Assembly: GCF_001182725.1 (NCBI RefSeq)
Contig: NZ_CWHU01000004.1
Location: forward strand, 161,506 to 225,505
DNA length: 64,000 bases
Source: Anaerococcus jeddahensis
Lineage (GTDB): Bacteria; Bacillota; Clostridia; Tissierellales; Peptoniphilaceae
Direction of reading: 5' to 3'
Part shown: positions 1-64,000 of the stretch, piece by piece
Layout of the letters: the number at the start of each line of letters is the position of its first letter
How positions within the stretch are numbered: position 1 is the stretch's first letter
Notes under the pieces: generated by a model
The model's input: only the letters and a program-made list of their open reading frames with translations
Databases searched by the model: none
What the model was told of the DNA's origin: nothing
Position numbers and translations under genes: made by a program

Positions 1-887
1 TCTGCTGTTATTTGTATGGCTAATTTTTCTCCTATGCCTGAAAATTCTTTTGCTATTTTGTATTCTTCTAATTCTGTGGCGATTTCTTTCATTTGTGATA
101 GAATATTATTAAGAGTTTTGTTTATTACTCTTAGAAATTCAATCGAGTCTAGGACATTCGCATCTATTTTTGAGTTACTAGATGAGATTGTTGGGATTGA
201 TTCTAAGGCATTTTGGTAAATGGTTATTGCTTTTTGTGCGTTTGGATGATATCCCTTTTTCTTTGCCCATTTTTCATAATCATTTACAAATTGCTCTTGA
301 CTTCTTTTTAATATCTTTTCACTATTAGTCCATCTTTCTACAAAGTCTATTAGTTTATCTTTTTGATAATTACCATTTGCATGGGGGATTAGTTTTTTTA
401 GTCCTGGATGTCTTTTTTCTATTTCTTTGTCTAAATAGTTTAAGTGATTTATTCTTAGTTTTTGGTAATGTTGATAGGATCTGTTTAATTGTTTTAATCT
501 TACATATTCTTCTTTATCTTCTTTGAATTGTATTAGATCATTCCAGTTCATTAAACCATATTCAGCTATGTGTATAGCATCTTTTTTATCTGTTTTTACA
601 TTTCTAAAACTTAAGGCTTGGCAAAATCTTTTCATTTTTAATGGATTTATTACGCTTACAAAAAATCCTTCATTTACTAAACTAATTAAGATAGGAATAT
701 GATAAATTTCTGTTGCTTCCATAACTATTTTTACATCTTCATCTAAAGATTTAATTTTAGCAATTAATTTATTTACATCATTTTTTACATGATAAATATT
801 AAATGGTTTAAAGATGACTTCTTTCCCAAATCCTAAGGCTGCAACTGTACTTTTAGATTTTGATACATCAATTCCTATTGAAATCAT
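1..887 (-). CDS. IS110-family transposase (DEDD/Ser recombinase), C-terminus beyond window
   Basis: Partial copy of the 407-residue recombinase at 3080-4303, identical where both can be read. The start is the ATG at 885-887, preceded by GGAGG; a TTG four codons upstream overlaps the ribosome site and is not used. The N-terminal RuvC-like domain shows D7 (GIDVSK), E57 (MEAT), and D100/D103 (TDKKDA), the DEDD set of the IS110 family. The C-terminal serine-bearing domain lies beyond base 1. The protein would cut and rejoin DNA at target and donor sites chosen by the bridge RNA encoded just upstream. Confidence 0.9.
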   Translation of the reverse strand, partial: MISIGIDVSKSKSTVAALGFGKEVIFKPFNIYHVKNDVNKLIAKIKSLDEDVKIVMEATEIYHIPILISLVNEGFFVSVINPLKMKRFCQALSFRNVKTDKKDAIHIAEYGLMNWNDLIQFKEDKEEYVRLKQLNRSYQHYQKLRINHLNYLDKEIEKRHPGLKKLIPHANGNYQKDKLIDFVERWTNSEKILKRSQEQFVNDYEKWAKKKGYHPNAQKAITIYQNALESIPTISSSNSKIDANVLDSIEFLRVINKTLNNILSQMKEIATELEEYKIAKEFSGIGEKLAIQITA

Positions 888-920
888 AAATACCTCCAAT
901 AAATTTTTATCTACCTACAC

Positions 921-1054
921 AATTATCCACTCAGTTTAGCTCGTTACACGGGTGTATTAACCCAACCTGCTTAATCGAATTCTTGATAATGGAAGGTAGC
1001 AGACTGTTTCGAGTACGGGTGTATTATCCCAAATGGGCTGCGTCTGTTACCTTC
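921..1054 (-). ncRNA. Candidate IS110 bridge RNA (copy 1)
   Basis: Left-end leader between the IS tip and the transposase start. In the sense direction an outer stem (GAAGGTA-A-CAGAC with GTCTG-C-TACCTTC) encloses a loop with CCCATTT (1031-1037) and CTCGAAA (1007-1013). The first equals the left half of the insertion target CCCATTTCGAG and the second is the reverse complement of its right half. A second stem-loop (ATTATC/GATAAT) holds AGCAGGTT (964-971) and GCTAAAC (934-940). These match the left half and the reverse complement of the right half of the IS end junction AGCAGGTTTAGTAC. Both loops share an inner hairpin GGG(N)TAATACACCC. This is the target-loop/donor-loop plan known for IS110 bridge RNAs; transcription is inferred. 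Confidence 0.82.
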
Positions 1055-1160
1055 ATTATATTAAAAAAAGTGTAGGTAGAAAGTTTTTTCTACTTACACT
1101 TTTATAGTACTAAATGGGAAAATTTTTAGTTTAACAAAATACTAAATAGACTAATGCCGA

Positions 1161-2105
1161 TTAATTTTCTATAATATTAGATTTTTTAAGATTTAGTGAA
1201 AAAATAGTCCCCTCTTTTTCTTTAGAATCAATCTTATAAGCATAGCCAAGTTTTTTTAATATTTCATTTACCAAAAAAAGTCCTATACCAGTTGAATTTG
1301 CATCTCTTTTATCACTATCTCCACTAAATCCAAATTTATTAATATTTTTCAAATCTTCTTTTTTAATACCAATTCCAGAATCTTCAATTTTTAAAATAAA
1401 ATCATGATAGGAAATTTTTATATATCCCTTGTCTGTGTATTTTATAGAATTAAACAAAACCTGCTCAAGGACAAGACCAAGCCATTTTGGGTCTGAAACT
1501 ATATTTTCATCTTCTATATCGAGAATTAATTTTAAGTTTTTATGGATAAAAAAAATCCTATATCTTTTTACAATATCTTTAATAAGCTTTTCAATAGAAA
1601 AAGATTTAAAAGAATAGTCCAGACTGTCCTGACCCAATTTTATAAAAGATAAAATCGATGCAATATAATCATCAATCCTAATAAGCTCTCTTTTTATATC
1701 ATAATTTTCTTCCCTTTCACTAATTAGAGAAATACTTGAAAGGGGCGTTTTTATTTGATGGGTCCAAATAGTCAAAAGATTTTCCAAATCATTTTGCCTT
1801 AGTTTGCTAGAAATTCTAAGATTTTCTATTTCTTTTTCCTTACTTTCAAAAATATCTTTCAAATACCTTTCATAAAGATTTTTTTCAAAAAAAGAAAAAG
1901 AATTTTTTTCCAAACACTTTTTCGCCTTAAAAAATCTAAAAATTCCTATAAATAAAAATATAAAAAATAAAATTAATAAGCAATAGGAAAAAATCCTAAA
2001 ATCTAAAGAAAAGGCTAAAGAAAATATTAAGGATGAGATAAGAAAAATAAAAAAGGAGAAAATATAAGCCCTATTAATGCTAAAAAATAATTTAAAATTT
2101 TTCAT
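1161..2105 (-). CDS. Sensor histidine kinase, intramembrane-sensing (BceS/GraS-like)
   Basis: 314 residues. Two N-terminal membrane helices (about residues 10-30 and 38-57) are joined by almost no external loop, the layout of intramembrane-sensing kinases of the BceS/GraS group. The H-box is WTHQIKTPLSS (about residue 115), the N-box EQVLFNSIKYTD, and the G boxes EDSGIGI and STGIGLFLV. It should autophosphorylate and pass phosphate to the regulator encoded just upstream, with which it shares an ATGA overlap at 2102-2105. In this group the signal usually comes from a BceAB-type peptide-antibiotic ABC transporter, and none is present here: IS110 copy 1 starts 46 bases downstream. The ligand is unknown. 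Confidence 0.9.
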   Translation of the reverse strand: MKNFKLFFSINRAYIFSFFIFLISSLIFSLAFSLDFRIFSYCLLILFFIFLFIGIFRFFKAKKCLEKNSFSFFEKNLYERYLKDIFESKEKEIENLRISSKLRQNDLENLLTIWTHQIKTPLSSISLISEREENYDIKRELIRIDDYIASILSFIKLGQDSLDYSFKSFSIEKLIKDIVKRYRIFFIHKNLKLILDIEDENIVSDPKWLGLVLEQVLFNSIKYTDKGYIKISYHDFILKIEDSGIGIKKEDLKNINKFGFSGDSDKRDANSTGIGLFLVNEILKKLGYAYKIDSKEKEGTIFSLNLKKSNIIEN

Positions 2106-2770
2106 TTTATAAAATATCCCACTCCCTTTTTTGTTTGAATGAAATCATCTAAACCAAGATTTTTTAATTTTTTCCTAAGTCTGTTGATATTTACAGTCAA
2201 AGTATTATCATCAATAAAAGAATCAGTCGCCCAAAGCTTATCCATAATAGCTTCTCTTGAAACAATTTTTTGAGGATTTTCCATAAGAATTTCCAAAATC
2301 AAAAATTCATTTTTAGAAAGATTTATTTCTTTATCATCAACTTTTAAAATCATCTTATCTTTAATTAAAGAAATATTTTTATAAGAAAGATCTAAATTTT
2401 TCCCAGAAAAATCATAAGACCTCCTAAGAAGAGCCTTTATTTTCATATTTAAAACCTGCATTGAAAAAGGCTTTGAAATAAAATCATCTGCCCCATAATT
2501 TATAGCATTAATTAAATTTATATCATCAGCTGCACTTGTTAGAAAAATTATAGGAAGATTTGAAATTTCTCTAATTTTCTCACACCAATAAAATCCATTT
2601 TCAAAAGGAAGTTTCAAATCCATCAAAACAAGCTTATACTCCCTTTTTTGAAATTCATCCAAAATATTAGAAAAATCATCCGGCACAAAACAAGCATATC
2701 TCAAAAGCTCAAGCTGAAAACAAAGCTCCTCACAAATTTTTTTATCATCCTCAACAATAAATATATCCAT
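2102..2770 (-). CDS. Response regulator, OmpR/PhoB family (BceR/GraR-like)
   Basis: 222 residues. The receiver domain (about 1-115) has the acidic pair in IVEDDKK, the phospho-acceptor aspartate in LVLMDLKLPFENG, T in FLTSA and K in DDFISKPF. The C-terminal winged helix (about 125-222) ends with the usual DDNTLTVNINRLRKKL and KGVGYFIK motifs. It is first in a two-gene operon with the kinase and should bind DNA as a phosphorylated dimer, typically switching on peptide-antibiotic detoxification or envelope genes in this subgroup. No target promoter can be identified in the window. The gene is preceded by a MITE interrupted by IS110 copy 2, so its promoter must lie within about 75 bases of the start or inside the repeat. 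Confidence 0.9.
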   Translation of the reverse strand: MDIFIVEDDKKICEELCFQLELLRYACFVPDDFSNILDEFQKREYKLVLMDLKLPFENGFYWCEKIREISNLPIIFLTSAADDINLINAINYGADDFISKPFSMQVLNMKIKALLRRSYDFSGKNLDLSYKNISLIKDKMILKVDDKEINLSKNEFLILEILMENPQKIVSREAIMDKLWATDSFIDDNTLTVNINRLRKKLKNLGLDDFIQTKKGVGYFIK

Positions 2771-2829
2771 AATAACTCCTTAAAATTATTATAATAGATT
2801 TTTTAGTTTTTGAAAATTTTCACAAAAAA

Positions 2830-2847
2830 AGAAGCCTTTCGGCTTCT
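2830..2847 (-). terminator. Duplicated terminator hairpin, distal copy
   Basis: Stem AGAAGCC/GGCTTCT with a TTTC loop. It nearly repeats the hairpin at 4562-4579 that directly follows the CobW gene; the two are separated by a MITE carrying IS110 copy 2. On the minus strand it is followed by a T-rich run, so it can terminate transcription coming out of the IS. Confidence 0.7.
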
Positions 2848-2972
2848 CCATATTTAGACAATATCAGCTTAGTTATTCATTAATAATTTAATAATAAAAT
2901 AACGCTATAAACCATCTCGAGCGTAGTCGAGAGATCTCAAGAGATTTCTCGACTCACTACGTTCGCTCGAAA
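2848..2972. repeat. Palindromic MITE-like repeat, left part (interrupted by IS110 copy 2)
   Basis: It starts with a TAGACAAtat terminal motif and contains the family core: CCATCTCGAG, GTCGAGAGATCTC, GAGATTTCTCGACTC and GTTCGCTCGAA. The core breaks at CTCGAAA (2966-2972), where IS110 copy 2 begins. The sequence resumes at 4528 as AAATGGGCGG and ends with a TTTGTCTA motif, so the two parts form one repeat. Confidence 0.8.
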
Positions 2973-3079
2973 CCTGCTAGGAAAAATCAAGTCTTTTTTT
3001 AAAAAAATCAAATAATTTTATTACTAAATTTGACCATAGGAAATAAGCCCTCTTGTTTGGGCTTTTTTTTTCTATTTTT

Positions 3080-4303
3080 TTATGCAGCTTTTAGTAATTC
3101 TTCCTTGTTTTTTTCCTCCATTACTTTCGCATAATATATTCTTAAAAATTTGTTTATTCCTGCTATGTTTGATACTTTTTTTGCCTTGCCTTCTCTTTCT
3201 TTTTTTATTATATATTTATATACCGAATTGCTTTCATCTTTTGCTTTTTTCATACATAACATTGCCATGTATAGTACTTTTCTTAGGATTGGATTTCCTC
3301 TTTTGGATATTTTTCTTTGTTTTGCACTAAAGTTTCCTGATTGATATGGTGGTGAATCTATTCCTACAAATGATATTAGACTTTTCTTGTTTTTGTATTT
3401 TCTTATATCTCCTATCTCTGCTGTTATTTGTATGGCTAATTTTTCTCCTATGCCTGAAAATTCTTTTGCTATTTTGTATTCTTCTAATTCTGTGGCGATT
3501 TCTTTCATTTGTGATAGAATATTATTAAGAGTTTTGTTTATTACTCTTAGAAATTCAATCGAGTCTAGGACATTCGCATCTATTTTTGAGTTACTAGATG
3601 AGATTGTTGGGATTGATTCTAAGGCATTTTGGTAAATGGTTATTGCTTTTTGTGCGTTTGGATGATATCCCTTTTTCTTTGCCCATTTTTCATAATCATT
3701 TACAAATTGCTCTTGACTTCTTTTTAATATCTTTTCACTATTAGTCCATCTTTCTACAAAGTCTATTAGTTTATCTTTTTGATAATTACCATTTGCATGG
3801 GGGATTAGTTTTTTTAGTCCTGGATGTCTTTTTTCTATTTCTTTGTCTAAATAGTTTAAGTGATTTATTCTTAGTTTTTGGTAATGTTGATAGGATCTGT
3901 TTAATTGTTTTAATCTTACATATTCTTCTTTATCTTCTTTGAATTGTATTAGATCATTCCAGTTCATTAAACCATATTCAGCTATGTGTATAGCATCTTT
4001 TTTATCTGTTTTTACATTTCTAAAACTTAAGGCTTGGCAAAATCTTTTCATTTTTAATGGATTTATTACGCTTACAAAAAATCCTTCATTTACTAAACTA
4101 ATTAAGATAGGAATATGATAAATTTCTGTTGCTTCCATAACTATTTTTACATCTTCATCTAAAGATTTAATTTTAGCAATTAATTTATTTACATCATTTT
4201 TTACATGATAAATATTAAATGGTTTAAAGATGACTTCTTTCCCAAATCCTAAGGCTGCAACTGTACTTTTAGATTTTGATACATCAATTCCTATTGAAAT
4301 CAT
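3080..4303 (-). CDS. IS110-family transposase (DEDD/Ser recombinase)
   Basis: 407 residues from the ATG at 4301-4303, which has GGAGG at ideal spacing. A TTG twelve bases upstream is in frame but overlaps that site. The N-terminal RuvC-like domain has D7, E57, D100 and D103; a coiled linker (about 120-250) follows. The C-terminal Transposase_20 domain has GIGEKLAIQITAEIGD, FVGID and PPYQSGNFSAKQ, with the likely catalytic serine at S322. The family works as a tetramer with a bridge RNA that pairs with target and donor DNA. The leader position upstream of the gene is that of the IS110 group rather than IS1111. Identity with copy 1 points to recent movement. Confidence 0.95.
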   Translation of the reverse strand: MISIGIDVSKSKSTVAALGFGKEVIFKPFNIYHVKNDVNKLIAKIKSLDEDVKIVMEATEIYHIPILISLVNEGFFVSVINPLKMKRFCQALSFRNVKTDKKDAIHIAEYGLMNWNDLIQFKEDKEEYVRLKQLNRSYQHYQKLRINHLNYLDKEIEKRHPGLKKLIPHANGNYQKDKLIDFVERWTNSEKILKRSQEQFVNDYEKWAKKKGYHPNAQKAITIYQNALESIPTISSSNSKIDANVLDSIEFLRVINKTLNNILSQMKEIATELEEYKIAKEFSGIGEKLAIQITAEIGDIRKYKNKKSLISFVGIDSPPYQSGNFSAKQRKISKRGNPILRKVLYMAMLCMKKAKDESNSVYKYIIKKEREGKAKKVSNIAGINKFLRIYYAKVMEEKNKEELLKAA

Positions 4304-4336
4304 AAATACCTCCAATAAATTTTTATCTACCTACAC

Positions 4337-4470
4337 AATTATCCACTCAGTTTAGCTCGTTACACGGGTGTATTAACCCAACCTGCTTAATCGAATTCTT
4401 GATAATGGAAGGTAGCAGACTGTTTCGAGTACGGGTGTATTATCCCAAATGGGCTGCGTCTGTTACCTTC
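4337..4470 (-). ncRNA. Candidate IS110 bridge RNA (copy 2)
   Basis: Identical to the copy at 921-1054. The target-loop guides are CCCATTT (4447-4453) and CTCGAAA (4423-4429); the donor-loop guides are AGCAGGTT (4380-4387) and GCTAAAC (4350-4356). The target guides fit this copy's own flanks, which read (sense) CCGCCCATTT before the element and TTTCGAGCG after it. A separate hairpin nearer the IS tip (4475-4520) pairs AGTGTAAGTAGAAA with TTTCTACCTACACT, and GTGTAGGTAGA recurs just before the transposase ribosome site. Confidence 0.82.
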
Positions 4471-4527
4471 ATTATATTAAAAAAAGTGTAGGTAGAAAGT
4501 TTTTTCTACTTACACTTTTATAGTACT

Positions 4528-4561
4528 AAATGGGCGGAATCTATATTTTGTCTATGCTTTG
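4528..4561. repeat. Palindromic MITE-like repeat, right part
   Basis: Continuation of the repeat broken by IS110 copy 2: AAATGGGCGG, then an AT stretch ending in TTTGTCTA, the mirror of the TAGACAA motif at 2856-2862. It abuts the CobW terminator. Confidence 0.7.
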
Positions 4562-4584
4562 AGAAGCCTTTGCGCTTCTTTTAA
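4562..4584 (-). terminator. CobW-gene terminator
   Basis: Stem AGAAGC/GCTTCT directly after the stop codon of the GTPase gene on the minus strand. A near copy lies at 2830-2847 on the far side of the MITE. Confidence 0.6.
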
Positions 4585-5466
4585 TTATTTTTTAAAAAGT
4601 ATATCAAAAGATTTTTCTTCTAGATTTTCTCCAATAAATATCAAAGAATTTGTAAAAGATTCTCCTTCGTATTTTTCTACTGAAAATTTATTATCGACCA
4701 CATCTACCTTGACTTTTTTATCTTCTACATTTACAAGACCCTTGGCTCTTATTAGTTTTCCAAACCTATTTTGGCAAACTGCATTAAAATTTGTCCCAAG
4801 TTCATTGAAATCTTTGAAAACTACATTTTCATATGCCAAATTATCAAGGTGCAAATGTTTATAGTCCCCTCTTATTAGAGATTCCTTGTCATATTCTCCA
4901 ATAAGAGAGTCCCATTCTTTTTTATCAAAATCCTTGTAGTGAGTGGTAAAAACTTTAGCTTTTGTTAAGTCTTCAAGTTTTTTTGCTTCTTTTTCGATTT
5001 TTTCTGTACTTAGATTTTCAGTTTTTGATAATAGTATATAGGATGAATTTTGGATTTGATCAAGGAAAAGTTCTTTATATTCTCCCATAATCTTATCGAT
5101 ACTATAGTAGTCAACTATGGCTATTGGTTTTAAAATTTTAATTTTTTCATATTCAATTGGACTTATATTGTCAATTATTTTAGAAAGATATCCCAAACCT
5201 GTTGGCTCAATTATCAAATATTCTGGATTTATTGTATTTTCTATGCTCATAACTGTTGTTGCAAAATCTTTTTGTTTTGAACAACAAATGCAGCCTTCTT
5301 CCAAGGATAAAATTTCTTTTCCAGTATTTTTCAATAAATCTTTGTCTACATTTGCCTTGGCATAATCATTTTCTAAAATTACTGCCTCATCCAATTTTTT
5401 TGATAATTTTTCTATAAAGGTTGTTTTTCCACTTCCCAAAAATCCTGATACTATTATTATTTTCAT
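4585..5466 (-). CDS. CobW/COG0523-family GTPase, likely zinc metallochaperone
   Basis: 293 residues. The P-loop is GFLGSGKTT (residues 8-16), the metal-binding CxCC motif is GCICCS (about 58-63), IIEPTGLG follows, and the guanine motif appears as LLSKTENLS, with K and the acid position altered from the usual NKxD. A short C-terminal CobW domain and a HLHLD segment (about 205) follow. COG0523 proteins use GTP hydrolysis to deliver metal, mostly zinc, to client enzymes. The ATG directly follows the stop codon of a zinc alcohol dehydrogenase gene with no gap, so the two are almost certainly cotranscribed. I infer that the dehydrogenase or general zinc supply is its client; cobalt or iron delivery cannot be excluded. 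Confidence 0.85.
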   Translation of the reverse strand: MKIIIVSGFLGSGKTTFIEKLSKKLDEAVILENDYAKANVDKDLLKNTGKEILSLEEGCICCSKQKDFATTVMSIENTINPEYLIIEPTGLGYLSKIIDNISPIEYEKIKILKPIAIVDYYSIDKIMGEYKELFLDQIQNSSYILLSKTENLSTEKIEKEAKKLEDLTKAKVFTTHYKDFDKKEWDSLIGEYDKESLIRGDYKHLHLDNLAYENVVFKDFNELGTNFNAVCQNRFGKLIRAKGLVNVEDKKVKVDVVDNKFSVEKYEGESFTNSLIFIGENLEEKSFDILFKK

Positions 5467-6543
5467 CTATTCTTCCATTAAATCTTCTGCTACTATTACT
5501 ACTGGTTTAATTAAATCTCTTGGTTTATCTTTCATCAAGTATAAAGCTTCTTCAACTTTTTCAAATCCATTAAATTTATGGGTAACAAGTTTTGAAAGAT
5601 CTAATTTTCCACAAGAAACAAGTTTAGCAAGTTTTTCCATTCTAAGTCTTCCACCTGGTGTTAGGCCTCCACTAATTACTTTGTGGCCCATTCCAACTCC
5701 CCATTCAACTCTAGGAATTTTAATGTAATCTCCACCGTCAAGATAGTTTACGTTACCAATTTTTGCACCTGGTTTCATAGCCTTGATTGCTTCTTCAAAA
5801 GTATCAACTGTTCCACCAGCAATTATAACTCTATCAACTCCTTTCCCGTTTGTAAGTTTTAAAACTTGCTCAGAAATTGATCCGTCTTTGTAAGAAATTA
5901 TATCTGTTGCTCCATAAAATTTAGCAGCTTCTACACAATTTGGACGAGTTCCTACTGCATAAATTCTACTTGCTCCTCTTAAGTTAGCTCCTGCAACTGA
6001 CATCAAACCAACTGGTCCAATTCCAATTACCAATACTTCGTCACCAAATTGAACATCTGCTTGTTCAACTCCGTGAAATCCTGTTGTAACCATGTCTGAT
6101 AACATTGGAGCTAAAACTGGATCTACTCCTTCAGGAATTAAAGCAAGGTTAGCATCAGCATCATTTACATGGAAAATTTCTCCAAAAACACCGTCTTTAA
6201 AGTTTGAAAATTTCCATCCAGCAAGCATTCCGCCTGAGTGCATTGGAAATCCTGCTTGGCTTTCAAGAGATGACCAATCTGGAGTAATAGCTGGAACCAA
6301 AACCCTATCACCAGGTTTAAAATCCTTAACCAATTCACCAACTTTTACAATTTCTCCTGCAGCCTCGTGGCCCAAAATCATATCGTGTCTATCTCCAATA
6401 GCGCCTTCCCAAACTGTGTGAATATCTGAACTACATGGAGCCAAAGCTATTGGTTTAACAAGAGCATCTAGTGGTCCCATTTCTGGTTCCGGTTTTTCGA
6501 TCCAACCTGTCTTACCAATTCCTAACATTGCAAACCCTTTCAT
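5467..6543 (-). CDS. NADP-dependent secondary alcohol dehydrogenase, zinc MDR family
   Basis: 358 residues, closely resembling as recalled the Thermoanaerobacter brockii/Clostridium isopropanol dehydrogenase. It has APCSSDIHTVWEGAIG, GHEAAGEIV, HSGGMLAGWKFSN, GVFGEIFHVNDAD and the C-terminal MKDKPRDLIKPVVI. The catalytic zinc ligands are C37, H59 and D150 (LSDMVTTGFHG); the glutamate at 60 follows H59. The cofactor region has GIGPVGLMSVAG, and TRP then YYG-like positions typical of NADP use. It interconverts ketones such as acetone and secondary alcohols. It is first in a two-gene operon with the CobW GTPase, preceded by GAGGACTC as ribosome site. The long AT-rich upstream gap holds its promoter, which I could not place with confidence. 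Confidence 0.92.
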   Translation of the reverse strand: MKGFAMLGIGKTGWIEKPEPEMGPLDALVKPIALAPCSSDIHTVWEGAIGDRHDMILGHEAAGEIVKVGELVKDFKPGDRVLVPAITPDWSSLESQAGFPMHSGGMLAGWKFSNFKDGVFGEIFHVNDADANLALIPEGVDPVLAPMLSDMVTTGFHGVEQADVQFGDEVLVIGIGPVGLMSVAGANLRGASRIYAVGTRPNCVEAAKFYGATDIISYKDGSISEQVLKLTNGKGVDRVIIAGGTVDTFEEAIKAMKPGAKIGNVNYLDGGDYIKIPRVEWGVGMGHKVISGGLTPGGRLRMEKLAKLVSCGKLDLSKLVTHKFNGFEKVEEALYLMKDKPRDLIKPVVIVAEDLMEE

Positions 6544-6800
6544 AGAGTCCTCCTTATTTTAAAAATTTTTTTATTTTGTCTGTCATTACATATTAATTTT
6601 AATTTATATCCCAATGCTTGTCAATCATTTATCATTTTATTTTTCTATTTTAAAATTTGATGAAAACCATAACTTAAAACTAATGTAGATTGGTAAAATA
6701 AAATAATTTTAAGTTCACAGAATAAATTTTTATTTTAAAAATTTCTAATCGGTTTTGAAAATAATAAAAAAAATTACAAATATAAAAGGCAAAAAAATAA

Positions 6801-6816
6801 GACTGCTTTTGCAGTC
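6801..6816. terminator. Terminator hairpin, first of three copies
   Basis: GACTGC-TTTT-GCAGTC flanked by A and T runs. Related hairpins recur at 7059-7071 and, decayed, near 7230-7245, each separated from the next by one MITE. The 6544-6800 stretch contains no gene that I can see; it is AT-rich leader for the alcohol dehydrogenase. Confidence 0.65.
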
Positions 6817-6819
6817 TCA

Positions 6820-7052
6820 TACTGTTGACAAAATAGATTTTATAATTCATTACTTATTTTAAAATAAAATTACGCTACAACCCATCTCGAGCAGATAATT
6901 ATGCCTTGATTTGGAATAATTATCCCTAAAAATTAGTGCGAAAGCGCGGAAAAGTTTTCGAAGAAAACTGGTTTTAGTAGTCGAGAGATCTCATGAGATT
7001 TCTCGACTCACTACGTTCGCTCGAAATGGGTGAAAATTTAGTTTGTCAACAG
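6820..7052. repeat. MITE-like palindromic repeat with inserted hairpin module
   Basis: The ends are inverted repeats, ACTGTTGACAAAA at the left and TTTGTCAACAGT at the right. The core is ACCCATCTCGAGC, then a hairpin module (6894-6978), then GTCGAGAGATCTCATGAGATTTCTCGAC and GTTCGCTCGAAATGGGT. The intact CTCGAAATGGG at 7019-7030 is an empty IS110 target site. Terminator hairpins flank it on both sides. Confidence 0.8.
6894..6978. other. Structured multi-hairpin module M1
   Basis: GATAATTAT pairs with ATAATTATC; then CCTAAAA, TAGTGCGAAAGCGC, and AGTTTTC-GAA-GAAAACT, closed by TTTTAG, which can pair with CTAAAA. The same order of stems recurs at 14421-14506 (inverted), 23603-23685 and 26087-26252 with different but still pairing sequences. 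Confidence 0.7.
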
Positions 7053-7058
7053 TCTGAT

Positions 7059-7071
7059 ACTGCTTTTGCAG
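7059..7071. terminator. Terminator hairpin, second copy
   Basis: ACTGC-TTTT-GCAG, a shortened relative of the hairpin at 6801-6816, between two tandem MITEs. Confidence 0.5.
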
Positions 7072-7077
7072 CCTTAG

Positions 7078-7228
7078 AATGTTGACAAAATTGATTTTGT
7101 AATTTACTAATGATTTCAAAATAAAATTACGCTAAAACCCATCTCGAGCCTAGTCGAGAGATCTCTTGAGATTTCTTCGCTCGTTGCACACGATGAATCG
7201 GGATAAATTTAGTTTATCAAAAGTATGA
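7078..7228. repeat. MITE-like palindromic repeat, short form without module
   Basis: Ends TGTTGACAAAATTG and TTTAGTTTATCAAAAG. The core has ACCCATCTCGAGCC, GTCGAGAGATCTC and a decayed right arm (GAATCGGGATAAA). It lacks the hairpin module and the CTCGAAATGGG site. It adjoins the decayed terminator of the oxidoreductase gene that ends at 7255. Confidence 0.7.
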
Positions 7229-7254
7229 AACTTCATTTGCAGTCTTTATTCTTT

Positions 7255-8547
7255 TTATAATTTCATTGAATTTTGTCTTCTTCTTAATTTTGTTATTGTT
7301 GCTTCTTCGTCAAGTTCTATCATTGATAAGTCTATTACTGTATCTTTTGGAATATCTACTATGGCTTTTGTTTTTTCTGTGATTAGGGCTATTGGAAGTA
7401 GGTCTTCTCTTATTGATCTTGTGTGGTCGGTTAATTTTCCAAATACCTTATCTGAACCTATTCCATCTAAATATTCTCCCTTTTTTATATCTCTTTTTGC
7501 AACTGAAACTGTATCTGCAACTTGACCATGAAGTGGAGCAATTGTTGGTTCATTTTCTATTACTGCATTATAAATTGTAATTGGTGTTTCAAGACTTGTT
7601 AGGTGGTAAGGTCTATTTAATAAATAATTTGGTCCATCTCCAAAGCCTAAAAATTTCATCAAATCTCTTACTTCTTTTTTATCGCTTGTTACAATCAAAA
7701 ATACTCCAGGTGCCATTCCTGGTGAAAACTCTACTGTTTTATATGATGATAAAACTCCACCATCTTCTTTTAATTTGAAATCTTCTACGGCTGTTTCTGG
7801 GCTTGTAGGAATTCCGTGACATCCAAAAGTATCTGGCAAAAATCCTAGACAGTTGCAAACTGAATTTAATTCTATCATGGTATTTGTTCCATCGACAAAA
7901 CTTGTTAGCATTCTTGGTGAAAGTCCTTTTTCTTTTGCACTTTCTTTTAAAATCTCTGCATTTGCATAATTGTCTAATGGATTATTTTTTCCTTTTGCTG
8001 CAACTAAAATTTCAAGTCCAATTCCATAGGCAAAATCGCAAAGCTCAATTATTGAACCTGGCTCATCTCCTGCAATTCCTGTATAAACTACTCCAGCTTT
8101 TTTTGCCATATCGTAAAGAATTGGTCCAACTGCTGCGTCACATTCTACATTTAAGGTAATAAAATGTTTATGATATTGAATTGATTTTGCTGCAATTTCT
8201 GCACCAAATGGTGGATTTCCTGTTGCATCTATTACGGCTGTGATTTGTAAAAGTTTGTAGGCAAGTCTGTAATTTGAACTTACTACAACAAAACCTCTGT
8301 TTAAAGCCTCGTATGCTTCGTCATAAGAATCCGTATTTATAATTTTATCTTCAGAAATTCCTGATTCTATTAGAGCTGTTTTTGCTTTACTCATTGTATG
8401 CTCAACTACTAATCCAACTTCGATTGCATCTATATCTCCCAATTGGTTAATTAAGCTTGCTCCCATTTTTCCGCAACCAATTATTGCCAAAGAAATTCTT
8501 TCTCCATTGTGTTTTAATTCTTTTAGCTTTCTATTTATCTTAAACAT
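7255..8547 (-). CDS. Homoserine-dehydrogenase-like oxidoreductase with SAF domain (DRL/DXR-II family)
   Basis: 430 residues. The N-terminal Rossmann domain has AIIGCGKMGASLINQ (about residues 20-35) and AVIDATGNPPFGAE. The middle part is like the DRL catalytic domain (AGDEPGSIIELCDFA, VDGTNTMIELNSV), and the C-terminal SAF-like part includes AKRDIKKGEYLDGIGSDKVFG. Family members include DXR-like (DRL) enzymes that make methylerythritol phosphate in Brucella, but many relatives have unknown substrates, so I do not assign one. Last gene of a four-gene run in which the flavoprotein upstream overlaps its start by eight bases (8540-8547). It needs NAD(P)H; the substrate is probably a phosphorylated or branched small acid or sugar. 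Confidence 0.75.
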   Translation of the reverse strand: MFKINRKLKELKHNGERISLAIIGCGKMGASLINQLGDIDAIEVGLVVEHTMSKAKTALIESGISEDKIINTDSYDEAYEALNRGFVVVSSNYRLAYKLLQITAVIDATGNPPFGAEIAAKSIQYHKHFITLNVECDAAVGPILYDMAKKAGVVYTGIAGDEPGSIIELCDFAYGIGLEILVAAKGKNNPLDNYANAEILKESAKEKGLSPRMLTSFVDGTNTMIELNSVCNCLGFLPDTFGCHGIPTSPETAVEDFKLKEDGGVLSSYKTVEFSPGMAPGVFLIVTSDKKEVRDLMKFLGFGDGPNYLLNRPYHLTSLETPITIYNAVIENEPTIAPLHGQVADTVSVAKRDIKKGEYLDGIGSDKVFGKLTDHTRSIREDLLPIALITEKTKAIVDIPKDTVIDLSMIELDEEATITKLRRRQNSMKL

Positions 8548-9742
8548 TTAATCTCCTTATATCCTCTGAGGCAGTTTTTGCTGATGAGAAGGCCCATTGA
8601 ATATTATATCCTCCACAATCTCCAGCCACATCCATGACCTCACCTATAAAATAACAATCTTTAATTTTTAAAGATTTCATGGTTTTTTTGTCAATTTCCT
8701 CGCAAGATACTCCTCCCAAAGTCACTTGGGCATTGTTCTTGTCGTTTATGTCTATTATATCAAAAGAAAGATTTTTCAAAATATTTGAAAGTTTTTCCAA
8801 ATCCTTTCTTTTTATATTTTTTTGACCAGTATTTATTTTAGCCCTTTTAAGTATATCAATTATGAGTTTTTTGTCTAAATTTCCTATTAATAATTCTTCA
8901 ACACTTCTATTAGGAAATCTTTTTGATTTTTCCTCTAATTTCATTAAAAGTCCATCTTTTTTATACTCTGGATAAAAGTCAATGTCAAGACAAACTTTTC
9001 TTCCATTTTTAAGGGCTAGAGAAATCAAATTTGAAAGGTCCAAAATTGCCGTTCCAGTAAGGCCGTAAGTTTGAAAAATTACATCATCACTTGAAGATTT
9101 TATAAATTTTCCATCTACTTTTAAACTTGCCTTAGCATTAACTTTCACACCCTTGGCTTTTTTTGATAGGGGATTTTTCGCCTTGAAATTTGTTATTCCA
9201 AAAGTCATCTCTTCAATTTTTGTATAGTTTTTTAAAATTTTTAAAATTGACCCATCTGATCCAGAATTTTTTAAAGTCATCCCTCCTGACCCAATAACGA
9301 GGATATCGTATTTGTATTTATTTTTTTCTGTTATGATTAATTTTTTGTCAAAATCTATATCCAAAACTTTTTGGTCAAAAATAAATTTTGCATTTTCTTC
9401 GGCCTTCATCATGAGAGAATCTTTTACAGTCTGTGAGCTCATAGTTTTAGGGTAGCATCTTCCAGATGGTAAACTTGTCCATTCTATTCCCAAATATTCA
9501 AAATATTCTAACAAGTCCTTGTTGGAAAAATTATCTAATGAATAATTTATAAAATCTTTTTTATTTGAATAATAATTTTCGTAGGAAAGCTTTAAGTTTG
9601 TAAAATTACACCTCCCATTTCCTGTTGCAAGGAGTTTTCTTCCGCAATCCTTATTTAAATCTAATACTCTTATATTTTTCTTATCTAAAAAAGAGCAGAA
9701 GGCAAGCGAACTTACCCCTGCTCCTATTACAAAAATTTTCAT
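8540..9742 (-). CDS. FAD-dependent oxidoreductase, HI0933/YhiN/BaiN family
   Basis: 400 residues. It has a dinucleotide-binding start (VIGAGVSSLAF; one residue differs from the classical GxGxxG), the family signature KLLATGNGRCNFTN (about 36-49), WTSLPSGRCYPKTMSS, the second FAD loop VIGSGGMTLKNSGSDG, and the C-terminal GEVMDVAGDCGGYNIQWAFSSA. The family is soluble and mostly uncharacterised; one member (BaiN) acts in bile acid reduction, which is not evidence of function here. Its start overlaps the murE stop by four bases and its end overlaps the SAF oxidoreductase start, so it is translated as part of the ilvA-murE operon. Length is normal for the family. Confidence 0.88.
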   Translation of the reverse strand: MKIFVIGAGVSSLAFCSFLDKKNIRVLDLNKDCGRKLLATGNGRCNFTNLKLSYENYYSNKKDFINYSLDNFSNKDLLEYFEYLGIEWTSLPSGRCYPKTMSSQTVKDSLMMKAEENAKFIFDQKVLDIDFDKKLIITEKNKYKYDILVIGSGGMTLKNSGSDGSILKILKNYTKIEEMTFGITNFKAKNPLSKKAKGVKVNAKASLKVDGKFIKSSSDDVIFQTYGLTGTAILDLSNLISLALKNGRKVCLDIDFYPEYKKDGLLMKLEEKSKRFPNRSVEELLIGNLDKKLIIDILKRAKINTGQKNIKRKDLEKLSNILKNLSFDIIDINDKNNAQVTLGGVSCEEIDKKTMKSLKIKDCYFIGEVMDVAGDCGGYNIQWAFSSAKTASEDIRRLNV

Positions 9743-11169
9743 AGCTCCTCTAGAACTTCCCTTATGGTTTCTTTTTCGCTGTAGTAGGTTTTAATATTAT
9801 TTTTTAATTTTAAGAAATCTTCCTCGCCCTTGCCAAGGGTTAAAACAAAATCTCCTTTTTTGGCATGGGTGATTGCATATTTTATGGCTTCTTTTCTATT
9901 TCTTATTATAATACACTCACCATTATTTTCTTCGACACCTTCTTTTATTTGATTTGAAATATTTTCAAAAGTATCAAATTTTGGATCATCTGTTGTAATT
10001 ACAGAAAAAATTCCATATTTTGCTGAAATTCTACCCAAGCCCCTTCTTATATCTGGAGTCCTGTCGCCGCTTATTCCATAAACAGCAAATTTTTTCTTAT
10101 CTTTTGGCAAGTCTTTGTAGAGACTTTCAAAAGATGTTGTTGTGTGAGCAAAATCTACTACTATATTAATACCTAGCTTATTTTCTATAAATTCGAATCT
10201 TGATTTTACTCCCTTAAAACCTTCCAAGGCTTTGGAAATTTCTTCCAATTTAAAACCAAGGTTGTTTGTTATAGCTATCCCACAAAGAGCATTGTAAATG
10301 TCATACATGCCAAATCTTTTCAAATAAAATTTAACGCCATTTACATAAAATTCAAGACCCATATCAACTCTTTTTATATTTTCAGCCCTATAATCTGAAG
10401 CTTCATTTATTGAAATTGTTAGGGCATCTTTGAACATTTTTTTGGCTTTTTTCCCATAATCGTCATCCAAGTTTACGACTTGTTTTTTTGAATGATTAAG
10501 TAAAATCATCTTTGCCATAAAATAGTTGTCCATAGTTTTATGGTAATCCATATGCTCAGGAGATAAATTTGTGAAAACTCCATACTCATAATTTATTCCA
10601 TAATTTCTTTTTAGGCACAAACCATGTGATGAAGTTTCCATAACTACATTTTTAATTCCTTCTTTTTTGATCTCACTTAAAATATAGTTTATATCTGTAA
10701 TTTCTGGTGTTGTATGCTCAGTTGGTAAAGTTTTTCCATTAAAAAACGCACCATCTGTTCCTATATTTGCGCAAGGCTCTCCCAGTTCATTCAAAAGAAA
10801 ATAAATTATATTTGCTGTAGTTGTTTTACCATTTGTTCCAGTAACTCCAATCATTCTAAAAGATTTTGATGGATAGTCTGATAAGAAATTTGAAATTTGG
10901 GCAAGAGCTAGTCTAGCATCTTCAACTTTTATATAATTGATCCCATCTACAAATTCTAAATCATCTTTTGTATAAACAATAGTTGATGCTCCATTTTCTA
11001 GGGCACTTTCTATATAATTATGGCCATCAAATTCGAATCCTTTTATTGCAACAAATATAAAATCTTTTTTAATTTCTTTTGAGTTTGAAGAAACTCCTAC
11101 AATTTCTTTATCATTTTGAATATTTTTTGAAATGTAGGAAATTTCTTTTAGTATCTTTTCTATTTTCAT
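9739..11169 (-). CDS. murE: UDP-N-acetylmuramyl-tripeptide synthetase MurE
   Basis: 476 residues. The ATP loop is GVTGTNGKTTTANI (about residue 109), with THTTPE-type and METSSHGL motifs, HMDYHKTMDNYFMAK with the carbamylated lysine region, and the C-terminal ligase domain with YGISGDRTPDIRRGLG. The specificity loop reads DDPKFDTFENI and not the DNPR of diaminopimelate enzymes, so the third residue added is probably lysine or ornithine. It acts in the cytoplasm on UDP-MurNAc-Ala-Glu. Its start codon follows the ilvA stop with no gap. Lying outside a dcw cluster and next to a deaminase is unusual but occurs in other low-GC cocci. Confidence 0.9.
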   Translation of the reverse strand: MKIEKILKEISYISKNIQNDKEIVGVSSNSKEIKKDFIFVAIKGFEFDGHNYIESALENGASTIVYTKDDLEFVDGINYIKVEDARLALAQISNFLSDYPSKSFRMIGVTGTNGKTTTANIIYFLLNELGEPCANIGTDGAFFNGKTLPTEHTTPEITDINYILSEIKKEGIKNVVMETSSHGLCLKRNYGINYEYGVFTNLSPEHMDYHKTMDNYFMAKMILLNHSKKQVVNLDDDYGKKAKKMFKDALTISINEASDYRAENIKRVDMGLEFYVNGVKFYLKRFGMYDIYNALCGIAITNNLGFKLEEISKALEGFKGVKSRFEFIENKLGINIVVDFAHTTTSFESLYKDLPKDKKKFAVYGISGDRTPDIRRGLGRISAKYGIFSVITTDDPKFDTFENISNQIKEGVEENNGECIIIRNRKEAIKYAITHAKKGDFVLTLGKGEEDFLKLKNNIKTYYSEKETIREVLEEL

Positions 11170-12354
11170 TTAATGAATATTGTATCCTTTCTCAGTAAGT
11201 AATTCTTTAATCTTCCTGATATGGTCTTTTCCATTTGTTTCAAGGGTTATTTCAACTTGGATATTTTTATATCTGCTAGTTGCAGCAAGGCTATCGTGAA
11301 TTACTTCAACAATATTTGCCTTTGTGTAAGCTATAACATCAAGAAGATCTCTAAGTTTTCCAGGTGCATTTTGAAGCTCTACTGTAAATCTTGCAATTCT
11401 TCCATCTTCGTAAAGTCCCTTGTGGATTAGTTGAGAAATAAATGACATATCAATATTTCCACCACTGATTACACAAACTACATTTTTATTTTTGCAACCA
11501 AGTTTTTTACTTGCAGCAAGACTTAATGCTCCTGAAGGCTCTGCTACTAGTTTATGTTTTTCCATCAAAGTAGTCAAGGCTACCATGATTTCTTCTTCTG
11601 TTACAGAAATATATTCATCAACATTTTCCTTGCAAATTTCGTAAGTAATATCTCCAACTCTTGCAACAGCAGTACCGTCTGCGATTGTGTCAGCTGAATC
11701 TAAAGTGATTGGACCGCCATTTTCCATAGCAGCTTGCATTGATGCAGCATTTGCTGGTTCTACTCCAACAATTTTGATATCAGGTTTAATTTCTTTTGCA
11801 CATTTTGCAATACCAGAAATTAATCCACCGCCTCCGATTGGAACTAAAATATAATCAGCATCTTCTAATTTTTCCAAAATCTCAAGAGCAATTGTTCCTT
11901 GTCCTTCGATAACATCTTCGTCATCGTATGGAGGAATAAAAGTATAGCCTTTTTCTTTTGCAAGTTTTTGAGCGTATGTATTTGTTTCGTCAAAAATTTG
12001 TCCGTGAAGATCAACTTCAGCTCCATATTTTAAAGTTCCATCAATTTTTATCATTGGAGTTGTTTCTGGCATGCAAACAATTGCCTTGATGCCTTGATGG
12101 TTTGCAGAAAAAGCTACACCTTGAGCGTGGTTTCCTGCAGATGCGGTTACGATTCCAACAGATTTTGATTCTTCATCCATTTTTGAAATCTTGTTATAAG
12201 CTCCCCTCAACTTAAAAGAACCAGTTTTTTGTAAATTTTCTGGTTTTATGTACACATTGTTTTTTGATAAATCTGAAAAAATTTCAGAATAAAATAAATG
12301 CGTTGGGTTAATAGCTTCGTCTACTCTTTTTTTTGCACTTTTAAAATCAAACAT
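11170..12354 (-). CDS. ilvA: Threonine ammonia-lyase with C-terminal ACT domain
   Basis: 394 residues. The PLP lysine lies in KTGSFKLRGAYNKI (about residue 48), the phosphate loop is GGGGLISG (about 174), with TASAGNHAQGVA and SGGNIDMS. A single ACT domain (about 320-394) follows. This short form is typical of TdcB-like catabolic enzymes and of many Gram-positive enzymes. It converts threonine (or serine) to 2-oxobutyrate (or pyruvate) and ammonia, fitting amino-acid fermentation. It is the promoter-proximal gene of the operon that runs through murE, with GGAGG upstream. The divergent PTS gene shares the 362-base gap with two palindromes. Confidence 0.92.
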   Translation of the reverse strand: MFDFKSAKKRVDEAINPTHLFYSEIFSDLSKNNVYIKPENLQKTGSFKLRGAYNKISKMDEESKSVGIVTASAGNHAQGVAFSANHQGIKAIVCMPETTPMIKIDGTLKYGAEVDLHGQIFDETNTYAQKLAKEKGYTFIPPYDDEDVIEGQGTIALEILEKLEDADYILVPIGGGGLISGIAKCAKEIKPDIKIVGVEPANAASMQAAMENGGPITLDSADTIADGTAVARVGDITYEICKENVDEYISVTEEEIMVALTTLMEKHKLVAEPSGALSLAASKKLGCKNKNVVCVISGGNIDMSFISQLIHKGLYEDGRIARFTVELQNAPGKLRDLLDVIAYTKANIVEVIHDSLAATSRYKNIQVEITLETNGKDHIRKIKELLTEKGYNIH

Positions 12355-12485
12355 AAAATGCCTCCTTTTTCTTAAATTATATCACAAGCTATAAAAAAAA
12401 GAATGTTTTTCTATAAAATAATTTGAAAAATAAAGCAAATAAATTAAATATTTAAATTTCAATCTTTACTCGCGTTTTTTCTTGA

Positions 12486-12561
12486 TTTTTTTGAAATGTT
12501 CAAAAAAATTAAGCGTAAAAACGTTTGTATTTTTAAAAAATAATTCGAAAATAATTTTCGA
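12486..12561. promoter_or_regulatory. Two palindromes in the ilvA-ptsG divergent gap
   Basis: TTTTTTTGAA-atg-TTCAAAAAAA (12486-12508) and TCGAAAA-taa-TTTTCGA (12545-12561) are perfect inverted repeats about 55 bases apart in a 362-base gap with no gene. Between them lies a weak cre-like sequence TAAAAACGTTTGTA (12516-12529) with three deviations from consensus. They could be operators for the divergent genes; neither has a T-run placement that makes a convincing terminator. Confidence 0.4.
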
Positions 12562-12658
12562 TTTTTTTCTTTACAAACTGAAAGTAATTTCAAAAATCTT
12601 TCTTTATAAATAGTTTTTAATTATTTTTTTGAAATAAACTTCATTTTATATTTTTATA

Positions 12659-12687
12659 TTGAAAACATTTTTTTGTTTTTATATAAT
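12659..12687 (+). promoter_or_regulatory. Sigma-A type promoter of the PTS gene
   Basis: TTGAAA (12659-12664), 17-base spacer, TATAAT (12682-12687). The ribosome site AAGGAGG follows at 12706-12712, before the ATG at 12717. Confidence 0.75.
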
Positions 12688-12716
12688 TAAATAAAGTAAT
12701 TAGTTAAGGAGGACTT

Positions 12717-14222
12717 ATGTTTAAATATTTACAAAAAGTCGGCAAGGCTTTTATGCTTCCAATAGCATTGCTCCCTGCCGCAGGTTTACTTTTGGGTATT
12801 GGTGGTGCTTTTTCATCACAAGCCACAATTGATGCCTATCCTTTTTTAGGAAATAGCGTTTTACAAACTATTTTTAAGGTTATGGCTGGAGCTGGAAATG
12901 TAGTTTTTGCAAATCTTGCCATGCTTTTATGTATTGGTATTATGGTCGGTCTTGCAAACAGGGAAAAAGGAGTTGCAGCTCTTGCTGGTGCAGTTGGATT
13001 TTTGGTAATGAATGCAACTATATCAACTCTTCTTTCAATTTTTAATCCTGACGGAGATCCAATTGATACTGGTGTTGTTGGTGCTTTGGTTATTGGACTT
13101 ATTGCAGTTTATCTTCACAATAATTATTACAATATTCAATTGCCACAAGTTCTAGGATTTTTTGGTGGATCAAGATTTGTTCCAATAATTACATCTTTTG
13201 TTGCAATTATTGTTGGTACATTTTTCTTTATAGTTTGGCCACCTTTCCAACGCCTTTTGATTTCTGCTGGACAATCTATTGCAAAACTTGGAGTTTTTGG
13301 AACATTTTTATATGGAATGCTTATGAGATTATCTGGAGCTGTTGGACTTCACCACATGATTTATCCAATGTTTTGGTACACAGAACTTGGTGGAGTTGAA
13401 ATGGTTGCAGGTCAACAAGTCGCAGGAGCTCAAAAAATATTTTTTGCTCAATTAGCTGATCCAAATCACGTTGGACTTTTTACAGAAGGAACAAGATTTT
13501 TTGCAGGAAGATTTTCAACAATGATGTTTGGTTTGCCTGCTGCAGCCCTTGCCATGTACAATAATGCAAAAGAAGAAAACAAGAAAAAATTAAAAGGATT
13601 ATTTTTGGGAGTAGCTTTAACTTCATTTATAACTGGAATTACAGAACCTCTTGAATATATGTTCCTTTTTGTTCAACCACTTTTATATGTTTTCCATTCA
13701 TTTTTGGATGGTTTATCATTCTTGATTGCTGATTTATTAAATATAAATATAGGAAACACCTTCTCTGGTGGTGTAATTGACTTTATATTGTTTGGTGTTT
13801 TACAAGGAAACGAAAAAACTCACTGGTTATTAGAAATTCCATTTGGACTAATATGGGCAGCTCTTTATTATTTCTCATTCTCTTTCTTAATAAAGAAATT
13901 TAATATAATGACACCAGGAAGAGGCGATGATGAAGTAGCTGACGAAAAAGAAGTTAAAACAGATTCCGATTCAAACTTACATGAAGAAGCACTTGTAATT
14001 TTAGATGCCCTCGGTGGAAGTGAAAATATAATTGATGTTGACGCTTGTATAACCAGACTTAGGGTAAATTTAAAAGATCCAAAAATTGTTGATAAAAATA
14101 TATTAAAACAAACAGGAGCAACCGGAGTCCTTGATGTCCCAGGAGGAGTTCAAGTAATCTACGGAGCAAAGGCAGTATTATACAAAAATGAAATTAACGA
14201 AATACTTGGAGTAGTTGATTAA
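12717..14222 (+). CDS. PTS sugar transporter EIICB, glucose family
   Basis: 501 residues. The EIIC domain (about 1-400) has about ten membrane segments, with family motifs GKAFMLPIALLPAAGLLLG, EGTRFFAGRFSTMMFGLPAAALAMY and ITGITEPLEYMFLFVQP, the last including the sugar-binding E. A charged linker (about 402-425) leads to an EIIB domain with phospho-cysteine in DACITRLRV. No EIIA domain is attached, so phosphate must come from a separate EIIA. Glucose is the most likely sugar; maltose or N-acetylglucosamine cannot be excluded. The gene is monocistronic on the plus strand, between the ilvA operon and a glutaredoxin. No RAT antiterminator was recognised in the leader. Confidence 0.88.
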   Translation: MFKYLQKVGKAFMLPIALLPAAGLLLGIGGAFSSQATIDAYPFLGNSVLQTIFKVMAGAGNVVFANLAMLLCIGIMVGLANREKGVAALAGAVGFLVMNATISTLLSIFNPDGDPIDTGVVGALVIGLIAVYLHNNYYNIQLPQVLGFFGGSRFVPIITSFVAIIVGTFFFIVWPPFQRLLISAGQSIAKLGVFGTFLYGMLMRLSGAVGLHHMIYPMFWYTELGGVEMVAGQQVAGAQKIFFAQLADPNHVGLFTEGTRFFAGRFSTMMFGLPAAALAMYNNAKEENKKKLKGLFLGVALTSFITGITEPLEYMFLFVQPLLYVFHSFLDGLSFLIADLLNINIGNTFSGGVIDFILFGVLQGNEKTHWLLEIPFGLIWAALYYFSFSFLIKKFNIMTPGRGDDEVADEKEVKTDSDSNLHEEALVILDALGGSENIIDVDACITRLRVNLKDPKIVDKNILKQTGATGVLDVPGGVQVIYGAKAVLYKNEINEILGVVD

Positions 14223-14253
14223 ATTTTTGATAAATTTGAATAAGTAATTAAAA

Positions 14254-14347
14254 ATACCCATCTCGAGCAGTAGTCGAGAGATCTCTTTTGTTAAATATTT
14301 ATATATATTTGACTAATTTTGAGATTTCTCTTTGCTCAGATGGGTTT
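14254..14347. repeat. Palindromic repeat acting as PTS-gene terminator
   Basis: Arms ACCCATCTCGAG..GTCGAGAGATCTC and GAGATTTCTC..CAGATGGGT with a ~30-base AT loop, followed by TTTTTTT on the plus strand about 30 bases after the PTS stop. Same core as the MITE family but without the GACAAA ends. The whole 14223-14799 gap contains only this repeat, two relatives and AT-rich filler. Confidence 0.7.
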
Positions 14348-14402
14348 TTTTGTGCTTTATTTTTATGCTAAAGTTTATATTTTATTTTGGGTTAATTTTT
14401 TT

Positions 14403-14521
14403 CCATGAGACCTCTCGGCTACTAAAACCAGTTTTCTTCGAAAACTTTTTCGTGCTTTACCACTAATTTTTAGGGATAATTATGCCAAATCAAGGCATAA
14501 TTATCTGCTCGAGGCGGGTGT
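14403..14521. repeat. Palindromic repeat with inverted hairpin module M2
   Basis: Opposite orientation to the one at 6820. Read on the minus strand: CTCGAGCA, then GATAATTATGCC pairing perfectly with GGCATAATTATC (14477-14506), CCTAAAAATTAGTG, AAAGTTTTC-GAA-GAAAACT, and TTTTAGTAGCCGAGAGGTCTC. The first stem is three pairs longer than in the copy at 6894. Confidence 0.7.
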
Positions 14522-14706
14522 CTACTCTCTTTATTTTAATTCTAAAGTTTTATTTAATTTCAATTTGTTTATTACTTAGCCTAGTGCCTTTGTATTTTAT
14601 TACAACTTAATTTTTTTTAATTTAACAAGCTAATTGCTAATTTTAAAAAATAAAATTTAAATAAGTAATAAATAAATTCGAAGTAATTACATAAAGAAAA
14701 AAATAA

Positions 14707-14797
14707 CCCATCTCGAGCTTGTCGAGAGATCTCTTTGGTTAAATATTTCTATTTATTTAACATATCTTGAGATTTCTCTTTGCCCAGATAGGTTTTT
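14707..14797. repeat. Palindromic repeat at the glutaredoxin terminator position
   Basis: Arms ACCCATCTCGAGCTTGTCGAGAGATCTC and GAGATTTCTCTTTGCCCAGATAGGT around an AT loop, ending three bases before the glutaredoxin stop codon. On the minus strand it is followed by TTATTTTTTT, so it can terminate that gene. Confidence 0.7.
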
Positions 14798-14799
14798 AT

Positions 14800-15030
14800 T
14801 TATAATCCTAATTTTTCATCTACTACTTCTTTATTAAAGCCTACAATGTCTTCCCCGTCTATGTTTATTACTGGAACTCCTCTGTGGCCTTTTTCTACTA
14901 GATAGTCGATTGCACTCCTATCTTCGTCTACGTTTTTTTCTTCAAAATCTATATTATTTTCTTTTAAATAATTTTTTGCTGCCTTGCAGTGTGGGCAGGT
15001 GTTTGATGTATAAACTGTTACTTTTTTCAT
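14800..15030 (-). CDS. Glutaredoxin-like protein (NrdH/YruB type)
   Basis: 76 residues, a minimal thioredoxin fold. The redox motif is CPHC (residues 12-15), with KKVTVYTSNTCPHC at the start, the cis-proline in GVPVINIDG and GFN near the end. It is probably a cytoplasmic dithiol carrier for ribonucleotide reductase or general disulfide reduction; no reductase gene is adjacent to name a partner. The gene has its own ribosome site (GGAGAAAATATG) 77 bases after rsmA and is followed by a palindromic repeat that can end transcription. Confidence 0.85.
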   Translation of the reverse strand: MKKVTVYTSNTCPHCKAAKNYLKENNIDFEEKNVDEDRSAIDYLVEKGHRGVPVINIDGEDIVGFNKEVVDEKLGL

Positions 15031-15107
15031 ATTTTCTCCAATCTTTTTTCTTTTAAATCTATTTTTCTAACATCATTATTATACTCAAATGATAATCTCT
15101 TTCAATT

Positions 15108-15956
15108 TTATTTTTTTATTTTCTCGTATTCGTTTGCTATTTTTATAAAATCATTAAGGGAAAGATTTTCTGCTCTTAGATTTTCTTTTAGGTATAAGAT
15201 TTCAAAAATTTCTTTTAAATCTTCTTTTTCAATAACGCTTGATAGGGAATTTAGTATGGTTTTTCTTCTTTTATTAAAACCTGCCCTAACTATAGAAAAT
15301 AAAATATTCCTATTAACTTCCTCATCATACAATCTCAAATTTAATTTTAAAACTTGGGAATCTATTTTTGGTTGGGGCATAAAAACTGATTTTGGAACCT
15401 TAAATTGACCAGTAATTTCTGCATAATATTTTATAAAAACTGAAAGTGATGAATAATCCTTGCTTTTTTCATCCGCCTTCATCCTATCTGCCACTTCTTT
15501 TTGAACCATAATAGTCATGTCCTTGCAAGGAAGGTCTTCTTCAAATAATTTTTCAATTATTGGGGTTGTTATATAGTATGGCAAATTTGAAACGACTTTG
15601 AAATCTTCGCCATTAAATTTTTCTTTTACAATTTTTTTAAGGTCAGTTTTTAAAATATCTGCATTTATAATATCAACATTTGAAAATTCGCCCAAATTAT
15701 CATTTAAAATTGGAATAAGGGTCCTATCTATTTCTATAAGCACAAGTTTTTTGCAAGTTTTTGCCATTTCTTGGCTTATTGTTCCAATTCCTGGCCCAAT
15801 TTCCAAAATATTTTCGCCAGAAACTTCTGATAAATCTATAATTTTATCTACAAAATTTTTATCTACTAAAAAATTTTGGCCCAAAGATTTTGTGAATTTA
15901 AAACCATAGAGGTCTTGGATTAATTTTATTGTTTTTGGTGAATATAATTTTTTCAT
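15108..15956 (-). CDS. rsmA: 16S rRNA dimethyladenosine transferase RsmA/KsgA
   Basis: 282 residues. The SAM-binding motif is ILEIGPGIGTISQEMA (about 50-65), preceded by KSLGQNFLVD. The catalytic NLPYYITTPII (about 124) and FMPQPKIDSQVLKL are present, with RAGFNKRRKTILNSL in the C-terminal helical part. It dimethylates the two adjacent adenosines in the terminal hairpin of 16S rRNA; loss gives kasugamycin resistance. It overlaps the rnmV stop by four bases (ATGA) and is the last gene of the metG-tatD-rnmV-rsmA run, an order conserved in Firmicutes. Confidence 0.97.
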   Translation of the reverse strand: MKKLYSPKTIKLIQDLYGFKFTKSLGQNFLVDKNFVDKIIDLSEVSGENILEIGPGIGTISQEMAKTCKKLVLIEIDRTLIPILNDNLGEFSNVDIINADILKTDLKKIVKEKFNGEDFKVVSNLPYYITTPIIEKLFEEDLPCKDMTIMVQKEVADRMKADEKSKDYSSLSVFIKYYAEITGQFKVPKSVFMPQPKIDSQVLKLNLRLYDEEVNRNILFSIVRAGFNKRRKTILNSLSSVIEKEDLKEIFEILYLKENLRAENLSLNDFIKIANEYEKIKK

Positions 15957-16483
15957 AATTTTTCAACCGCTCTTTCAAATTCTTCTCGACTTATGCCAAA
16001 GGAATTTAGTTTTGATAAAAGTTGCTTGGAATTAAAATATCCTATAGAAAGTATATCGCCGAGCTTTTCTCTTCTGTTTCTGCTATCATCTGTAAGGGTT
16101 AGATTATTGTCCAAGAGGTCTTTCATGGTAAATTCTTCTCTTTTCTTACAAGTTGAGGCGTGGGCGTTTTTTAGTGCCTCTATTATATCTTCTTTTGAGG
16201 CATTTTCCACTCCTAAATCTCCCTTTTTGATTGCTTTTTTCCTATCAAGATAGGCGTGCTTTGCGTTTGGAATTTCTTTGGAAATTTTCGCCCTGATTTT
16301 TTTTCCTGCAAAATCTGGGTCGGTAAAAATTATTATTCCACATCTTTTGTCAATTTCTTTTAATTTTTCAATCAAATCTTTGCCAAAAGCAAGGCCGTTT
16401 GTCGCAATAAGTTCGCAATCAACTGCTGATTTAATGTTTGTTATATCGTCTTTTCCTTCAACTACTATTGTTTCTTTTATCAT
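15953..16483 (-). CDS. rnmV: Ribonuclease M5
   Basis: 176 residues. The N-terminal TOPRIM domain has VVEGKDDITNIK (the catalytic glutamate in VEGKDD) and IIIFTDPDFAGKKIR (the DxD-like metal site). A C-terminal RNA-binding part of about 80 residues follows (DDSRNRREKLGDILSIGYFN). It matures 5S rRNA by cleaving the precursor, with ribosomal protein L18 as helper. It lies between tatD (5-base gap) and rsmA (4-base overlap). Length is usual. Confidence 0.95.
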   Translation of the reverse strand: MIKETIVVEGKDDITNIKSAVDCELIATNGLAFGKDLIEKLKEIDKRCGIIIFTDPDFAGKKIRAKISKEIPNAKHAYLDRKKAIKKGDLGVENASKEDIIEALKNAHASTCKKREEFTMKDLLDNNLTLTDDSRNRREKLGDILSIGYFNSKQLLSKLNSFGISREEFERAVEKL

Positions 16484-16488
16484 ATTAC

Positions 16489-17253
16489 CTACTTTATATT
16501 AAAAAATTCCATGGCATTTTTGCTTGTTCTTTTTGCAAGTTTTGATAATTTCATCCCACGAAGATTTGCAATTTCTCTTGCAACTTCCACAATTTTTCTC
16601 GGATCATTTCTCATTCCCCTGTAAGGTTCGGGGGAAAGGTATGGGGAATCTGTTTCAAGCATGAGCCTATCCAAATCCACATTTATAGCTGCATTTTTTT
16701 CATTTTCTGCGTTTTTAAAAGTTACAACTCCCCCGATTGAAATATAATATCCTCTTTTCATACATTCCATAAGGTGGATATATGAATAAGAAAAACAGTG
16801 AATTTGAACTTTTAAATCTGAATAATCTTTTAAAATTTCCAAACAATCATCAATTGAATCTCTGGAATGAATCACTACTGGGAGCTTTAATTTTCTTGCA
16901 AGGTCTAATTGCTTAATAAAAATTTCTTTTTGCTCATCCTTGTTGTCATATTGCCAATAATAATCAAGACCAATTTCTCCAATCGCGAGAACTTTTGGAT
17001 CTTTTGCCAAATTTTCTAATTTTTCTATATCTCCATCTTTAAAAGAATCTATATTTTGAGGATGAAAACCAACTTGGGCAAATAAATTGTCATATTTTTT
17101 TGAAAGATTTAAAACATCAATTGAATCTTCTAAATCGCAAGCTGGCATTACCACATAATTTACGGCAAAATTAGACAGATCCTTTATAAGAAAAGATCTG
17201 TCCTCATTAAAATCATCACTCGTTAAATGGGCGTGTGAATCTATTAATTTCAT
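16489..17253 (-). CDS. tatD: TatD-family metal-dependent DNase
   Basis: 254 residues. The TIM-barrel hydrolase motifs are DSHAHL (residues 5-10), GEIGLDYYW (about 92), PVVIHSRDS, QIHCFSYS and ETDSPYLSPEPYRG, giving the two-metal site. Family members have 3'-5' exonuclease or AP-endonuclease activity and act in DNA repair or quality control. Its ATG overlaps the metG stop by one base (TAATG), showing translational coupling. Confidence 0.95.
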   Translation of the reverse strand: MKLIDSHAHLTSDDFNEDRSFLIKDLSNFAVNYVVMPACDLEDSIDVLNLSKKYDNLFAQVGFHPQNIDSFKDGDIEKLENLAKDPKVLAIGEIGLDYYWQYDNKDEQKEIFIKQLDLARKLKLPVVIHSRDSIDDCLEILKDYSDLKVQIHCFSYSYIHLMECMKRGYYISIGGVVTFKNAENEKNAAINVDLDRLMLETDSPYLSPEPYRGMRNDPRKIVEVAREIANLRGMKLSKLAKRTSKNAMEFFNIK

Positions 17254-19190
17254 TAAGAAATCACCGTACCTGGTTTGCAGTCTTTGATTGTTGTAAGTAA
17301 AACTGCATCGTCTCCTGCAGCAAGAAGCATTCCTTCTGATAAAATTCCTCTCATTTTTACAGGTTTTAGGTTTTTAATTATTACGATATTTTTTCCAACT
17401 AGGTCTTCTTTATTGTAGAATTCTTTTATACTTGAAACAATTGTCCTAGTTTCACTTCCGATATCAACTTTAAAAACAAGAAGTCTATCAGCATCTGGAT
17501 GGTCTTTTACTTCTAAAATTTTACCAACAACAAGGTCAAGCTTGTCAAAATCATCAATTTTAATTTGTGCTTTGCCTTGAGTTTCTTCTTCTTTTTCTTC
17601 CTTTTTAACTCCAAGTCTTTCTTCAATTAATTTATTATTTAGAGCATGAAGTTTTTCAAGTTCTTTTTCTGTATCAAGTCTGTTAAATAAATTTTCGCCC
17701 TTACTTACTTTTGTACCTTCTTTAATTAGGCCAAATTCTTTTGCAGATTCAAAACCTTGGTTTTCTACTCCCAATTGTTTTAAAATTTCTTTAGTTGTAT
17801 TTCTCATAACAGGTTCAAGCATTTGGGCAACAATTCTTAAAGATTCAGCAAGATTATATAAAACTGTATTTAATCTGTCATATTTTTCTTCACGACCCAA
17901 AATCCATGGCTCAGTTTGGTCAACATACTTATTTGATCTTCTTACAAGATTCCACAAACATTCCAATGCCTCATTAAATTTAAATTCATCCATTAATCTT
18001 GTGAAATCATCATAAGTTTTGTGGCAAAGATTAATTAAGTCTTCATCGTACTCATCAGTTTCAGTACCTTTTTTGATTATTCCATCATTATATTTTGAAA
18101 TCATTGAAACAGTTCTTGAAAGTAAATTTCCCAAATCATTTACCAAATCAGAATTGTACCTATCCATAAATTTCTTTGAAAGGAAGTTTCCATCAGAACC
18201 AAAATTAAATTCACGAAGTAGGAAATATTTTAAAGGATCTGTTCCATATAATTCTACAAGTGGTTCTGGATACATAATATTTCCCTTAGATTTACTCATC
18301 TTGTCATTATCAAACAAAATCCAACCATGGGCAAAAACTTTTCTAGGAAGTGGAATATCAAGAGCCATCAAAAGTGCTGGCCAAATTATTGTATGAAATC
18401 TTACAATATCTTTTCCAATTAAATGAACTCCAGCTGGCCAATATTTATTGAATTTTTCCATATCATAGCCATAACCAATAGCTGTCAAATAACAAGATAA
18501 GGCATCAATCCAAACATAAACAACATGTTCGTTGTCAAAAGGAACATCAACTCCCCAATCAAAAGTATTTCTTGAAACAGAAAGATCATCAAGGCCCTTG
18601 TTTATAAAGTTATTTAACATTTCATTTTGCCTAAATTTTGGCTCAAGAAATTCAGGATGGTCTTTGAAAAGTTCTTTTAATTTATCAGTATATTTTGAAA
18701 GTCTGAAAAAATATGATTCTTCCAAATGGTGGTCAACTGCTCTTCCACAATCAGGACAATTTCCATCATCAAGTTGACTTTCAGTAAAATATGATTCGCA
18801 AGATTCGCAATAATATCCGTCATATTTTCCCTTATAAATATCTCCCTTGTCATAAAGATATTGGAAAATATTTTTTACATTTTCTTCGTGTTTTGGATCA
18901 GTAGATCTTACAAAAGTATCATAATCAATATCAAGTTTTTTTAGCAAAACTTTTGTTTCTCCTGCAATTCTATCAACAAATTCTTGAGGCTTAGATCCAT
19001 GAGAAAGAGCTGCGTTCATTATTTTTTGACCATGCTCATCAGTTCCAGTAGTAAGGTAAGTATCAAATCCTCTTAAAGTTTTATATCGTTTCAAAACATC
19101 AGCAATAACTGAAGTATAAACATTACCAATGTGAAGATTACTGTTAGGATAATAAATCGGTGTGGTAATATAGTAGGTATTTTTTTCCAT
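17253..19190 (-). CDS. metG: Methionyl-tRNA synthetase with C-terminal tRNA-binding domain
   Basis: 645 residues. HIGN appears as LHIGNVYTS (about residue 20), KMSKS as DNDKMSKSKGN (about 297), and the zinc knuckle is CESCESYF with CPDCGR (about 126-148). An anticodon-binding helical domain follows, then an EMAP/Trbp111-type OB fold (about 540-645, KIDDFDKLDLVVGKIL). It charges tRNA-Met in the cytoplasm. First gene of the run ending in rsmA, with GGAG upstream. I saw no T-box or SAM leader in the ~85 bases before the nearest upstream terminator. Confidence 0.97.
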   Translation of the reverse strand: MEKNTYYITTPIYYPNSNLHIGNVYTSVIADVLKRYKTLRGFDTYLTTGTDEHGQKIMNAALSHGSKPQEFVDRIAGETKVLLKKLDIDYDTFVRSTDPKHEENVKNIFQYLYDKGDIYKGKYDGYYCESCESYFTESQLDDGNCPDCGRAVDHHLEESYFFRLSKYTDKLKELFKDHPEFLEPKFRQNEMLNNFINKGLDDLSVSRNTFDWGVDVPFDNEHVVYVWIDALSCYLTAIGYGYDMEKFNKYWPAGVHLIGKDIVRFHTIIWPALLMALDIPLPRKVFAHGWILFDNDKMSKSKGNIMYPEPLVELYGTDPLKYFLLREFNFGSDGNFLSKKFMDRYNSDLVNDLGNLLSRTVSMISKYNDGIIKKGTETDEYDEDLINLCHKTYDDFTRLMDEFKFNEALECLWNLVRRSNKYVDQTEPWILGREEKYDRLNTVLYNLAESLRIVAQMLEPVMRNTTKEILKQLGVENQGFESAKEFGLIKEGTKVSKGENLFNRLDTEKELEKLHALNNKLIEERLGVKKEEKEEETQGKAQIKIDDFDKLDLVVGKILEVKDHPDADRLLVFKVDIGSETRTIVSSIKEFYNKEDLVGKNIVIIKNLKPVKMRGILSEGMLLAAGDDAVLLTTIKDCKPGTVIS

Positions 19191-19274
19191 AAATTCTCCT
19201 TTGTAAATAATTAAACTATTTTCATTTTATATATAATTATATTATAGCGTTTTTGTCCATTTTTTCCAATTTAA

Positions 19275-19298
19275 AATAAGGGGCAAAGCCCCTTATTA
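19275..19298. terminator. Duplicated terminator hairpin, distal copy
   Basis: AATAAGGGGC-AAA-GCCCCTTATT, nearly the same as the hairpin at 19601-19622 that follows the surface-protein gene. A MITE carrying an IS110 remnant lies between them. The 19191-19625 gap holds no gene. Confidence 0.75.
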
Positions 19299-19600
19299 GA
19301 CTGTTGACAAACTAAATTTTCACCCATTTAGTACTATAAAAGTGTAAGTAGAAAAAACTTTCTACCTACACTTTTTTTAATATAATGAAGGTAACAGACG
19401 CAGCCCATTTGGGATAATACACCCGTACTCGAAAAAAAAGACTTGATTTTTCCTAGCAGGTTTCGAGCGAACGTAGTGAGTCGAGAAATCTCATGAGATC
19501 TCTCCATGCGTTCGTTTCACTCACTTAGTCGAGATGGGTTAGAGCTTAATTTAATTCTAAATTACTCATAATTTTTTTATTAGACTTTGTCTACAAACTG
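19299..19600. repeat. MITE-like palindromic repeat carrying an IS110 remnant
   Basis: Ends GACTGTTGACAAACT at the left and AGACTTTGTCTAC at the right. The core is inverted relative to the copies at 6820 and 23525: CACCCATTT, IS remnant, TTTCGAGCGAACGTAGTG, AGTCGAGAAATCTC, and CTTAGTCGAGATGGGTTAG. Both flanks carry the same terminator hairpin. Confidence 0.8.
19327..19463 (+). mobile_element. IS110 remnant, 137 bp, both tips kept and transposase lost
   Basis: Left tip TTTAGTACTATAAAAGTG through the target loop of the bridge RNA matches the full copies up to the right target guide (CTCGAAA). It then jumps at an A-run to the right tip (GACTTGATTTTTCCTAGCAGG-TTT). Transposase and donor loop are deleted. 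It sits in the same site, CACCCATTT/TTTCGAGCG, as the full elements, and small substitutions are few. Confidence 0.85.
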
Positions 19601-19622
19601 AAGGGGTCAAAGCCCCTTATTT
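19601..19622 (-). terminator. Surface-protein gene terminator
   Basis: AAGGGG-TCAAAG-CCCCTT four bases after the stop codon of the 1239-residue protein, minus strand. Confidence 0.65.
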
Positions 19623-19625
19623 TAA

Positions 19626-22600
19626 TTATTTATCTTTTTTTCTTTTTTTAAAAAATAATATAGCAAAGGCTCCAGCTATAAGTGGAATTATTATTTTAAA
19701 TATTCCATTATTATTTTCCTTTGACTTATTATCAATTTTTTTATCATCATCAACATTACTTTCTGATTTTTCTGAATCATTATTTTCTTCATCGCTTGAA
19801 AAATCATTTTTTGTTTCTTTCTTATTTTCGTCTTTTTTATCTTTTTTATCTTTTTCTTTAGCTTCACTATCTTTTTTATCCAAATCTTCTTTTTCTTCTA
19901 AGTCTTTGTTTTTATTATCTTGGTTTAAACTCAATAGATTTTGATTTTGTAAATTATTATTTGAACTATTTTGACCTCTTAATGATAGCCTTGAGCCTGT
20001 TTTATTATCTTGTCCTTGACTTTGAGATTCATTTCTCTTTGCACCAAGTGAGGATTCTCCTGTCCTTTGGTTTTTATTCTTATTTTCTTTTGAACTTTCT
20101 GCGCTATTTCCTTGATAATTTTTATTTTCTTTTGCTTCTAAACTTTCCAAAGCTTTTTTAGCTTTTGTAAATTCTGTTAAAGCTGATTTTTGATTTTCCT
20201 TGACCTTATTTAGATTTTCAAGAGCATTTTTTGTGTTTTCTTTTGCAAGATTTAAGCTTTGTTCAAGTTTTTCAGTTTTTTCTTCAAGGAGATTGATATT
20301 TTTAATTTTTTTGCCTATATTTTCAAAATCTTTGTAGGTTTCTGGATCATTTATATCAACTTTTTTCGCCTTTTCACTTAAAGATTTAGCTTCTTCTAGA
20401 TAGACTTTGCTATCTTCAACTTGTTTTTCTAAGCTTGGAATTAATTTCTTCCTATTTTCAAATGTCTTTTTCGCATCTTCAAGGTCTTTTTCACAAGATT
20501 TCACATTTTCTAAGGCCTTATTAACTTGGTCTAAAGATTTTTTACTTTCCTTATATTTATTCTCAGCACTTAAAAGTGATTTTTTATTTTCTTCTAATTT
20601 TTCAGATAAAGATTTTTTCTCATTTTTGATATTATTAATCTCCTCATTTAATTTATTAATATTTTGATCTATTGTAGAAAAATCTTTTTTATCTTCTTCT
20701 AGTTTTTCGTTAAGAGTATTTGAAGATATCTCTAAATTTTCTAATTCTTCTTCCTTGGCATTTTGCTCATCTAAAAGTTTTTGTGCATCGCTTGATAAGC
20801 CTTTTAATTTATTTGAAATTTCATCTTTTTGATTTTCTTTTTCTTTTTTACTAGCTTCTAGGCTATTTATTTCACCATCAATATTATTTATAGAATCCGA
20901 ATAAGTTTTTGCTTTATTATTTAGATTTTCTAATTTTTCTGCATAGTCCTTATTAGCATCTTTTATGCTTGCTATTTCTTGGTCTAAGCTTTCTATTTCC
21001 TTTGTTAAATTACTTATGTTTTGTGAAATTTTCGCTTTTTCTTCTGATAATTTATTAACTCCTTCTTTCTTTGAAGCTAATCTATTTTCATTTTCTGTTT
21101 TAGATTTTTGAAGTAAGTTTATTTGATTGTTTTTATCATTAATAGCAGCTTCTACTTTTTCAATTTCTTTTTCTTTTTCGTTAATTTCTTCTTCAAGCTT
21201 ACTAATTTCAACTTTTAAATTAATTATTTTATTTTGAGTATCTTGATCAACTACAGAAGCTTTACCATTGATAATGTCTTGTAAATTTTTCATATATGCA
21301 TCAAGACGTTTTTCATAATCTTCAACAGAATAAATCTCACCATTATTATCAGTGTTACTTAAAACTATTGATTGAACATATCCATATAAACCAGGTCTTA
21401 CTGCATAACCGGCACTTTTACTATCCAATTTAGGCTCGTTCAATTGTCTTAATTCATCTTCTTTCCACATCAAATCATCAACTAGATTTGTGTAATGGCC
21501 AACTTGATCAGTATAACCTTCTTTTTTCAATTCTTTACTATTTGCTTCTACATCTAAGTAATCATCCATTTCATCTCTTGATTTAAGATGTAAGGTATTT
21601 CTCAAATAATCAAAAGTTTTCTTCTCTTCATCCCACCAACCTTCTATATGGCTCATAGGTCTAGGTTTTACGTTCATAATTTGATCTGCCCTAGTACTTG
21701 GTCCCCAAGCAAGATTTTCAGTTGGTTCATGCATACTAGCATGTTTAAATTTATCAAATGAAAAGTTAGCGTTGGCTTGAGCTACAGCCATATCATAATC
21801 AGTAATGCCCACAATTGATAGTTTTCTATTATCAATTCCAACATCATTTTTTCTTTTTTCATTTACAGCTTTTATTGATTGGATGGCTTCTTTCATATAT
21901 TCAAGACTTCTTGAATCTTCTTTAGAAAGAATAGTATTTTCGTCATATTTATTTCTTTCTATATACTCAAATCTATTTTCATTATTTTTGCTTCGTTCTG
22001 GAATTTCTGTAAATACTTTTAAAGCCTTATCAGATCCCATTTTTTCAAAAAATCCAATTGAGCCTCTATTCCATTGGGCTTGAGCTTTCTTCTTATCTTC
22101 TTCACTTACTTGAGCCTTATTATTTTTTTCTAACTCTTCTAATTCTTTCTTTTTATCCGAAAGATCTTGTTCTAAAGAAGATTTTTCACTTTCAAGTTTA
22201 GTTTTATTATTTTGATCATTTGTCTTTTCAGTATTTAAAGCATTTATCTTAGACTCATTTTCTTTTACTGAACTATCAATTTCTTTATTTTCATTTGAAA
22301 TTTCTTGAGATTTTTTCTCGTTTTGGCTTAGCTTATCTTCTTCACTTTTCTTATCATTTTCTTTATTTTCTTTATTAGAATTTAAAGCATCAATTTTATT
22401 TTGAACTTCAATGTTGTCTTTTTTAAGATTTTCAATATCAGCATTAATTTTATCAAGATTTTCTTTTGCCTTAGCCTTTTCAGCTTCTTTATTTTTAATA
22501 CTTTTATATATCTCTTCTATTTCTTTTTCTTTTAGATCCAATTGATCTTTTAATTTTTTCAACTCTTCAGAATTTTCAGGTAGGTTTGAAATTTTTTCTT

Positions 22601-23345
22601 TTATTTCAGAAATCTCTTTTTTAAGATTTGCTTCTTTTTCTTTTATTTTTGATAATTCTTCATTTTTAGTAGAAATATCTTTTCCTATATCTTCTTTTTT
22701 CTTTTCTAAATCCTTTAAATCATTGGATTTTCCATCTAATTCTTTAGATTTCTCATCAAAAGCCTTTTGAGAGTTATCTTTTGAAGCTTTAGCTTCATTT
22801 AAATTTTTCTCATCTTCTTTTACTATTTCTTCAATATTAGGATTTTTTTCCTTTTCTTCTTTTAAATTTTTATCTGCAAGGTCTTTGGCTTCTTGTTTTG
22901 AAGTGATATTATCTTTGTCTTCAATTAAATCTTTTTTCGCCTGATCTAAATTTTTTTCATTATTTGTAATATTTTCACTAACTTGCTTTACCTTGTTTTC
23001 TTGATCTTTAATGTTTTGATCTATTTCATTTTCTAAATCTTTTTTACTTGAATCAAGATTATTTTTTCCCTCTTCATATTCTTTTTGAAGATTATCTTGA
23101 TTTTGTTTTTCACTGTCATAAGATTTTTGTGCATCTTTTAAGCTAGAATCTGCTTTTTGATAATTTTCTTCTGCTTTATCGTAATTATCTTTAACTTCCT
23201 TGTAGGCTGATTTGTTTGTTTCTTCTTTTGTTTGGATATTAGAATCAACATTTTCATCCGCTAAAGAAACCTTTGCATTACTAAAAAGACACGCAGTTGA
23301 CATAGCCATTACTATAGCTAACTTATTTAAATTTTTCCCTTTCAT
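19626..23345 (-). CDS. Large coiled-coil surface protein with central CAP-like domain
   Basis: 1239 residues. The signal peptide ends near SLADENVDSN (about residue 30). Very long charged coiled coils (about 40-415 and 700-1060) enclose a compact domain (about 425-700). That domain has EPTENLAWG, WWDEEKKTFDYLR and GHYTNLVDDL, as in CAP/SCP proteins and the SEC10/PgrA group of Gram-positive surface proteins. A polar Asn/Gln/Lys tail leads to one membrane helix and a KKRKKDK end. No LPxTG is visible, so sortase anchoring is doubtful; the helix may simply retain it in the membrane. Likely roles are adhesion, aggregation or host contact. A GNRA hairpin separates ribosome site and start codon. Confidence 0.75.
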   Translation of the reverse strand: MKGKNLNKLAIVMAMSTACLFSNAKVSLADENVDSNIQTKEETNKSAYKEVKDNYDKAEENYQKADSSLKDAQKSYDSEKQNQDNLQKEYEEGKNNLDSSKKDLENEIDQNIKDQENKVKQVSENITNNEKNLDQAKKDLIEDKDNITSKQEAKDLADKNLKEEKEKNPNIEEIVKEDEKNLNEAKASKDNSQKAFDEKSKELDGKSNDLKDLEKKKEDIGKDISTKNEELSKIKEKEANLKKEISEIKEKISNLPENSEELKKLKDQLDLKEKEIEEIYKSIKNKEAEKAKAKENLDKINADIENLKKDNIEVQNKIDALNSNKENKENDKKSEEDKLSQNEKKSQEISNENKEIDSSVKENESKINALNTEKTNDQNNKTKLESEKSSLEQDLSDKKKELEELEKNNKAQVSEEDKKKAQAQWNRGSIGFFEKMGSDKALKVFTEIPERSKNNENRFEYIERNKYDENTILSKEDSRSLEYMKEAIQSIKAVNEKRKNDVGIDNRKLSIVGITDYDMAVAQANANFSFDKFKHASMHEPTENLAWGPSTRADQIMNVKPRPMSHIEGWWDEEKKTFDYLRNTLHLKSRDEMDDYLDVEANSKELKKEGYTDQVGHYTNLVDDLMWKEDELRQLNEPKLDSKSAGYAVRPGLYGYVQSIVLSNTDNNGEIYSVEDYEKRLDAYMKNLQDIINGKASVVDQDTQNKIINLKVEISKLEEEINEKEKEIEKVEAAINDKNNQINLLQKSKTENENRLASKKEGVNKLSEEKAKISQNISNLTKEIESLDQEIASIKDANKDYAEKLENLNNKAKTYSDSINNIDGEINSLEASKKEKENQKDEISNKLKGLSSDAQKLLDEQNAKEEELENLEISSNTLNEKLEEDKKDFSTIDQNINKLNEEINNIKNEKKSLSEKLEENKKSLLSAENKYKESKKSLDQVNKALENVKSCEKDLEDAKKTFENRKKLIPSLEKQVEDSKVYLEEAKSLSEKAKKVDINDPETYKDFENIGKKIKNINLLEEKTEKLEQSLNLAKENTKNALENLNKVKENQKSALTEFTKAKKALESLEAKENKNYQGNSAESSKENKNKNQRTGESSLGAKRNESQSQGQDNKTGSRLSLRGQNSSNNNLQNQNLLSLNQDNKNKDLEEKEDLDKKDSEAKEKDKKDKKDENKKETKNDFSSDEENNDSEKSESNVDDDKKIDNKSKENNNGIFKIIIPLIAGAFAILFFKKRKKDK

Positions 23346-23353
23346 AACAATTT

Positions 23354-23372
23354 CTTACTCGCGTAAGCCTCC
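23354..23372 (-). promoter_or_regulatory. Ribosome site spaced by a GNRA hairpin
   Basis: In sense direction GGAGG (23368-23372) is followed by CTTAC-GCGA-GTAAG (23354-23367) and then AAATTGTT before the ATG. Linear spacing of 22 bases is too long for good initiation. With the five-pair stem and GCGA tetraloop folded, it drops to about eight. Confidence 0.65.
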
Positions 23373-23506
23373 TTATATATTCTTAAATTTATTATATCAA
23401 AATAAAATATTAAAGCAAATTGATGAAATTAAAATATATGTAAATTAATTTTATTTTAATAATAAATAAATTTAAATTAATTTTGTCAACAATACCAACA
23501 TAAAAA

Positions 23507-23524
23507 ACCCATCCTTTGGATGGG
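23507..23524. terminator. Duplicated terminator hairpin, distal copy
   Basis: ACCCATCC-TTT-GGATGGG, repeated with one change at 23781-23798, which directly follows tyrS. A MITE lies between. Confidence 0.75.
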
Positions 23525-23780
23525 CCAGAGCGTAGACAAAGTCTAATTATTAAGAATTATTAGTAATTTAGAATTAAATTAATATCTAACCCATCTCGAC
23601 TAGATAAATGTGCATTGATTTTGCACATTTATCCCTAAAACTAGTGTGATAACACAGAAAAGTTTGCAAAGCAAACGTGTTTTAGTGTGAGTGAAACGAA
23701 CGCATGGAGAGATCTCACGAGATTTCTCGACTCACTACGTTCGCTCGAAATGGGAAAAAATTTAGTTTGTCAACAGTCTG
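23525..23780. repeat. MITE-like palindromic repeat with hairpin module, empty IS110 site
   Basis: Left end GCGTAGACAAAGTCTAAT, right end TTTAGTTTGTCAACAG. The core is AACCCATCTCGACTA, hairpin module (23603-23685), GAGAGATCTCACGAGATTTCTCGAC and GTTCGCTCGAAATGGG. Its AT arm near 23545-23590 matches that of the repeat at 19299-19600. Nothing else is seen in the 23346-23825 gap. Confidence 0.8.
23603..23685. other. Structured multi-hairpin module M3
   Basis: GATAAATGTGC pairs with GCACATTTATC; then CCTAAAACTAGT, GTG-ATAA-CAC, GTTTGC-AAA-GCAAAC and TTTTAG. Compared with M1 (GATAATTAT/ATAATTATC and AGTTTTC/GAAAACT) both arms of each stem have changed together. Confidence 0.72.
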
Positions 23781-23803
23781 ACCCATCCTTTAGATGGGTT
23801 TTT
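23781..23803 (-). terminator. tyrS terminator
   Basis: ACCCATC-CTTTA-GATGGGT about 25 bases after the tyrS stop, in a T/A-rich context; near copy at 23507-23524. Confidence 0.65.
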
Positions 23804-23825
23804 TATGTTAAAATTTAAAATATTT

Positions 23826-25091
23826 TTATTTTATTATAACTTTGTGGAAGGTTTTTTTGCCTTTTTTTACTATTATTTTTCCTTCTTCAAACAAATCTTC
23901 CTTTATCTCAAATCTTGGGTCGGTTATTTTTTCATCATTGATGCTTACTCCACCGCCCTTTACTGAATCTCTTGCTTGAGAATTTGATTTGGTTAAGCCT
24001 AGTTTTGTTAAAAGAGTCAAAATTCCCATTGGAAGCTCTTCTTTTTTAATTTCAGTTGTTGGCATTGCTGACTCGTCTCCAGCACCAGAAAATAGGGCTT
24101 TTGATGCTTCTAGGGCTTCTTTTGCTTTTTCTTCCCCGTGAATTAATTTTGTGATTTCATATGCCAAAACTTCTTTTGCATGGTTAATTTCTTTTGCATC
24201 TTTTCCGTTTCCGAGCCTTCTACATTCTTCTGTTGAAAGGAAGGTTAGCATCAAGAGGAATTTTTCTACGTCCCTATCGTCAACATTTCTCATGTATTGG
24301 AAAAGTTCGTAGGCTGAAGTTTTTTCTTCATCAAGCCAAACAGCTCCCTTTTGACTTTTGCCCATTTTTACTCCATCAGCAGTTGTCAAAAGTTTAAAAG
24401 TCATTCCATAAACTTTTTCATCTTCTTTTTTTCTAATCAAATCATAACCACCGATAATATTTGACCATTGGTCAGATCCACCGATTTGAAGGGTGCAGTT
24501 GTGTCTTCTGTATAATTCTAGAAAATCGTAAGATTGTAAAAGCATGTAGGAAAATTCAAAAAATGTAAGACCCTTGTCCATCCTATTTTTATAAGCATCT
24601 TTTTTTAGCATTTCGTTTACAAGGAAATTTGATCCAACATCCCTTAAAAAATCTACAAATGGAAGATTTAATAACCAATCTCCATTGTTTACCATTATAG
24701 CCTTGTCGCCAGAATCTTCTCCTTCATTTTCAAATTCCAAAAATCTTTGAAATTGTTTATAAAAACAATTTGCATTGTGGTCAATTCTCTCTTTGGTCAT
24801 AACCATTCTCATATCACTTCTACCAGAAGGATCTCCAATCATTGTAGTTCCTCCACCAAGAAGAGCAATTGGTCTGTGACCATAATTTTGCATCCTCATC
24901 ATAACCATAATTTGGATAAGGTGACCAACTGTCAAAGAATCTGCAGTTGCATCAAACCCACAATAAAAAGTTATTTTCTCATTTTTTAATTTCTCAGCTA
25001 ACTCTTCCTCATCAGTAGAAGCCTCAAAATATCCACGATCTTTTAGCTCATCAAAAACTGAATCATATTCTTTTGGGTATTTAAATTTCAT
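23826..25091 (-). CDS. tyrS: Tyrosyl-tRNA synthetase
   Basis: 421 residues from the ATG at 25089-25091, which has GGAG eight bases upstream. A longer reading frame of 22 more codons runs back into the T-box and is rejected. The class I signature appears as CGFDATADSLTVGHL and KMSKS as KMGKSQKGAVWL (about residue 230). QIGGSDQWSNIIGG is present, and a C-terminal S4 RNA-binding domain ends the protein (about 355-421). It charges tRNA-Tyr. Expression should be controlled by the T-box leader just upstream. Confidence 0.96.
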   Translation of the reverse strand: MKFKYPKEYDSVFDELKDRGYFEASTDEEELAEKLKNEKITFYCGFDATADSLTVGHLIQIMVMMRMQNYGHRPIALLGGGTTMIGDPSGRSDMRMVMTKERIDHNANCFYKQFQRFLEFENEGEDSGDKAIMVNNGDWLLNLPFVDFLRDVGSNFLVNEMLKKDAYKNRMDKGLTFFEFSYMLLQSYDFLELYRRHNCTLQIGGSDQWSNIIGGYDLIRKKEDEKVYGMTFKLLTTADGVKMGKSQKGAVWLDEEKTSAYELFQYMRNVDDRDVEKFLLMLTFLSTEECRRLGNGKDAKEINHAKEVLAYEITKLIHGEEKAKEALEASKALFSGAGDESAMPTTEIKKEELPMGILTLLTKLGLTKSNSQARDSVKGGGVSINDEKITDPRFEIKEDLFEEGKIIVKKGKKTFHKVIIK

Positions 25092-25134
25092 ATATTTCTC
25101 CTTTATTTTTAAAATTTTCTTTATTTTTAAGCAC

Positions 25135-25335
25135 AAAAAAAGAGCATAAGAAGGCATCTAAATGCGGTACCACTTCTTTTTATACTCCACGCTTTCACTA
25201 AGTAGAAAACCAACTTTGGACAAAGAATCCTGTAATTTCAAAAAAATTATCCCAAATTTTTCCTACTGTAAATCCTATAAGTCCTATTTACTTACTATAG
25301 ACTATACAATTTTTAATGATTTTTTCAAATATATA
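25135..25335 (-). promoter_or_regulatory. T-box riboswitch of tyrS
   Basis: In sense direction the T-box core TGGTACCGC (25164-25172) is part of the antiterminator. The competing terminator pairs GAGTATAAAAAGAAG (25173-25187) with CTTCTTATGCTC (25142-25153), followed by seven T. Upstream AT-rich stems would form Stem I. A TAC at 25268-25270 in a TTTACAGTAGG context is a candidate tyrosine specifier, but I could not fold Stem I with certainty. Confidence 0.82.
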
Positions 25336-25351
25336 GACTATAAATAAAAAT

Positions 25352-25579
25352 TTATAGCCTGTGCCAATTATTTTCCTTCAAATTTTTAAAATTCTCCACA
25401 TTATCTTCGCACATTTTCCCCTTAAAAGAAATTTCATAGGATATTTTTTTGCCAAGATGAGAAAAATTTATAAAAGCCTTATTAGATCTCTCATCAATTT
25501 CAAAAGAATTAATTTCATTCCAAGGCATAAGAAGAAAAATGTCTTTAGTAGAATTTGAAATAAAATCTAAATATAACAA
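25352..25579 (-). pseudogene. Short ORF, possible PH-like domain fragment
   Basis: 75 codons reading from a TTG that falls at the edge of a palindromic repeat; no convincing ribosome site. The sequence (LLMPWNEINSFEIDERSNKAFINF) has the alternating pattern of bacterial PH-like or YcxB-like beta strands but lacks any membrane or N-terminal part. It ends just upstream of the tyrS leader. It is probably the tail of a gene whose front was lost when the repeat arrived; it could also be a small real gene. Confidence 0.35.
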
Positions 25580-26270
25580 AAGAGATCTCTCGACTCATGA
25601 CATTCGCTCGAGATGGGTTTATACCCTATACTTTTTTGCTGCGAAGAAGTTTAAATAAAATTTTAATAAATAAAATTATAGTGTCGTTGAAACTTCAGTA
25701 ATTAAACCCATCCAATCAACACCCATCTCGAGCCTGTCGAAAGATCTCATGCAAAAACTAAGGCAGAAGAAATTGTAGGCATTCAAATAAAATATAAGCC
25801 TAAACTAACAAAATAGATCTCTCCACGCACTTCACTTCGTTACGTTTGGTCGAGATGGGTTTAATATTGCTATAGTTTTATACTTTGAATAAATTTAAAT
25901 CAAATTTTAATAAATGAAATTATAGTGTCATTAAAACTTCATTCAGAAAAATTTAGCAAAAATAAATAATTATAATTACTTAAATTAATAAAAGTTCTAC
26001 AAAAATAAATAACTTATCATAAATATATTACAGTTTTGTTGAGACTTCAGTAATTAAACCAATCCACTCAACACCCATCTCGAGCCGATAAATATGCCTT
26101 GAATTGGAATATTTATCCCTAAAACTAGTACAGATTTATAACCGTTGATTTCGGTTATAAATCCTAAAAACTAGTGCAAGAGCACGGAAGAATTTACGTA
26201 GTAAATGAGTTTTCATAAGCACGGATGAATTTGCGTAGCAAATGGATTTTAGTGTCGAGAGATCTCTTAT
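25580..26270. repeat. Cluster of degenerate palindromic repeats
   Basis: At least three units: GAGATCTCTCGACTC..CTCGAGATGGGT (25583-25619), ACCCATCTCGAG..TCGAGATGGGT (25725-25860) and ACCCATCTCGAGC..GTCGAGAGATCTC (26073-26268). Linker sequence with TAGTGTC(G/A)TT(G/A)AAACTTCA and AACCCATCCAATCAAC recurs around 25680-25725, 25920-25945 and 26030-26072, so a larger unit of ~150-350 bases has been tandemly copied. No gene is seen in this 830-base gap. Confidence 0.65.
26087..26252. other. Structured multi-hairpin module M4, expanded
   Basis: GATAAATAT/ATATTTATC, CCTAAAACTAGT, an extra stem GATTTATAACC/GGTTATAAATC, a second CCTAAAAACTAGT, GTGC-AAGA-GCAC, then ATTTAC-GTA-GTAAAT and a second ATTTGC-GTA-GCAAAT, ending TTTTAG. 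Arms are duplicated and the loop GTA is kept while the stem bases differ in pairs. Confidence 0.7.
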
Positions 26271-26331
26271 ATTAATTTTATCCAATTATTTACCAATCCT
26301 TTGGAAAAAATTCTAACCTAAAAGAAAAAAA

Positions 26332-26360
26332 TAAAAACAGGAACTCTCGCTCCTGTTTTT
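26332..26360. terminator. Terminator of the iron alcohol dehydrogenase gene
   Basis: AAAAACAGGA-actctcgc-TCCTGTTTTT, a perfect stem with T runs on both strands, ~50 bases after the stop at 26411. Confidence 0.8.
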
Positions 26361-26410
26361 ACTAATCAATTTATATTTTTTAGTAATTACGATGTTTAAA
26401 ATTTATTTTC

Positions 26411-27565
26411 TTAAAAATCTATTTTTTTGCCGTAATATGCAGCCTCGTAGATTTTCTTTATATCTTCTGGTGAAGTTTCTCTTGGGTTTGTAAGAGTACA
26501 AGCATCTTTGAACGCATTTTCACTCATTTTATCCAAAACTTCCAAGAATTTATCTTCTTCTATTACAGTATTTTTACCGTCTTTTATATTTGCAGTTAGT
26601 CCTACTGATTCGTTTAATTTTCTAATTTCTTCTGCTATATCATCAATTCCAAGAATTTTTTCCAATTCATCATATCTATCTGTTGATTTTCTATTGTAAT
26701 CAATGATGTATGGAAGCATAATTGCATTTGCTTCACCGTGAGTTAAGTGGAAAATTCCTCCGATTTTATGAGCCATTGAGTGAACTATTCCAAGAGATGC
26801 ATTTGAAAATGCCATTCCTGCAAGTGTTGATGCGTCGTGCATTTTTTCTCTTGCATCTATATCTTCGCCATTATCATATGCTTTTTTAAGATTTCCAAAA
26901 ACAAGTTCGATTGCTCTAATTGCAAGTGGAGATGTGTAATCATCTGCTGCTGTTGAAACGAAAGCTTCAACTGCGTGAGTCATAACGTCCATTCCTGTTT
27001 GAGCTGTAATTCTTGGTGGCATTTTGCTTGCAATAACTGGATCACAAATTGCTACATCTGGAACAAAATCAGGATGAACCAATGGATATTTAATTTCTTT
27101 TTCTGTATCAGTAATTACAGAAAATGCTGTTATTTCTGAAGCAGTTCCTGATGTTGATGGAATACAAGCCATTTTTGCCTTTGTTCTAAGTGGTGGGTTA
27201 TCAAAAGCTGCCAATTTTTCAAAACTATATCCAGGATGTTCATAGAAAATCCACATAGCCTTTGCAGCATCCATTGCAGAACCTCCACCAATTGGAATTA
27301 TCCAATCAGGACCAAATTCTTCCATTTTCTTGCCGCCTTCAAGACAAGTTTTTACAGAAGGATCAGGTTCAACCCCATCAAGAATCATAACTTCCATACC
27401 AGCTTCTTCCAAATATTTTTTAGCTTGGTCCAAAAAGCCAAATTTTTTCATAGAATGTCCACCAGTAACAAGAACAGCTTTCTTGCCTTCAAGATTTTTA
27501 AGATATTCAAGACTGTCCACACCGTGAACAATAGTTCTAGGAACTTGGAATGTTGTAATAGTCAT
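26411..27565 (-). CDS. Iron-containing alcohol dehydrogenase (group III)
   Basis: 384 residues. The NAD(P)-binding loop is PIGGGSAMDAAKAMW (about 92-106), CIPSTSGTASEITAFSVI follows, and metal ligands lie in GMDVMTHAVEAF and SMAHKIGGIFHLTHGEANA (Asp and three His). It is close in pattern to butanol/1,3-propanediol dehydrogenases and reduces a short aldehyde with NAD(P)H at the end of fermentation. It is monocistronic, with a clear promoter and terminator. Unlike bifunctional AdhE it has no aldehyde dehydrogenase half. The physiological aldehyde cannot be told from sequence. Confidence 0.92.
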   Translation of the reverse strand: MTITTFQVPRTIVHGVDSLEYLKNLEGKKAVLVTGGHSMKKFGFLDQAKKYLEEAGMEVMILDGVEPDPSVKTCLEGGKKMEEFGPDWIIPIGGGSAMDAAKAMWIFYEHPGYSFEKLAAFDNPPLRTKAKMACIPSTSGTASEITAFSVITDTEKEIKYPLVHPDFVPDVAICDPVIASKMPPRITAQTGMDVMTHAVEAFVSTAADDYTSPLAIRAIELVFGNLKKAYDNGEDIDAREKMHDASTLAGMAFSNASLGIVHSMAHKIGGIFHLTHGEANAIMLPYIIDYNRKSTDRYDELEKILGIDDIAEEIRKLNESVGLTANIKDGKNTVIEEDKFLEVLDKMSENAFKDACTLTNPRETSPEDIKKIYEAAYYGKKIDF

Positions 27566-27610
27566 TTTTTTCTCCTTATGTATTTTCTTTGTTAATCTTT
27601 TATCACTATT

Positions 27611-27638
27611 ATTATATGAGTTTGTTCATATTTGTCAA
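27611..27638 (-). promoter_or_regulatory. Promoter of the iron alcohol dehydrogenase gene
   Basis: TTGACA (27633-27638), 16-base spacer, TATAAT (27611-27616) on the minus strand, about 45 bases before the start codon. Confidence 0.7.
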
Positions 27639-27809
27639 CATTATTTTCATCTTAAAGCTTATTATTGTTATATAAATAACACCAATATACTTTTTGCTTA
27701 TTAAAATAAACAAACAATTAATAATTGAATTTTTATATTAGATGATTTAATCAAAATATTCATTTAGAAATCTCATTTCAAAAAGAAATTTCAAAAATAA
27801 TAAAAGAAA

Positions 27810-27836
27810 AAGTCAAACTCTAAAAGAATTTGACTT
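27810..27836 (-). terminator. Terminator of the locus A SH3 lipoprotein gene
   Basis: AAGTCAAA/TTTGACTT stem with a ~11-base loop, followed by TTTTTCTTTT on the minus strand. Confidence 0.7.
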
Positions 27837-27843
27837 ATCATTA

Positions 27844-28296
27844 TTATTTTATTGCTTTTAAAAAACCTCTTTTTACATAGCCTGTATTTCCATTATATGA
27901 AATCTTAGACCATTTTTTGCCATCTACACTTACATTTTTAATCACTTCAACCTTTGTGTTTTCTGGTATTTTTTCTATAATATTATCTTCGTCTTCAAAC
28001 GGATTTTTTCTAAATTCAATCTCTTTTTTTGTAGTGAATTCTTTAGAAACTTCTAAGTTAGAATCTTTTTTTTCATTTATTATATCAGTATCCGATATAT
28101 CGTCAGCTTTATCCTTAATTAACCTGCCTAAATTTTCTAACTCCTCATCATCGTCATTTGAGTAATTATAAGAAAAATTACTATCAAATATTGTATCTAC
28201 TTCAAGATTTTTACTCTTATATTTCTCTTTTTCAGCTTTGCAAGAGCTTAAACTAATAATAATTACTAGAAAGCATAGTATTTTTTTTAATTTCAT
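27844..28296 (-). CDS. SH3-domain lipoprotein (locus A paralog)
   Basis: 150 residues from the ATG at 28294-28296, with GGAG upstream; a TTG four codons earlier lies in the ribosome site. The signal peptide has lipobox LSSC (cysteine about 19), then an acidic linker, then a C-terminal bacterial SH3 domain (about 85-150: DNIIEKIPENTKVEVI, WSKISYNGNTGYVKRGFL). It is a paralog of the protein at 48177-48593. It lies downstream of the locus A pseudokinase, in the place held by the lipoprotein of the locus B cps regulators. It probably binds peptidoglycan or the polysaccharide machinery at the outer membrane face; function is unproven. Confidence 0.8.
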   Translation of the reverse strand: MKLKKILCFLVIIISLSSCKAEKEKYKSKNLEVDTIFDSNFSYNYSNDDDEELENLGRLIKDKADDISDTDIINEKKDSNLEVSKEFTTKKEIEFRKNPFEDEDNIIEKIPENTKVEVIKNVSVDGKKWSKISYNGNTGYVKRGFLKAIK

Positions 28297-28353
28297 ATAT
28301 TTCTCCAAATTTGATTTTTTAAAATTTTAAAATGAAACTTATCATTATTTTTA

Positions 28354-29619
28354 CTAATTAATATTAATTTTATGAGGATCAATTTTTTTATCAAAATTAC
28401 TTACTATTAGACCCATAATGTTTGCATTAATATTTTCAAAATTATCTATTGTACTTTCAAGCTCTTCCTCTTTTGTGTCATTGTACTTAACAGTCAAAAT
28501 TATTCCATCACAGAAATTTGAAACTATTAATCCATGAGCATATAAGCAAACTGGAGGGATGTTAACAAATACATAATCAAATGTATTTGTTAATTCATTT
28601 ATTAAAGTTTTGATGTTTTTTGATGAGATAGATTTATTATTGTTTTTGATAATAGATTCTCTATTCAATAAATATAGATTTTTTGTATTTTTATCTTTAT
28701 ATAATACATCCTCATAATTAGTCTTATCAAAAATTTCAACCTTTTTTTCTGATTCACATAGTTTTTCTAATTTACAATTTTTCAAATCAAAATCAATCAT
28801 TATTACCTTTAAATCATCAGAAGCCATAGATTCTGCTATAGAATACAAGATATTTTCATTACCTTCATTTTCTTTAGAAGATGTGACTCCTATTACTTTT
28901 TTTGATTTATAATTTTGATTAAGTTGAAGCTTTGCTTTTATGTAAAGTATTGAGTCTTCATAAAAATTATCTGAATTTTTTTGTTCCTTTTTATTTTCCT
29001 TTGACATAAGTCCCAGGATAGGTAGGTCAATTTTCTGTTTTAAAGTTTTTATATTTTTAATTTTTGTATTAGTAAAATCTTTTATCAAAATATAAAGTGT
29101 AGAAATAAAAAATCCAAGAACAAATCCTACCGCTGCTTCCTTTTTCAAATTTTTATTTATTGGTTGTTTTGACAACCTAGCCTTATCAACAATTATAACT
29201 CTATTTTTATTAATCTTTCCAATAGTATTTTTTAATTCTATCGCAGTTTTATTAGCAATATCTACAGCTCTTTCTGGTATTGTGTCATTCACTTTTATAT
29301 TTATCATTCTAGTATTAGACACAGGTTCAACTACAACTTTATTTGTAAATTCTTCATATGACATATTTAAATCAAGATCTTTTATTACTTTTGATACTAG
29401 TATATTTGATTTTGAAAAATTAGCATAAGTATCATTAATACTATCATTAGAGGATTTTTCAGTCATTATGGTTGTAGATGTTTCATAAACTGGTTTCAAT
29501 TTTACCTTACCAACAGTAAAAAAAATCAAACTACACATTATTGATATAAAAATTATTTTATAAATATTTCTTAGAAATAACCTCAATACTTCTAATATAT
29601 CTAACTCATTATCGTTCAT
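28354..29619 (-). CDS. Fused Wzz/CpsC-CpsD protein with degenerate BY-kinase (pseudokinase)
   Basis: 421 residues. The N-terminal Wzz domain has membrane helices at about 18-38 and 165-185. It is followed on the same chain by a CpsD-like nucleotide-binding domain (about 225-421). In the locus B kinase the P-loop is TSSKPSEGKTT; here it is TSSKENEGNEN, so the lysine is gone. Walker A' is kept (MIDFDLKNC), but Walker B reads FVNIPPV instead of FLDTPPV, and the C-terminal tyrosine cluster is absent (ends HKININ). It cannot be an ordinary autophosphorylating kinase. It probably keeps a structural chain-length role or modulates the locus B pair. No CpsB phosphatase gene accompanies it. Confidence 0.85.
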   Translation of the reverse strand: MNDNELDILEVLRLFLRNIYKIIFISIMCSLIFFTVGKVKLKPVYETSTTIMTEKSSNDSINDTYANFSKSNILVSKVIKDLDLNMSYEEFTNKVVVEPVSNTRMINIKVNDTIPERAVDIANKTAIELKNTIGKINKNRVIIVDKARLSKQPINKNLKKEAAVGFVLGFFISTLYILIKDFTNTKIKNIKTLKQKIDLPILGLMSKENKKEQKNSDNFYEDSILYIKAKLQLNQNYKSKKVIGVTSSKENEGNENILYSIAESMASDDLKVIMIDFDLKNCKLEKLCESEKKVEIFDKTNYEDVLYKDKNTKNLYLLNRESIIKNNNKSISSKNIKTLINELTNTFDYVFVNIPPVCLYAHGLIVSNFCDGIILTVKYNDTKEEELESTIDNFENINANIMGLIVSNFDKKIDPHKININ

Positions 29620-29763
29620 TATATATTTTTCTCCTTATTTAAATAAAACATTTTATTTTTTAATTTATAAATTCTCATCACCTTATAGTTTATTATAAAT
29701 TCTGCTTAATATCAATACTTATATAAAATTATACATATACATCCTATAATAAAATCAGTATTT

Positions 29764-29855
29764 TTTGTTATTTAAAATTTCGTTAATGTTTTTATTGGAA
29801 AATATCTGCTAAATTTGTTATTTAAATTGACAATATGAGCTTAACTTGATAATAT
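29764..29855 (+). promoter_or_regulatory. Promoter and paired motifs before ugd copy A
   Basis: TTGACA (29827-29832), 17-base spacer, TAATAT (29850-29855). The motif TTTGTTATTTAAA occurs twice, at 29764 and 29814, fifty bases apart, the second touching the -35 box. The same arrangement precedes copy B. The spacer sequence differs from copy B. Confidence 0.6.
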
Positions 29856-29890
29856 TATTATACAATTTATAAATATGAAATGGAGAATGT

Positions 29891-31363
29891 ATGAAAAAAT
29901 TATCTATAGAAAAAATGGCTAAGACCGTTTGTGATAAAAGAAAAGAAAAAAATATTACTCAAACTAAGCTTGCTGAAATTTCTGGAATTAATAGGACTAT
30001 GATTAGTCGTCTTGAATCCCTCGACTATACTCCTTCTATTGATCAACTTCAAAAGCTTGGTGAGGTTTTGGATTTTGATGTTGTTGATTTGTTTGTTGAG
30101 GAGAAAAGGGAAACTTCTAAGAATTTTTCTAATAAAAAATATAATATCGCTGTTGCTGGTACGGGTTATGTTGGTCTTTCTATTGCAACTTTGTTATCTC
30201 AACACAACCATGTCACTGCTGTTGATATTATTAAAGAAAAAGTGGATTTGATTAACGAGAGAAAATCTCCTATCCAAGATGAATATATTGAAAAATATTT
30301 GAGGGAAAAAGACCTTGATTTGACTGCTACTCTTGATGGTGAGGCTGCTTATAGGGATGCTGATTTTGTTGTTATTGCTGCTCCTACCAATTATGATTCT
30401 AAGAAGAACTTTTTTGATTGTTCTGCTGTTGAATCTGTTATTGAATTGGTTTTGAATGTTAATCCTTCAGCTACTATGATTATTAAATCAACTATACCAG
30501 TTGGATATACCAAGTCTGTTAGAGAAAAATATAATACAAAAAATATAATTTTTTCTCCGGAATTTTTAAGAGAATCCAAAGCCTTGTATGATAATCTCTA
30601 TCCTTCAAGAATAATAGTTTCTTGTGATGATGAAAGTCGTGAAAAGGCCGAGATTTTTGCTCATCTTTTACAAGATGGTGCTATTAAGGAAGATATTGAT
30701 ACTTTGTTTATGGGATTTACTGAGGCTGAAGCTGTAAAATTATTTGCAAACACTTATCTTGCCCTAAGAGTTTCATATTTTAATGAGCTTGATACTTATG
30801 CTGAAAGCAAAGATTTAAATACTGAAGAGATTATCAATGGTGTTTGTCTTGATCCAAGAATTGGTTCTCATTACAACAACCCTTCTTTTGGTTATGGTGG
30901 CTATTGTCTTCCAAAAGATACCAAACAACTTCTTGCAAATTTTGATAAGGTTCCACAAAATATGATTTCTGCTATTGTAGATTCTAATAGGACTAGAAAA
31001 GATTTTATTGCTGACCAAGTTTTAGCAAAAGCTGGTGCCTATGTTTCAAATAGCAAATGGGATCCAGAAAAAGAAAGTGAAAAAGTTATTGGTGTATACA
31101 GATTAACTATGAAATCTAATTCGGACAATTTCCGTCAATCATCAATCCAAGGCGTTATGAAAAGAATTAAAGCAAAGGGAGCAAAGGTCGTTATATATGA
31201 ACCAACTCTTAAAAACGGAGAAACTTTTTACGGTTCAGAAGTAGTAAATAACCTAAAGAAATTTAAAAAAATAAGCCAAGCAATTATTGCGAATAGATAT
31301 GATTCTTGTCTTGATGATGTAATTGACAAAGTTTACACAAGAGATATTTTTAAAAGAGATTAA
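29891..31363 (+). CDS. ugd: XRE-HTH / UDP-glucose 6-dehydrogenase fusion, copy A
   Basis: 490 residues. Residues about 5-70 form an XRE/Cro-type helix-turn-helix ([37 protein letters not shown]). Residues about 80-490 form a nucleotide-sugar dehydrogenase: NAD site [35 protein letters not shown], and the catalytic cysteine in YGGYCLPKD. It should oxidise UDP-glucose to UDP-glucuronate with two NAD, and may bind DNA. It is identical to copy B except C13 for S13. It runs against the locus A operon and away from the pseudokinase gene, and is followed after nine bases by the broken 4-epimerase. The HTH suggests product- or substrate-linked autoregulation; a UDP-N-acetyl sugar substrate is a weaker alternative. 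Confidence 0.88.
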
Positions 31364-31372
31364 GGTAAAAAA

Positions 31373-32459
31373 ATGAATAATATAGATTTAAAAAATAAAA
31401 CAGTTTTTGTTACAGGTTCTGCAGGTTTTATAGGATCAAACCTAATACTTGAGCTATTGAAAACTCAATCACCAATTAATATTATTGGGATTGATAATAT
31501 GAATGATTATTATGATGTGAATATAAAAAAATGGAGACTTGAAGAAATTGAAAAGTGTCTAAAAGAAAATTCGAAGTCTACTTACAAATTCTACCAAGAA
31601 GATATTTCAAATAAAGAGATTATTGACAAAATATTTGAAGATTACAAACCAGATATAGTTGTAAATTTGGGTGCCCAAGCTGGAGTAAGATATTCGATTT
31701 CAAATCCAGATGCCTATATTTCTTCAAATATGATTGGATTTTATAATATTTTGGAAGCTTGTCGTCACTCTTATGACAATGGTGCAAAAGGTGTTGAACA
31801 TCTTGTATATGCTTCTTCATCATCAGTTTATGGCTCAAACAAAAAAGTTCCTTACAGCACTGATGATAAGGTAGACAATCCTGTTTCACTTTATAGCTGC
31901 AACAAAAAAATCCAACGAACTTATGGCTCACGCCTACAGTAAACTTTACAATATTCCATCAACTGGCTTAAGATTTTTTACAGTTTATGGACCTGCAGGA
32001 AGACCTGATATGGCATATTTTGGCTTTACAAACAAGCTTTTAAATGATCAAACAATAGAAATATTTAATTATGGAAATTGTAAAAGAGACTTTACCTATA
32101 TTGATGATATTGTTGAAGGTGTAAAAAGAGTTATGCAAAAAGCACCAGAAAGAAAAAACGGAGAAGATGGACTACCAATTCCACCATACAAAGTTTACAA
32201 TATTGGAAACAACAATCCAGAAAATTTACTAGATTTTGTAACAATACTCCAAGAAGAATTAATAAGAGCAAAAGTATTACCCGAAGATTATGATTTCGAA
32301 TCTCATAAAAAATTAGTCCCAATGCAAGCAGGTGATGTTCCAATAACTTACGCAGATACTACTCCACTAGAAAAAATCTTTGATTTTAAACCCGATACAA
32401 GCCTAAGAGAGGGGATCAGAAAATTTGCTGAGTGGTATAAAGAGTTTTACAAGATATAA
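31373..32459 (+). pseudogene. UDP-glucuronate 4-epimerase, frameshifted copy A
   Basis: Compared with the intact 361-residue gene at 52491-53576, one extra A near 31895 (TTATAGCTGC against TTATGCTGC) shifts the frame. The first part (31373-31942) ends after about 175 correct residues with a wrong tail; the remainder reopens from about 31923 to 32459. The shift falls exactly on the YxxxK catalytic motif (YAATKK), so neither piece can be active. NAD loop GSAGFIGSN and SSSSVYG are in the first piece. Reinitiation at the ATG of 31923 would give a C-terminal fragment only. The tail differs from copy B in several residues. Confidence 0.88.
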
Positions 32460-32544
32460 TTTGTTTTAAAATAGACAACATAATTATGATAATAACTTAA
32501 ATTTAAAAAATAATCCTTTATTAAAATTTAATTTTCACATTAAC

Positions 32545-32592
32545 AAAGTCCATAATATTTCGCTAGATCATTTAAGAAATATTATGGACTTT
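32545..32592. terminator. Bidirectional terminator between locus A operon and epimerase
   Basis: AAAGTCCATAATATTTC (32545-32561) pairs perfectly with GAAATATTATGGACTTT (32576-32592), with T/A runs on both sides, between converging genes. Confidence 0.85.
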
Positions 32593-32599
32593 TACCTTT

Positions 32600-33133
32600 T
32601 TATATATCTTTATATTTGTTATTAATATAAGAATCTGTAGCATTCTCTCTAGGAATAATTTTTCCAGGATTACCTATAACTATAGAATGATCTGGAACAT
32701 CAAAATTCACAAATGAATTTGCAGAAATTAACACGTCATTACCTATGAAAATTTTGCCAACAATTGTTGAATTAATTCCAATCCATACTTCATCGCCAAT
32801 TATAGGAGCTCCTTTTTTTCTTCCCCTATTTTCTTGACCTATTGTAACCCCTTTATGAATATTACAATTTCTGCCAATAATGGCTTGAGGATTTATTGTG
32901 ATTGCAAAAGGATGCCCTATATATAATCCTTCTCCTATTTTAGATTCAGCAGACATTTCAATAAAGTTTTTATTTCTATCTAAGACAAATAAAACTTTAT
33001 ATATAAATTTCAATAAGTGATTTTTTGAATTTTGATATTTTCTAAACCATTTTTGGAATTTAGGAATTTTTTTGTAATCTCCACCATACCTACACAAATC
33101 CGAATATAATTTACTTTTAATATTTCTATCCAT
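32600..33133 (-). CDS. Hexapeptide-repeat O-acetyltransferase, CysE/serine acetyltransferase-like
   Basis: 177 residues. A left-handed beta-helix (about 70-160) has IGEGLYIGHPFAITINPQAIIG, the catalytic histidine in CNIHKGVTIGQ, and IVIGNPGKII near the end. It closely resembles CysE-type acetyltransferases found in polysaccharide loci, and probably O-acetylates a sugar of the locus A polymer using acetyl-CoA. Last gene of the locus A operon, five bases after the flippase stop; absent from locus B. Cysteine synthesis is less likely because the N-terminal serine-acetyltransferase domain is short and no cysK is near. Confidence 0.82.
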   Translation of the reverse strand: MDRNIKSKLYSDLCRYGGDYKKIPKFQKWFRKYQNSKNHLLKFIYKVLFVLDRNKNFIEMSAESKIGEGLYIGHPFAITINPQAIIGRNCNIHKGVTIGQENRGRKKGAPIIGDEVWIGINSTIVGKIFIGNDVLISANSFVNFDVPDHSIVIGNPGKIIPRENATDSYINNKYKDI

Positions 33134-33138
33134 TATTT

Positions 33139-34632
33139 TTACCTTTTAAATATTTTTTCTAAAATAAGCATAATATATCTTTTATAAAATATTGTGTTAA
33201 CTATTCCAACAAAAAACAAAGAAATTATGCTAACTTTTATTGAATATATTAGCCAAGAAACCCAAGTGATTTCATCTATACTTAATAATCTAGCGATAAT
33301 AGCAAAAAATAAAATTGTAATAAAATCAACTAATAGTTGTTTTATAAAGTATTTTATAGGCCAATGTATTAAATTTTTAGAATCATATATTTCCATCCAT
33401 ATAGTTTGATAAAACATTGCCAATAATGTTCCTATTGCAACTCCTGATAAACCAAAAATATTAACAAATAATATTGATATAACAATATTTATCGTAGCTG
33501 CAATTATATAATTCTTTTGAGTTTGTTTATAATGACCTCCTGCTAATATTAAAATATTGTATGGCAAGCGTAGACAATGACCCGCATTTGCTACTACTAT
33601 TAATATAGAAAATAATGGCTGAACATAATTTGTGTCATTTATCCCAGATGTATATATTTGTACAAATGGAATAATCAAAATTGATGTAACTCCGAATATA
33701 AAAGTTGTTCCTGTATGTATACTCCATTCAACCCATCCAAAAAAAAGTCTTAATTTATCAAATTCTCTTTTAGCAAGAAGTTCTCCCATTAGGGATTGAA
33801 TTCCATTTGTCATAGACATAAGAAGTTTCTTAACTCCCATAACAACCATATTATATACCGAATAAACTGAGACTATTTCAAGTCCCATAAATATTGTGAG
33901 TACAATATTATCAGTACCATCCAATACTACTGCTGACACATGTTGTGCTATTCCATTCCATTTTTGTTTTATTGGTTCCTTATCATATTTTACATCCCAA
34001 TTTATTTTATAATTCCTCTTTACATAAAACGAAAGAATCAAAGGTCTAGCTAAATAAATCAAAGATGTTGTTAATTTTACTATATGAATTGAAGCACCTA
34101 ATTTTATTAGGATAAAACACGCAATAGTATTAAGTATTAATGTTATTGTTTGGATATTATAAGAAAAATACCCTCTTTGATTGGCTGTTATTAATAGGCT
34201 ATTTACAACTCCAAAATAGTATTGAGCAAAAGAACTTATGCTTATTACTAAAATCATTGTAGCTGTATATAAAAATCCAAAATTAGCTTTAACTATTAAT
34301 GGATATACACATATCAAAATCAATACATAAAACAGAAGAATCATCGCTAATCTTGAGAAGAATTTTTGCCCTGAAGCTACAACCCTACTTATCTGATCAT
34401 AATCTTTATCTGCTAATGGTTTATATAAAGATGACTGTATTACAGCACCTACTCCAAGTTCTAAAAAAGATATAATAGCCAAAAATTGCATAATAGAATT
34501 TACTAAACCATTAACTTCTGATCCATAAGATTCTAGTATAAGTCTAGGTAATATAAAACCACAAATAATCGTCGTAACCTGGAATATAAGCGATGAGCTT
34601 GTATTTAATGCTAATAGTTTTTTTCTTCCCAT
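33139..34632 (-). CDS. Polysaccharide flippase, Wzx/MATE-like (locus A)
   Basis: 497 residues with about 13-14 hydrophobic segments across the length, typical of the MOP superfamily oligosaccharide transporters. It starts GRKKLLALNTSSSLIFQVTTIICGFILPRLIL; PYNILILAGGHYKQTQKNYI lies in the C-terminal half. It should flip the undecaprenyl-linked repeat unit to the outer face for Wzy-type polymerisation. The paralog at 53695-55185 has the same length and many shared stretches, so the two transporters share ancestry but serve different repeat units. Confidence 0.9.
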   Translation of the reverse strand: MGRKKLLALNTSSSLIFQVTTIICGFILPRLILESYGSEVNGLVNSIMQFLAIISFLELGVGAVIQSSLYKPLADKDYDQISRVVASGQKFFSRLAMILLFYVLILICVYPLIVKANFGFLYTATMILVISISSFAQYYFGVVNSLLITANQRGYFSYNIQTITLILNTIACFILIKLGASIHIVKLTTSLIYLARPLILSFYVKRNYKINWDVKYDKEPIKQKWNGIAQHVSAVVLDGTDNIVLTIFMGLEIVSVYSVYNMVVMGVKKLLMSMTNGIQSLMGELLAKREFDKLRLFFGWVEWSIHTGTTFIFGVTSILIIPFVQIYTSGINDTNYVQPLFSILIVVANAGHCLRLPYNILILAGGHYKQTQKNYIIAATINIVISILFVNIFGLSGVAIGTLLAMFYQTIWMEIYDSKNLIHWPIKYFIKQLLVDFITILFFAIIARLLSIDEITWVSWLIYSIKVSIISLFFVGIVNTIFYKRYIMLILEKIFKR

Positions 34633-34653
34633 AACAAATAATTCTCCTAAATA

Positions 34654-35610
34654 TTAACTTTTATTTGGATTTTCTAAATTTATATAACTTCCTAATTTAT
34701 AATCCCAATCGACTGGTTCTATTTCATCAAAACCACCACCATCAAAGAATGTTAATTCACCAAAATATATTTTTTCTCCACACAGATATAAATCTACTCT
34801 TATTTCTGCAAATCCCTCAGATAGAATTTCTGCTAATTTTACCATTTCTTCAAATTTATTAGGCTTCTTTGGTTTTTGCTTGGAGTTTGGATAACCATAT
34901 TTCATATTTTGCCATTCATAGTTTCTATCAAAGAAATCTCCTGTTGTAAGTCTATCTGTATTTCTTCCTCGAAATATGCCTAATAATTTTACTTGTCCAT
35001 CAAAACAATAGAATTTATAGTCATCCAGTCCTTCTGTGCTGTCATTAGCCATATATTTCTCACAAATTATTTTTCTAGGAACATTTTTGTAAGGCCATTC
35101 TCTCCCATTAAGATAATAATCTTGTTCTAGGCCTTTCTTTAATTCATTTTTCACTTTATTTATATCAAGTTTACTTTTATCTGTACATATACACATTCCA
35201 AGTCCCGAATTATGGTTGCATTTTAAAACAAATTTATTTGGTAATATGTCAAAATCAATATCACTTGGATCATCCCATACTCCTAATAAAGGAATTAGAT
35301 ACTCTTCTCCAATTTTTTTTGCTATATATTCTCTAACTTTATATTTATCTACTAATTTTGTATATAAAGGATTTCTGTCATATAGCTTCAACCATTGTAA
35401 TTTTTCATTAAATGTTTTAGGGTTTTCTAAATTTAATGGATATTTCATTGTAACTGCGAACATTTTTTCTATAAACTTTTTATCATCTAGGTTTTTATAT
35501 AGTCCAAGCTTCGAATTTACTCTCACTCTATATTCTTTATCTAATATATATTTATTTATCTTTTTCAAAATATTTTTTGGCATTTTATTGTAATTGTATT
35601 TTTTGTACAA
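34654..35610 (-). CDS. TupA-like ATP-grasp protein (locus A)
   Basis: 318 residues as given from a TTG; the ATG at 35581-35583 (MPKNILKK) gives a length equal to the locus B paralog and is a good alternative. Motifs are NPKTFNEKLQWLKLYDRNP, LYTKLVDKYKVREY, KFVLKCNHNSGLGM, and KFYCFDGQVKLLG followed by ELTFFDGGGFDEIEP, as in the TupA-like ATP-grasp family (teichuronopeptide biosynthesis and many capsule loci). It probably forms an amide or acyl bond on the polymer, possibly linking an amino acid to uronic acid, which would fit the UDP-glucuronate genes. The substrate is not known. Confidence 0.82.
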   Translation of the reverse strand: MYKKYNYNKMPKNILKKINKYILDKEYRVRVNSKLGLYKNLDDKKFIEKMFAVTMKYPLNLENPKTFNEKLQWLKLYDRNPLYTKLVDKYKVREYIAKKIGEEYLIPLLGVWDDPSDIDFDILPNKFVLKCNHNSGLGMCICTDKSKLDINKVKNELKKGLEQDYYLNGREWPYKNVPRKIICEKYMANDSTEGLDDYKFYCFDGQVKLLGIFRGRNTDRLTTGDFFDRNYEWQNMKYGYPNSKQKPKKPNKFEEMVKLAEILSEGFAEIRVDLYLCGEKIYFGELTFFDGGGFDEIEPVDWDYKLGSYINLENPNKS

Positions 35611-35618
35611 TTTCCTTT

Positions 35619-36698
35619 CTATTTATTAATAACATCTTTGAAATAATCTTCCCATTGTTCAAATATTTGATTAGGTTTAAATATTTCAGATTTTTCTTTC
35701 GCATTTCTACTAATTTTTTCTGACAATTTTTTGTTGTCTAATAATAGTAAAATCTTTTTTTCTAATTCCTCTTCGTCTTTGACATTAATTAGAAAACCAT
35801 CTTCTCCTGGACTTATTATAGCTTTAGGACCACCACAAGGACAATCAGTAGAAATAGACGGTACTCCTGCCGCCATAGCTTCTAAAAGCGTATTTGGCAT
35901 TCCTTCGTAGTCTGACGATAATACAAATATCTTCGCTTTTGATAATACTTCACTAACATTATTAGTTACTCCTTTTAGGATAACTCTATCTTCCAAGTCT
36001 TTTTCTTCTATTTGATTTTTCAAAAATTCTTTTAGGGTCCCTTCCCCATATATAAAAAGTTTTTCACTAGGATACTTCTCTACAACTTTTTTAAATGCAT
36101 TTATTAGCATTATATGATTTTTTTGTTTAGTCAATCTTCCAATCGATACTATATATTCAGGATCTTTTCTTTTAATGTTGAAAAATTCTTCATCTACTTG
36201 ATTGAATATAATTTTTGATCTCTCTTGTAATCTTTTTGGAAAATATTTTTTTGCATCTTCCGTTTGAAATACACAACCATCTGCTTTTGGTAATAAGTAT
36301 TTTGATATAATTTTTCCTATTATCCCTGGATATTCTTTACTTGGATCGTTTCTGATAGATATTATATTTTTAACATCCAGTTTTCTAGAAGCAATTAATG
36401 CCCTAACTACTGGTTCTCTCATAAATGAAACCATTAAATCTGGTTTCACATCTTCAATTATTTTTCTTAATTGCCTTATAATATTTATATTCTTAAAAAT
36501 TCTATTCATTGAAGACTTATTGCGATTTCCTAAGATTATCTTCTTTACATTTGAATTTGTTTTATATTCTTCTTCAACTATATAAGATGTAGCTAGTAAT
36601 ACTTCATAATTTTTATTCGCAAATTGATTTGCTAAATTTGTAACTACTCTTTCGGCCCCTCCTTTTCCTAGTGTATTTATATAAAATAAAATTTTCAT
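35619..36698 (-). CDS. Glycosyltransferase family 4 (locus A, third)
   Basis: 359 residues, GT-B fold. The N-terminus MKILFYINTLGKGGAERVVTNLA carries the glycine loop and AERV typical of GT4. The C-terminal donor site has IVSIGRLTKQKNH and SDYEGMPNTLLEAMAAGVPSI with the EX7E pair. It adds one sugar to the lipid-linked repeat unit on the cytoplasmic side. It lies eight bases before the TupA-like gene and 25 after the polymerase gene. Donor and linkage cannot be predicted. Confidence 0.88.
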   Translation of the reverse strand: MKILFYINTLGKGGAERVVTNLANQFANKNYEVLLATSYIVEEEYKTNSNVKKIILGNRNKSSMNRIFKNINIIRQLRKIIEDVKPDLMVSFMREPVVRALIASRKLDVKNIISIRNDPSKEYPGIIGKIISKYLLPKADGCVFQTEDAKKYFPKRLQERSKIIFNQVDEEFFNIKRKDPEYIVSIGRLTKQKNHIMLINAFKKVVEKYPSEKLFIYGEGTLKEFLKNQIEEKDLEDRVILKGVTNNVSEVLSKAKIFVLSSDYEGMPNTLLEAMAAGVPSISTDCPCGGPKAIISPGEDGFLINVKDEEELEKKILLLLDNKKLSEKISRNAKEKSEIFKPNQIFEQWEDYFKDVINK

Positions 36699-36723
36699 AA
36701 TATTCTCCTAAAAAATAAAAAAT

Positions 36724-37806
36724 TTACATAAAGAAAAAAACGTATGGCACTATTTGACAACCATCTTTAATTAACCCATAGATATATAAAATAGAAAATA
36801 TTATAGAAAATACAAATGCATAAAATCTACTATACTTAGACCTATAGATTATGTTAGGAACTGACATTGTATATATCAGTTCAAAATATCTTGTTACTCT
36901 GGCAAACAACGAAAAACTTAAGGCTCCGATTTGAAGATATATTGAGCCGAATGAACCTTCGTAATCTTTAATTTCATCTCTTACATTTTTTTGATCTATT
37001 ATTATACTTAATATAAAAGATACAGTTATATAAAAAAGTAATAAATTATAACCATTACCTGATACAGATGTATTAGAATAATCATTTGAATAAAATTTAT
37101 ACAAATGAGGTATAACATACATGGAACCTAAAATAGCTATTAAAATTAATATATTTTTTTTGATCAACATTATTTTTTTATAATTAGTATCTGTAATAAC
37201 ATAAGACAAAATGAAAAAAATAGCTGTCTTATGAAATGAAATAGCAAGGAATATTAATAAAAAATAAAACAGTTTCTTATTTCTTTTCAGAAAATCAAAT
37301 CCCAAGAAACAAATTGAGCATGCAATAGATTGTCTAAGAATGCACAAATTAGTCCCCAAAAATCCTAATCCAATATAAACCAAAAAACTTAAGGCTGGAT
37401 AGCTTGATTTTTTATATATAATATAAGAAAAAATACAAAAACTTATACAAAACACTATATTTTCAAATATTCTAAAATTACTTGTAAACAACCTAACAAA
37501 TTTATTTAACAAAACATATCCTATATCATATTTAAAATTTAATAGAAAAAACGTAATATCTTTACTAGGATAAAATTTTAAAAAATAATTCCTATAATTA
37601 GCTACATCTACACCTAAATATTCGCTCCTCATAAGTCCTATAATAAGTATAGAAATAAAGCATAAGAAAAAACTCAATTTTCTTGTATTAATCTTTACTC
37701 TAGATATTATTAAATATGAAAATGAAACCTCTAAAAAAATATTTAATAAAATGAATGCTAATAAAATTATATAAATTTTCAAAAAAAACTCCTTTTTAAA
37801 AATCAT
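36724..37806 (-). CDS. EpsG/Wzy-like polysaccharide polymerase (locus A)
   Basis: 360 residues, about ten membrane segments, with LMRSEYLGVDVANYRNYF and FHKTAIFFILSYVI typical of the EpsG family that fills the Wzy position. It should polymerise flipped repeat units outside the membrane. The first eight codons contain GGAG followed by a TTG at 37780-37782, so translation may begin there (LKIYIILL) and not at the ATG at 37806. The 86-base gap to the upstream glycosyltransferase is the longest inside the operon. Confidence 0.82.
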   Translation of the reverse strand: MIFKKEFFLKIYIILLAFILLNIFLEVSFSYLIISRVKINTRKLSFFLCFISILIIGLMRSEYLGVDVANYRNYFLKFYPSKDITFFLLNFKYDIGYVLLNKFVRLFTSNFRIFENIVFCISFCIFSYIIYKKSSYPALSFLVYIGLGFLGTNLCILRQSIACSICFLGFDFLKRNKKLFYFLLIFLAISFHKTAIFFILSYVITDTNYKKIMLIKKNILILIAILGSMYVIPHLYKFYSNDYSNTSVSGNGYNLLLFYITVSFILSIIIDQKNVRDEIKDYEGSFGSIYLQIGALSFSLFARVTRYFELIYTMSVPNIIYRSKYSRFYAFVFSIIFSILYIYGLIKDGCQIVPYVFFFM

Positions 37807-37892
37807 TTTGTTGTTTTCTGTAATGGTTATAAAAATTTTATTAGTTAAATATTTGAATTTACAATTTAATAGATTGCTGTCCTAAAAATTTA

Positions 37893-38993
37893 TTAGCATA
37901 TCAAACTTTTATAAAATTTTAATAGCCATTTAGATGTTTCTCTTATATCAAATCCTTCTGACTTTATTACCTCAGATGCCCCTTTGAATCTGGATAAATT
38001 TGTATTTAAAACGGTTTTTATCCATATGTCTTCTCCTTTATTTATAGGCAAGTATTTTAGAGTAGGCAATAGTTTCACCTCATTTGTTACAGTTTCTGAT
38101 ACTATACAAGGAAGTCCTGATGACTCCGCTTCAACAACTGCAACTGGTAATCCTTCCCAAATAGATGGAAATAAAAAAATATCTATAGCTTGTAATATAC
38201 AGTTTATATCATCTCTAGAGCCCAACATATAGACTTTTCCCTCTAAATTCAACTCATTAATTTTTTTATTTATTTCATCTTCTAAGTCGCCATCTCCAAC
38301 AATTAATAAAACTGATTTTTCATTTCTTTCCAAAACACCTTTAAAAACTCTCAATAAAAATTTATGATTTTTTGGACCAGATAGTCTTCCCACATGACCT
38401 AATACTATATTATTTTTTATACCTAGATAGTCTCTGTATTTATTTCTGATGTTTTCATTATATTTATAATTTTCAACATTTATAGAGTTTTTCACCAAAA
38501 AATAATTATCCCCTTTAATTTTTTTTGATCCGTATAACCATCTTCCAGCTTCTTCAGAACAAGCAAATAAATAATCAGCCTGATTTGCTAAGGGTTTTTG
38601 TAATATATATTTTATAATAGACATAAACCCCTTACCATTTGAAGTGCTGTGGCTATGTATAATTGTTTTTAAACCATATTTACTAGCAATTGGAAAAAAT
38701 AGGCTTGCATAACTTCTTATATGTGAATGTATAATCTTGTATTCTGGATGGTTTTCAAAAAAATTTTTCCAAACTTTTCTATAATTCATAATATTGTATC
38801 CTTTAAATTTAGGAAATACATATATTTTACCACCCATTTCTTCTATTTCTTTTCTATAATCGTTTTGTGAATTACTATGAATAATAAAATCAAATTGGAC
38901 TTTATTCCTATCCATTGATCTGTAGAAATTCATTACCATGGTTTCTGCACCACCTCTATTTAATCCACCTAATACATGTAATACTCTAATCAT
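37893..38993 (-). CDS. Glycosyltransferase family 4 (locus A, second)
   Basis: 366 residues, GT-B fold. MIRVLHVLGGLNRGGAETMVMNFYR starts the acceptor domain, IIHSHIRSYASLF follows, and LGHVGRLSGPKNH with FPSIWEGLPVAVVEAESSGLP forms the donor site. It is similar in pattern to capsular GT4 enzymes such as EpsF. Strong AAGGAG ribosome site. Cytoplasmic, membrane-associated; the sugar is unknown. Confidence 0.88.
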   Translation of the reverse strand: MIRVLHVLGGLNRGGAETMVMNFYRSMDRNKVQFDFIIHSNSQNDYRKEIEEMGGKIYVFPKFKGYNIMNYRKVWKNFFENHPEYKIIHSHIRSYASLFFPIASKYGLKTIIHSHSTSNGKGFMSIIKYILQKPLANQADYLFACSEEAGRWLYGSKKIKGDNYFLVKNSINVENYKYNENIRNKYRDYLGIKNNIVLGHVGRLSGPKNHKFLLRVFKGVLERNEKSVLLIVGDGDLEDEINKKINELNLEGKVYMLGSRDDINCILQAIDIFLFPSIWEGLPVAVVEAESSGLPCIVSETVTNEVKLLPTLKYLPINKGEDIWIKTVLNTNLSRFKGASEVIKSEGFDIRETSKWLLKFYKSLIC

Positions 38994-39006
38994 TATTCTC
39001 CTTGAG

Positions 39007-40116
39007 TTATTTCAGTTTATTTATTATTTTTTCGTTAACTTTGTATACATTAAATTTTTCCTCAGCAAATTTTCTAGATTCTAATGCCATAATTTCTATT
39101 TCCTTTTTGTGTTCAATCATCCAAATCATCTTATCAGCTAATGCTCTTATATCTTTTTTTTCAACTACAAAACCATTTATTCCATTTTTGACAGTTTCTT
39201 TACAGCCTGGAGTATTAAAAGTTATAATTGGTCTACCAGTTGCCAAAGCTTGTAGCGCTGATCTTGGAATACCTTCTGGGTAATATGAAGGATATATAAA
39301 AAATCTAGAATTTGCCATGTATTTTTGTACATTTCTTGTTTCACCATGATATACTACAATATTGTCTTTTTCTGCTTTTTTTAAAAATTTATTTAGATTT
39401 GACTCTTCTACCGTATTGTCTAACGGACCAACAACATTAAAAACAGCCGATGGATACTTTTTTTTGACAATTTCTGCAGCTTGAATATATTCTTTAAGTC
39501 CTTTAGATTCTGTTATTCTTGATAAAAACAAAAATGAATTTTCGTTTACAAAATCCATTTGTGGAAATTTTTCTAAATTAACACCAGATCCACCAGTCAA
39601 AAAGATTTTTGATGTGTTTTTAACTAAGCCTTTATCTATAAATTCTTTTCTATCATCATTATTCTGAAAGCATATATAGTCAGCTAAACTATATGCTAAT
39701 TTAAGCATCGGAAATGATATTGCTCTAACTAAGGTCCATTTTAAACCTTCTAGTATAAAAAGATTACCCTTGCCATTAACAACACATATTATTTTTTTTA
39801 CTCTAGCTATTTTCGCTGCTAAAATCATTGATATATGATTTTTAACTCCATATATAATAACCGAATCTATATGTTCATTCTTTAATTTATTCTTTATGTT
39901 TAATAATGACTTAAGCTCTACAAAAGGGTTGATGTTATTCCTATTTGCATCTATAAATAATAATTTAGTATTAATTTTTTCATAACAAGCATTTATCTTC
40001 CCATCATTAATTAGGCCTAAATATACTTCGTAGCCTTCTTCATTTAACATATCTACCAATTCTGTTCTATCAAATCCTTTAGAACTAAATCCATTACACA
40101 TTATAGCAATTTTCAT
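39007..40116 (-). CDS. Glycosyltransferase family 4, PglA-like (locus A, first)
   Basis: 369 residues. The N-terminus is MKIAIMCNGFSSKGF. KIICVVNGKGNLF, FLSRITESKGLKEYIQAAEIVKKKYP and YPSYYPEGIPRSALQALATGRPIITFNTPGCKETV match the PglA/CapM-type GT4 that adds the second sugar onto an undecaprenyl-diphosphate-linked first sugar. Its place right after the initiating transferase and ATP-grasp genes supports that order of action. Confidence 0.87.
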   Translation of the reverse strand: MKIAIMCNGFSSKGFDRTELVDMLNEEGYEVYLGLINDGKINACYEKINTKLLFIDANRNNINPFVELKSLLNIKNKLKNEHIDSVIIYGVKNHISMILAAKIARVKKIICVVNGKGNLFILEGLKWTLVRAISFPMLKLAYSLADYICFQNNDDRKEFIDKGLVKNTSKIFLTGGSGVNLEKFPQMDFVNENSFLFLSRITESKGLKEYIQAAEIVKKKYPSAVFNVVGPLDNTVEESNLNKFLKKAEKDNIVVYHGETRNVQKYMANSRFFIYPSYYPEGIPRSALQALATGRPIITFNTPGCKETVKNGINGFVVEKKDIRALADKMIWMIEHKKEIEIMALESRKFAEEKFNVYKVNEKIINKLK

Positions 40117-40147
40117 TAATGAAACTCCATCTATATAAGTTTAGATA

Positions 40148-41347
40148 CTAAAAAAATTCTATTTTTATAAGACTTAAAGCCTTTTGAATTATTGAAATAG
40201 TATCTTTAATATTGTCTGCTTGCCCTATCACAAATCCTACCCTATCCGAACTGCTTTTTATTCCATTTAATGTTTCCCCTTCTCGATGAATAATTGATAC
40301 TTGTCTTATTCCTGGAATTTTTTCAGCTTCTTTTATACCTTCTATAGTCTTTATTTTACCGTAGCTTTGACTTAAATATCTTATTGCAGATGATTTATTA
40401 TATTTTATTTTTATATCTGGTTTTTCTCCCAAAGATATTCTTATACAGTTTTCAACCATATCAACACCTGTAGATAATGGTGTCAGATGTGTAGTTATAT
40501 TGTCTCCTCCAAGTCTTGCACCTATTTCTACAATTTTAGGGCCACTATTTGTAATTTTAATCTCAGTATGAGATGGTCCATCTTTTATACCTATAGCTTT
40601 ATTCGCTGCTATCGCAACTTCTTTGATTTTATACTTTATATCATCAGGCAATTGGCTTGGTTGAGAATGCCCCATTTCAACAAAATAAGGTGCTCCAGTT
40701 GTAATTTTATCAGTAATTTGAATTATATAACATCTTCCATCTACACTTATTGTTTCTACACTAACTTCTGGACCCTCCATAAATTCTTCAACCATTACAG
40801 TTTTATTCCTAGAATTACTTTTACTATACTCATAAGATTTTTTTATTGTATCTTCATCAAAATCAGGTAATAAAACTATTCCTCTGCTTCCAGAATTATC
40901 AGAAGGCTTTAAAATGCATCTATAACCTTCCTCTTTTATTTTTTTTACAGCTCTTAAGCATTCTTCTAAGTTATTGACTTTAAAAAATAAAGGAACAGGT
41001 ACACCTGATTTTTTTAAGGCTTCTCTCATTTTTGATTTGTTTGTAGCTTTTATAGCTGTATCTAAATCAACACCGACTAAACCTAATTCTTCAGAAACTT
41101 TTGCAACAGTCATTATCGGCATATCGCTAGCTATTGTTATTATTGCATCAATATTATGTTTTTTTGCAGCGCTCAAGACAGAATCAATGTCTATTGTACT
41201 AATGATTTCTTTTTTGACATTTGGAATTTCAAATCCTAATGCTTTTGGATTCATATCTACTACAATAACCTCTAGTCCCATATCAATAGCTTTTTGAATA
41301 GCTGGAACTTGTAAAATACTTGCTCCTAATATCATTATTTTTTTCAT
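40148..41347 (-). CDS. ATP-grasp ligase, carbamoyl-phosphate-synthase-like (locus A)
   Basis: 399 residues. The N-terminal pre-ATP-grasp Rossmann part has MKKIMILGASILQVPAI and VIVVDMNP. The ATP-grasp core (about 110-305) has CILKPSDNSGSRGI, VEEFMEGPEVSVETIS and VEIGARLGGDNI. The C-terminal part is about 90 residues. Such proteins form peptide-like bonds from an acyl phosphate. Next to an aminotransferase and a sugar dehydratase it may attach an amino acid to the amino sugar made by this locus. There is no acetyltransferase of PglD type in locus A, so this enzyme may take its place. Absent from locus B. Confidence 0.82.
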   Translation of the reverse strand: MKKIMILGASILQVPAIQKAIDMGLEVIVVDMNPKALGFEIPNVKKEIISTIDIDSVLSAAKKHNIDAIITIASDMPIMTVAKVSEELGLVGVDLDTAIKATNKSKMREALKKSGVPVPLFFKVNNLEECLRAVKKIKEEGYRCILKPSDNSGSRGIVLLPDFDEDTIKKSYEYSKSNSRNKTVMVEEFMEGPEVSVETISVDGRCYIIQITDKITTGAPYFVEMGHSQPSQLPDDIKYKIKEVAIAANKAIGIKDGPSHTEIKITNSGPKIVEIGARLGGDNITTHLTPLSTGVDMVENCIRISLGEKPDIKIKYNKSSAIRYLSQSYGKIKTIEGIKEAEKIPGIRQVSIIHREGETLNGIKSSSDRVGFVIGQADNIKDTISIIQKALSLIKIEFF

Positions 41348-41369
41348 TTTATATAATTACCCCAATGAT

Positions 41370-42023
41370 TTATTCATTTTCAACAAAAGCATTTCCTCTT
41401 TCAGAGGTATTTCTGTTTACGTTCTTTCGTCTAATTATTGTATTTAAAGTCATAAATATTATCTTCAAATCGAAAACTAATGATAAATTATTAACATAAT
41501 AGACATCATTTTTTAATTTTTCCTTTGTTAAAACAGAGTTCCTATTAATAGCTTGATTGTACCCTGTAATCCCTGGACGTACTGTAAGAATAATCTTTTC
41601 TTCATCTGTATACTTATCTAAATATATAGGAGTGTCTGGTCTCGGTCCAATAAAACTCATATCTCCTTTTAGAACATTTATGATTTGTGGAAGCTCATCT
41701 ATACTTGTTTTTCTTGCAAATTTACCAAATCTTGTAACTCTAGGATCATTGTCTCCATTAAATGTTGAGCCATCTTCTAATCTTATGTCTGGTGCATTCT
41801 CCTTCATAGAACGCAATTTATACATTTTAAAAGGTATTCCAAAGAGTCCCGTTCTATCCGCTTTGTAAAATATAGCCCCACCATCTTCAATCTTTATAAA
41901 TATATATGATATTATAATAATAAAGATAACAGGTATAATTAATATTAAAGAAAGAATTATATCAAATGTTCTTTTTATAAATCTAAATACTAAGTTACCT
42001 GATCGTTTCATTTTATTCGACAT
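41370..42023 (-). CDS. Initiating sugar-phosphate transferase, PglC-like (locus A)
   Basis: 217 residues from the ATG at 42021-42023; a TTG two codons earlier is less likely. It has a single N-terminal re-entrant helix (about 20-45) after RFIKRTFDIILS, then KMYKLRSMKENA, the DE pair in TSIDELPQIINVLKGDMSFIGPRPDTP, and VRPGITGYNQ. This is the small monotopic phosphoglycosyl transferase type that moves sugar-1-phosphate to undecaprenyl phosphate and starts the repeat unit. Its front overlaps the epimerase stop by eleven bases. The first sugar is probably the amino sugar made by the three genes upstream. Confidence 0.9.
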   Translation of the reverse strand: MSNKMKRSGNLVFRFIKRTFDIILSLILIIPVIFIIIISYIFIKIEDGGAIFYKADRTGLFGIPFKMYKLRSMKENAPDIRLEDGSTFNGDNDPRVTRFGKFARKTSIDELPQIINVLKGDMSFIGPRPDTPIYLDKYTDEEKIILTVRPGITGYNQAINRNSVLTKEKLKNDVYYVNNLSLVFDLKIIFMTLNTIIRRKNVNRNTSERGNAFVENE

Positions 42024-43023
42024 ATCCAAAAAGCTCCTGATATTTATTGTTATCCCAATCCTTCTTATAATCTTGCATCATCAATTTAAAATCAGCATAT
42101 TTAGGAACATATCCAAAATCATTCTTAGCTTTCTCCATTGAAAATAGATAAGATTTAGTGTTATTATTTACTTCAGGTTTATAAGTTATTTTAGACTTTT
42201 TTTCTATATTGGGAGCCCAGATTTCTGATATTATTTCAGCTTGTTCTTGTAGAGTAACTCCACGACCTGATGTCATATTATAAAGTCCTTCTGCATTCTC
42301 ACTTTTTATAGCAAGATAAAATGCATGTGCCACATCTTTTACATAAGTAACATCCCTGCTCAAATTTTTATCTCCAAAAATGCAAATATCTTTTCCCTCT
42401 CTTGCATTATCAATAAAAGTCCTTAGTCCTGATTTTTTTAATTTTCCATTTATATAAATATAATCATGAGGACCAACTCCATATACAGGAGGAAATCTAA
42501 ACCATGCATTTTTCATACCATGTTGTTCATTGTAGTATTGCATTATATCATTTGCAGCATTTTTAGAAAACACATAAACTGCATGATCTCCATGATATAT
42601 ATAATCACGAGGTTCATCCTCACTTATAACCTTTTTACCCCAAGCGCCTTTCACATCAGCGTAGGAACAGGTTGATATAACTCTTTTTATTTTGTTTTTT
42701 CTACAATATTCAAGTAAATTTATAGTTCCTATGGTATTTACTTGAAAATAATCTGCAGCATTTTCTTTTTTGTTTAAATCAGCCTTAGAATTTGCTGGTA
42801 ATAATCCACTTAATAATATTACTCCCTCAACACCTTCTGTAGGAAGTAAATCAAAATCTTTTTTATTAACCAAATCTAAGTTTATATATTCTACTCCTAG
42901 TTTATCATAATATTCTTTAAATTTATTGTTCCTTCCTGTAACAACAACTTTACAACCTTGCTTTAGAAATTCATCAACTGTATAGACACCTATAAAGCTT
43001 GAAGCACCTATTATTATATACAT
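42013..43023 (-). CDS. NAD-dependent epimerase/dehydratase, extended SDR (locus A)
   Basis: 336 residues. The NAD loop is IIGASSFIGVYTVDEF. STCSYAD is in the serine/threonine position, and YxxxK is in HAVYVFSKNAAND (about residue 165). RDVTYVKDVAHAF and YNMTSGRGVTLQEQ mark the substrate domain. It probably modifies a UDP- or dTDP-keto sugar as an epimerase or reductase. Together with the dehydratase and aminotransferase upstream it makes the locus-specific sugar. The product cannot be named from sequence. Absent from locus B. Confidence 0.82.
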   Translation of the reverse strand: MYIIIGASSFIGVYTVDEFLKQGCKVVVTGRNNKFKEYYDKLGVEYINLDLVNKKDFDLLPTEGVEGVILLSGLLPANSKADLNKKENAADYFQVNTIGTINLLEYCRKNKIKRVISTCSYADVKGAWGKKVISEDEPRDYIYHGDHAVYVFSKNAANDIMQYYNEQHGMKNAWFRFPPVYGVGPHDYIYINGKLKKSGLRTFIDNAREGKDICIFGDKNLSRDVTYVKDVAHAFYLAIKSENAEGLYNMTSGRGVTLQEQAEIISEIWAPNIEKKSKITYKPEVNNNTKSYLFSMEKAKNDFGYVPKYADFKLMMQDYKKDWDNNKYQELFGYVE

Positions 43024-43052
43024 TTTGTCATCCTCCCTCTAACCTATATCTT

Positions 43053-44276
43053 TTATAAAAATGATTTATATCTCTTTACAATCTCACAAAAACTTTCAAT
43101 AATATAATCAACTTCTTCGTCTGAAAGTTTTGTGTGTAGTGGGAGGGTTATTTCGTTTTTGTAGTGATTGTAGGCGTTTGGATAATCTTTTATTTCAAAT
43201 CCTAGATTTTTGTAGGCTGTTAATAATGGAAGTGGTTTATAGTGAACGTTACATGCTATTCCTTTTTCTGCCATTTCTTCTATTATTTTATTTCTTTGTT
43301 CTGTATCTATTCCTGGAATTTGTGATATATAAAGATGGCCTGATGATTTATGATTTTGGTCAAAGTGGTTTAGACTTTTTATTCCTAATGGTCTAAAGGC
43401 TTGGTCGTATTTTTCTATTATTTCTTTTCTTCTTTTTAAAAGTAATGGATATCTTTTTACTTGGGCAAGTCCTATTCCTGCTAATATATCTGTCATATTG
43501 CACTTGTACCAAGGGCCTACTACATCATATTCCCATGAACCTAGTTTTGTTTTGCTTAGGGCATCTTTTGATTGGCCGTGAAGGGATAGGAGTTGATATT
43601 TTTTATATAATTTTTCGTTATCTATTCCTTCTTTGTCTTTCCATGTTGCATATCCACCTTCTGCTGTTGTGAAATTTTTTACTGCATGGAAGGAAAAGTT
43701 TGAAAAATCTGCTATTGATCCTACTTTTTTTCCTTTGTATTCTGCTCCTAAAGCGTGAGCTGTGTCTGCCATTACAATTATTCTGTTGTAGGCTTCTTGG
43801 ATTTCATTGTTTGCTTTGAATAAATTTTTCTTTTCTTCTACTATTTGGAAAATTTTATCGTAATCGCAAGGTACTCCACCTAAATCTACTGGTATTATTA
43901 CTTTGGTTTTTTCGTTTATGGCATCTTTTAATTTTTCATAGTCCATTTCTAAATTTTCTTCTTGGGTATCTACTAAAACTAATTTTGCTCCAACGTGTTC
44001 TACTACTGAGGCTGTTGCTGTGTAGGTGTAAGCACTTGTGATTACTTCATCACCTTGTCCTATTCCTAAAACTCTAAGGGTCATTTCTGCCGCTGCTGTT
44101 TGGGAATTTAGGCAAACTCCTTTGCTTGTTCCTGTAAATTCTAGCAAATCTTTTTCTAATTTTTTTGTTTTTGGTCCTGTTGTTATCCAACCTGATTTTA
44201 ATGCGTCGATAACTTCTTTTATTTCTTCATCACTAATATCTGGTGGTGAGAATGGTATGTTCATTTTTTTTGTCAT
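43053..44276 (-). CDS. DegT/DnrJ/EryC1 sugar aminotransferase (locus A)
   Basis: 407 residues, fold-type I PLP enzyme. FSPPDISDEEIKEVIDALKSGWITTGPKTK starts it, TSAYTYTATASVVEHVGA follows, and the PLP lysine is in FSFHAVKNFTTAEGG (about residue 210). It transfers an amino group, normally from glutamate, to a 4-keto-6-deoxy sugar nucleotide, here most likely the product of the dehydratase whose stop overlaps its start by one base. An insertion near residues 130-160 (FQIVEEKKNLFKANNE) distinguishes it from the PglE-like enzyme of locus B. Confidence 0.9.
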   Translation of the reverse strand: MTKKMNIPFSPPDISDEEIKEVIDALKSGWITTGPKTKKLEKDLLEFTGTSKGVCLNSQTAAAEMTLRVLGIGQGDEVITSAYTYTATASVVEHVGAKLVLVDTQEENLEMDYEKLKDAINEKTKVIIPVDLGGVPCDYDKIFQIVEEKKNLFKANNEIQEAYNRIIVMADTAHALGAEYKGKKVGSIADFSNFSFHAVKNFTTAEGGYATWKDKEGIDNEKLYKKYQLLSLHGQSKDALSKTKLGSWEYDVVGPWYKCNMTDILAGIGLAQVKRYPLLLKRRKEIIEKYDQAFRPLGIKSLNHFDQNHKSSGHLYISQIPGIDTEQRNKIIEEMAEKGIACNVHYKPLPLLTAYKNLGFEIKDYPNAYNHYKNEITLPLHTKLSDEEVDYIIESFCEIVKRYKSFL

Positions 44277-45769
44277 TATTTATTACCCTTTCCTATAAAT
44301 GTACTTATCAAAGTATTTATCGTAACAACTATATCTAGCTCGTCTATGTTTTCTTGGTTAATTACTTTGTCGAGCTTATGGAAAAATTCTTCTTTTGAAA
44401 ATTCTAATGGTCTTCCTACGGATATGCCTTCTACTTTTGTATCTGATAGGAGTTCTTCGTCCATTAGTCTTTCTTCGTATAGTTTTTCTCCTGGTCTTAG
44501 GCCTGTGTATACTATCGGCATGTCTATGTCTGGTTTGTAGCCTGATAATTTTATTAATTGTCTTGCCAAGTAGTCTATTTTTACCGGCTCTCCCATATCT
44601 AGCACAAATATTTCTCCACCTTTTGCCATTGAACCTGCTTGTAAAACTAATTTTACAGCCTCTTTTATGGTCATAAAGTAGCGGATTATTTCTGGGTGAG
44701 TTACTGTTACAGGTCCTCCTGATGCTATTTGTTCTTTGAATAGTGGTATTACTGATCCGTTTGAACCCAATACATTTCCAAATCTTACTGCAACAAATTC
44801 TGTTTTTGAATCTTTTCCTTGCAAAAGCTCTTTTGGATTTATGGAAACTAATCTATCGCCATCGTTAATTGTTACTTTTGCGAGTTTTTCGTATTCTTTG
44901 TTTTGTCTTATATCGTTTATTCCTTGGATTATTTTCTCGCAAACTCTTTTTGTTGCTCCCATTACCGATGTTGGATTTACTGCCTTGTCTGTTGATATTA
45001 ATACAAATCTTTTTGCATCGTATATTAATGAAAGTAGGGCTACTATGTAGGTTCCTCTTACGTTATTTTTTATTGCTTCTACTGGACTTACTTCCATCAA
45101 TGGAACGTGTTTGTGCGCTGCTGCGTGAAATATTATTTCTGGTTTGTAGGTTTCGAATACTTTTTTTACTCTTGAAAAGTCTCTTACTGAACCAATCAAG
45201 GTGATAAATTTTAAATCTTTGTTGTTTCTTTTTAACTCTTGTTCGATTTCGTAGGCATTGTTTTCGTATATATCAAATATTATCAAAAGTTTTGGTCCAT
45301 ATTGGGCAATTTGCCTACATAATTCTGACCCTATTGATCCACCTCCTCCTGTTACAAGAACAACCTTGTCATTAAGGTAATCAAATGTTTCATTTGAGAA
45401 AAATTTCACTGGATCTCGTCCCAATAAATCTTCAATTTGGACATCTTTCATTCCTGACATTGATACGCTTCCTGATACTAATTGGTAAATTCCTGGTAGA
45501 ACTTTTATTTCACAATTTGTTTCGTTGCATATTTGTAGGATTTCTCTTTTTTGACTTTCTTGGGCTGATGGTAGGGCTACTAGTATCAGGTCTATATCTT
45601 CTTTTTTTACTAGTTCTTTTATGCAGTCTCTTCCACCATATATTTTGGTTCCGTCTATATATTGACCTTTTTTTTCTGGATTATCGTCTATAAAGGCTAC
45701 TACTTTTATTCCTATATTCTCTTTTCTATTTGATTTGTTTATATCTTCTTTTATTGTTTGTCCAGCTGA
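44276..45769 (-). repeat. Large direct repeat (pglF-like block, locus A copy)
   Basis: Matches 62498-64000 closely at nucleotide level, with scattered third-position differences and a slightly different 3' end. With the ugd block it brackets each polysaccharide cassette. Confidence 0.85.
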
Positions 45770-46237
45770 ACCTGCTCCAACTATTAAGGCTCTTTTAAAT
45801 TCTGGATTTCTGTCAATAATGTTGTATTTGCTTTGGATAATCATTTTGTTGGCAAATCTTACTCCAACTGTTAGAGTGTATTGGATTAAAAATCCGAAAA
45901 CAAAATATGATATTGGCATCCTTTGAAATAATACTGATATGCCAAATACGTGAATTAATAGGGATAGAACTACTGCTTGTGTTATTTTTATTAATTCGTT
46001 ATAAGATGCGTATTCTAGTATTATCCTGTAAAGCTTAAATGCTGAATATATTGCCAAAGTAATTATCGTATTTATTAGGGCATAATTTTTAAATGCTTGT
46101 AGATATATTTTTGGTATTTGGATAAAACTTCCATCAAATCTCAAATACAAGGCTAAAAAATATGCCAAGTTTATGATTATAATATCAAAAACTAAAAGTA
46201 TATATGTTTTTTTATTTAATATTTTTTTAGTTTCCAT
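44276..46237 (-). CDS. UDP-GlcNAc 4,6-dehydratase, membrane type (PglF/CapD-like, locus A)
   Basis: 653 residues. Four membrane helices (about 12-125) are followed by a CoA-binding-like Rossmann domain (GAGSAGQTIKED, about 150). The catalytic SDR domain has VLVTGGGGSIGSELCRQI (about 293) and DKAVNPTSVMGATKRVCE, where a methionine replaces the active-site tyrosine as usual for this group. RFGNVLGSNGSVIPLF, RYFMTIKEAV and GLRPGEKLYEE follow. It converts UDP-GlcNAc to UDP-4-keto-6-deoxy-GlcNAc at the inner membrane face. It opens the locus A operon. Its C-terminal two thirds is almost the same as the locus B copy. Confidence 0.92.
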   Translation of the reverse strand: METKKILNKKTYILLVFDIIIINLAYFLALYLRFDGSFIQIPKIYLQAFKNYALINTIITLAIYSAFKLYRIILEYASYNELIKITQAVVLSLLIHVFGISVLFQRMPISYFVFGFLIQYTLTVGVRFANKMIIQSKYNIIDRNPEFKRALIVGAGSAGQTIKEDINKSNRKENIGIKVVAFIDDNPEKKGQYIDGTKIYGGRDCIKELVKKEDIDLILVALPSAQESQKREILQICNETNCEIKVLPGIYQLVSGSVSMSGMKDVQIEDLLGRDPVKFFSNETFDYLNDKVVLVTGGGGSIGSELCRQIAQYGPKLLIIFDIYENNAYEIEQELKRNNKDLKFITLIGSVRDFSRVKKVFETYKPEIIFHAAAHKHVPLMEVSPVEAIKNNVRGTYIVALLSLIYDAKRFVLISTDKAVNPTSVMGATKRVCEKIIQGINDIRQNKEYEKLAKVTINDGDRLVSINPKELLQGKDSKTEFVAVRFGNVLGSNGSVIPLFKEQIASGGPVTVTHPEIIRYFMTIKEAVKLVLQAGSMAKGGEIFVLDMGEPVKIDYLARQLIKLSGYKPDIDMPIVYTGLRPGEKLYEERLMDEELLSDTKVEGISVGRPLEFSKEEFFHKLDKVINQENIDELDIVVTINTLISTFIGKGNK

Positions 46238-46369
46238 TTTTATTCCTTTTTATTAAATATTTATTTTTTAATTGTCCTTAAACATAAATATAAATTATGT
46301 ATAGCAAATTCAAGTGGATAAAATGCCCACTTTATATATTTTATCATTAATAGACCTAAAAATATACAT

Positions 46370-46435
46370 AGGGTAAGCTAAAAATTTTGACTTATAATTT
46401 TGAAAAAAATCATAAAAATTTATATATCTTACCCT
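46370..46435. other. Long hairpin between LCP gene and locus A operon
   Basis: AGGGTAAG (46370-46377) pairs with CTTACCCT (46428-46435) around an AT-rich loop that can pair internally. It starts ten bases after the LCP stop on the minus strand, so it may end LCP transcription or form part of the operon leader. The rest of the 207-base gap is AT-rich and holds the operon promoter (TTGAAT, 17 bases, TATTTA near 46275-46305 is one candidate). Confidence 0.45.
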
Positions 46436-46444
46436 TATATAGTA

Positions 46445-47890
46445 TTAATTTTCTATTTTATTTTTATTATTTCTCAAAATCCCATCATGAATTTTATCGA
46501 TTGACTCATCGTCTGCTTTCATCATATATAAATTACTTCCTGGCATTAGATATGATGGTAATCCTGTCGCATCTTGACCTCTTACAGCTTGACTTTTTAT
46601 CTTCCAATTCTTTGGTTGATCTATTTGTCCGTTTGCCATTTCAATCATTTTGTCATAAGGCATATTTGTATTTACTGAATTTAGTGCAACTTCTGCTATA
46701 GAATTGAAATTCAAAAGAGTTTCTGTTGACAACAATTTTCTAATTATTCCTGTCATTACTCTTACTTGATTTTTTCCTCTATCAAAATCGCCTTCTGCCA
46801 AATGATATCTTTCTCTTGAATATGCCAAAGCCATTTCTCCATCCATATGAATTGTGCCTTGTGGGAAATATTTCCCACCATTGGCTTCAAAAGCCACCGG
46901 ATTTTCTACGTCAACTCCATTTAATAAGTCAATTAGTTGAGTTAGAGTTGTGAAATTCACTTTTGCATAATAGTCTATATTTATATCAAGGAAATTTTCT
47001 AAAGTTTTTATTGAAGTATCAACTCCAAATAAGCCTGCATGTGTTAGTTTATCATTTGCATAATCTCCAAGTCCTGCTATATTTACATAGGTATCTCTTG
47101 GAATTGTTGTAATCAAAATTTTTCCTTCTTTAGGATTAACGCTCACAATTAAGTTTACATCAGATCTTGATACTGTTGAAAGATCTCCGTAAGTATCAAT
47201 TCCTGAAATATAAACATTGAAACTCTCGCCCTTTTTAACTTCTTTATTTTCATTAAATTTATCATCACCTTTAACAGAAAATGATTTAATAACCCTAGTT
47301 TGTTTGCTAAATTCACCAAGAGTTTCATCAAGCATTTGTCTAAAGTTTTCATTTAGTAATATTGCTTGTGTGTTTCCATTTAATAAACTTTGACCCAAAT
47401 TTAAATAATCACCATAATCTTCAACATTTAGGTCTTCACCAGTTTCTTTCTTATATTTTTTCAAAGCCTGATTGATATTTTTGCTATCCATATTTTTTGC
47501 AATAGCAACTTGAACATCTTCCAAATCATTCAAAGTTTCAAGTGGTGATTCTCTTAAAACAACCAAAGACATCTTTATCCTATTATCGCTCTTTTTTTGG
47601 TTGATTTTTTCAACAGTTTGGATTGAAGTACTTGCATAAGACATAAACAAAGCTTCAACTGCACTAATTAAGAAAAGTAAAAATATAAAAAAGGCCTTTA
47701 ATGGCTTATCCTTTATTTTTATTCTAAAAATTAATAAAGAAAAAATTAAAATAATAAATAAAATTATCCCTAATAATATAAATCTATATCTCAACGGCAA
47801 AATATTGTATCTATTTAAAAAATAAAAAAATACAACATAAATTATAGTTGCCAAAAAAATTGTAATTTTTGATATCAAACTTTTAAACAT
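46445..47890 (-). CDS. LytR-CpsA-Psr (LCP) family polymer ligase
   Basis: 481 residues. Three N-terminal membrane helices (about 10-95) precede an extracellular accessory domain (about 105-215). The LCP domain (about 225-440) has the signature residues in GIDTYGDLSTVSRSDVNLIVSVNP, TTIPRDTYVNI, KLTHAGLFG and YSRERYHLAEGDFDRGKNQ, the pyrophosphate-binding arginines. It transfers undecaprenyl-linked polymers to peptidoglycan at the outer membrane face. It lies between the two polysaccharide loci and could serve both. It has its own promoter and is not overlapped by neighbours. Confidence 0.92.
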   Translation of the reverse strand: MFKSLISKITIFLATIIYVVFFYFLNRYNILPLRYRFILLGIILFIILIFSLLIFRIKIKDKPLKAFFIFLLFLISAVEALFMSYASTSIQTVEKINQKKSDNRIKMSLVVLRESPLETLNDLEDVQVAIAKNMDSKNINQALKKYKKETGEDLNVEDYGDYLNLGQSLLNGNTQAILLNENFRQMLDETLGEFSKQTRVIKSFSVKGDDKFNENKEVKKGESFNVYISGIDTYGDLSTVSRSDVNLIVSVNPKEGKILITTIPRDTYVNIAGLGDYANDKLTHAGLFGVDTSIKTLENFLDINIDYYAKVNFTTLTQLIDLLNGVDVENPVAFEANGGKYFPQGTIHMDGEMALAYSRERYHLAEGDFDRGKNQVRVMTGIIRKLLSTETLLNFNSIAEVALNSVNTNMPYDKMIEMANGQIDQPKNWKIKSQAVRGQDATGLPSYLMPGSNLYMMKADDESIDKIHDGILRNNKNKIEN

Positions 47891-47934
47891 TTAAATAATA
47901 ATCTCCCTTATACTATCTTATTTATTCTCACAAT

Positions 47935-47963
47935 AGAATATACTAATTCACAACATTTGTCAA
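47935..47963 (-). promoter_or_regulatory. Promoter of the LCP gene
   Basis: TTGACA (47958-47963), 17-base spacer, TATTCT (47935-47940) on the minus strand, 45 bases before the ATG. Confidence 0.65.
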
Positions 47964-48094
47964 TTATTTTGCTAATCAAGCCTTATATTTATAAGCCTTC
48001 TTTTTGATTTTTTATGTAGTTTTTAAAATTTTTTAAACTTTAAAATTTAAAATAATTTCCGTGCGAATTTTTTTAAGTTTTTATCAAACAAAAA

Positions 48095-48143
48095 AGCTTT
48101 TGTAAAATAATGATTTATAAAAAATCAAAATTTTACAAAAGCT
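48095..48143 (-). terminator. Terminator of the cps regulatory operon
   Basis: AGCTTTTGTAAAAT (48095-48108) and ATTTTACAAAAGCT (48130-48143) form a perfect 14-pair stem, followed on the minus strand by TTTTTTG. It lies ~35 bases after the SH3 lipoprotein gene. Confidence 0.85.
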
Positions 48144-48176
48144 CTTTTAAAATTATTAATAAAATTACTTTTAAGC

Positions 48177-48593
48177 CTAATTTTCAACGATTTTTTCCAA
48201 GAAATTACTTGCAACAAAACCAGTTTTACCCTTATAAGTGATTTTAGACCAAGACTCACCAAGATTATTTTCAACTTCTTCAATAAAAACAACTTTGGTA
48301 TTTGCTGGAATTGCATCAATATAATTATCTTCGTCAACTGTAGGAGTTTCTCTCAAATTTACACTTGTTGTAACCCTGTAAGTTTCCCCATCCTTGTTAT
48401 TTAGATCAGTATTTTCTTCACTTGGATTTACTTCAAGATTGTTGTTTTGATCAACATTTTCTACATTAGAATTTGAATTGTCAAATACAGTATCAATCTT
48501 TACATCTCTTTTTTCATATTTTTCTTGCTTTTTTTCACATGAGCTTAGGGCAAGAATAAGAGCAAAAGAGCAAACAATATATTTTATCTTCAT
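48177..48593 (-). CDS. SH3-domain lipoprotein (locus B)
   Basis: 138 residues from the ATG at 48591-48593, overlapping the phosphatase stop (ATGA). The lipobox is ALSSC (cysteine about 19), then an Asn/Glu-rich linker, then an SH3 domain (about 75-138: RVTTSVNLRETPTVDEDNYIDAIPANTKVVFI, WSKITYKGKTGFVASNFL). Translational coupling to cpsB, cpsD and cpsC suggests a role in the same envelope polysaccharide process, perhaps anchoring to the wall. It is a paralog of the protein at 27844-28296, with conserved spacing of lipobox, linker and SH3. Confidence 0.85.
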   Translation of the reverse strand: MKIKYIVCSFALILALSSCEKKQEKYEKRDVKIDTVFDNSNSNVENVDQNNNLEVNPSEENTDLNNKDGETYRVTTSVNLRETPTVDEDNYIDAIPANTKVVFIEEVENNLGESWSKITYKGKTGFVASNFLEKIVEN

Positions 48594-49378
48594 TTTTTTC
48601 TCCAAAAATTAAATAAGCTTTTCTTCTTACTTTTCTTTTTCTTATCCTCATCTCTTACAATATCATCATAATGACTTGCTATAAATTCATCATTTATAAC
48701 TTTTTTAGGATTTATTAAAGTCAGTTCATCAAATTTATCTTGTCCAATTATTTCAATAATTTCTCTTTTTTCATTTTGAATATTTGGACTTCTCCACTCA
48801 GATTGGTGGGAGTCAGTTCCAATAAAATGAACCATATTTTTTTCTAATAGCCTTTGGGTGGTTTTTCTATGAGAATTCATAGAAGAAAAATTAATCTGAA
48901 CAAGAGCTCCCATTTTTATAAATTCATCTAAGAATGAAGTATGAGCTTCAACATAAGGATATCTTTCAGCATGAGCAATAATAGGTACATATCCTTCAAG
49001 AGAAAGATTATAAAACAAATCCCTCAAAAATAAAGGCTTATTTACAAAAGAAAGCTCACACAAAACATATCTAGAATTATTCAAAGTTAAAAGCTTGCCA
49101 TCACGAATTTTATTCAAAATTTTAGGATCAACTTGAATTTCATGACCTGGATAAATTTTAAAATCTAGAGATCTTTTTTTAATCTCATCATTTAAAATAG
49201 AAGATTTTTCCAAAATATCTTCCTTTTTTACCATATATCTTGATGGATCATAGTGACTTGTGGCAATAATTTTATTGAAACCATTTGCCATAAAAAGCTC
49301 AATCATCTTCAAAGATTCATCCAAAGACCTAGATCCATCATCAACCCCGTAAATTATATGATTGTGAACGTCAATCAT
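48590..49378 (-). CDS. cpsB: PHP-family protein-tyrosine phosphatase CpsB/CapC
   Basis: 262 residues. The PHP metal motifs are MIDVHNHIIYGVDDGS (residues 1-16), ATSHYDPSRY, YPGHEIQVD, IIAHAERYPY and FIGTDSHQSEWRSPN, giving the three-metal site. It dephosphorylates the tyrosine cluster of the CpsD kinase and so sets polymer length and amount. It overlaps cpsD by one base and the lipoprotein by four. A basic C-terminal tail (EDKKKKSKKKSLFNFWRKK) may hold it at the membrane. Locus A has no counterpart. Confidence 0.93.
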   Translation of the reverse strand: MIDVHNHIIYGVDDGSRSLDESLKMIELFMANGFNKIIATSHYDPSRYMVKKEDILEKSSILNDEIKKRSLDFKIYPGHEIQVDPKILNKIRDGKLLTLNNSRYVLCELSFVNKPLFLRDLFYNLSLEGYVPIIAHAERYPYVEAHTSFLDEFIKMGALVQINFSSMNSHRKTTQRLLEKNMVHFIGTDSHQSEWRSPNIQNEKREIIEIIGQDKFDELTLINPKKVINDEFIASHYDDIVRDEDKKKKSKKKSLFNFWRKK

Positions 49379-50034
49379 TAATAATAACCCTTGTAAGTAG
49401 ATTCATTCAAGTCAGCAAAAGTAAGGATAGCTCCCAAAACTTTACCATTAACCTTTTTCAAATTCTCAAGAGCGTGGCTTACTTCTTCCTTTTTAGTATC
49501 ATTTGATTTAATAGCAAAAATAACCCCATCACAATAAGTTGAAACGATAGAAGCATCAGTAAATAACCCAACAGGAGGAGTATCCAAAAATACATAATCA
49601 AATCTTTGAGAAAGCTCCTTAATCAATTCTTTCACATGATTAGAAGCCAAAATTTCAGCTGGATTTGGAGGAACAGGACCAGAAAGCAAAACAAAAAGAT
49701 TATCCTCTTTTTGATCTTTAATCAAAGCCCTATTAAGATCAACCTTACCAGTAATAACATTAGTAATACCCATATTAGTTTCAATACCAGCAACCTTGCC
49801 AACCTTTGGCATTCTCAAATCAAAATCCAAAAGTACAACAGAATTTCCATTTTCAGCAAAAGATTTAGCAATAGAATACAAAACAGTAGTCTTGCCCTCA
49901 CTAGGTTTAGAAGAAGTCATAGCAATGACCCTTTTCTTATCATCAATATCAGAAAATTGAATATTAGTTCTAACAGAACGAATAGCCTCATCAAAAACAG
50001 AAGAAGTGCTATAATAACCGTGTTTTTTCGCCAT
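49378..50034 (-). CDS. cpsD: BY-kinase CpsD, capsular tyrosine kinase
   Basis: 218 residues from the ATG at 50032-50034, which has GGAG upstream. A longer frame starting inside cpsC is rejected. Walker A is SSKPSEGKTT, Walker A' LLDFDLRMPK, Walker B VFLDTPPVGL, and the C-terminal tyrosine cluster is STYKGYY. It autophosphorylates when bound to CpsC and controls Wzy-type polymerisation and export. All catalytic motifs are intact, unlike the fused protein of locus A. It is translationally coupled to cpsC and cpsB. Confidence 0.93.
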   Translation of the reverse strand: MAKKHGYYSTSSVFDEAIRSVRTNIQFSDIDDKKRVIAMTSSKPSEGKTTVLYSIAKSFAENGNSVVLLDFDLRMPKVGKVAGIETNMGITNVITGKVDLNRALIKDQKEDNLFVLLSGPVPPNPAEILASNHVKELIKELSQRFDYVFLDTPPVGLFTDASIVSTYCDGVIFAIKSNDTKKEEVSHALENLKKVNGKVLGAILTFADLNESTYKGYY

Positions 50035-50035
50035 C

Positions 50036-50728
50036 TTACTCTCCTTTACTCTTATCTGGAACCATGCCAAGAACAGGAATATCAAAAGCCTCAGCAATAT
50101 CATCAGTTGTCTTAAAAGTTGTATCCATAAGTTCCCTAAACAAAGAAAGTCCTACACCAATAACAAAACCTAAAACCAAACCAATAGCAGTATTCTTTTT
50201 AACATTAGGTGAAGAAGGTTCTTCAGGCAAATTAGCCTTATCAAGAATTTGAACATTATCAACCTTCATGATCTTTGTTACAGAATCCTTAAAAACCATA
50301 GAAGTTGCATTAGCAATATCCATACATCTTTCAGGAACAGTATCAACAACCTTAACAGAAATAATTTGAGTATCCTTAACAGGTTCAATAGAAACTTTTT
50401 TAGAAAATTCTTCAAAATCCATATCAAGTTTCAAATTATTAATTACCTTATCAGCAACGCCCTTGCTCTTAACAATCTCAGAATAAGTAGAAACCAAAGC
50501 TCTATTAGCATTGATTTGATTAATATCCACATCTCCATCTTTTTGATTTTGTTCATTTTTAGAATTACTAACAATCATAGTAGTAACAGCCTCATATTTA
50601 GGTGTAATAATAAAAACAGAAGCTGCATAAGATAAAGCGGCAAATATAATAGCCAAACAAGCAATCGAAAACAGATGCTTTTTTAACTTCCTAACCAATT
50701 CCAATAAATCAATATTTTCTTGATCCAT
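50036..50728 (-). CDS. cpsC: Polysaccharide co-polymerase CpsC (Wzz domain)
   Basis: 230 residues. A Wzz domain with membrane helices at about 18-40 and 175-195 encloses an external loop (VIITPKYEAVTTMIV, ISVKVVDTVPERCMDIANA). A proline-rich PEEPSSPNVKKN motif precedes helix 2, and a short cytosolic tail (TTDDIAEAFDIPVLGMVP) activates the CpsD kinase. It sets chain length. First gene of the four-gene regulatory operon, divergent from ugd copy B. The ~280-base shared gap contains the paired TTTGTTA motifs. A stretch TTCTCACTACCCTTTAGTTTAT at 50778-50800 is similar to one upstream of the locus A fusion gene (29666-29692) and probably marks equivalent promoters. Confidence 0.92.
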   Translation of the reverse strand: MDQENIDLLELVRKLKKHLFSIACLAIIFAALSYAASVFIITPKYEAVTTMIVSNSKNEQNQKDGDVDINQINANRALVSTYSEIVKSKGVADKVINNLKLDMDFEEFSKKVSIEPVKDTQIISVKVVDTVPERCMDIANATSMVFKDSVTKIMKVDNVQILDKANLPEEPSSPNVKKNTAIGLVLGFVIGVGLSLFRELMDTTFKTTDDIAEAFDIPVLGMVPDKSKGE

Positions 50729-50881
50729 TTATCTCTCCTTTATATAAATTTTTTTAAACTCAAAAGAACATAAAAATTCTCACTACCCTTTAGTTTATAA
50801 CAAAATAATACAAATTTCAATATTTTATAGCAATTATTCTCTAAAAAATATAAAATTAAATTATCAGAATATCAAAAAATA

Positions 50882-50974
50882 TTTGTTATTAATTGTGACA
50901 CATTTTGGTGAATTTAAAATTTGATATAAACATTTGTTATTTAAATTGACACAACTTGGTGAAATTGGTAATAT
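50882..50974 (+). promoter_or_regulatory. Promoter and paired operator-like motifs before ugd copy B
   Basis: TTGACA (50946-50951), 17-base spacer, TAATAT (50969-50974). Two direct repeats, TTTGTTATTAATTGTGACAC (from 50882) and TTTGTTATTTAAATTGACAC (from 50933), start 51 bases apart. Each is followed by A-rich then TTGGTGAA, so each unit carries an imperfect palindrome CAC-N6-GTG. The second covers the -35 box and spacer, a good place for a repressor. Confidence 0.6.
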
Positions 50975-51008
50975 TATTATACAATTTATAATTTGAAATG
51001 GAGAATAT

Positions 51009-52481
51009 ATGAAAAAATTATCTATTGAAAAAATGGCTAAGACTGTTTCTGATAAAAGAAAAGAAAAAAATATTACTCAAACTAAGCTTGCTGAAATTTC
51101 TGGAATTAATAGGACTATGATTAGTCGTCTTGAATCCCTCGACTATACTCCTTCTATTGATCAACTTCAAAAGCTTGGTGAGGTTTTGGATTTTGATGTT
51201 GTTGATTTGTTTGTTGAGGAGAAAAGGGAAACTTCTAAGAATTTTTCTAATAAAAAATATAATATCGCTGTTGCTGGTACGGGTTATGTTGGTCTTTCTA
51301 TTGCAACTTTGTTATCTCAACACAACCATGTCACTGCTGTTGATATTATTAAAGAAAAAGTGGATTTGATTAACGAGAGAAAATCTCCTATCCAAGATGA
51401 ATATATTGAAAAATATTTGAGGGAAAAAGACCTTGATTTGACTGCTACTCTTGATGGTGAGGCTGCTTATAGGGATGCTGATTTTGTTGTTATTGCTGCT
51501 CCTACCAATTATGATTCTAAGAAGAACTTTTTTGATTGTTCTGCTGTTGAATCTGTTATTGAATTGGTTTTGAATGTTAATCCTTCAGCTACTATGATTA
51601 TTAAATCAACTATACCAGTTGGATATACCAAGTCTGTTAGAGAAAAATATAATACAAAAAATATAATTTTTTCTCCGGAATTTTTAAGAGAATCCAAAGC
51701 CTTGTATGATAATCTCTATCCTTCAAGAATAATAGTTTCTTGTGATGATGAAAGTCGTGAAAAGGCCGAGATTTTTGCTCATCTTTTACAAGATGGTGCT
51801 ATTAAGGAAGATATTGATACTTTGTTTATGGGATTTACTGAGGCTGAAGCTGTAAAATTATTTGCAAACACTTATCTTGCCCTAAGAGTTTCATATTTTA
51901 ATGAGCTTGATACTTATGCTGAAAGCAAAGATTTAAATACTGAAGAGATTATCAATGGTGTTTGTCTTGATCCAAGAATTGGTTCTCATTACAACAACCC
52001 TTCTTTTGGTTATGGTGGCTATTGTCTTCCAAAAGATACCAAACAACTTCTTGCAAATTTTGATAAGGTTCCACAAAATATGATTTCTGCTATTGTAGAT
52101 TCTAATAGGACTAGAAAAGATTTTATTGCTGACCAAGTTTTAGCAAAAGCTGGTGCCTATGTTTCAAATAGCAAATGGGATCCAGAAAAAGAAAGTGAAA
52201 AAGTTATTGGTGTATACAGATTAACTATGAAATCTAATTCGGACAATTTCCGTCAATCATCAATCCAAGGCGTTATGAAAAGAATTAAAGCAAAGGGAGC
52301 AAAGGTCGTTATATATGAACCAACTCTTAAAAACGGAGAAACTTTTTACGGTTCAGAAGTAGTAAATAACCTAAAGAAATTTAAAAAAATAAGCCAAGCA
52401 ATTATTGCGAATAGATATGATTCTTGTCTTGATGATGTAATTGACAAAGTTTACACAAGAGATATTTTTAAAAGAGATTAA
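51009..52481 (+). CDS. ugd: XRE-HTH / UDP-glucose 6-dehydrogenase fusion, copy B
   Basis: 490 residues, same domains as copy A: helix-turn-helix about 5-70, short linker ([14 protein letters not shown]), Rossmann NAD domain from [12 protein letters not shown] (about 88), and catalytic cysteine in YGGYCLPKD. The sole residue difference from copy A is S13. The dehydrogenase part alone is full length (about 410 residues), so the HTH is an addition and not a replacement. It is divergent from cpsC and nine bases before an intact 4-epimerase. The likely products are UDP-glucuronate and then UDP-galacturonate for the polymer. The HTH could sense NADH or UDP-sugar through the enzyme domain and act on the shared cpsC-ugd gap. 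Confidence 0.9.
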
Positions 52482-52490
52482 GGTAAAAAA

Positions 52491-53576
52491 ATGAATAATA
52501 TAGATTTAAAAAATAAAACAGTTTTTGTTACAGGTTCTGCAGGTTTTATAGGATCAAACCTAATACTTGAGCTATTGAAAACTCAATCACCAATTAATAT
52601 TATTGGGATTGATAATATGAATGATTATTATGATGTGAATATAAAAAAATGGAGACTTGAAGAAATTGAAAAGTGTCTAAAAGAAAATTCGAAGTCTACT
52701 TACAAATTCTACCAAGAAGATATTTCAAATAAAGAGATTATTGACAAAATATTTGAAGATTACAAACCAGATATAGTTGTAAATTTGGGTGCCCAAGCTG
52801 GAGTAAGATATTCGATTTCAAATCCAGATGCCTATATTTCTTCAAATATGATTGGATTTTATAATATTTTGGAAGCTTGTCGTCACTCTTATGACAATGG
52901 TGCAAAAGGTGTTGAACATCTTGTATATGCTTCTTCATCATCAGTTTATGGCTCAAACAAAAAAGTTCCTTACAGCACTGATGATAAGGTAGACAATCCT
53001 GTTTCACTTTATGCTGCAACAAAAAAATCCAACGAACTTATGGCTCACGCCTACAGTAAACTTTACAATATTCCATCAACTGGCTTAAGATTTTTTACAG
53101 TTTATGGACCTGCAGGAAGACCTGATATGGCATATTTTGGCTTTACAAACAAGCTTTTAAATGATCAAACAATAGAAATATTTAATTATGGAAATTGCAA
53201 AAGAGATTTCACCTATATTGACGATATTGTTGAAGGTGTAAAAAGAGTTATGCAAAAAGCACCAGAAAGAAAAAATGGAGAAGATGGACTACCAATTCCA
53301 CCATATAAAGTCTACAATATCGGAAACAACAATCCAGAAAATTTACTAGATTTTGTAACAATACTTCAAGAAGAATTAATAAGAGCAAAAGTATTGCCAG
53401 AAGATTACGATTTCGAATCTCATAAAAAACTAGTCCCAATGCAAGCAGGTGATGTCCCAATAACATACGCTGACACCAAACCCTTAGAAAAAGATTTCGG
53501 ATTTAAGCCTAATACTAGCCTTAGAGATGGAATTAGAATGTTTGCTGAATGGTATAAGGAATTTTATGAGATTTGA
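52491..53576 (+). CDS. UDP-glucuronate 4-epimerase (intact copy B)
   Basis: 361 residues, extended SDR. The NAD loop is VTGSAGFIGSNLILELL. NMNDYYDVNIKKWRLEEI and LGAQAGVRYSISNPDAYISSN are characteristic of GAE enzymes. The catalytic set is SSSSVYG and YAATKKSNE, followed by RFFTVYGPAGRPDMAYFGFT. It converts UDP-glucuronate to UDP-galacturonate. It is cotranscribed with the HTH-dehydrogenase that makes its substrate. It is the only working copy in the window, because the locus A copy is frameshifted at YxxxK. Confidence 0.93.
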   Translation: MNNIDLKNKTVFVTGSAGFIGSNLILELLKTQSPINIIGIDNMNDYYDVNIKKWRLEEIEKCLKENSKSTYKFYQEDISNKEIIDKIFEDYKPDIVVNLGAQAGVRYSISNPDAYISSNMIGFYNILEACRHSYDNGAKGVEHLVYASSSSVYGSNKKVPYSTDDKVDNPVSLYAATKKSNELMAHAYSKLYNIPSTGLRFFTVYGPAGRPDMAYFGFTNKLLNDQTIEIFNYGNCKRDFTYIDDIVEGVKRVMQKAPERKNGEDGLPIPPYKVYNIGNNNPENLLDFVTILQEELIRAKVLPEDYDFESHKKLVPMQAGDVPITYADTKPLEKDFGFKPNTSLRDGIRMFAEWYKEFYEI

Positions 53577-53605
53577 TTGATTAAAATCTAATAGTATACA
53601 AAAAT

Positions 53606-53643
53606 AAACCTTAAGAAATATTTAATTTAATTTCTTAAGGTTT
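53606..53643. terminator. Bidirectional terminator between epimerase and locus B operon
   Basis: AAACCTTAAGAAAT (53606-53619) pairs perfectly with ATTTCTTAAGGTTT (53630-53643), between converging genes, with T runs. Confidence 0.85.
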
Positions 53644-53694
53644 TTGTTAATCAATAAATCAAAATCTTTTATAATATATTACTAATTTTAAAAA

Positions 53695-55185
53695 CTATCT
53701 CTTTATCTTATCGAACATCTTGATTATATAAGATTTATAGAAAATGTAATTAATCAATAAAATAAATACAACAGCAATCAAAGAGACTTTTATTGCATAT
53801 AATATCCAACCAGCCCATGTTATATCATTTATACTAATTATCTTTCCAATCAAAATTATCATTATAGCGGTAATGAAGTCTATCAGAAACTGCTTTACAA
53901 AATTTCTAATAGGCCATTTTATAAAATTCTTGGAATCATAAATCGCCATCCATATAGTTTGATAAAGCATAGCTATTAATGTCCCAATAGCAATTCCGAC
54001 TAGCCCCCAAAATTTAACTAATAATATCGAAAAAACAATATTCAAAATAGATGCTACTACATAGTTGCTCTGAGTTTGTTTATAATGACCCCCTGCTAGT
54101 ATCATTAAGTTATATGGTAGCCTCAAACAATGCCCTGCATTCGCTGCTACTATAAGCAAAGCAAACATCGGTTGTGTATAATTTGCGTCATTTATTCCTG
54201 ATGTATATACTTCTACAAATGGAACTATTAGAACACTCGTCACAGCGAATATAAATATAGTCCCTGTATGTATACTCCATTCAACCCAACCGAAAAATTT
54301 TCTTAATTTATCGAATTCCTCTTTTGCAAGCATCTCTCCCATTAAAGACTGTATTCCGTTTGTCATAGATAATAACAATTTCTTAACTCCAGATACTACC
54401 AAGTTGTATACAGAATAAATTGATACAGCTTCTAGCCCCATGAAAATAGTTAGGACAATATTGTCGGTACCATCAAGTATTACAGAGGCCACATGTTGGG
54501 CTATTCCATTCCATTTTTGTTTAATAGGCTCTCCTGAGTATTTAACATTCCAATCAATATTATAATTTTTCTTAACATATAGAGAAAGCAATATCGGTCT
54601 AAGTAGATATATTAAAGACGTAGTTAGCTTTACTATATGAATAGAAGCTCCTAATTTTATTAGGATAAGACAGGCTATAGTGTTTAATATCAATGTCACA
54701 GTTTGGATATTAAAAGAAAAATACCCTCTTTGATTTGCTGTTATAAGCAAACTATTGACAATTCCAAAATAATATTGTGCGAATGAACTTATGCTTATTA
54801 CTAGAATCATTGTAGCTGTATATAAAAAACCAAAATCACTTTTCGCTACAAGAGGGTAAATAACAATAAGTATAATCACATAAACTAGGAGAATAGTTGC
54901 AAGCCTAGAAAAGAATTTCTGTCCAGAAACAACAATCTTACTAATCTCTTCATCGTCTTTTTCTGATAATGGTTTGTACAACGACGACTGAATCACTGCT
55001 CCTACACCTAATTCAAGAAAAGCTATAATTGCTAGAAATTGTGTTACAGAATTAATAAGTCCGTTTACCTCAGATCCATAGGATTGAAGAATCAATCTAG
55101 GAACTATAAATCCACTAATAATGGAAACCAGCTGTAATGCCAATGATGAAATTGTGTTAAGCGCTAAGAGTTTTTTTCTATTCAT
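53695..55185 (-). CDS. Polysaccharide flippase, Wzx/MATE-like (locus B)
   Basis: 496 residues with about 13-14 membrane segments; starts MNRKKLLALNTISSLALQLVSIISGFIVP. Long shared stretches with the locus A flippase (GAVIQSSLYKPL, FFGWVEWSIHTG, AGHCLRLPYN, LAGGHYKQTQ) show recent common origin, though nucleotide identity is far lower than in the ugd block. It exports the locus B repeat unit. Last gene of the operon; unlike locus A no acetyltransferase follows. Confidence 0.9.
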   Translation of the reverse strand: MNRKKLLALNTISSLALQLVSIISGFIVPRLILQSYGSEVNGLINSVTQFLAIIAFLELGVGAVIQSSLYKPLSEKDDEEISKIVVSGQKFFSRLATILLVYVIILIVIYPLVAKSDFGFLYTATMILVISISSFAQYYFGIVNSLLITANQRGYFSFNIQTVTLILNTIACLILIKLGASIHIVKLTTSLIYLLRPILLSLYVKKNYNIDWNVKYSGEPIKQKWNGIAQHVASVILDGTDNIVLTIFMGLEAVSIYSVYNLVVSGVKKLLLSMTNGIQSLMGEMLAKEEFDKLRKFFGWVEWSIHTGTIFIFAVTSVLIVPFVEVYTSGINDANYTQPMFALLIVAANAGHCLRLPYNLMILAGGHYKQTQSNYVVASILNIVFSILLVKFWGLVGIAIGTLIAMLYQTIWMAIYDSKNFIKWPIRNFVKQFLIDFITAIMIILIGKIISINDITWAGWILYAIKVSLIAVVFILLINYIFYKSYIIKMFDKIKR

Positions 55186-55190
55186 GTATT

Positions 55191-56123
55191 CTATACACCT
55201 TTTATAATTTTATCTGGTAATTTTATCCAGCCACCTAGTTTATAATCCCATTCTATTGGTTCAATTTTATCAAATCCGCTGCCATCAAAAAATGTTAATT
55301 CCCCAAAATAAATTTTATTATTTGTATAATAAAAATCCACTCTTAAATGAGGTATGTCTTTAGATAAGATTTCTGCTAATCTAACCATTTCAGTAAATTT
55401 TTCGGGTTTTTTAGGTCTAATTTCAGCATGATCGTAGCCCCAATTGATATCCACCCAATTAAATTTTTTTTCAAAATAATCAACTACTGTTCCAGCCTTG
55501 GAATTTCTTCCTGAATATATCCCGACTAATTTAACTTGACCATCAAAGCAATAAAATTTATAATCAATCAAATCTTCACCTGTTTCTTGTTGCATATATT
55601 TCTCACAAATAATTTTTTTTGGAACATTTTTATAAGGCCACTCTCTTCCAGGCAAATAATAATCAATTTTTAAATCTTTTTTTAGTTCTTTTTTAACTTT
55701 AATTATCTTAAAGCTTTCCTTGTCTTTACATATATATACTCTACCAGAATTGTGATTACATTTTAAAACAAATTGATTTGGTAATGAATCAAAATCAATA
55801 TCATCAGGACTATCCCATACTCCTAATAAAGGTATTAGATACTCTTCCCCAATTTTTTCAGATATATAATCCCTAACCTTGTATTTATCAACCATCATGG
55901 TATATTCAGGTTTTCTATTATATAACTTCAGCCATTGTAGTTTTTCATTAAAAGTATTTGGATTTTTTAAATTAATAGGATGACCCATAATTGATTTGAA
56001 CATTTTTTCTATATATGTCTTATCATCCATACTATTATATAGACCAAATTTCGAAATAGCTAAAGTTATTAGTTTAGGATTCTTTATTAATTTGTACGCT
56101 TTTGTTAACATGTTATTTTTCAT
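55191..56123 (-). CDS. TupA-like ATP-grasp protein (locus B)
   Basis: 310 residues. NPNTFNEKLQWLKLYNRKPEYTMMVDKYKVRDY, FVLKCNHNSGRVYICKD, KKIICEKYMQ, YKFYCFDGQVKLVG and LTFFDGSGFDKIEPIEWDYKLG follow the same order as the locus A paralog at 34654-35610. It likely ligates an amino acid or similar group to a uronic acid or amino sugar using ATP. Five bases before the flippase gene, as in locus A (21 bases), so this pair moves together. Confidence 0.82.
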   Translation of the reverse strand: MKNNMLTKAYKLIKNPKLITLAISKFGLYNSMDDKTYIEKMFKSIMGHPINLKNPNTFNEKLQWLKLYNRKPEYTMMVDKYKVRDYISEKIGEEYLIPLLGVWDSPDDIDFDSLPNQFVLKCNHNSGRVYICKDKESFKIIKVKKELKKDLKIDYYLPGREWPYKNVPKKIICEKYMQQETGEDLIDYKFYCFDGQVKLVGIYSGRNSKAGTVVDYFEKKFNWVDINWGYDHAEIRPKKPEKFTEMVRLAEILSKDIPHLRVDFYYTNNKIYFGELTFFDGSGFDKIEPIEWDYKLGGWIKLPDKIIKGV

Positions 56124-56151
56124 TTTAGTTTAGTATAATTATTACTACTCC

Positions 56152-56961
56152 TTAGTTATTTTTATTTAATCTAGTCCTAATAATTTTCTTTATATTATTA
56201 GGCATAAAGTGAAATACAACTGGTTTAAGTGCAAATATATATTTTTGTTTAGGTACATTCAACAATTTATAACCATTGATAGCTGTATTATAATACATTA
56301 TAGATGTTTTAAATGTTCTTTTTTTTAAATCCTCTTTAGTTTCGCTATATATTATTAATGGCTCTTGAATATTATATGCACTATAATCTTTTGAAAAAAA
56401 TCTAAACCAAAGATCCCAATCCTGTCCTCTTATAGTTCTATCAGATGTATCATATCCCTGCAAACTTAATAGAATATCCTTTCTAATCATAATCGTAGGG
56501 TGTATAAATGGCGGTCCATATATAACATCGTTTTTAGATGGGTATTCTTTAGGTAATCTTAACTCTGATATATTATTGCCATCAAATATTCTAGCACCTC
56601 CTCCAACCATTTCATATTCAGGATGCTCATCAAGAAACCTTACTTGTTTTAAAATCCTATCTTCTAAACATATATCATCCGCATCCATTCTTGCTATATA
56701 CTTGGATTTAGAATATTTTAAACACTTATTTAGTGAAGCAGCAAGTTTTAAATTTCTTTCATTCTTAATTAACTTTATTCTATTGTCTTTATTCGCATAA
56801 AATCGAATAATTTCACGTGTGCTGTCAGTTGAGCAATCATCGCAAATAATCAGCTCAAAATCAGAAAATGTTTGTTTTAAAATAGATTCTATGCATTTCC
56901 CGATATTTTTTTCTTCATTATATGCACCCATTATAATACTAACTTTATGATTATAATGCAT
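56152..56961 (-). CDS. Glycosyltransferase family 2 (locus B)
   Basis: 269 residues, GT-A fold. KVSIIMGAYNEEKNIGKCIESILKQTFSDFELIICDDCSTDST is the classical N-terminus, the DxD metal motif is ARMDADDICLEDR (about residue 92), and GQDWDLWFRF is the acceptor-side motif. It adds one sugar to the repeat unit in the cytoplasm. The only GT2 in the window; its place corresponds to the third GT4 of locus A. Confidence 0.9.
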   Translation of the reverse strand: MHYNHKVSIIMGAYNEEKNIGKCIESILKQTFSDFELIICDDCSTDSTREIIRFYANKDNRIKLIKNERNLKLAASLNKCLKYSKSKYIARMDADDICLEDRILKQVRFLDEHPEYEMVGGGARIFDGNNISELRLPKEYPSKNDVIYGPPFIHPTIMIRKDILLSLQGYDTSDRTIRGQDWDLWFRFFSKDYSAYNIQEPLIIYSETKEDLKKRTFKTSIMYYNTAINGYKLLNVPKQKYIFALKPVVFHFMPNNIKKIIRTRLNKNN

Positions 56962-56999
56962 CTTTTCTCCTTATTTTATAAAGTATCAATATTTAATTA

Positions 57000-58142
57000 T
57001 TAAATATTAAAATTAAGTAGTGGTAGAATTTCTGATTCATACGGGTAAGTTCCACCAAAATTTCTATAATAAATACAGTATATCCAGTAAGACACTAAAA
57101 AAACAACGGATAATAAATAAATTATCAGTTTAAAAAGTTGACTTTTATTTTTACCAATACTAAATAAAAACTGAGGGTATAATATAATTTGAACGGATAT
57201 TAAGTACAAAGCCATTCTTCCAACTACAATATAAAATGAACTTGATATCGTAATGCCAGCTCCTAATAAATAAAAAACAATTAAAACTTTATTTCTTTCA
57301 TCATGATTTATCAACTTTTTATGATAAAACATTATTATTAATAGCATTGGTGTACATGATGCAATATTAAATATTAAGGATGATTGCATTTCTGTATTTA
57401 CTATATAAATATAATATTTTAATGATAATAATCCCATATTTAAGAGTAAGTTAGCTATCGGTTTAAGTAATATAATAAAAGATAGAACTAAAAATAGCAT
57501 CACCAGAATTTTTTTATAGTAATCTACTTCATTATCTATATCTTGAAAAAATCTTTTTAAAAAATATAAAGCAAACAAAATTAAACCAGTTTTATGAAAT
57601 ATTGAGGCTATTATACAAAATAAAAAATACCTAATTTTATTATTTTCAAATAAATACTTAATTGAATATAATCCTATACCAATTGAAATAAACTGCCTGC
57701 TTATATTTAATGAAGTATTATAATACAAGGTAAGAAACAAAAACAGTGACATAGCTACAGGTGTTTTTTTATCAAAATAGTGTAGGAAACCAAATAACCC
57801 TATAAATAAAACTATGGATTCAATCATGAATAGATAGTGCACGTCACCGAAATTTTTCATTACAAAGTACTCCAGTATTCCATATCCTGGCTCAATATAG
57901 TAGCTACTAATTATTGAAAACATGCTATCATATTTATATAAAATATTTTCGGCACTGAAATAATAATTAATAGTATCAGTTCCTACAGAATAAGATCTTA
58001 GAGCTGTTAAACTTGTAAAAATTATAACTGTGAGTAATTCTGCAATATTAAATTTAAATTTTACTTTACCCAATCTTATCGTTGACCTTTTTGAAATTGC
58101 ATAAAAAAAGCAACACATAATCATAGAAATTAAATATACCAA
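57000..58142 (-). CDS. EpsG/Wzy-like polysaccharide polymerase (locus B)
   Basis: 380 residues, about ten membrane helices. TALRSYSVGTDTINYYF and ISRQFISIGIGLYSIKYLF with FHKTGLILFALYFL are EpsG-type motifs also seen in the locus A polymerase. The start is a TTG at 58142 with GGAGG five bases before it; the first ATG inside (residue 7) is the alternative. It polymerises the flipped unit outside the membrane. A 419-base gap separates it from the upstream gene. Confidence 0.82.
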   Translation of the reverse strand: MVYLISMIMCCFFYAISKRSTIRLGKVKFKFNIAELLTVIIFTSLTALRSYSVGTDTINYYFSAENILYKYDSMFSIISSYYIEPGYGILEYFVMKNFGDVHYLFMIESIVLFIGLFGFLHYFDKKTPVAMSLFLFLTLYYNTSLNISRQFISIGIGLYSIKYLFENNKIRYFLFCIIASIFHKTGLILFALYFLKRFFQDIDNEVDYYKKILVMLFLVLSFIILLKPIANLLLNMGLLSLKYYIYIVNTEMQSSLIFNIASCTPMLLIIMFYHKKLINHDERNKVLIVFYLLGAGITISSSFYIVVGRMALYLISVQIILYPQFLFSIGKNKSQLFKLIIYLLSVVFLVSYWIYCIYYRNFGGTYPYESEILPLLNFNI

Positions 58143-58561
58143 AATCCCTCCAAAAAAACCTTAAAATACTACAATGCTTATTAGTTTATAAGTATATTCT
58201 GTCATGTTTTTATAATAAATATGTTTCAAGTTATAATTATTTTTATATTCTTCTTAAAAATCTCTCTTGCACCGATACAAAATATTTAAAGTATAACTCT
58301 GCAAAATCTCGTACCACAAAAAGGATTAATAATTAAATTAAATTACTTATAATCTCTTATAATCAGATAACAATGATTAAAATATTAGTAGTTAGCAATA
58401 AATTCCATTATAAAGTTATGTGATCCAATATATAAATATTTATATATAAGCTTAGCTTGTAGTTAATTATACTTTACTTCTTACATTAACAAATTAGTCT
58501 TTAAACATATCATTTAGGGCACATGGTTCAAATTAATGAATAGACTATTTTTTCATTTAAT
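58143..58561. other. 419-base gap inside the locus B operon, no gene seen
   Basis: AT-rich, stops in all frames, no palindromic repeat or hairpin of note. All other spacings in the operon are under 40 bases, so a gene has probably been lost or eroded here. An internal promoter is possible, but none is clear. Confidence 0.6.
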
Positions 58562-59692
58562 TCAATCATTAAATGTTATGTTATTAATTTGCTCAATGTG
58601 CTTTGCTACAACATCTTTTCTATCAAACCTATCTTCTATATATTTTCTCGCTTTTATCCCCATAAGTTTTTTTGATTCATAATCTTTCTCAATAAAGTCT
58701 TCTATTGCTTCCACTATTGACTCAATATTTTTAGGACTAATCGATAATCCAGTAACATTATTTATATAAGTTTCTCTGCAACCTGGAACATCACTTGCAA
58801 TTACAGGTCTACCAGATGCGGCCGCCTCCAATAAAACATTTGATAAACCCTCATGATATGATGGGTGTATTACGCAATGACAATCTTTAATTAAATCAGG
58901 CACATCATTTCTTACACCAAGGTAGTTTATAATTCCTTTACCAGCATAATCTTTAATAATGTCTTTAAAATAACCCTCTTCATAACTTCCTACTAAATTG
59001 AACTCTACATTCGGATAATTCTCCTTTATAACTTTTGCTGCTTCTAACAGTTCAAAACTACCTTTATCCCTCATTATCCTGCCGATTGTAAGAAATTTTA
59101 TATTCTTTTTACCACTTGGATATTCTTGAAATTTAAATCTGTCAAAATTCACACCGGATCCCGCCATCAATTTAGACTTATTGTTTATGTAAATATAGTC
59201 ATTAAAAAAATCCAAATCTGATTGATTTTCAAAGTTAATATATTTAGCACCCTTAACTCCAATTTTATAAAGTCTACTAATAAAACCTTTAAGTTTGCTA
59301 TCACTCCTAATAGATGACCCCAATCCTGTTACATTTGATATGTATTCTGTTTGTGTTAATTGTGCTGCGATTCCCGCATATATATTAGGCTTTATTGTAA
59401 ATGTCATAGCAACATCTGGCTTAACTTTCTTAATTATATTGTGATAATTTTTTAATAAAACGAAGTCTTTAAAAGGATTAGTACCTCTTCTTTCCATATC
59501 AACATTGATAACAAAACATCCTAATTCTTCAAACTTAGCATCAATTTCAGAATGGGGTACACATATAAACACTTCATTCTTACTTAAATAATTATTATTC
59601 AAATATGAATTTGGGTGTAGTAGTTCTTGAATTAATTCTTTTTTAAAATTATAAAGACCTCTTGCAAAATTAGATATTAATAAAATCTTCAT
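58562..59692 (-). CDS. Glycosyltransferase family 4, PglA-like (locus B)
   Basis: 376 residues. MKILLISNFARGLYNFKKELIQELL begins it, AMTFTIKPNIYAGIAAQLT is a family stretch, FLTIGRIMRDKGSFELLEAA and HPSYHEGLSNVLLEAAASGRPVIASDVPGCRE form the donor site. As in PglA it probably adds the second sugar onto the undecaprenyl-linked bacillosamine-type sugar made by the genes upstream. Confidence 0.88.
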   Translation of the reverse strand: MKILLISNFARGLYNFKKELIQELLHPNSYLNNNYLSKNEVFICVPHSEIDAKFEELGCFVINVDMERRGTNPFKDFVLLKNYHNIIKKVKPDVAMTFTIKPNIYAGIAAQLTQTEYISNVTGLGSSIRSDSKLKGFISRLYKIGVKGAKYINFENQSDLDFFNDYIYINNKSKLMAGSGVNFDRFKFQEYPSGKKNIKFLTIGRIMRDKGSFELLEAAKVIKENYPNVEFNLVGSYEEGYFKDIIKDYAGKGIINYLGVRNDVPDLIKDCHCVIHPSYHEGLSNVLLEAAASGRPVIASDVPGCRETYINNVTGLSISPKNIESIVEAIEDFIEKDYESKKLMGIKARKYIEDRFDRKDVVAKHIEQINNITFND

Positions 59693-59730
59693 TTGTTCTC
59701 CTCTTTAAAATATTTCTATTTATACAGAAT

Positions 59731-59907
59731 CTAAAAATCTAAACTCTTAGCAGGAATTCCTATATAAATCCATCTATAATAAATATCACTTATAACACAA
59801 GATCCAGCCCTTATCATACATTTTTCTGCTATCGTAACATTATTTATTACATTACTACATAAACCTATCCATGTATATTTTCCAATAATTGTTGTTACAG
59901 CTAACAT
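59731..59907 (-). pseudogene. Truncated hexapeptide acetyltransferase remnant
   Basis: 58 codons from the ATG at 59905-59907 (AAAGGTGAG before it). It encodes only the last coils of a left-handed beta-helix (IIGKYTWIGLCSNVINNVTIAEKCMIRAGSCVISDI) and the C-terminal IYIGIPAKSL loop of NeuD/PglD-type enzymes. The acceptor domain and most coils are missing, so it cannot be a normal trimeric acetyltransferase. It follows an intact PglD-like gene after about 18 bases and is probably what is left of a second copy. Confidence 0.65.
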
Positions 59908-59925
59908 TCTCACCTTTAACCTCTA

Positions 59926-60588
59926 CTAATGTATAGTTTTTATAGGTATACTAGGAACTCCTACAGCAGTAACGTTGCTCTCTAGATCGTTAATTACAAC
60001 TGAGCCAGCTCCTATTATTGAATTCTGACCTATATTTTTGCCTTGTATTACTTGAGAACCCGTGCCTATTTCTGTGCATTTTTTTACTACTGTTTGACCC
60101 GAAATATTTACACTAGGATAAAGTGTCACATAGTCATTCAATATCGCATCATGTCCTATTGTACAATCTAAATTAATTATAACATGATTGCCAATATCAA
60201 TATTTACAGTTAGTATTGTACCTGCACAGATAATACTACCTTCACCTATATTTACATAGTTGGACATTATCACATCAGGATCTACAAGTTTAGCAAACTT
60301 AATTTCTGGATTTGAATGAACTAACTCATCAATGATTTTTTTTCTAATCATTGATGAACCAATACAGCAAACAAAATATTCATCTTTATAGTTGACAGCA
60401 TCTTTTATTTGACCAAGAACTCTATATCCATTTATTTTTTCATTTACTAGTTTTTGGTTGTCATCTAAAAATCCTAAAATTTCCCAACTTTGTTTTTCTG
60501 AATTTATTCTTTCAACTAGCCATGCAACTTCTCTACCAAATCCACTTGCACCAACTAATATTAACTTCTTAGTATCTTGATTATTCAT
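59926..60588 (-). CDS. Sugar O/N-acetyltransferase, NeuD/PglD family (locus B)
   Basis: 220 residues. The N-terminal UDP-binding Rossmann part has KLILVGASGFGREVAWLVERI (about 8-28). The left-handed beta-helix (about 95-205) has the catalytic histidine in LDCTIGHDAILNDYVTLYP and ends VGVPSIPIK. With the PglF-like dehydratase, PglE-like aminotransferase and PglC-like transferase in the same operon, it most likely makes UDP-N,N'-diacetylbacillosamine by N-acetylating the 4-amino sugar with acetyl-CoA. Confidence 0.87.
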   Translation of the reverse strand: MNNQDTKKLILVGASGFGREVAWLVERINSEKQSWEILGFLDDNQKLVNEKINGYRVLGQIKDAVNYKDEYFVCCIGSSMIRKKIIDELVHSNPEIKFAKLVDPDVIMSNYVNIGEGSIICAGTILTVNIDIGNHVIINLDCTIGHDAILNDYVTLYPSVNISGQTVVKKCTEIGTGSQVIQGKNIGQNSIIGAGSVVINDLESNVTAVGVPSIPIKTIH

Positions 60589-60592
60589 ATTA

Positions 60593-61216
60593 TTAATTAC
60601 CTCTGAATTTTTCCATAGTAAATGAAGTATCTGAACTTATACCATCTTTTTTTAGCACAACCTTAATTGTATCTAAAATGATTTTTATATCTCTAATGAA
60701 AGATGTATTATTTACATAATCGACATCTAATTCAAATTTCTCTTCCCAACTTATTGCATTTCTACCATTTACTTGAGCAAGTCCAGTAAGCCCTGGTCTT
60801 ACATCGTGTCGATGTTTTTGATCTTCATTATATAGATTTAAATATTCTACTAGAAGTGGTCTAGGCCCAACAATAGACATATCGCCTTTTAAAATATTGA
60901 ACAGCTCTGGTAATTCATCAAGTGATGTTGATCTAAGTTTTCTTCCGAAACTTGTTAATCTTATATCATCAGATAGTAATTCGCCCTCACTATCTCTTTG
61001 ATCTGTCATTGATCTGAATTTATATAATTCGAAAATCTTCTCATCTTTTCCAGGTCTATTCTGGGTAAAAATTACAGGCGAACCTAATTTTGTCCTTACT
61101 ATTATAGCAACAATTAAAAGAACAGGCAACAATGCAACAATAGCCAACAAAGAAATAACTATATCTAATAATCTTTTAATATATTTTTGATATATGCTTT
61201 GTCTCTTCTTACTCAA
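60593..61216 (-). CDS. Initiating sugar-phosphate transferase, PglC-like (locus B)
   Basis: 207 residues. [29 protein letters not shown] is the re-entrant membrane segment. [39 protein letters not shown] and [23 protein letters not shown] match the small PglC class. It transfers diacetylbacillosamine-1-phosphate, or a related sugar phosphate, to undecaprenyl phosphate and starts the unit. Spaced four bases from the acetyltransferase gene. Confidence 0.92.
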
Positions 61217-61225
61217 ATATATCTC

Positions 61226-62497
61226 CTACTCAAAACAAGCTCTAATAACTTCAATTATTTTATCTTGCTCTTCTTCTGCCATCTTATTATCACTTGGAAG
61301 GCATAGTCCTCTTTTAAATATATCTGAACATATATCTTCTGGAAGATCGTCTCTATCATCTACAAATCCACCTCTAATATATGCATTTGTAAGAGCTTTT
61401 GCTTTTCCATATCTATTTATAAAATCATTATTTCTAAATATAGGTTGTTTATGCATTGGTTTCCATATTGGTCTGCCTTCTGCATTTATGCTTGCTATTG
61501 CATCCAATATTTCATGAGGTGATGATTTTCCTTTTTCTGATTTATATAAATAGTCAAAATCTCCTCTAACTTCTTTAGACATATAATCTTTATCTATTAT
61601 CATACAGGATAGCCAGTAGTTTGGTTCTGAATTTTTTTCATCAAAAGGATTCATTGAAATTGGCAAACCTTTTAATCCTTCTTTATATCTATAATAAATT
61701 TCTTTTTTTTGCCTAATATGTTCTTTAAGATAAGGTATTTGTCCTCTTACAACACCTGCTATAACATTACTCATCCTGTAGTTATAACCAACTTCTTCAT
61801 GTTGATACCAAGGAGCATTTTCTCTTGATTGAGTTGACCATTTTCTAGCTTTTTCTGCTGCTTTTTTTGAATCTGTTAAAAGCATGCCGCCTGAAGATCC
61901 TGTTATAATTTTATTTCCATTAAATGAAATTGCATTATATAGACCAAAAGTTCCTGTTTCTTTTCCCTTGTAAGTTGCACCAAATGATTCTGCTGCATCT
62001 TCAATTAAAATAGCATTGTTTTTATTGCAGATATCTATTATTTCATCTAATTTTGCTGGGGTTCCGTATAAATGTACTAATAAAACATATTTTGTATCCG
62101 GATATATTTCAAAAGCTTTTTCTAGTGCCTTTGGATCCATATTCCAAGTATCATATTCTGAATCTATAAATATAGGTTCTGCACCTTCATAACAAATTGA
62201 ATTTGCACTTGCTGAAAAAGTCATAGAAGAACAAAAAACTCTATCTCCTCTTTTTACTCCCGCAAGTTTTATAGCCAAGTGTAGTGTTGAAGTACCGCTT
62301 GCAAGTCCAACTGCATTTTTTGAACCTGTAATTTTTGCCACTTCTTCTTCTACCTTATTAATATTTTCTCCAACTGTTGACATCCAATTTGTTTTAAATG
62401 CTTCTGTCATATATTTTAATTCATCTCCATGCATAGTTGGAGATGATAACCAAACTTTTTTATCTAGAGGCTTAATTTTTTCATTTTTATTTAACAT
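61226..62497 (-). CDS. PglE-like UDP-sugar aminotransferase (locus B)
   Basis: 423 residues, DegT family. WLSSPTMHGDELKYMTEAF, SMTFSASANSICYEGAEPIFID, LLVHLYGTPAKLDEIIDIC and the PLP lysine in AISFNGNKIITGSSGGML (about residue 193) agree closely, as recalled, with Campylobacter PglE. KPMHKQPIF and GLCLPSDNKM are near the end. It aminates UDP-4-keto-6-deoxy-GlcNAc. It starts at the base after the dehydratase stop. Not an ortholog of the locus A aminotransferase, so the loci make different amino sugars from the same dehydratase product. Confidence 0.92.
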   Translation of the reverse strand: MLNKNEKIKPLDKKVWLSSPTMHGDELKYMTEAFKTNWMSTVGENINKVEEEVAKITGSKNAVGLASGTSTLHLAIKLAGVKRGDRVFCSSMTFSASANSICYEGAEPIFIDSEYDTWNMDPKALEKAFEIYPDTKYVLLVHLYGTPAKLDEIIDICNKNNAILIEDAAESFGATYKGKETGTFGLYNAISFNGNKIITGSSGGMLLTDSKKAAEKARKWSTQSRENAPWYQHEEVGYNYRMSNVIAGVVRGQIPYLKEHIRQKKEIYYRYKEGLKGLPISMNPFDEKNSEPNYWLSCMIIDKDYMSKEVRGDFDYLYKSEKGKSSPHEILDAIASINAEGRPIWKPMHKQPIFRNNDFINRYGKAKALTNAYIRGGFVDDRDDLPEDICSDIFKRGLCLPSDNKMAEEEQDKIIEVIRACFE

Positions 62498-64000
62498 TTA
62501 TTTCACCTTTTTATCATTTTTTCCTATAAATGTACTTATCAAAGTATTTATCGTAACAACTATGTCTAATTCGTCTATGTTTTCTTGATTTATTACCTTA
62601 TCTAATTTTTGGAAAAATTCTTCTTTTGAAAATTCTAATGGTCTTCCTACGGATATTCCTTCTACTTTTGTATCTGATAATAATTCTTCATCCATTAGTC
62701 TTTCTTCGTATAGTTTTTCTCCTGGTCTTAGTCCTGTGTATACTATTGGCATGTCTATGTCTGGTTTGTAGCCTGATAATTTTATCAATTGCCTTGCCAA
62801 ATAGTCTATTTTTACCGGCTCTCCCATATCTAGGACAAATATTTCTCCGCCTTTTGCCATTGAGCCTGCTTGTAATACTAATTTTACTGCTTCTTTTATG
62901 GTCATAAAGTAACGGATTATTTCTGGGTGAGTTACTGTTACTGGTCCACCTGATGCTATTTGTTCTTTGAATAGTGGTATTACTGATCCGTTTGAACCTA
63001 GGACGTTTCCAAATCTTACTGCAACAAATTCTGTTTGTGGTGTTTTTCCTTGTAGGTAATCTTTTGGATTTATTGTAACTATTCTATCTCCATCGTTGAT
63101 TGTTACTTTTGCTAGTTTTTCGTATTCTTTGTTTTGTCTTATATCGTTTATTCCTTGGATTATTTTCTCGCAAACTCTTTTTGTTGCTCCCATTACTGAT
63201 GTTGGATTTACTGCCTTGTCTGTTGATATTAGGACAAATCTTTTTGCATTATATATTAATGAAAGAAGGGCTACTATGTAGGTTCCTCTTACATTATTTT
63301 TTATTGCCTCTACTGGACTTACTTCCATCAATGGAACGTGTTTGTGCGCTGCTGCGTGGAATATTATTTCTGGTTTGTATGTTTCGAATACTTTTTTTAC
63401 TCTTGCATAGTCTCTTACTGAACCAATCAAGGTTATAAATTTTAAATCTTTATTATTTCTTTTTAACTCTTGCTCAATTTCGTAGGCATTATTTTCATAT
63501 ATATCAAATATTATCAAAAGTTTTGGTCCGTATTGGGCAATCTGCCTACATAATTCTGACCCTATTGATCCGCCTCCTCCTGTTACAAGAACTACCTTGT
63601 CGTTTAGGTAATCGAAGGTTTCATTTGAGAAAATTTTCACTGGATCACGTCCTAGTAAATCTTCAATTTGGACATCTTTCATTCCTGACATTGATACGCT
63701 TCCTGAAACTAATTGGTAAATTCCTGGTAGGACTTTTACTTCACAATTTGTTTCATTGCATATTTGTAGGATTTCTCTTTTTTGATTTTCTTGGGCTGAT
63801 GGTAGAGCAACCAAGATGAGGTCTATATCTTCTTTTTTAACGATTTCTTTTATTAAGTCTCTCCCACCAAATATTTTGGTTCCGTCTATATATTGACCTT
63901 TTTTTTCTGGATTGTCGTCTATAAAGGCTACTACTTTTATTGCAGTGTTTTTTTGTTTATTAGATTTATTTATGTCTTCTTTTATAGTTTGTCCAGCTGA
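62498..64000 (-). CDS. UDP-GlcNAc 4,6-dehydratase, membrane type (locus B), N-terminus beyond window
   Basis: The frame is open from the stop at 62498 to the window end, giving about 500 C-terminal residues; an apparent TTG start at 63814 is internal. It contains the GQTIKEDINKSNKQ and VVAFIDDNPEKKGQYIDGTK stretch, VLVTGGGGSIGSELCRQI, DKAVNPTSVMGATKR, RFGNVLGSNGSVIP and GLRPGEKLYEE, almost the same as the gene at 44276-46237. Differences cluster around TINPKDYLQGKTPQTEF and in the region nearest the window end. Four membrane helices should lie outside. It feeds the PglE-like enzyme encoded immediately downstream. Confidence 0.92.
   Translation of the reverse strand, partial: SAGQTIKEDINKSNKQKNTAIKVVAFIDDNPEKKGQYIDGTKIFGGRDLIKEIVKKEDIDLILVALPSAQENQKREILQICNETNCEVKVLPGIYQLVSGSVSMSGMKDVQIEDLLGRDPVKIFSNETFDYLNDKVVLVTGGGGSIGSELCRQIAQYGPKLLIIFDIYENNAYEIEQELKRNNKDLKFITLIGSVRDYARVKKVFETYKPEIIFHAAAHKHVPLMEVSPVEAIKNNVRGTYIVALLSLIYNAKRFVLISTDKAVNPTSVMGATKRVCEKIIQGINDIRQNKEYEKLAKVTINDGDRIVTINPKDYLQGKTPQTEFVAVRFGNVLGSNGSVIPLFKEQIASGGPVTVTHPEIIRYFMTIKEAVKLVLQAGSMAKGGEIFVLDMGEPVKIDYLARQLIKLSGYKPDIDMPIVYTGLRPGEKLYEERLMDEELLSDTKVEGISVGRPLEFSKEEFFQKLDKVINQENIDELDIVVTINTLISTFIGKNDKKVK
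62498..64000 (-). repeat. Large direct repeat (pglF-like block, locus B copy)
   Basis: Second copy of 44276-45769, 18.2 kb away in the same orientation; high but not perfect nucleotide identity, lower toward 64000. Confidence 0.85.

What the first reader, a model, noticed from the sequence alone, without database searches (positions are those of the whole stretch)
921..1054. IS110 leader encodes a bridge RNA whose guides can be read against its own target and donor
Seen: in sense direction one stem-loop holds CCCATTT and CTCGAAA, the left half and reverse-complemented right half of the insertion site CCCATTTCGAG. The next stem-loop holds AGCAGGTT and GCTAAAC, the same relation to the joined IS ends AGCAGGTTTAGTAC. 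Both loops share an internal hairpin GGG(N)TAATACACCC. Known: IS110 recombinases use bridge RNAs with separate target and donor loops, each with left and right guides. Inference: this is a working bridge RNA with a core of TT/TTT. The loop-to-loop similarity suggests the two loops arose by duplication.
Basis: partly seen in the sequence, partly recalled or inferred. Interest (0 to 1): 0.9.

Follow-up and report, generated by a model that had tools for sequence, protein, structure and literature searches.

The report
Jumping gene carrying its own address
Beside its enzyme gene this bacterial jumping gene encodes a likely guide RNA whose two loops spell out the repeated DNA site it sits in and its own ends, so it would choose its own landing place; relatives elsewhere in its genus, family and class carry the same layout with other guides, which fit their own insertion sites better than those of other copies.

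Summary
Window 921-1054 (minus strand) lies in the leader of an IS110-group element; a second copy (2973-4527) has an identical leader and an intact 407-aa recombinase with the five IS621 catalytic residues. The first loop holds CCCATTT and CTCGAAA, the second AGCAGGTT and GCTAAAC; the ordered target pair arose in 0 of 20000 shuffles. The genome holds six copies (four with an intact frame) and two remnants in one REP-like repeat, and 22 empty CCCATTTCGAG sites (reversed control 0). The duplication inference is weak: the 13-of-14 hairpin likeness is special to this lineage. Extras: the sister lineage sits beside terminator-like hairpins (24 of 33 left flanks; control 63 of 600), and the leader has a conserved three-arm layout (U-tract hairpin or alternative long-range helix) not seen in the IS621 copy read. 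No transcript or activity was testable. Verdict: a well-supported new member of a known kind, with a regulatory layout and target class I did not find in print.

The parts
885..1111 (-). leader (left non-coding end) of IS110 copy A, from the first base of the element (1111) to the start codon (887-885); 227 nt, identical in five copies of the genome
1112..1118 (-). left target half CCCATTT in the flank; 1112-1114 are the shared core TTT
1104..1109 (-). TACTAT, predicted -10 half of a promoter that would form across the joined ends (TTGATT, 17 nt, TACTAT; 4 of 6 plus 4 of 6)
   Evidence: read by eye; below the 9-of-12 threshold of the scan tool
1070..1101 (-). 5' hairpin: arm 1 (GTGTAAGTAGA 1099-1089) and arm 2 (TCTACCTACAC 1080-1070) followed by seven T (1069-1063)
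   Evidence: one compensatory pair among 22 sister leaders
910..920 (-). arm 3 GTGTAGGTAGA, perfect 11-nt complement of arm 2, 22 nt upstream of the start codon
986..1059 (-). target-binding loop with its stems
1031..1037 (-). left target guide CCCATTT
1017..1030 (-). internal hairpin of the target loop GGGATAATACACCC
1007..1013 (-). right target guide CTCGAAA
929..980 (-). donor-binding loop with its short stem ATTCG/TGAGT
964..971 (-). left donor guide AGCAGGTT
950..963 (-). internal hairpin of the donor loop GGGTTAATACACCC
934..940 (-). right donor guide GCTAAAC
1..887 (-). start of the IS110 recombinase gene of copy A; runs off the window; in the genome its reading is split over two frames
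2973..4527 (-). second, complete copy B of the element (ends AGTACT... and ...AGCAGG; core TTT kept on either side)
4337..4470 (-). the same two-loop region in copy B
3080..4303 (-). intact IS110 recombinase, 407 aa, of copy B
2985..2990 (-). TTGATT, predicted -35 half of the joined-end promoter in the right end of copy B
   Evidence: read by eye

Best explanation
The leader at 921-1054 likely encodes an IS110-group bridge RNA that would pair through its first loop with a REP-like genomic repeat (CCCA-TTT-CGAG) and through its second loop with the element's own joined ends (AGCAGG-TTT-AGTAC), so that the recombinase beside it would insert the element there. Shown by sequence: the guides, their order, the six copies and two remnants in that repeat, the 22 empty sites, the conserved catalytic residues, the same layout with other guides in relatives, and the better fit of own guides to own sites. 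Inferred from IS621: excision as a circle, transcription from a promoter formed across the joined ends, binding of the RNA, exchange within TTT. Predicted by folding only: transcripts reading in from outside would carry all of arm 1 and could form the 5' hairpin before seven U, while a transcript started at the joined-end promoter (about leader position 15) would lack part of arm 1 and favour the arm 2-arm 3 helix that encloses both loops.
For: Guides in order: 0 of 20000 and 6 of 20000 shuffles. Insertion sites and 22 empty sites. Recombinase: Pfam PF01548 and PF02371 above cut-off, NCBIfam IS110 RNA-guided transposase 192.7 bits against a cut-off of 140, D7 E57 D100 D103 S322 align with IS621 D11 E60 D102 D105 S241. 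Target guides are the variable part of the leader in 22 distinct sister leaders (mean entropy 0.71 against 0.11 elsewhere; 0 of 209 circular shifts reach it; region borders set by me on that alignment). Guide tracking: 30 sister sites, LTG 6.90 of 9 against 5.92 permuted, RTG 7.40 of 9 against 6.63, 0 of 20000 each; by 18 haplotypes 2 and 1 of 20000; more distant relatives LTG 9.00 of 10 against 6.01 (9 of 11 loci usable, 0 of 20000), RTG 7.78 of 9 against 6.00 (9 of 11 usable, 1 of 20000). Stem support: innermost pair of the target-loop stem is A-T in L001, G-C in L006 and L012, T-A in 22 sister leaders.
Against: No RNA, binding or recombination data. No Rfam match at gathering score and none of note at E<=1. 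Donor guides do not vary in this clade, so donor pairing is not tested by covariation. Joined-end promoter is weak in this element (8 of 12) and no such site is called by the scan (which saw only the unjoined end). The simple terminator scan does not flag the 5' hairpin (0 found). The last base of RDG would pair with the cognate donor G, a state reported to hinder exchange in IS621 (PMC11208158, section 11), and would not pair with the target A. In sister copies L049 and L050 the left guide fits its own flank at only 3 of 9. Copy A's own recombinase frame is broken.
Confidence: 0.92

Rival explanations
1. The leader is only a structured 5' regulatory region of the recombinase mRNA (attenuator or translation control) and the guide matches are coincidental.
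For: The 5' hairpin with seven T, arm 3 just upstream of the ribosome-binding site and the arm 2 switch look regulatory.
Against: Ordered target guides in 0 of 20000 shuffles and guide tracking in relatives. A regulatory role can coexist with the guide role.
Confidence: 0.03
2. A genuine but dead bridge RNA: the family has stopped moving in this genome and the leader is kept only because the copies are recent.
For: Copy A's gene is split over two frames and L005 is cut short; two remnants are internally deleted; the donor-side right guide is imperfect.
Against: Four copies have an intact frame; five leaders are identical and L006 differs by a compensated stem pair, so stem pairing was still kept while the copies diverged.
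Confidence: 0.05
3. Target choice is made by the recombinase protein or by DNA shape of palindromic repeats and terminators; the RNA only helps.
For: Sister copies sharing one guide accept sites with 5 to 8 of 9 left-guide matches, and 24 of 33 left flanks are terminator-like hairpins.
Against: Within terminator sites the variable bases still track each copy's own guide; IS621 is RNA-guided (PMC11208160).
Confidence: 0.05

Closest known systems
IS621 of Escherichia coli (IS110 group; PMC11208160, PMC11208158)
   Same: DEDD RuvC plus serine Tnp recombinase, bridge RNA in the left end upstream of the gene, 5' stem-loop then target loop then donor loop, guide polarity (left guide reads like the top strand, right guide is its reverse complement, both including the core), insertion in REP elements.
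   Different: Recombinase only distantly similar (56 bits to 8wt6); core TTT instead of CT; 5' hairpin runs into a T tract and its 3' arm has a second partner (arm 3), neither of which was seen in the one IS621 copy read (L155); other repeat.
IS110/IS1111 seekRNA elements such as ISEc21 and ISEc11 (PMC11187229, passages read)
   Same: Non-coding RNA of the long end guides target choice; natural reprogramming between relatives was reported there.
   Different: No subterminal inverted repeats noted here; bridge RNA upstream as in the IS110 group.
REP-targeting IS110 elements ISPa11, ISPpu9, ISPpu10, ISRm19 (PMC1525189, passages read)
   Same: All copies listed there sit in REP sequences.
   Different: Gram-negative hosts; different repeat; no RNA was known to that paper.

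Membership tests
IS110 family recombinase | PF01548 and PF02371 domains; family model above curated cut-off | tested here: met
IS110 family recombinase | DEDD catalytic residues and catalytic serine | tested here: met
   D7 E57 D100 D103 S322 against IS621 D11 E60 D102 D105 S241, from the alignment, numbered, residues
IS110 group bridge RNA | structured leader in the long left end, upstream of the gene | tested here: met
   227-nt left leader
IS110 group bridge RNA | target loop with left guide like the top strand and right guide complementary to it, including the core | tested here: met
IS110 group bridge RNA | donor loop with the same relation to the joined element ends | tested here: met
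   AGCAGGTT exact, CTAAA exact plus one possible wobble
IS110 group bridge RNA | target guides covary with insertion sites among relatives | tested here: met
IS110 group bridge RNA | donor guides covary with element ends among relatives | tested here: inconclusive
   constant in the close clade; in the distant lineage L079-L082 the leader holds TTAGTTAG and the right end TAGTTAG (read by eye), no statistics
IS110 group bridge RNA | promoter formed across the joined ends | tested here: inconclusive
   TTGATT-17-TACTAT (8 of 12) here, TTGACT-17-TACCAT (9 of 12) in sisters, read by eye
IS110 group bridge RNA | RNA is made, bound by the recombinase and directs recombination | not testable with these tools
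   needs small-RNA sequencing and recombination assays
IS110 group bridge RNA | match to a published covariance model | tested here: inconclusive
   no Rfam 15 family matched; the models of the 2024 papers were not at hand
IS1111 group | bridge RNA in the right end and subterminal inverted repeats | tested here: not met
   bridge RNA is in the left end; repeats were not searched systematically

The most novel reading that the evidence does not exclude
The leader is a bridge RNA and a self/non-self transcription switch in one: one RNA segment (arm 2) either closes a U-tract hairpin that stops transcripts reading in from host DNA, or pairs with a third arm that wraps both guide loops, and the start site created only on the excised circle removes enough of arm 1 to choose the second state, so guide RNA and recombinase would be made only by the free circle. 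The clade that carries this layout uses re-aimable guides to live in places that tolerate insertion: terminator U-tracts and REP-like repeats.
Probability: 0.3. Interest if true: 0.78.

Novelty: new member of a known kind. Interest (0 to 1): 0.5.

Why it matters
It gives a natural series in which enzyme, donor guides and RNA frame stay the same while the target guides change with the insertion site. Such a series allows the pairing rules of bridge RNAs, their mismatch tolerance and the way guides are re-aimed to be read from genomes. The sister lineage's preference for terminator-like hairpins and the three-arm layout of the leader are both directly testable, and neither word search nor the passages read in the 2024 papers showed them ('terminator' occurs 0 times in the main texts of PMC11208160 and PMC11208158).

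Tried and rejected
Rfam, whole window at gathering score and 880-1140 at E<=1: nothing beyond chance-level microRNA matches. Protein scan of viral contigs: no relative. Genome contigs: only two contig-end fragments in Anaerococcus hydrogenalis, useful for guide identity and genus. Single against multi-copy guide fit: means 7.14 (n=14) and 6.69 (n=16), Mann-Whitney p=0.08; 9 of 9 in 5 of 14 against 0 of 16 (Fisher 0.014, a cut chosen after seeing the data); not used as evidence. The idea that guides are rewritten to match the occupied site was left as unexplained: L149 has a unique exact fit (nearest other sites 2 mismatches), but survival of well-fitting guides explains it too. The idea that TATAAT at leader 52-57 is an internal promoter was not adopted: it has no good -35 and is itself part of the target-loop stem. 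Ancient duplication of the loops: rejected as the simplest reading, with the result on its side told above. Relatives at 35-38% identity found (L136, L138, L139, L147, L148, L150, L151, L152, L154) were not read.

Full report
What was claimed.

Check. All strings are present on the minus strand at the coordinates given in 'parts'. The left end reads CCCATTT|AGTACT and the right end AGCAGG|TTTCGAG. In dinucleotide shuffles of the 227-nt leader the target pair in order within 50 nt arose in 0 of 20000 and the donor pair in 6 of 20000.

The element. The genome (1.9 Mb, 5 contigs) holds six copies, L001-L006, and two internally deleted remnants, L007 and L008. The second copy in the window (L004) is intact. 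The protein has both IS110 Pfam domains, exceeds the cut-off of NCBIfam's IS110 RNA-guided transposase and aligns all five IS621 catalytic residues. Two Anaerococcus hydrogenalis contig ends carry 87-88% identical fragments with the same guides, so the window is probably from Anaerococcus (inference).

The target. Each of the eight insertions has, on at least one side, a palindromic intergenic repeat beginning ...GACTGTTGACAAACT...CCCATTTCGAGCGAACGTAGTGAGTCGAGAAATCTC.... The exact empty site occurs 22 times in the genome, the backward control 0 times; 21 of the 22 were read in context (20 regions fetched). Three T between CCCA and CGAG in the empty site and TTT at both junctions place the core within TTT. 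IS621 also inserts in REP elements (PMC11208160, section 5).

Guides track sites. A sister lineage at 53-60% amino-acid identity was found in the genus (31 genomes searched, 16 with any IS110 match) and family (130 searched, 18 with a strong match). Its leader has the same plan and the same donor guide AGCAGGT, but the target guides differ between and within genomes. Among 22 distinct sister leaders the guide columns have mean entropy 0.71 against 0.11 elsewhere. For the 30 sites with both flanks and loop, own left guides match 6.90 of 9 against 5.92 when permuted and own right guides 7.40 of 9 against 6.63, 0 of 20000 permutations each; over 18 haplotypes 2 and 1 of 20000. Weak cases: L049 and L050 fit their left flank at 3 of 9, L047 at 5 of 9. 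Eleven relatives at 43-48% identity from the order and class searches (249 and 391 genomes, 22 and 13 with a match) were read: left guides 9.00 of 10 against 6.01 permuted (9 of 11 usable; L135 has no flank, L144's end is unclear), right guides 7.78 of 9 against 6.00 (9 of 11 usable; L137 and L145 lack the right end), 0 and 1 of 20000 (guide and flank strings chosen by me by eye).

Structure. Stem support is real but modest because the leaders are much alike: within the 22 sister leaders one compensatory pair in the 5' hairpin (A-T 14, G-C 7) and none in the target-loop stems; between lineages the innermost target-stem pair is A-T (L001), G-C (L006, L012) or T-A (22 sisters).

Three arms. Arm 2 of the 5' hairpin (TCTACCTACAC, followed by seven T) is also a perfect 11-nt complement of arm 3 (GTGTAGGTAGA), which lies beyond both loops just before the ribosome-binding site; such a pair at this distance arose in 4 of 2000 shuffles. 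Across lineages one pair of this helix changes on both sides (A-T in L001, L012 and L143; G-C in 22 sisters). In ten readable class-level relatives the 5' hairpin has at least 10 consecutive pairs in 10 of 10 and the arm 2-arm 3 helix beats shuffled arm 3 (3 or fewer of 500 reach it) in 8 of 10; L137 and L146 do not (42 and 38 of 500). Partition-function folding of nine leaders: starting at position 1 arm 2 pairs mainly with arm 1 (L001 0.58 against 0.36; the other eight 0.88-0.90 against 0.01 or less); starting at position 15, the start expected from the joined-end -10 box, arm 3 wins clearly in six of nine (0.88-1.00), slightly in L103 (0.53 against 0.33), ties in L098 and loses in L060. Equilibrium folding ignores that the hairpin forms long before arm 3 is made, and the simple terminator scan did not flag it. 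The one IS621 copy read has a 5' hairpin without T tract and no comparable Watson-Crick long-range helix. The switch is therefore a proposal.

Terminators. In the sister lineage 24 of 33 left flanks have a hairpin of -5 kcal/mol or better ending within 2 nt of the T-run at the element, against 63 of 600 control T-runs from the same loci. Because left flank hairpin and T-run stay together, the upstream gene would keep its terminator (inference).

Handshake positions (PMC11208158, section 11) read by eye: after the core the target loop has C, which would pair with the donor G; after the core the donor loop has C, which would not pair with target A but with the cognate donor G, the less favourable state. 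Sister donor loops have A there, which fits their T-run targets.

Known and new. This is a bridge RNA of the IS110 group; IS621 is the nearest characterised relative in kind. Papers: PMC11208160 abstract, sections 5, 6, 12 and passages; PMC11208158 abstract, sections 7, 8, 11 and passages; PMC11187229 and PMC1525189 passages only; others seen only as search listings. I did not find terminator targeting or the three-arm layout in these; subscription papers and preprints are not covered.

Noticed in passing
L043-L061, L098-L112 (sister lineage left flanks): 24 of 33 left flanks are terminator-like hairpins flush with the T-run where the element sits, against 63 of 600 control T-runs: a bridge-RNA lineage that seems to use intrinsic terminators as landing sites.
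   Followed up: partly
window 910-1101; L134-L149 leaders: Three-arm layout: 5' hairpin with T tract or alternative helix of arm 2 with arm 3 beyond both loops, kept in most relatives read, not seen in the IS621 copy L155.
   Followed up: partly
L149 (genome G546): Guides fit the occupied site exactly over 15 bases; the nearest other sites in that genome have 2 mismatches. Whether guides find such sites or are re-matched after insertion is open.
   Followed up: partly
L049, L050 (genome G006): Left guides fit their own left flanks at 3 of 9 only, and L050's guide TATTCTT resembles L049's flank TTATTCTTT.
   Followed up: no
L069-L071, L077-L082: Another IS110 lineage (27-29% identity) has at least some copies in the same REP-like repeat family at a second position (GATCTCT|CCATGCG) with its own matching guides (read by eye).
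   Followed up: no
L063-L067: A further IS110 lineage in genome G004 sits at CTTCC|TTTC-like sites just before start codons of genes on the other strand, that is, possibly in ribosome-binding sites (read by eye).
   Followed up: no
L114-L133: The REP-like repeat often begins directly after a short hairpin that looks like a gene's terminator stem (read by eye).
   Followed up: no
L007, L008: Internally deleted remnants keep both ends; L008 has an extra C between CCCATTT and the left end.
   Followed up: no
window 950-963; L142: The donor-loop hairpin GGGTTAATACACCC is identical to the target-loop hairpin of L142 and less like any other donor-loop hairpin compared: possible hairpin copying between loops.
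   Followed up: partly
L051, L102, L108: Three sister insertions share the flank ...GGAGGTCAGTTTTT with a long hairpin starting CTGACCCC, which looks like the end of another insertion sequence (family recalled as IS3-like, not tested).
   Followed up: no
window 1161-2770: A sensor histidine kinase and response regulator pair lies between the two copies of the element (named from the translations, no family search).
   Followed up: no
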